A stretch of DNA of 13,284 nucleotides from Candidatus Gerdarchaeota archaeon (GTDB taxonomy: Archaea; Asgardarchaeota; Heimdallarchaeia; JABLTI01), in contig JAEORJ010000122.1 of NCBI GenBank assembly GCA_016840945.1, positions 1 through 13,284 of the forward strand, written 5' to 3'. Positions 1 through 13,284 of this stretch are shown in pieces. The position numbers and the translations under genes were made by a program. Numbering within the stretch: position 1 is the first letter of the stretch; every line of letters starts with the position of its first letter. The notes beneath the pieces are model-generated. The model had not been told where the DNA came from and ran no database searches. It was given only the letters and a program-made list of their open reading frames with translations.

Positions 1-893
1 AACATTTCAATTATTGTTTTAGGGGAGAAAAAGAAAAAATATCAACTCGTTCCTTAGTGCAAATCCTCTTCCTAGTAATCCTAGTAGCTATACCACTATT
101 TGGGGCTTTGATTTTACCAATTAGTGTATTTGATTTTTTACCATCTGAAACCGGCACATATGGTGGATTCAAAGGAACAGACAAAGGAGTAATCGGAATT
201 ATTTCTTTTGAAGGAGATTTCTTATTAATTCTATGTATAATGATTTTCTTCTCGCTATTTTCATTAATAATTCAATTGCTTAATGACAAGTTAACCAAAA
301 AAGAAGCATTAACAAATACTCTTTCATTTATTGCTTTTGATATACCTTTACTATTAGCATTAGGTGGTTCAGTTTTAACAAAGGAATCTTTGAGCATTAG
401 TATGCTTGCTGAAGATATCCGACGTATAATTGATGCTAATATGCCATTTGGTTTTGTGATTTTATTACCACTATCCATATTTGTTGCAATAGGGAGCTTG
501 TCATTAAAATTCCATCAAACATATTATGATAGAATAAATAGTCATGAGGAAATTGGACGCAATCCCCCTACTCCAAAAAATTACAAATTTCATTTCTGGA
601 ATGTAGCACAAAGAATATACGAATTCTTTCTCATAGGAGTTTTTGTATCAATATGTTTAGGGGGAGTCTATCTTCCAATACCAAATTATATAGGATTTAG
701 CACTTTGTCATATACTTTTAATTTCATTTTCAAAGAAGTACTAATTTTGCTTGTATGTAATTTTGTTAGATCCATTCTACCGCGTTTAAGGATAAATCAA
801 ATTTTGAATATTTCTTTGAAATTATTCATGCCATTAGGAATATTATCAATGATTCTTATAGGAGGATACATTGGTATTTTTGGCTTAAAATAA
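1..893 (+). CDS. NuoH/ND1-like membrane subunit (complex I or membrane hydrogenase), 5' end outside window
   Basis: The frame is open from the first base, so the gene starts upstream; a GTG at 57 is only an internal codon. About 296 codons are visible. The protein is a multi-pass membrane protein. Its order of features follows the NuoH/ND1 family (proton-pumping membrane subunit at the junction with the peripheral arm): a segment around bases 282-341 (NDKLTKKEALTNTLSFIAFD) aligns by eye with the conserved Snsky..lgalRa.aq.isyE region, and RSILPRLRINQ (bases 768-800) matches the R.t.PR.R.DQl signature near the last helices. The usual PFDLPEAE loop is not recognisable; its place holds a polar stretch with HQTYYDRINSHEE. 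The subunit is therefore divergent, and I cannot tell a quinone-linked complex from a hydrogenase. The next gene follows after 67 bases on the same strand, with no terminator seen between them. Confidence 0.75.
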   Translation, partial: HFNYCFRGEKEKISTRSLVQILFLVILVAIPLFGALILPISVFDFLPSETGTYGGFKGTDKGVIGIISFEGDFLLILCIMIFFSLFSLIIQLLNDKLTKKEALTNTLSFIAFDIPLLLALGGSVLTKESLSISMLAEDIRRIIDANMPFGFVILLPLSIFVAIGSLSLKFHQTYYDRINSHEEIGRNPPTPKNYKFHFWNVAQRIYEFFLIGVFVSICLGGVYLPIPNYIGFSTLSYTFNFIFKEVLILLVCNFVRSILPRLRINQILNISLKLFMPLGILSMILIGGYIGIFGLK

Positions 894-960
894 ATGTTTA
901 ATTGAATATGTTAATAAAAGCGAATGCCTATTCTTTTTTTGTAATAGGTGACACTCTACA

Positions 961-1572
961 ATGGCAGATGAAGCATTTCAATTAGCGATGTTTATTATCT
1001 CACCAATTGTATTGATACTAGATTCAATAGTAATTACTTCTGGAATTTTTCGAAAATTTGCTCGAGAAGAAAAAGAGGATGAAAAAGAACGAAAGACAAT
1101 CTTCAGCACAATTAATATTCTAGAAAAAGCTGGAATTGCTTTGGGAGTTCTAACTTTAATTTTAGCAGGTTATTTAGCTGTTAATATACCTCAAGCAGGA
1201 GATTGGTTGGTTTGGTTTAATCCAATTACAATTATCTTTCTCTGTGTTATTGGTGCTTTAATGACTTTACGAACACTTGAAGATGCACCAATTGGAGCAT
1301 TGATAGCATTACTTGCAGGATTTCTTGGAGCAGCTATTTTTGCAGCAGTATTTGGAGAAGCAACTTATGCTAAGTGGGTTTACTTTGCAGTATTTTTAGC
1401 AGTAGATGTTGTTGTTTTTGTTTTAGTACGTACACTAACACAACAAATGGCTATGATCGGAAAAATACTTAATTGGCTACCAGTTGCTGCTACAGTGATA
1501 TTTGCATGTCTTGGTTGGGGAATATTCCAAATAGTTTTACTAGTTATTCATGGAATACAACTGGTGTCATGA
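961..1572 (+). CDS. six-helix membrane protein of unknown function
   Basis: I do not recognise this 203-residue protein. It has about six hydrophobic helices (roughly residues 8-28, 57-74, 83-104, 111-132, 137-157, 171-197). One strongly charged cytoplasmic-looking loop follows helix 1 (residues 31-46, rich in E, K, D and R). There is no cleavable signal peptide and there are no obvious metal- or quinone-binding residues. The ATG is supported by AGGTGA at 946-951, nine bases upstream. It follows the NuoH-like gene by 67 bases and ends in a hairpin terminator, so the two are probably cotranscribed. An accessory or structural membrane subunit of the same complex is the simplest guess, but this rests on position only. 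Confidence 0.75.
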   Translation: MADEAFQLAMFIISPIVLILDSIVITSGIFRKFAREEKEDEKERKTIFSTINILEKAGIALGVLTLILAGYLAVNIPQAGDWLVWFNPITIIFLCVIGALMTLRTLEDAPIGALIALLAGFLGAAIFAAVFGEATYAKWVYFAVFLAVDVVVFVLVRTLTQQMAMIGKILNWLPVAATVIFACLGWGIFQIVLLVIHGIQLVS

Positions 1573-1589
1573 AACAAAAAAAAACATAA

Positions 1590-1627
1590 ATGATCGATAT
1601 TATCGATCATATCTTTCTTTATTTTTT
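1590..1627 (+). terminator. hairpin terminator after the NuoH-like/six-helix gene pair
   Basis: A perfect 21-base palindrome at 1590-1610 has 10-base arms ATGATCGATA and TATCGATCAT around a single T. It is followed by a T-rich run (1612-1627). It lies 18 bases after the stop at 1572 and faces the terminator of the convergent VWA gene. Confidence 0.75.
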
Positions 1628-1649
1628 AATCAATTAAAGATGAAGTTAG

Positions 1650-1680
1650 AAAAAAACATTTGAGGAATTATTCCTCAAAT
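1650..1680 (-). terminator. hairpin terminator that contains the VWA stop codon
   Basis: A perfect 23-base palindrome at 1658-1680 has 11-base arms ATTTGAGGAAT and ATTCCTCAAAT around one base. On the minus strand it is followed by G and seven T (1657-1650). The TAA stop of the VWA gene (1670-1668) sits at the hairpin centre, and the codons for the last few residues form the 5' arm. Confidence 0.8.
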
Positions 1681-3146
1681 TCATCATCTTCATATTCGTC
1701 TTCATCGTCGTCTTCGTAGTCTTCTGCATCTTCGATATCTTCGCCGGCACCGCCATACTCTTCTTCTAAAGCTAATTCAACTTCTTCGGTTTCATCTACA
1801 TCATCATAGTCTTCAAAAAGATCATCAGGTATTGATTCAACCAATTCATTAGCTTCAGTTTTAAGAGCTATCATGAACCGTCTGGCTAATAAGTCATAGA
1901 ATTTAGTTAATTCACCTAAATCATTAGCTTCGTAGAATTCACCACGACCAATTTCAGATAATCGTTTTAACAATCGTGAATCTGCTTCACCTAAACCAAT
2001 AGTATAAAGAACAGTGTTAGGATAATCACGAGCACATTTACGAACAACAGGTACGGGATTTATACCTAAACCATTACCTTTGTTTGGTTGTCCATCTGTT
2101 AAAAGAACAATCATAGAAGGATTGATTTTACCAGTTATGGAATTTGGTTCAAATTTAGTGGTCATCTCATAAGCTTTTTGTAATGCACCGCTCATGAAAG
2201 TTAATCCACCGCCTTTTGAGCAACGTTTTGAGACATAATCAGCAATGATTTCTAATCCAGCTGATTTAGCTTCACCAGTACAAGCTATAACTGGTGTTGA
2301 TCCACTTGAACCATATTCGACTTCAAAAACATCAACATCACCAGCGAAACTTAAAATTGACAATTGTTCACCCCAACCACGACTAACTTTCTGTGATAAG
2401 AAAAGAAGTGTAGCTAGAGCGGCTCCTTTAATTCTTGAAACTTTCTTTGCTTCAAATTCATCAAGTAACTGATCTAAATCACGGCCACCTTTAAGACCAC
2501 GTCGTAATCCTTCGACGGCTGTACCAGTACCTCGGACTATCATATCTTCTTTGCCCATAGATCCAGAGACATCAAGAACAAGAACGGCATTAAATGACAT
2601 CTCGCTTGCTGGTACCAATTGTACTTCGACCTCCTTACCTGAAGGATCGATAATACCTACTTCATCACCATCAATATCAGGATCAGAATCAAAGAAACTA
2701 ATTTTTACATGCCCACAACCTGCATCAGGCCAATCAATCTGTAAGTTTTTGTATATAGGTCGGTTTCTAATCACAGCTGTCATTTCATCGAAGTTTTCAA
2801 GGATGTATGATATGCATTCTTCTACAGGTTGACCTTCTAATGGTTCGATGCCAAATTTTACTCTGGTTATTGCTTCTTTTTTAATGTGTGCTTTACGTAC
2901 CTTAACTCTATCTCCATCGCTAATATTTGCGGAATCTAAAATTCCATTATCAACAGCTACTGTATCTACCTCTACTTCATCATTTTCAAGGACTTGTACA
3001 GCACAGCTGTCCTCAAACTCGTTTATTAATTGGATTATATCAAAATCATCAACGCTGATTCGCTCCATGTCTCGCTTATTCATATAAGCTCTGCCATCGA
3101 TTTCACCAACATTAATGACTGAAATATCAATGATTTTTTCAACCAT
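1668..3146 (-). CDS. CDC48 N-domain-like module fused to a von Willebrand A domain, acidic tail
   Basis: The protein is 492 residues from the ATG at 3146. Residues about 5-87 resemble the double-psi barrel of the CDC48/VAT/p97 N-domain: an N-terminal VGEIDGRAYM..RDMERI segment and a SDGDRVKVRKA segment near residue 80, matching the vGrgiarld..tm..l and vGD.V.VrkA patterns. Residues about 89-182 fit the second N-subdomain and its linker. A VWA domain spans about 184-427 with an intact MIDAS metal site: DVSGS (192-196), a Thr in GGLTFMSG (316) and LLTDG (Asp351). The last 55 residues are mostly Asp and Glu. There is no signal peptide or membrane helix, so it is probably cytosolic. No AAA+ ATPase domain is present, so it is not CDC48 itself. 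I infer an adaptor or scaffold role. A GTG nine bases upstream (3155) is in frame, but it lies in a GTGAT box four bases before the ATG and looks like a ribosome-binding site. The gene looks less AT-rich than its neighbours, as highly expressed genes often are. Confidence 0.8.
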   Translation of the reverse strand: MVEKIIDISVINVGEIDGRAYMNKRDMERISVDDFDIIQLINEFEDSCAVQVLENDEVEVDTVAVDNGILDSANISDGDRVKVRKAHIKKEAITRVKFGIEPLEGQPVEECISYILENFDEMTAVIRNRPIYKNLQIDWPDAGCGHVKISFFDSDPDIDGDEVGIIDPSGKEVEVQLVPASEMSFNAVLVLDVSGSMGKEDMIVRGTGTAVEGLRRGLKGGRDLDQLLDEFEAKKVSRIKGAALATLLFLSQKVSRGWGEQLSILSFAGDVDVFEVEYGSSGSTPVIACTGEAKSAGLEIIADYVSKRCSKGGGLTFMSGALQKAYEMTTKFEPNSITGKINPSMIVLLTDGQPNKGNGLGINPVPVVRKCARDYPNTVLYTIGLGEADSRLLKRLSEIGRGEFYEANDLGELTKFYDLLARRFMIALKTEANELVESIPDDLFEDYDDVDETEEVELALEEEYGGAGEDIEDAEDYEDDDEDEYEDDEFEE

Positions 3147-3167
3147 AGTAATCACGTTCCGTCAATG

Positions 3168-3175
3168 TATATATA
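3168..3175 (-). promoter_or_regulatory. TATA box of the CDC48N-VWA gene
   Basis: On the minus strand the sequence reads TTATATATAC around this site. An archaeal TSS about 26 bases downstream would fall near 3145, at or next to the ATG (3146), which implies a leaderless or nearly leaderless transcript. Confidence 0.5.
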
Positions 3176-3193
3176 ATTACATACATTTACATA
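3175..3193 (-). promoter_or_regulatory. tandem TATGTAA motif abutting the VWA TATA box
   Basis: The minus strand reads TATGTAAATGTATGTAATT: two copies of TATGTAAW with a 10-base period, about one helical turn. Almost the same 19 bases occur at 9771-9789 upstream of the amidohydrolase TATA box, differing at two positions. This is a candidate activator-binding site shared by two promoters. Confidence 0.4.
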
Positions 3194-3270
3194 AGTCATC
3201 TGCTTTTAAAATGTTTGCATTTGGAATTTTTTTGATTAAAATAAATATTCACAAAAGAAAAATTATGAAA

Positions 3271-3307
3271 TAAAAATAAAGGAATAGATTCGGGAGGGGA
3301 TCCCGAA
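3271..3307 (-). terminator. hairpin terminator of the pilin-like gene
   Basis: The stem TTCGGGA (3289-3295) pairs with TCCCGAA (3301-3307) around a five-base loop. On the minus strand a T-rich stretch follows (about 3283-3271). It begins 9 bases after the pilin stop codon. Confidence 0.65.
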
Positions 3308-3315
3308 AGAATTTT

Positions 3316-3810
3316 TTAAATATAGGTAAATGAATGCTCTAAATACTTAGTAAAAGTATAATCTATATCTGAATAAGTTATCTTTAAGGTATAGACATTA
3401 CCTTTAATGAAAACTAAATGATTGCTTTCATCTTTATCCAGACCACCAGCGTTAGCTGTAGCATCAAATATTACAGTAAACAATCGTTCTTCGTTTTTGA
3501 AGAGTTCAGTGCTGTTTACAAAAGTGCCATAAAGATCTGTTGGTTCAATGCCATTTTTATAGATTTCAAATTTCTCTATAACTCCTCCCTGGTAATCGCT
3601 AATTACTTTGAAGGTTAATGATACTGAATCAGTTTGATTTACAATTATATAATTCTCTCTGAGATGCATTTCAACATCTCTTTGAACATAGAATGGCATT
3701 GTTGCAGCGAGGACTATAAATAGCACTGCGACAACTGAGGCGGTAACAATTATACCAATCATTAACGGGGTTAAAGCTTTTTTATTTTTAATGATTCTTG
3801 CAAGTTTCAT
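3316..3810 (-). CDS. type IV pilin-like protein with class III signal peptide
   Basis: The protein is 164 residues. It opens with a short basic leader (RIIKNKKA), then LTPLMIGIIVT and a hydrophobic helix to about residue 37. This is the layout of archaeal pilin and archaellin precursors, which a prepilin peptidase cuts just before the helix; here the likely cut is between Ala12 and Leu13. The Pro at position 15 matches the x-x-P often seen after the cut. The rest (residues about 40-164) looks like a beta-rich extracellular domain with no cysteines and no recognisable enzyme motif. It could be a pilin, a minor pilin or a surface-anchored protein; no pilus ATPase or membrane platform gene is in the window. 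It has its own promoter and terminator. Confidence 0.7.
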   Translation of the reverse strand: MKLARIIKNKKALTPLMIGIIVTASVVAVLFIVLAATMPFYVQRDVEMHLRENYIIVNQTDSVSLTFKVISDYQGGVIEKFEIYKNGIEPTDLYGTFVNSTELFKNEERLFTVIFDATANAGGLDKDESNHLVFIKGNVYTLKITYSDIDYTFTKYLEHSFTYI

Positions 3811-3848
3811 TGAATCAACACTATCCGTTCAGCCGGTTTTTAACAGTT

Positions 3849-3857
3849 AATAAATAT
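3849..3857 (-). promoter_or_regulatory. probable TATA box of the pilin-like gene
   Basis: On the minus strand the sequence reads GATATTTATTA. The expected TSS is near 3827, giving a leader of about 17 bases before the ATG at 3810. Confidence 0.35.
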
Positions 3858-3861
3858 CAGC

Positions 3862-3908
3862 TAACTATCTTTTTCTGTTATCTATTCCTTTAATTTTTAA
3901 GATAGTTA
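3862..3908. repeat. 10-base inverted repeat upstream of the pilin TATA box
   Basis: TAACTATCTT (3862-3871) and AAGATAGTTA (3899-3908) are perfect reverse complements separated by 27 bases. They lie just upstream of the pilin TATA box. The spacing could suit a regulator binding two sites, but chance is possible in DNA this AT-rich. Confidence 0.35.
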
Positions 3909-4110
3909 ATAATATTTCCTCTTAATTGTTAATTTGAGATTATTTTTTTTATTACTCTTATTAAAATTTTACTTATTATCTTTTTATTCATTTAAAACCT
4001 CAAAAACAGCAAATCACTGGTTTTTAGTACTATAATTTATTTTATAGAAAAGAAAGAGAAAACGTTATTTTTATAAGAAAAAAAGAAATTTGTCGAAGAC
4101 TAGTACGTAT

Positions 4111-4124
4111 CGAAAACTTAAATA
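4111..4124 (+). promoter_or_regulatory. BRE and TATA box of the small GTPase gene
   Basis: CGAAAA (4111-4116) followed by CTTAAATA (4117-4124) is a close match to the archaeal BRE/TATA pair. The TSS is expected near 4147, downstream of the GTG at 4125. This argues against that codon as the start and leaves a leader of about 59 bases to the GTG at 4206. Confidence 0.65.
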
Positions 4125-4205
4125 GTGAATTTTTGTAGGGAATATGTTAAACAACTTAGAAATATTAAATCAAACTTAAACACAAAAAAATCGGAGAAAA
4201 CATCA

Positions 4206-5228
4206 GTGGCAACTTTCTTCAAAGTAGTAGTCCTTGGCGACGGAGGTATTGGAAAAACCTCTATTTGTAACTATCTAACTACAGGCGAATTCTTTGGCAG
4301 CTATAAATTATCCATCGGAGCGGATTTCTTTAGTAAAAAATTAAATGTTGATGGTGAAGAAATCGCGCTACAAATTTGTGATATTGGTGGCCAAGATCAA
4401 TTTGCTGAAATTAGTAATATTTTCACTAAAGGTGCACATGGAGCTATACTTTGTTATGATACAACGAGAAGAGATACACTAGATTCATTAGATCGATGGC
4501 TTACTAAGCTTGAAGATCCAAATATTCCCAAAGTTTTAGTCAGCACAAAAAATGATGTAGAAGATCTCCGAGAAGTTTTAGATGAAGAAGGTTTAGAAAC
4601 AGCTAAGAGATTAGATATTCCTTATTATATTCCCACAACTAGCTTGAAGGGAATCGGTATTACTGAGACTTTTGAATCTATTAGCCGACTTATGCTTTTG
4701 AATAAAAAAGAAATGGATGCACCTTTAACATCCATGGTTGATGTAACACAAGATAAACAAGATGAAGTTTTCCCTGTAAGCTCTTCTCAACATATATCAG
4801 CTCAACCTTTAGGAATTGGTCGTGTACCAACTGGAAATAATGATGATATCACTCCTCCAACTGCGCCATTAGCACCTAATATTGAACCTGTTCAAGAATT
4901 TCAACCACCAGTTGTTGAACCCACTGAAGCAGAACCCTCATTTACAAAACCAATATCATTAGCCCCACCAATTGTTACTACTGAAACTATGAAACAACCA
5001 ACTGAAGAGATTATTAAACCAATTATCGGTTCAGAAGAAGAAAGTGTTGTAGAACCACCTACAGAACCTGAAAAAACAGCCACTCAACCAATAAGTACAA
5101 TTACCCCACCTATTTCCGAACAAGAAAAGGAACCCGAGTCAACTCAAACTGACAATTCAGGCAGCTTTACATTCTTACAAAAATTAAAAGAAGAGAGAAA
5201 ACGTTTAGAAGAAGAATCTGACGAATAA
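4206..5228 (+). CDS. Ras/Rab-superfamily small GTPase with long proline-rich tail
   Basis: The protein is 340 residues from the GTG at 4206, which has GGAG nine bases upstream (4193-4196). The frame is open back to 4125, but the promoter at 4111-4124 places transcription start after that codon, and starting at 4206 gives the usual short lead into the fold (MATFFKVVVLGDGGIGKTS). Motifs: G1 GDGGIGKT (11-18), switch I SIGADFF with Ser36 in place of the usual Thr, G3 DIGGQ (59-63, DTAGQ in Ras), G4 TKND (114-117), G5 TSLKG (145-149). The G domain ends near residue 170. The remaining 170 residues are rich in Pro, Thr, Glu and Ile and look disordered, ending in a charged amphipathic stretch (LQKLKEERKRLEEESDE). 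There is no C-terminal cysteine for prenylation, so any membrane recruitment must be indirect. It is a molecular switch of unknown pathway, typical of the expanded GTPase sets of Asgard archaea. Confidence 0.88.
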   Translation: MATFFKVVVLGDGGIGKTSICNYLTTGEFFGSYKLSIGADFFSKKLNVDGEEIALQICDIGGQDQFAEISNIFTKGAHGAILCYDTTRRDTLDSLDRWLTKLEDPNIPKVLVSTKNDVEDLREVLDEEGLETAKRLDIPYYIPTTSLKGIGITETFESISRLMLLNKKEMDAPLTSMVDVTQDKQDEVFPVSSSQHISAQPLGIGRVPTGNNDDITPPTAPLAPNIEPVQEFQPPVVEPTEAEPSFTKPISLAPPIVTTETMKQPTEEIIKPIIGSEEESVVEPPTEPEKTATQPISTITPPISEQEKEPESTQTDNSGSFTFLQKLKEERKRLEEESDE

Positions 5229-5257
5229 TTGCTTTAATGTTTCTTCTTTTATTCAAG
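5229..5257 (+). terminator. T-rich stretch after the GTPase gene
   Basis: The 29 bases between the convergent GTPase and ModE stops include TTTCTTCTTTTATT on the plus strand. Archaeal termination needs only a T-rich run, so this is a plausible GTPase terminator. No convincing hairpin is present. Confidence 0.35.
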
Positions 5258-5602
5258 TTATATTTCTGTCCAAATATCAGGATCATTTGCACAATTTTCT
5301 AATTTTTCTTGGATGATTTGATATTGCTTAATTAATTTTTTACCATACTCTGTTAGATTTGTTTTACCCCCACCACCTTTTCCACCCCTTTCAGTTATTA
5401 TTATTGGTTGTTCAAGTTCTTCGTTTATTTCATTTATTAATTTCCAAGCTTTCTTAAAAGAGATATTACATTCCTTTGCAGCTTGAGTTAATGAGTTTGT
5501 TCGTTCTATAGCTTCAAGTATAGCCAATCTCCCTGGACCTAGAATTGAAGCATTTTTCCTTTCGATCCAAAATTTAATGTGAATCTTGAAATCCTTTGTC
5601 AT
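5258..5602 (-). CDS. ModE N-terminal-like winged-helix regulator
   Basis: The protein is 114 residues from the ATG at 5602. It matches the DNA-binding domain of ModE: IKFWIERKNASILGPGRLAI near the start, a helix-turn-helix SLTQAAKECNISFKKAWKLI (about residues 37-56) and the glycine-rich wing GGKGGGGKTNLT (73-84). The C-terminal molybdate-binding (MOP) domains of full ModE are absent, as in many archaeal single-domain relatives, so the signal sensed is unknown. A TTG at 5635 would give 11 more residues but lies upstream of the TSS predicted from TATAAAG (5649-5643), so the ATG is preferred. It is divergent from the four-helix membrane protein and may control it or itself. No molybdate transport gene is in the window. 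Confidence 0.82.
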   Translation of the reverse strand: MTKDFKIHIKFWIERKNASILGPGRLAILEAIERTNSLTQAAKECNISFKKAWKLINEINEELEQPIIITERGGKGGGGKTNLTEYGKKLIKQYQIIQEKLENCANDPDIWTEI

Positions 5603-5642
5603 TATTACCAGCTTTATGCATTTTCTATATATCAAAATGACA

Positions 5643-5649
5643 CTTTATA
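5643..5649 (-). promoter_or_regulatory. TATA box of the ModE-like gene
   Basis: The minus strand reads TATAAAG. A TSS near 5620 would give an 18-base leader to the ATG at 5602 and would exclude the TTG at 5635. Confidence 0.45.
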
Positions 5650-5724
5650 CTCTAAATTAGTTCCTTAGAATTTAAATAATTAGCTTTAGTAAAATAAAAC
5701 TTAAAAGGAGCAATAAAATAGTAG

Positions 5725-5738
5725 AAAGAGAAATTTAT
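5725..5738 (+). promoter_or_regulatory. probable promoter of the four-helix membrane protein
   Basis: AAAGAG (BRE-like, 5725-5730) is followed by AAATTTAT (5731-5738). The TSS would be near 5760, 14 bases before the ATG at 5774. Confidence 0.35.
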
Positions 5739-5773
5739 CAAAAAGATTAAAAACAATAACTTTACCTTAACTA

Positions 5774-6376
5774 ATGTTGGAGGCAAAACATTTGGGTTAC
5801 GAAATGACAAGACCGGCACAAAAATGGACTGGTACAGGAATTATCGCAAGTGCATTCTTCTTAATATTATTTACTTTAGCAGTACCTTATGTTAATCACT
5901 TTGGTGAAGAAGGTAGCAGATATACCTATTACACTAAATGGAGCGGTAATTGGAAAGAAGGCCAAATGACCATCTTTAATCGAGCCGACAGCTTATTTAA
6001 TTTTCCTAAATCAGCATCCATCTTTATTGGCTTAGGATTATTAATTGCAATTATTGGCGCAATTTACGTTTTCTGGCTTGTTTATTCAAACAAACCATGT
6101 TATATCACTCGCGAACGACCAGGACCAGTGGGTGGAATTATCGTTATTATTGGAGCAATCTTTTATTTTATTGGCAACCTCATTTATCTTAAATGGTCTT
6201 TAGGTTCTCCAAGACCCGATTATGGTTGGCCAGCTGATAACGATTTTGATATTTTAACAGTTAGTATGTCACCTACTTTTTGGATAGGTCTTGCTTTAGC
6301 TACAATCATACTTGGGTTAGCTTCAACTTCAATTATTTATTATTTAGACACAGTATCTAAACGACCAGTAAAATAA
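5774..6376 (+). CDS. four-helix membrane protein of unknown function
   Basis: I do not recognise this 200-residue protein. It has four hydrophobic helices (about residues 21-41, 81-104, 119-141, 167-190). An aromatic- and charge-rich loop of about 40 residues lies between helices 1 and 2, and another of about 25 residues between helices 3 and 4 (SPRPDYGWPADNDFD). The short polar N-terminus and basic C-terminus are probably cytoplasmic. The start is uncertain: the ATG at 5774 has no ribosome-binding site, while GGAGG (5779-5783) lies inside the frame eight bases before an in-frame TTG at 5792. Either a nearly leaderless ATG start or a TTG start six codons later is possible. The gene is divergent from the ModE-like regulator and ends in a strong terminator. 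Confidence 0.72.
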   Translation: MLEAKHLGYEMTRPAQKWTGTGIIASAFFLILFTLAVPYVNHFGEEGSRYTYYTKWSGNWKEGQMTIFNRADSLFNFPKSASIFIGLGLLIAIIGAIYVFWLVYSNKPCYITRERPGPVGGIIVIIGAIFYFIGNLIYLKWSLGSPRPDYGWPADNDFDILTVSMSPTFWIGLALATIILGLASTSIIYYLDTVSKRPVK

Positions 6377-6419
6377 TCTCTCTCATTACCAAGTGAGAGA
6401 TTTATTCCTATTTTTTTTT
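6375..6419 (+). terminator. hairpin terminator of the four-helix membrane protein
   Basis: TCTCTCA (6379-6385) pairs with TGAGAGA (6394-6400) around an eight-base loop, and a two-base bulge lets the stem extend. Nine T follow at 6411-6419. It starts at the stop codon. Confidence 0.75.
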
Positions 6420-6455
6420 ATTATTATTTATTTTTCTTTAACCAAATTACTTTGA

Positions 6456-6468
6456 GAAAGAGTTAATA
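6456..6468 (+). promoter_or_regulatory. probable promoter of the phosphofructokinase gene
   Basis: GAAAG (BRE-like) precedes AGTTAATA (6461-6468). The TSS would be near 6490, with a leader of about 30 bases. Confidence 0.35.
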
Positions 6469-6519
6469 AGTGACTTAGTTTTTCTTCTAATAGTGAAATA
6501 GTAATATTTTGGTGTTAAT

Positions 6520-7557
6520 ATGACAAAAAAAATCGGTATTCTAACAAGTGGTGGAGATGCACCAGGATTAAATCCTGTTATAGCTGGTTATACAAGAACA
6601 GCGATAAAGAATGGGTATGAAGTTATTGGATTTCTTGATGGCTGGAAAGGATTGATTGATGGTGAAACCATTCCATTAACACTTAATGTAGTAAAGGAAA
6701 TTGTGCAAGAAGGAGGAACAATTCTTGGATCCTCTCGTACAAATCCTCGAAAAATAGAGAATGGGTTCGAAAAAATTCTGAACACTTTAAAAGATCTAAA
6801 GATTCATGCATTTGCTGCTTGTGGGGGCGATGATACTTTAGGAGTAGCTAAAATTCTAAATGAAAAAGATGCCAATGTAGTAGGTGTACCTAAAACTATT
6901 GATAATGATCTTGAAGCGACTGATCAAACTTTTGGTTTTGATACATCAATAAATATAGCTATGGAGGCTATTGATCGCTTAAGAACAACTGCAAAATCAC
7001 ATCACAGAGTCTTTGTCTTAGAATTGATGGGTAGACATTCAGGTTGGATTGCTTTAGAAGCGGGAATGGCTGGAAACGCAAATGCAATAATCATTCCAGA
7101 ATTTGAATACTCAATTGATGAACTATGTGAATTATTGAATAAAAGACATGCTAATGACCGCACATATAGTATAGTTGTAGTAGCTGAAGGAGTGCTTTTC
7201 AATGAAATGAAGGAAAAAATTGAACAAGCTGGGAAGGATTCATTTGGTAATATAATTTTAGCTGATTTAAAAGTAGGTGATTTCTTAGCTGAGGAAATTA
7301 CTAAACGTACCAATTTACCTGTACGAGCTGTAACCCTTGGGCACATTCAACGAGGAGGACCTCCAAGTGCTTATGATAGATTTTTAGGATTACGTTATGG
7401 TGCAAAAGCAGCTGAACTAATTCATGAAAAGAAATTTGGGCAAATGGTCAGCCTTCAAGGAACCAAGATTACTGATGTGCCAATTGATAAAGCGGTAGCT
7501 GAACGAAAAGTTGTTCCTAAAGAGTTGTGGGATTTAGCTAAATCATTTTTTGGATAA
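6520..7557 (+). CDS. PPi-type 6-phosphofructokinase (group III-like)
   Basis: The 345-residue protein has the full PFK-A family layout: TSGGDAPGLN (9-18), a phosphoryl-donor loop CGGDD (101-105), PKTIDND with the catalytic base region (124-130), MGRHSGW (170-176) and GHIQRGG near the C-terminal third. The two residues that set donor use in this family are Asp105 and Lys125 (Gly in ATP-dependent E. coli PfkA, where the sequences are GGDGS and PGTIDND). This Asp/Lys pair marks pyrophosphate-dependent enzymes (EC 2.7.1.90), and the surrounding DTLGVA and TFGFDTSINIAMEAIDRL resemble actinobacterial and Thermoproteus group III enzymes. It would interconvert fructose 6-phosphate and fructose 1,6-bisphosphate reversibly in the cytosol, serving glycolysis or gluconeogenesis. 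GGTG lies seven bases before the ATG. It is a single-gene unit with its own terminator. Donor use is inferred from residues, not shown. Confidence 0.93.
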   Translation: MTKKIGILTSGGDAPGLNPVIAGYTRTAIKNGYEVIGFLDGWKGLIDGETIPLTLNVVKEIVQEGGTILGSSRTNPRKIENGFEKILNTLKDLKIHAFAACGGDDTLGVAKILNEKDANVVGVPKTIDNDLEATDQTFGFDTSINIAMEAIDRLRTTAKSHHRVFVLELMGRHSGWIALEAGMAGNANAIIIPEFEYSIDELCELLNKRHANDRTYSIVVVAEGVLFNEMKEKIEQAGKDSFGNIILADLKVGDFLAEEITKRTNLPVRAVTLGHIQRGGPPSAYDRFLGLRYGAKAAELIHEKKFGQMVSLQGTKITDVPIDKAVAERKVVPKELWDLAKSFFG

Positions 7558-7576
7558 TCGATAAATTAATATTTTT

Positions 7577-7607
7577 TACCCTCTTTCAGGGGGTACTTTT
7601 ATTTTTT
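7577..7607 (+). terminator. hairpin terminator of the phosphofructokinase gene
   Basis: TACCCTC (7577-7583) pairs with GGGGGTA (7589-7595) through seven pairs, one of them T-G, around the loop TTTCA. TTTTATTTTTT follows (7597-7607). Confidence 0.75.
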
Positions 7608-7608
7608 A

Positions 7609-7617
7609 ATTTAAATT
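7609..7617 (+). promoter_or_regulatory. TATA box of the hydroxyproline operon
   Basis: ATTTAAATT lies just after the PFK terminator. A TSS near 7639 gives a leader of about 7 bases to the ATG at 7646. Confidence 0.45.
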
Positions 7618-7645
7618 AGGATTATCTGTATTAAGTTGTGATATT

Positions 7646-8701
7646 ATGAAAATTTCATATGATAGTTTAGCAGAATTAGTAAATTGGCAACCACCTAGAA
7701 ATTGGTTAAAAATATCAACTATTGATGCCCATTCTGCTGGTGAACCTTTGCGAATTATTTTATCAGGTTTTCCTAAGTTACAAGGCAAATCAATTCTAGA
7801 TAATAGAAGAGAAGCTATGGAAAAGTATGACCATTTACGAACTGCAATAATGTGGGAACCTAGAGGGCACGCTGACATGTACGGTTGTATTATTACCCCA
7901 CCTATTTCTAAGGATGCAAATTTCGGGGTATTATTTATCCATAATGAAGGATTTAGTACAATGTGTGGGCATGCGATTTTAGCTTTAACAAAAGTAGTGC
8001 TAGAAACAAGCTTAATACCAAAAGAAAGCCCAATTACCACAATAAAGATTGATACACCGGCAGGGTTAGTAACTTCATATGCAAATATTGCTGATGATAA
8101 AATTGAAAGCGTTTATTTTCATAATGTCCCCTCATTTGCAGTATTAACAAATGAAGAAATAGAAATACCTCAATTAGGTACTATTAAATTTGATATTGCT
8201 TTTGGAGGGGCTTATTATGCATTTGTTCAAGCTGAAGAGATTGGTATCTCATTAGCTAAAGAGAATGCCAAAGGATTGATAGAGAAAGGTATGATTATCA
8301 AACAAGCAATTATGCAAAAATATCCTTTACAGCACCCTTTTGAAAGTGATTTGAACTTTCTCTATGGCACGATTTTTATTGGGGAACCAAAATCTTGTGA
8401 GGCAAATAGTAGGAATGTTTGTATTTTTGCTAATGGGGAAGTTGATCGTTGTCCAACTGGGACAGGTGTTAGTGCTAGAATGGCTTTACATTTTGAAAAA
8501 GGTGAAATTAGCCTAAATGATCAATTAATCATTGAAAGTATTATAGGTAGCAAATACATCGGAAGCATTGTAGAATTAACGAAATTTGGTCCATATAAAG
8601 CTGTTATACCTCGAGTTGAAGGCACAGCTCACATTACAGGGAAGAATGATTTCTTTATTGACCCAACAGATCCTCTTTGTAATGGATTTATAATTAGATA
8701 A
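7646..8701 (+). CDS. trans-3-hydroxy-L-proline dehydratase (proline racemase family)
   Basis: The 351-residue protein has the proline racemase fold markers: DAHSAGEPLR (27-36), PRGHADMYG (72-80), the first catalytic cysteine in MCGH (Cys107) and the second catalytic loop DRCPTGTG (267-274). True racemases and 4-hydroxyproline epimerases have Cys at the second position (DRSPCGTG); here it is Thr271. The Cys/Thr pair is the signature of trans-3-hydroxy-L-proline dehydratase (EC 4.2.1.77), which removes water to give pyrroline-2-carboxylate. Oddly, a cysteine (Cys269) sits two residues earlier, where Ser is usual. The downstream reductase 28 bases away fits the next step, which strengthens the call. 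A GTGAT box lies three bases before the ATG. The reaction assignment is by family residues and context. Confidence 0.82.
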   Translation: MKISYDSLAELVNWQPPRNWLKISTIDAHSAGEPLRIILSGFPKLQGKSILDNRREAMEKYDHLRTAIMWEPRGHADMYGCIITPPISKDANFGVLFIHNEGFSTMCGHAILALTKVVLETSLIPKESPITTIKIDTPAGLVTSYANIADDKIESVYFHNVPSFAVLTNEEIEIPQLGTIKFDIAFGGAYYAFVQAEEIGISLAKENAKGLIEKGMIIKQAIMQKYPLQHPFESDLNFLYGTIFIGEPKSCEANSRNVCIFANGEVDRCPTGTGVSARMALHFEKGEISLNDQLIIESIIGSKYIGSIVELTKFGPYKAVIPRVEGTAHITGKNDFFIDPTDPLCNGFIIR

Positions 8702-8729
8702 TTAGAATTGGTTAATGATAGTGATATGA

Positions 8730-9719
8730 ATGACATGTAAGGATTTGAAAATCTTATCAACCCAAGACATTAGCAAAATTATGCCAATGAAAGAAGCAAT
8801 TAAGATTATGAGAAGTGCTTTTACTCAAATTACAAAAGGAGAAGGTATAGTTCCAGAAAGAATTCATTTAGATATAACAGAAAATAATGGTACAGCTTTA
8901 GTAATGCCAAGTTTTTCTCCTATAGAAAAAAAGATCGGATTGAAATTAATCACTCTATACAATAATAATCCATCATTAGGGTTACCAGTTATACATGCAC
9001 TAATGCTTATATTTGATGGGAAAACGGGACAACCTTTAGTACTAATGGATGGTAGCTTATTAACAGCATTAAGAACAGGTGCAGGTTCAGGTTTGGCTAC
9101 TGAATTATTAGCTAATAAGAATGCAAAAATAGCTGCCATTTTTGGAGCAGGCGAACAAGGAAAAACACAATTAGAAGCGATTAATTGTGTAAGAAATCTT
9201 GAATGTGTTTATGTTTATGATCCTAATGATAAACAAGCACAAAAATTCACTAAGGAAATGGAAGATAGATTAGCTATCAACATTGAATCATCTCAAAAAG
9301 AAACAAAGTTACTTGAAGCAGATATTATTTGTACTGCTACAAATTCACTCAAACCAGTTTTCAATGATGAAAATATCAGCAACGGGGTTCATATAAATGC
9401 TATTGGATCTTATAAACCTCAGGTAAGAGAGATTCCATCGGAAACTATTGCTAAATCAAAAATTATTGTTGATCATAAAGAGAGCTGCCTTTTAGAAGCT
9501 GGAGACATAATTATCCCAATGAAAGAAGGAATAATAAAAAAGGATCATATAATTGCTGAATTAGGAGAGGTTTTACTTACAAATAAAAAAATTAGAACAC
9601 AATCTGATGATATCACTTTATACAAATCTGTAGGAAATGCAATTCAAGATCTAGTATTAGCAAACCATATTTATTTGAAGGCTAAAAAAATTGATTTAGG
9701 AACAGATATAGCTTTTTAG
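8730..9719 (+). CDS. ketimine reductase, probable pyrroline-2-carboxylate reductase (OCD/mu-crystallin family)
   Basis: The 329-residue protein has the ornithine cyclodeaminase/mu-crystallin layout: substrate-side Arg44 and Lys72, LRTGAGSGLAT (114-124), a Rossmann NAD(P) loop IFGAGEQGKTQ (137-147), INAIGSYKP (222-230) and LYKSVGNAIQDL (297-308). Genuine ornithine cyclodeaminases have a catalytic Asp in the loop after the sixth Rossmann strand (GGD.PGK type); here that loop reads GSYKP, which argues for an imine reductase. Placed 28 bases after the dehydratase, it would reduce pyrroline-2-carboxylate to L-proline with NAD(P)H. Alanine dehydrogenase activity, known for an archaeal member, is the main alternative. 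An AGTGAT box precedes the ATG by five bases. Confidence 0.83.
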   Translation: MTCKDLKILSTQDISKIMPMKEAIKIMRSAFTQITKGEGIVPERIHLDITENNGTALVMPSFSPIEKKIGLKLITLYNNNPSLGLPVIHALMLIFDGKTGQPLVLMDGSLLTALRTGAGSGLATELLANKNAKIAAIFGAGEQGKTQLEAINCVRNLECVYVYDPNDKQAQKFTKEMEDRLAINIESSQKETKLLEADIICTATNSLKPVFNDENISNGVHINAIGSYKPQVREIPSETIAKSKIIVDHKESCLLEAGDIIIPMKEGIIKKDHIIAELGEVLLTNKKIRTQSDDITLYKSVGNAIQDLVLANHIYLKAKKIDLGTDIAF

Positions 9720-9770
9720 AGTCTAATCGGAATGTATATATGGAAGGGTTTTTAGATTGGGTTGTAAATC

Positions 9771-9789
9771 TATGTAATTGTATGTAAAT
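9771..9789 (+). promoter_or_regulatory. tandem TATGTAA motif upstream of the amidohydrolase TATA box
   Basis: The sequence TATGTAATTGTATGTAAAT consists of two TATGTAAW units with a 10-base period. It is 17 of 19 identical to the element at 3175-3193 (minus strand). Both copies point toward their gene and lie directly upstream of its TATA box (about 5 bases here, abutting there). Confidence 0.4.
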
Positions 9790-9794
9790 TAGTC

Positions 9795-9802
9795 TTTATT
9801 TA
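9795..9802 (+). promoter_or_regulatory. probable TATA box of the amidohydrolase-ligase operon
   Basis: TTTATTTA lies upstream of a TSS predicted near 9824, giving a leader of about 35 bases to the ATG at 9860. Confidence 0.4.
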
Positions 9803-9825
9803 ACTGAAAAGCTTATTACAGTTAA
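9800..9825. repeat. inverted repeat between TATA box and predicted TSS
   Basis: TTAACTG (9800-9806) and CAGTTAA (9819-9825) are perfect reverse complements with a 12-base spacer. The left arm overlaps the TATA box and the right arm reaches the predicted TSS, a position that would suit a repressor operator. Confidence 0.35.
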
Positions 9826-9859
9826 GGAAGAATAAACAGCAAAAAAGAGAGTAAAAAAA

Positions 9860-11287
9860 ATGATTATACTATATGACCCTGAAAATCCTAAAGGCAGTGC
9901 ATTAAAAGTAAACATAGTAGATACACATACTCATCTTGGAAAAGAAGAAGTAGTAAAAGGCAAAGGCAAGGATTATAGAATTATTAGACCTAAAGATCAT
10001 TTGGATTTTTATGAAAAATTAAAATATGATTTGCATAAACGAATGAATGATTATCCTGAAGATTATGCTTATGCACCTACTTCTAATGCTAAGGATTTTA
10101 GTCGACCTGCAACAAATTTACAAGAAATAATATTCAAAGAGAAAAGAACCACACAAAATATTGGATGGATGGCAGATAAAATTGTGACTTTTCCTCTTCA
10201 TGGCGTACTTTCAGGGGACACAACTCCTCATTTTGTAAAATCAAATAATTATATTTTAACAAGAGCACAAACTCTCGAGTATGGATCCAGATTGGTCCCC
10301 TTTTGTAGAGTTGATCCACATGATGGTGAATTGGCAGTTGATGAAATAAAACGTTGTGTGGATTATGGTGCTAGAGGATTAAAATTACATCCAATTTCTG
10401 AAGAATGGATTGAAGACATAGTTTCTGAAAACGTTATAAATATCGTTCATCAAGCAGTTGATAATAAACTACCAGTTATCTTTGATTGCCAAAATTATCG
10501 CACCGCTGAAGATATTCATCAAGTTGTTATGGAAGTGCGAAAAAGAGCTAAAAACGAAGACTTTACTGTTATACTAGGTCATTTTGGTTTCGATTATCAA
10601 AAACCTGGTATGTTTGAGATTTTAAGTGACCCAAATATCAAAACTGAAACCTCAGGTATGAGGGGTGACGATTGTATTATTTTCTACCGTAATTGTGTTA
10701 ATTTGGTAGAAAATTGGCAATACTCCGCTATGTTTGGTACTGACCACAATTACTTCAGTGTTCCACAAGCAAGTGATCATTTGACATTTCTATTTTCACA
10801 TAAAGCCAAGGATTTAGGCATTACGTTTAATGATATAAGACATGTGCTTGGAATTAATGCTCTTCGAATGCTTAAGATTTATTGGCCAACAAAAGTTCTT
10901 CAAAGAGAGGGCGTAAATAATGCTAAAGTAACTTGGAAAGATTTCGACAAGATATTAAATTGTAAAGATTATGAACAGCTTTCAAATGTAGTATCAGATT
11001 TGTGCTCTATCTCAGGTGTTTATTTCAATAATGATTCATTATTTGATCCTTCGGGTGTTAATGTCTATGAGGAACTCTTTATACTCAATATTTTTGCTGA
11101 TATTATAGATCTTAGAAGAAGTTTCGTTATTCAATTAAAAGATACTAATAAGATCAAAGTCTCTGAAATAACCAAATTAATGGATTATGCCTCACAAATC
11201 ACTAAGATTCTAGAGGAAAGAGAGGAATCATTCCCATTCACTCAACAATATTTGTTTGATTATTTATTACATCAAAAACCAAAATAA
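9860..11287 (+). CDS. amidohydrolase family 2 metal-dependent hydrolase with extra C-terminal domain
   Basis: The 475-residue protein has a TIM-barrel amidohydrolase_2 core (about residues 17-356): HTH metal pair (His23, His25) in VDTHTHLG, RGLKLHP (172-178), VILGHFG with His241, FGTDHNYF with the catalytic-type Asp295, and the closing helix VLGINALRMLKIYWP. The strand-5 position that usually carries a metal-binding His reads LPVIFDCQ (204-211), with no His, so the metal site may be unusual. A segment of about 45 residues after the HTH pair (34-80) and a C-terminal region of about 120 helical residues (357-475) are not typical of the family. Relatives include decarboxylases of aromatic acids and various C-N or C-C bond hydrolases; the substrate cannot be told from sequence. 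It lies 24 bases before the carboxylate-amine ligase, almost certainly in one operon. The ribosome-binding site is weak. Confidence 0.78.
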   Translation: MIILYDPENPKGSALKVNIVDTHTHLGKEEVVKGKGKDYRIIRPKDHLDFYEKLKYDLHKRMNDYPEDYAYAPTSNAKDFSRPATNLQEIIFKEKRTTQNIGWMADKIVTFPLHGVLSGDTTPHFVKSNNYILTRAQTLEYGSRLVPFCRVDPHDGELAVDEIKRCVDYGARGLKLHPISEEWIEDIVSENVINIVHQAVDNKLPVIFDCQNYRTAEDIHQVVMEVRKRAKNEDFTVILGHFGFDYQKPGMFEILSDPNIKTETSGMRGDDCIIFYRNCVNLVENWQYSAMFGTDHNYFSVPQASDHLTFLFSHKAKDLGITFNDIRHVLGINALRMLKIYWPTKVLQREGVNNAKVTWKDFDKILNCKDYEQLSNVVSDLCSISGVYFNNDSLFDPSGVNVYEELFILNIFADIIDLRRSFVIQLKDTNKIKVSEITKLMDYASQITKILEEREESFPFTQQYLFDYLLHQKPK

Positions 11288-11311
11288 AATGTAAAGGTTT
11301 GAAGCGTTTAA

Positions 11312-13284
11312 ATGAGTAATATCGATCCCCAATCAAAGAGTACTACAAACTCGTCTCAAAAGCTGAGAAAATTACCCTTTACACATGGTATTGAGATTGA
11401 GAATTTTATAACTGATCGCCGGGGTGATATTCTAGAAGATGGCAAAGAGCTAGTTGCTGTTTGGGATCAAATGTTCAATGGAGCACTAGATTTCTTTAAA
11501 TCATTAACAAGTTCAACAACTAATGTTCCCGAATACATCAGAAACAAGATCAAGAGAGTTACTAGAAAAGATGTTGAAAGACATGGTAAAATTATTCGTT
11601 ACGTTCAACTCCATTATCAATTTAATGGGCAAGTAGCTGAAATCAATATTTTTGGCCCCGATCCAAATATCTCTCAAATAACTTGGTTATTAGAGTTAGT
11701 AACTCCACCATGTGAATACTTAGAGGAGTTAGACTGGTGGGTTAATACATTATATATAGCAGCAACAAATTCTATAACAAAAGGCTATAATATTCAACCG
11801 CTTGGTTTCAATCCTTATCAAACTGAATATCGTGCGGGCGTTACTTGTGGTGAACATCACCATATTGGTGGATTCAAAAATGAAAAAGAGAAGAAAGCAG
11901 CCTATAATATGATTAGAGCTTATATTCCTCATTTAATAGCACTATCAAATACATCTCCTTTCCTTGATAGCAAGCCATCAGGCAGAATTATTTTAAAGAA
12001 AGGAGAGGATGGTAGAACATTAATTTTAGCACCAGATTGTGTTAGAAGTTATCGTTTAAAGGAAAATTCAGGTCAATTAGGACCAAATATACCTGAATAT
12101 TTGCCTTATGTTTCAGCTTCTTTTACACAACAAGATTTTTCAAGATATGTAAGAAAAGAAATTCCTGATGATCGTTATGTCGATGCATATCCTTTTACTA
12201 CATATGGTACTATAGAATTTCGGTTTTTCGATGCTCAATTTGATCAAAATATTCGTATTGCTATTATTATTCTCATACAAGCTCTTGCACTTAAAGCAGT
12301 TAAATTATTACATGAAGGAATACCTATTCCTGAAGTAAAAGGAAATACTATTTTCGAGCACCGCAAAAGAGCTGTTAATTTTGGGATGTTTGCTAAGTTT
12401 CAAGGAGATCCAAGTATAGAAGCTACAGGTGGTCTTTTTGCTAAATATTACAACCACAATCCTGATACAGGTGGTCCACCTGGGAAAATCTATGAATCTT
12501 TAAAATCGTTAATGATTTGGTTAAAACCTGAATTTAGAGATTTAGAGGTAACTGAAGAGGATATCTTAGCACTTCTTATCATGCTTTGGGGAACGGCTAG
12601 AATCGCGCCACCAATTTCAGCTGCTACTTTTATGTTATATTTATTTGAACAAAATCATGGCAATATTGCTAATGTTATTAGTAGCTTAGCGCTAATAAGT
12701 GGCAGACCTAGAAAATCTTTTACAGAAATACTTGGAAGACCAGATACTTCCCTAACCAATTTATTTTCAACTAAAGCTGCTAAACCAATTAAAGGATCAG
12801 ACACCACTAAAAGTGCATTAGCAAGAAGATTACAACAAGATTCTCGCCAGAGAAGAAAAGTAGCTATGGCTAAGGAAAAAGCCAGGTTGAAGGCAAAACA
12901 AGTTCAAGTTGCTAAAGTTCAAAAAGAGAAATTTAAGAAAGAACGTGAAATGGAAAGAATTAGACAAGAACGTTTAAGAAAACTTGAACAAGCTAAAAAA
13001 CCACCTCCTAAACCTTTAGCAACAACTAGAAAAGCTACAATTACACCAACTAGTTATATATCTAAAAAACCAATGACAAAACCAAAATCTCCGATTGTAC
13101 CAACTACAAAAAAACCAGCAGTATCAAAACCACCTAGATCTGTGCCTGCTAAAAAACCTACAGTAGCTGAAGTAAAAACAACTAAACCAAAGAGTTCTCC
13201 AAAGAAAGCAAAAGTAAGCTTGAAGACTAAACAACGAAAACCGGTTTCTAAACCAAAAACAACCATGAAAAAGACAACTTCAAA
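11312..13284 (+). CDS. GCS2-family carboxylate-amine ligase with coiled coil and basic tail, 3' end outside window
   Basis: An uninterrupted frame runs from the ATG at 11312 past the window end (657 codons visible). The catalytic part (about residues 20-460) resembles the glutamate-cysteine ligase type 2/YbdK family: HGIEIEN (25-31), LELVTPPCEYLEELDWWV (around residues 130-147), GEHHHIGG (180-187), PHLIALSNTSPFLDS, and TIEFRFFDAQ (300-309). These match the family's G.E.E, HvHvG, LlALsanSPf and tlE.R..D motifs. Such enzymes use ATP to join a carboxylate, often glutamate's, to an amine. Residues about 502-563 are a highly charged, Arg/Lys/Gln-rich probable coiled coil. From 564 on the chain is a disordered tail of Lys, Pro, Thr, Ser and Ala with almost no acidic residues, like a histone H1 tail. 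Typical family members are about 370-500 residues and lack this tail. Its partner is the amidohydrolase 24 bases upstream. The substrates and the role of the tail are unknown. Confidence 0.82.
   Translation, partial: MSNIDPQSKSTTNSSQKLRKLPFTHGIEIENFITDRRGDILEDGKELVAVWDQMFNGALDFFKSLTSSTTNVPEYIRNKIKRVTRKDVERHGKIIRYVQLHYQFNGQVAEINIFGPDPNISQITWLLELVTPPCEYLEELDWWVNTLYIAATNSITKGYNIQPLGFNPYQTEYRAGVTCGEHHHIGGFKNEKEKKAAYNMIRAYIPHLIALSNTSPFLDSKPSGRIILKKGEDGRTLILAPDCVRSYRLKENSGQLGPNIPEYLPYVSASFTQQDFSRYVRKEIPDDRYVDAYPFTTYGTIEFRFFDAQFDQNIRIAIIILIQALALKAVKLLHEGIPIPEVKGNTIFEHRKRAVNFGMFAKFQGDPSIEATGGLFAKYYNHNPDTGGPPGKIYESLKSLMIWLKPEFRDLEVTEEDILALLIMLWGTARIAPPISAATFMLYLFEQNHGNIANVISSLALISGRPRKSFTEILGRPDTSLTNLFSTKAAKPIKGSDTTKSALARRLQQDSRQRRKVAMAKEKARLKAKQVQVAKVQKEKFKKEREMERIRQERLRKLEQAKKPPPKPLATTRKATITPTSYISKKPMTKPKSPIVPTTKKPAVSKPPRSVPAKKPTVAEVKTTKPKSSPKKAKVSLKTKQRKPVSKPKTTMKKTTS

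Follow-up and report, generated by a model that had tools for sequence, protein, structure and literature searches.

A truncated GCS2-type ligase gene as a candidate member of a conserved Asgard module with an amidohydrolase and a VWA protein

Results

Overview of the module

The window (the whole stretch of 13,284 nucleotides analysed here) ends inside an open frame that may well encode a truncated GCS2-type ligase of a conserved three-protein Asgard module, the other two members being an Amidohydro_2-family hydrolase and a DPBB+VWA protein. The basic stretch at the end of this frame, which the first-pass annotation described as a C-terminal tail, is a flexible linker inside a large Asgard ligase. 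The features considered in this work are the following:

1668..3155, minus strand: DPBB (CDC48_N-like) + VWA protein (PF00092; PF02359 below cut-off)
1671..1835, minus strand: acidic tail at the C-terminus of the VWA protein, approximately its last 55 residues, read from the sequence
9860..11287, plus strand: Amidohydro_2-family metal hydrolase (PF04909), 24 bp upstream of the ligase
11312..13284, plus strand: GCS2-type carboxylate-amine ligase with the 3' part missing (open frame; PF04107; full-length homologues)
11369..12712, plus strand: ligase catalytic domain, residues 20-467
12803..13012, plus strand: ligase charged helix, approximately residues 498-567 (27/27 close homologues, net charge +15 to +25)
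13013..13284, plus strand: first part of the basic Lys/Pro/Thr/Ser linker, from residue 568

The ligase catalytic domain

The ligase frame runs from the ATG at 11312 to the end of the window without a stop and encodes 657 residues, while about 1,090 are expected from its homologues. The GCS2-type catalytic region proposed earlier was recovered as a Pfam match to PF04107 (residues 174-224), narrowly above the cut-off (22.4 vs. 21 bits); some relatives miss this cut-off (P0092 scores 16.5 bits). The protein carries the glutamine synthetase-like catalytic fold with the GxExE, HxHxG and TxExR motifs intact, and the catalytic residues are E28/E30 (GIExE), E128 (LELVTPP), H182/H184 (HHHxG) and E302/R304 (TIExR). 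GCS2-type enzymes make an acyl phosphate that is then transferred to an amine; amide-bond formation by the window ligase is predicted from its family membership.

In structure comparisons the closest folds were YbdK and the plant GCL. YbdK/GCS2 ligases (1r8g, 1tt4) share only about 19-20% identity with the window-type ligase, which differs from them by an added helix, a linker and Ig domains, and by its pairing with an amidohydrolase and a VWA protein. Eight GCS2-type NCBIfam families were matched, all far below their cut-offs (best 52.2 vs. 176.4). PafA and Dop have the fold in common with the Asgard ligase, yet match it more weakly than YbdK does (7-9% identity in the alignments).

The basic stretch is an internal linker

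In the protein search the 7991 candidates sharing most words were scored, and the best 120 of 154 relatives were considered. P0002-P0027 (65-75% identity to the window ligase) are 1072-1102 residues long, except for the partial record P0018. The close-homologue set (n = 27) comprises P0002-P0029 minus P0018, and P0030-P0032 (413-793 aa) were also excluded. Alignment of these proteins revealed a catalytic domain followed by the charged helix, the basic stretch and about 350 further residues. These residues were modelled by AlphaFold2 as beta-sandwiches (mean pLDDT 93) and form triple Ig-like domains that in the window ligase would lie beyond the window end; their structure matches were generic, with large rmsd.

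The open frame, the GCS2 match, the charged helix and the basic stretch of the first-pass annotation were all found as described, but the C-terminal position of the stretch was not. Approximately 66-70 charged residues are predicted or read as helix, of which the structure model took in the first residues only, and the basic stretch covers 90 residues up to the window end (74% K/P/T/S/R, net +25, one acidic residue). A C-terminal histone H1-like tail is contradicted by the homologues, which continue for the roughly 350 residues, Ig-like part included, past the basic stretch. A frame error or misassembly near 12800, named at the outset as a possible source of the tail, is not supported, since the same helix and basic stretch are present in 27/27 close homologues.

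The linker of the close homologues has 118-182 residues, a net charge of +34 to +61 and 0-2 acidic residues (27/27). Over the 27 close homologues and the window, mean identity to P0002 was 78% in the catalytic domain, 65% in the helix and 31% in the linker; for the C-terminal part, compared in the 27 homologues only, it was 50%. Within the linker, conservation is confined to a short QAYAS motif and some isolated residues. With an identity of 31% and a constant basic composition, it is therefore the composition that is kept and not the sequence.

Elsewhere in Asgards the stretch is mixed in charge or absent, so that its presence in orthologues was borne out in the close lineage only. The Hodarchaeales-type linker region holds 16-35 acidic residues in 45/45 proteins (net +2 to +37, median +22); by eye, such a linker is missing from both P0090 and P0092, and P0092 lacks the Ig part as well. 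A further group of short ligases (550-590 aa) has little beyond the catalytic domain, without linker and Ig domains, indicating that both are dispensable for the core function. The basic linker is therefore a feature of one lineage, outside the core mechanism.

These observations bear on the first reading of the stretch, in which a basic tail tethers the enzyme to DNA or RNA or has its own lysines modified. The strong basic composition, kept in 27/27 proteins despite the low linker identity, speaks for it. Nevertheless, the stretch is an internal linker placed before Ig-like domains, and the linkers of other Asgards are mixed in charge or missing, which makes this role very improbable. As a whole, the earlier interpretation was partly supported.

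Some relatives carry unexpected labels. P0106 and P0124, among the best 120 of 312 matches, are labelled Thermoplasmatota; P0002 (71% identity) is labelled Zixibacteria, and P0009 (71%) and P0041 (44%) Bathyarchaeia. The last three may be mis-binned records. P0139 and P0141, at about 1,250 aa, are ligases that end in a double zinc ribbon.

The amidohydrolase and VWA partners

The amidohydrolase lies directly upstream of the ligase in 9/9 close loci; in L001 the locus is intact (6540-11276). Its catalytic motifs are intact: residues D21, H23, H25, K175, H177, H241 and D295 of the amidohydrolase were identical in 29/29 sequences. The search returned 48 related proteins, including the window's own, at E 3e-51 or better, followed by a gap to E 1e-9; the named relatives bear Asgard-group names, except one labelled Bathyarchaeia, and the family looks almost confined to Asgards. 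Enzymes of the PF04909 type may be decarboxylases or lyases rather than amidases.

The VWA gene is located 6.7 kb further upstream than the amidohydrolase, on the opposite strand, and its homologues begin at a Met three codons inside the start annotated in the window. The MIDAS motif DxSxS...T...D is present in the window protein (DVSGS, T319, D354), and D195, S197, S199, T319 and D354 were invariant in 7/7 aligned proteins.

The acidic tail was found in 4/4 Heimdall-type VWA proteins read (the window, L081, L082 and L083) and was absent from the six others aligned. The basic linker might accordingly serve as an electrostatic dock for this tail, as a fully basic linker and an acidic VWA tail occur in the same lineage. 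We regard this attractive idea as improbable: the co-presence of linker and tail may be a single evolutionary event, and Hodarchaeales-type linkers are also net basic while the VWA proteins there have no tail.

Several other genes were observed in the window. Proline racemase/trans-3-hydroxyproline dehydratase-like and ornithine-cyclodeaminase-family genes (7646-9719) separate the PFK gene from the amidohydrolase, while PFK and amidohydrolase are directly adjacent in 9/9 close loci; this two-gene segment is probably an insertion in the window lineage. A Ras/Rab-like small GTPase (4125-5228) is extended at its C-terminus by about 170 residues with a high content of Pro, Thr and Glu. GTPase homologues occupy the same place in 7/9 close loci, and the other two (L004 and L008) begin downstream of the GTPase position. 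An NADH dehydrogenase subunit H-like membrane protein (3-893, PF00146) is cut by the window start.

Co-occurrence in Asgard genomes

Co-occurrence was analysed in 148 genomes from the phylum of G001 (threshold E<=1e-20), whose Asgard identity is taken from L001, a locus of G001 labelled 'Asgard group archaeon'. Ligase matches at 1e-20 < E <= 1e-3 (11 of 88 genomes) were left out. The ligase was present in 77 genomes, the amidohydrolase in 74 and the VWA protein in 75; ligase and amidohydrolase occurred together in 72, ligase and VWA in 69, amidohydrolase and VWA in 69, and all three in 67. Five ligase genomes had no amidohydrolase and eight no VWA match (10/77 without one or both partners). 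The genomes are related, so these counts are not independent, and as they are also fragmented, the counts are descriptive; Fisher values calculated from them take no account of kinship.

The genes are also close to each other. Ligase and amidohydrolase lay at most 15 kb apart on one contig in 57/72 genomes with both. With extra VWA copies set aside, and VWA matches counted where their contig also had a ligase or amidohydrolase match, ligase and VWA were at most 15 kb apart in 36/69 genomes, and amidohydrolase and VWA at most 1 kb apart in 36/69; the three were linked in 15-kb steps in 35/67. Eight genomes (G005, G015, G023, G031, G039, G046, G052 and G058) harbour two ligases, and seven of them have at least two amidohydrolase matches, compared to at most one in every other genome. 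In four of these seven genomes, a fragment or an amidohydrolase-VWA fusion paralogue accounts for the third match.

Gene orders and fusions

Gene order varied between loci (L010-L040, duplicates or loci with short flanks, were excluded from the neighbourhood count). The amidohydrolase was present in 29/50 fetched loci, and in 24/29 it and the ligase were neighbours on one strand, with a spacing of -4 to 44 bp. The window type has the order amidohydrolase-ligase. The order amidohydrolase-ligase-VWA was found in L041, L042 and L080, where amidohydrolase and ligase overlap by 4 bp, and in L054-L058 the ligase faces the VWA gene, or VWA plus amidohydrolase, on the opposite strand. In the short-ligase loci the ligase precedes the amidohydrolase in 11/13, the two genes being 4.5-4.9 kb apart in the remaining two, and VWA was absent from the genes flanking the ligase in all 13. 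The 1140-aa ligases (19 loci) had no amidohydrolase within four genes; on contigs reaching far enough, amidohydrolase and VWA lie side by side several kb away, and the pair was found in one piece of the DNA fetched for three 1140-aa-ligase genomes.

Two kinds of fusion were observed. P0179, the only VWA match among the 226 collected proteins, joins DPBB+VWA (residues 4-407) and ligase (450-912) in one polypeptide. Amidohydrolase-like and VWA-like regions are fused in frames of 878-909 aa (L093-L097, in G031, G039, G050, G058 and G106), the fusion being present in 5/5 frames, which were chosen because matches pointed there. By eye, the active-site residues look eroded in one of the five, L093. 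In L096 and L097 the fusion frame lies beside separate amidohydrolase and VWA genes.

Two further families without a Pfam match were seen in these neighbourhoods. One, of about 222-259 aa, was present in 20 loci (L054:8778-9557 and L061-L079), usually directly upstream of the 1140-1190-aa ligases, and is possibly a fourth module member. The other, of about 595-658 aa, immediately precedes the short ligases (13 loci; L043:202-2178), and by eye its start looks Ig-like.

The three genes travel together and therefore probably act together on a common target. The neighbourhood could instead reflect shared vertical inheritance alone, with three proteins of unrelated tasks; the distance matrices correlate with r 0.97 (33 loci, no control pair), as any vertically inherited pair might. 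The varied gene orders, the joint copy number and the two kinds of fusion make this explanation highly doubtful.

Discussion

Comparison with known systems

Pupylation offers one comparison. Dop is a paralogue of PafA, whereas the hydrolytic partner in the Asgard module has a different fold from its ligase. Around 50 loci, no Pup-like small protein was found among 262 ORFs of 35-120 aa. Two small-ORF families recurred in at least four loci; each occurs in a single locus type, and by eye neither showed a Pup-like trait. We reject a Pup-like system on this lack of a conserved nearby small ORF together with the weaker fold match, although a modifier might be encoded elsewhere. A role in phage defence is also rejected, since no PADLOC family matched the ligase, the amidohydrolase, the VWA protein or P0002 at E<=0.001.

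FluG works on the same principle, in that it too pairs an amide ligase with an amidohydrolase, as described in the available part of PMC6478659. Its ligase half is of the glutamine synthetase I type and fused to the amidohydrolase in a single protein, while the Asgard ligase is GCS2-type (Pfam GCS2 only, best fold YbdK) and encoded next to the amidohydrolase by an adjacent gene; that part of PMC6478659 mentions no VWA protein. The HxH, K175, H177, H241 and D295 of the Asgard amidohydrolase compare with H, H, K, H, H and D in FluG (PMC6478659, same part), the second-site His of the Asgard enzyme being unplaced. The GCS2-related families of Iyer et al. 2008 (the transglutaminase-fused Rv2566 type and the Clostridium CJD_1902 type; PMC2588565) are likewise uncharacterised ligases with unusual fusions or gene partners. 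Their partners are other ones, and section 6 of PMC2588565 names no Ig-like, VWA or amidohydrolase partner. No description of the Asgard module was found in the open-access literature; relatives could be mentioned in the survey of amidoligases that Iyer et al. published in 2009. What is new is the partner set, the pairing of an amide ligase with an amidohydrolase being already known.

Proposed mechanism

We propose, at about even odds, that the module carries out ATP-dependent amide ligation on an acceptor that is macromolecular or held on a scaffold, with the amidohydrolase counteracting or continuing the reaction and the VWA protein serving as an adaptor. The ligase would phosphorylate a carboxylate with ATP, probably the gamma-carboxylate of glutamate, and would join the activated carboxylate to an amine. 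The metal-dependent amidohydrolase would then hydrolyse the product or perform the next step on it, while the VWA protein would use its MIDAS metal site to hold a protein partner or target. Together, the basic helix, the linker and the Ig-like domains may form a tether from which the catalytic head reaches an acceptor, probably a macromolecule, held elsewhere on the complex. The nature of the acceptor, the direction of the hydrolase and the role of the linker are guesses.

A small-molecule metabolism is a credible but less probable alternative. The ligase would make a gamma-glutamyl amine or dipeptide (gamma-glutamylcysteine-like or FluG/PuuA-like), the amidohydrolase would cleave or process it, and the Ig domains and linker would only organise the enzyme. 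The closeness of the ligase fold to YbdK and plant GCL is consistent with this alternative, as are the near-catalytic-only ligases of 550-590 aa, which still pair with the amidohydrolase, and FluG, an amidohydrolase plus gamma-glutamyl ligase with a proposed gamma-glutamylated intermediate (PMC6478659, available part). However, the ligase scores far below the NCBIfam GCS2 equivalog cut-offs, and a soluble enzyme of small-molecule metabolism would not usually have a VWA partner, a fusion to a VWA protein or a double-zinc-ribbon form.

We prefer the macromolecular acceptor because of the constant VWA partner, the Ig domains, the linker and the zinc-ribbon variants. It is weakened by the existence of short ligases, by the similarity to YbdK and by the lack of a Pup-like ORF. 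A more specific version, to which we give rather low credence, is a reversible protein modification in Asgards: the ligase would put glutamate or another carboxylate on target amines, the VWA/DPBB protein would present the target and the amidohydrolase would remove the modification. If true, the archaea most closely related to eukaryotes would possess a third way of tagging proteins through amide bonds, alongside pupylation and the ubiquitin-like systems.

The components are each of known general kinds, and their combination is widespread in Asgards (67/148 genomes). A ligase acting on proteins would mean a previously unrecognised reversible tagging system in Asgards; one acting on small molecules would mean a previously unrecognised gamma-glutamyl pathway.
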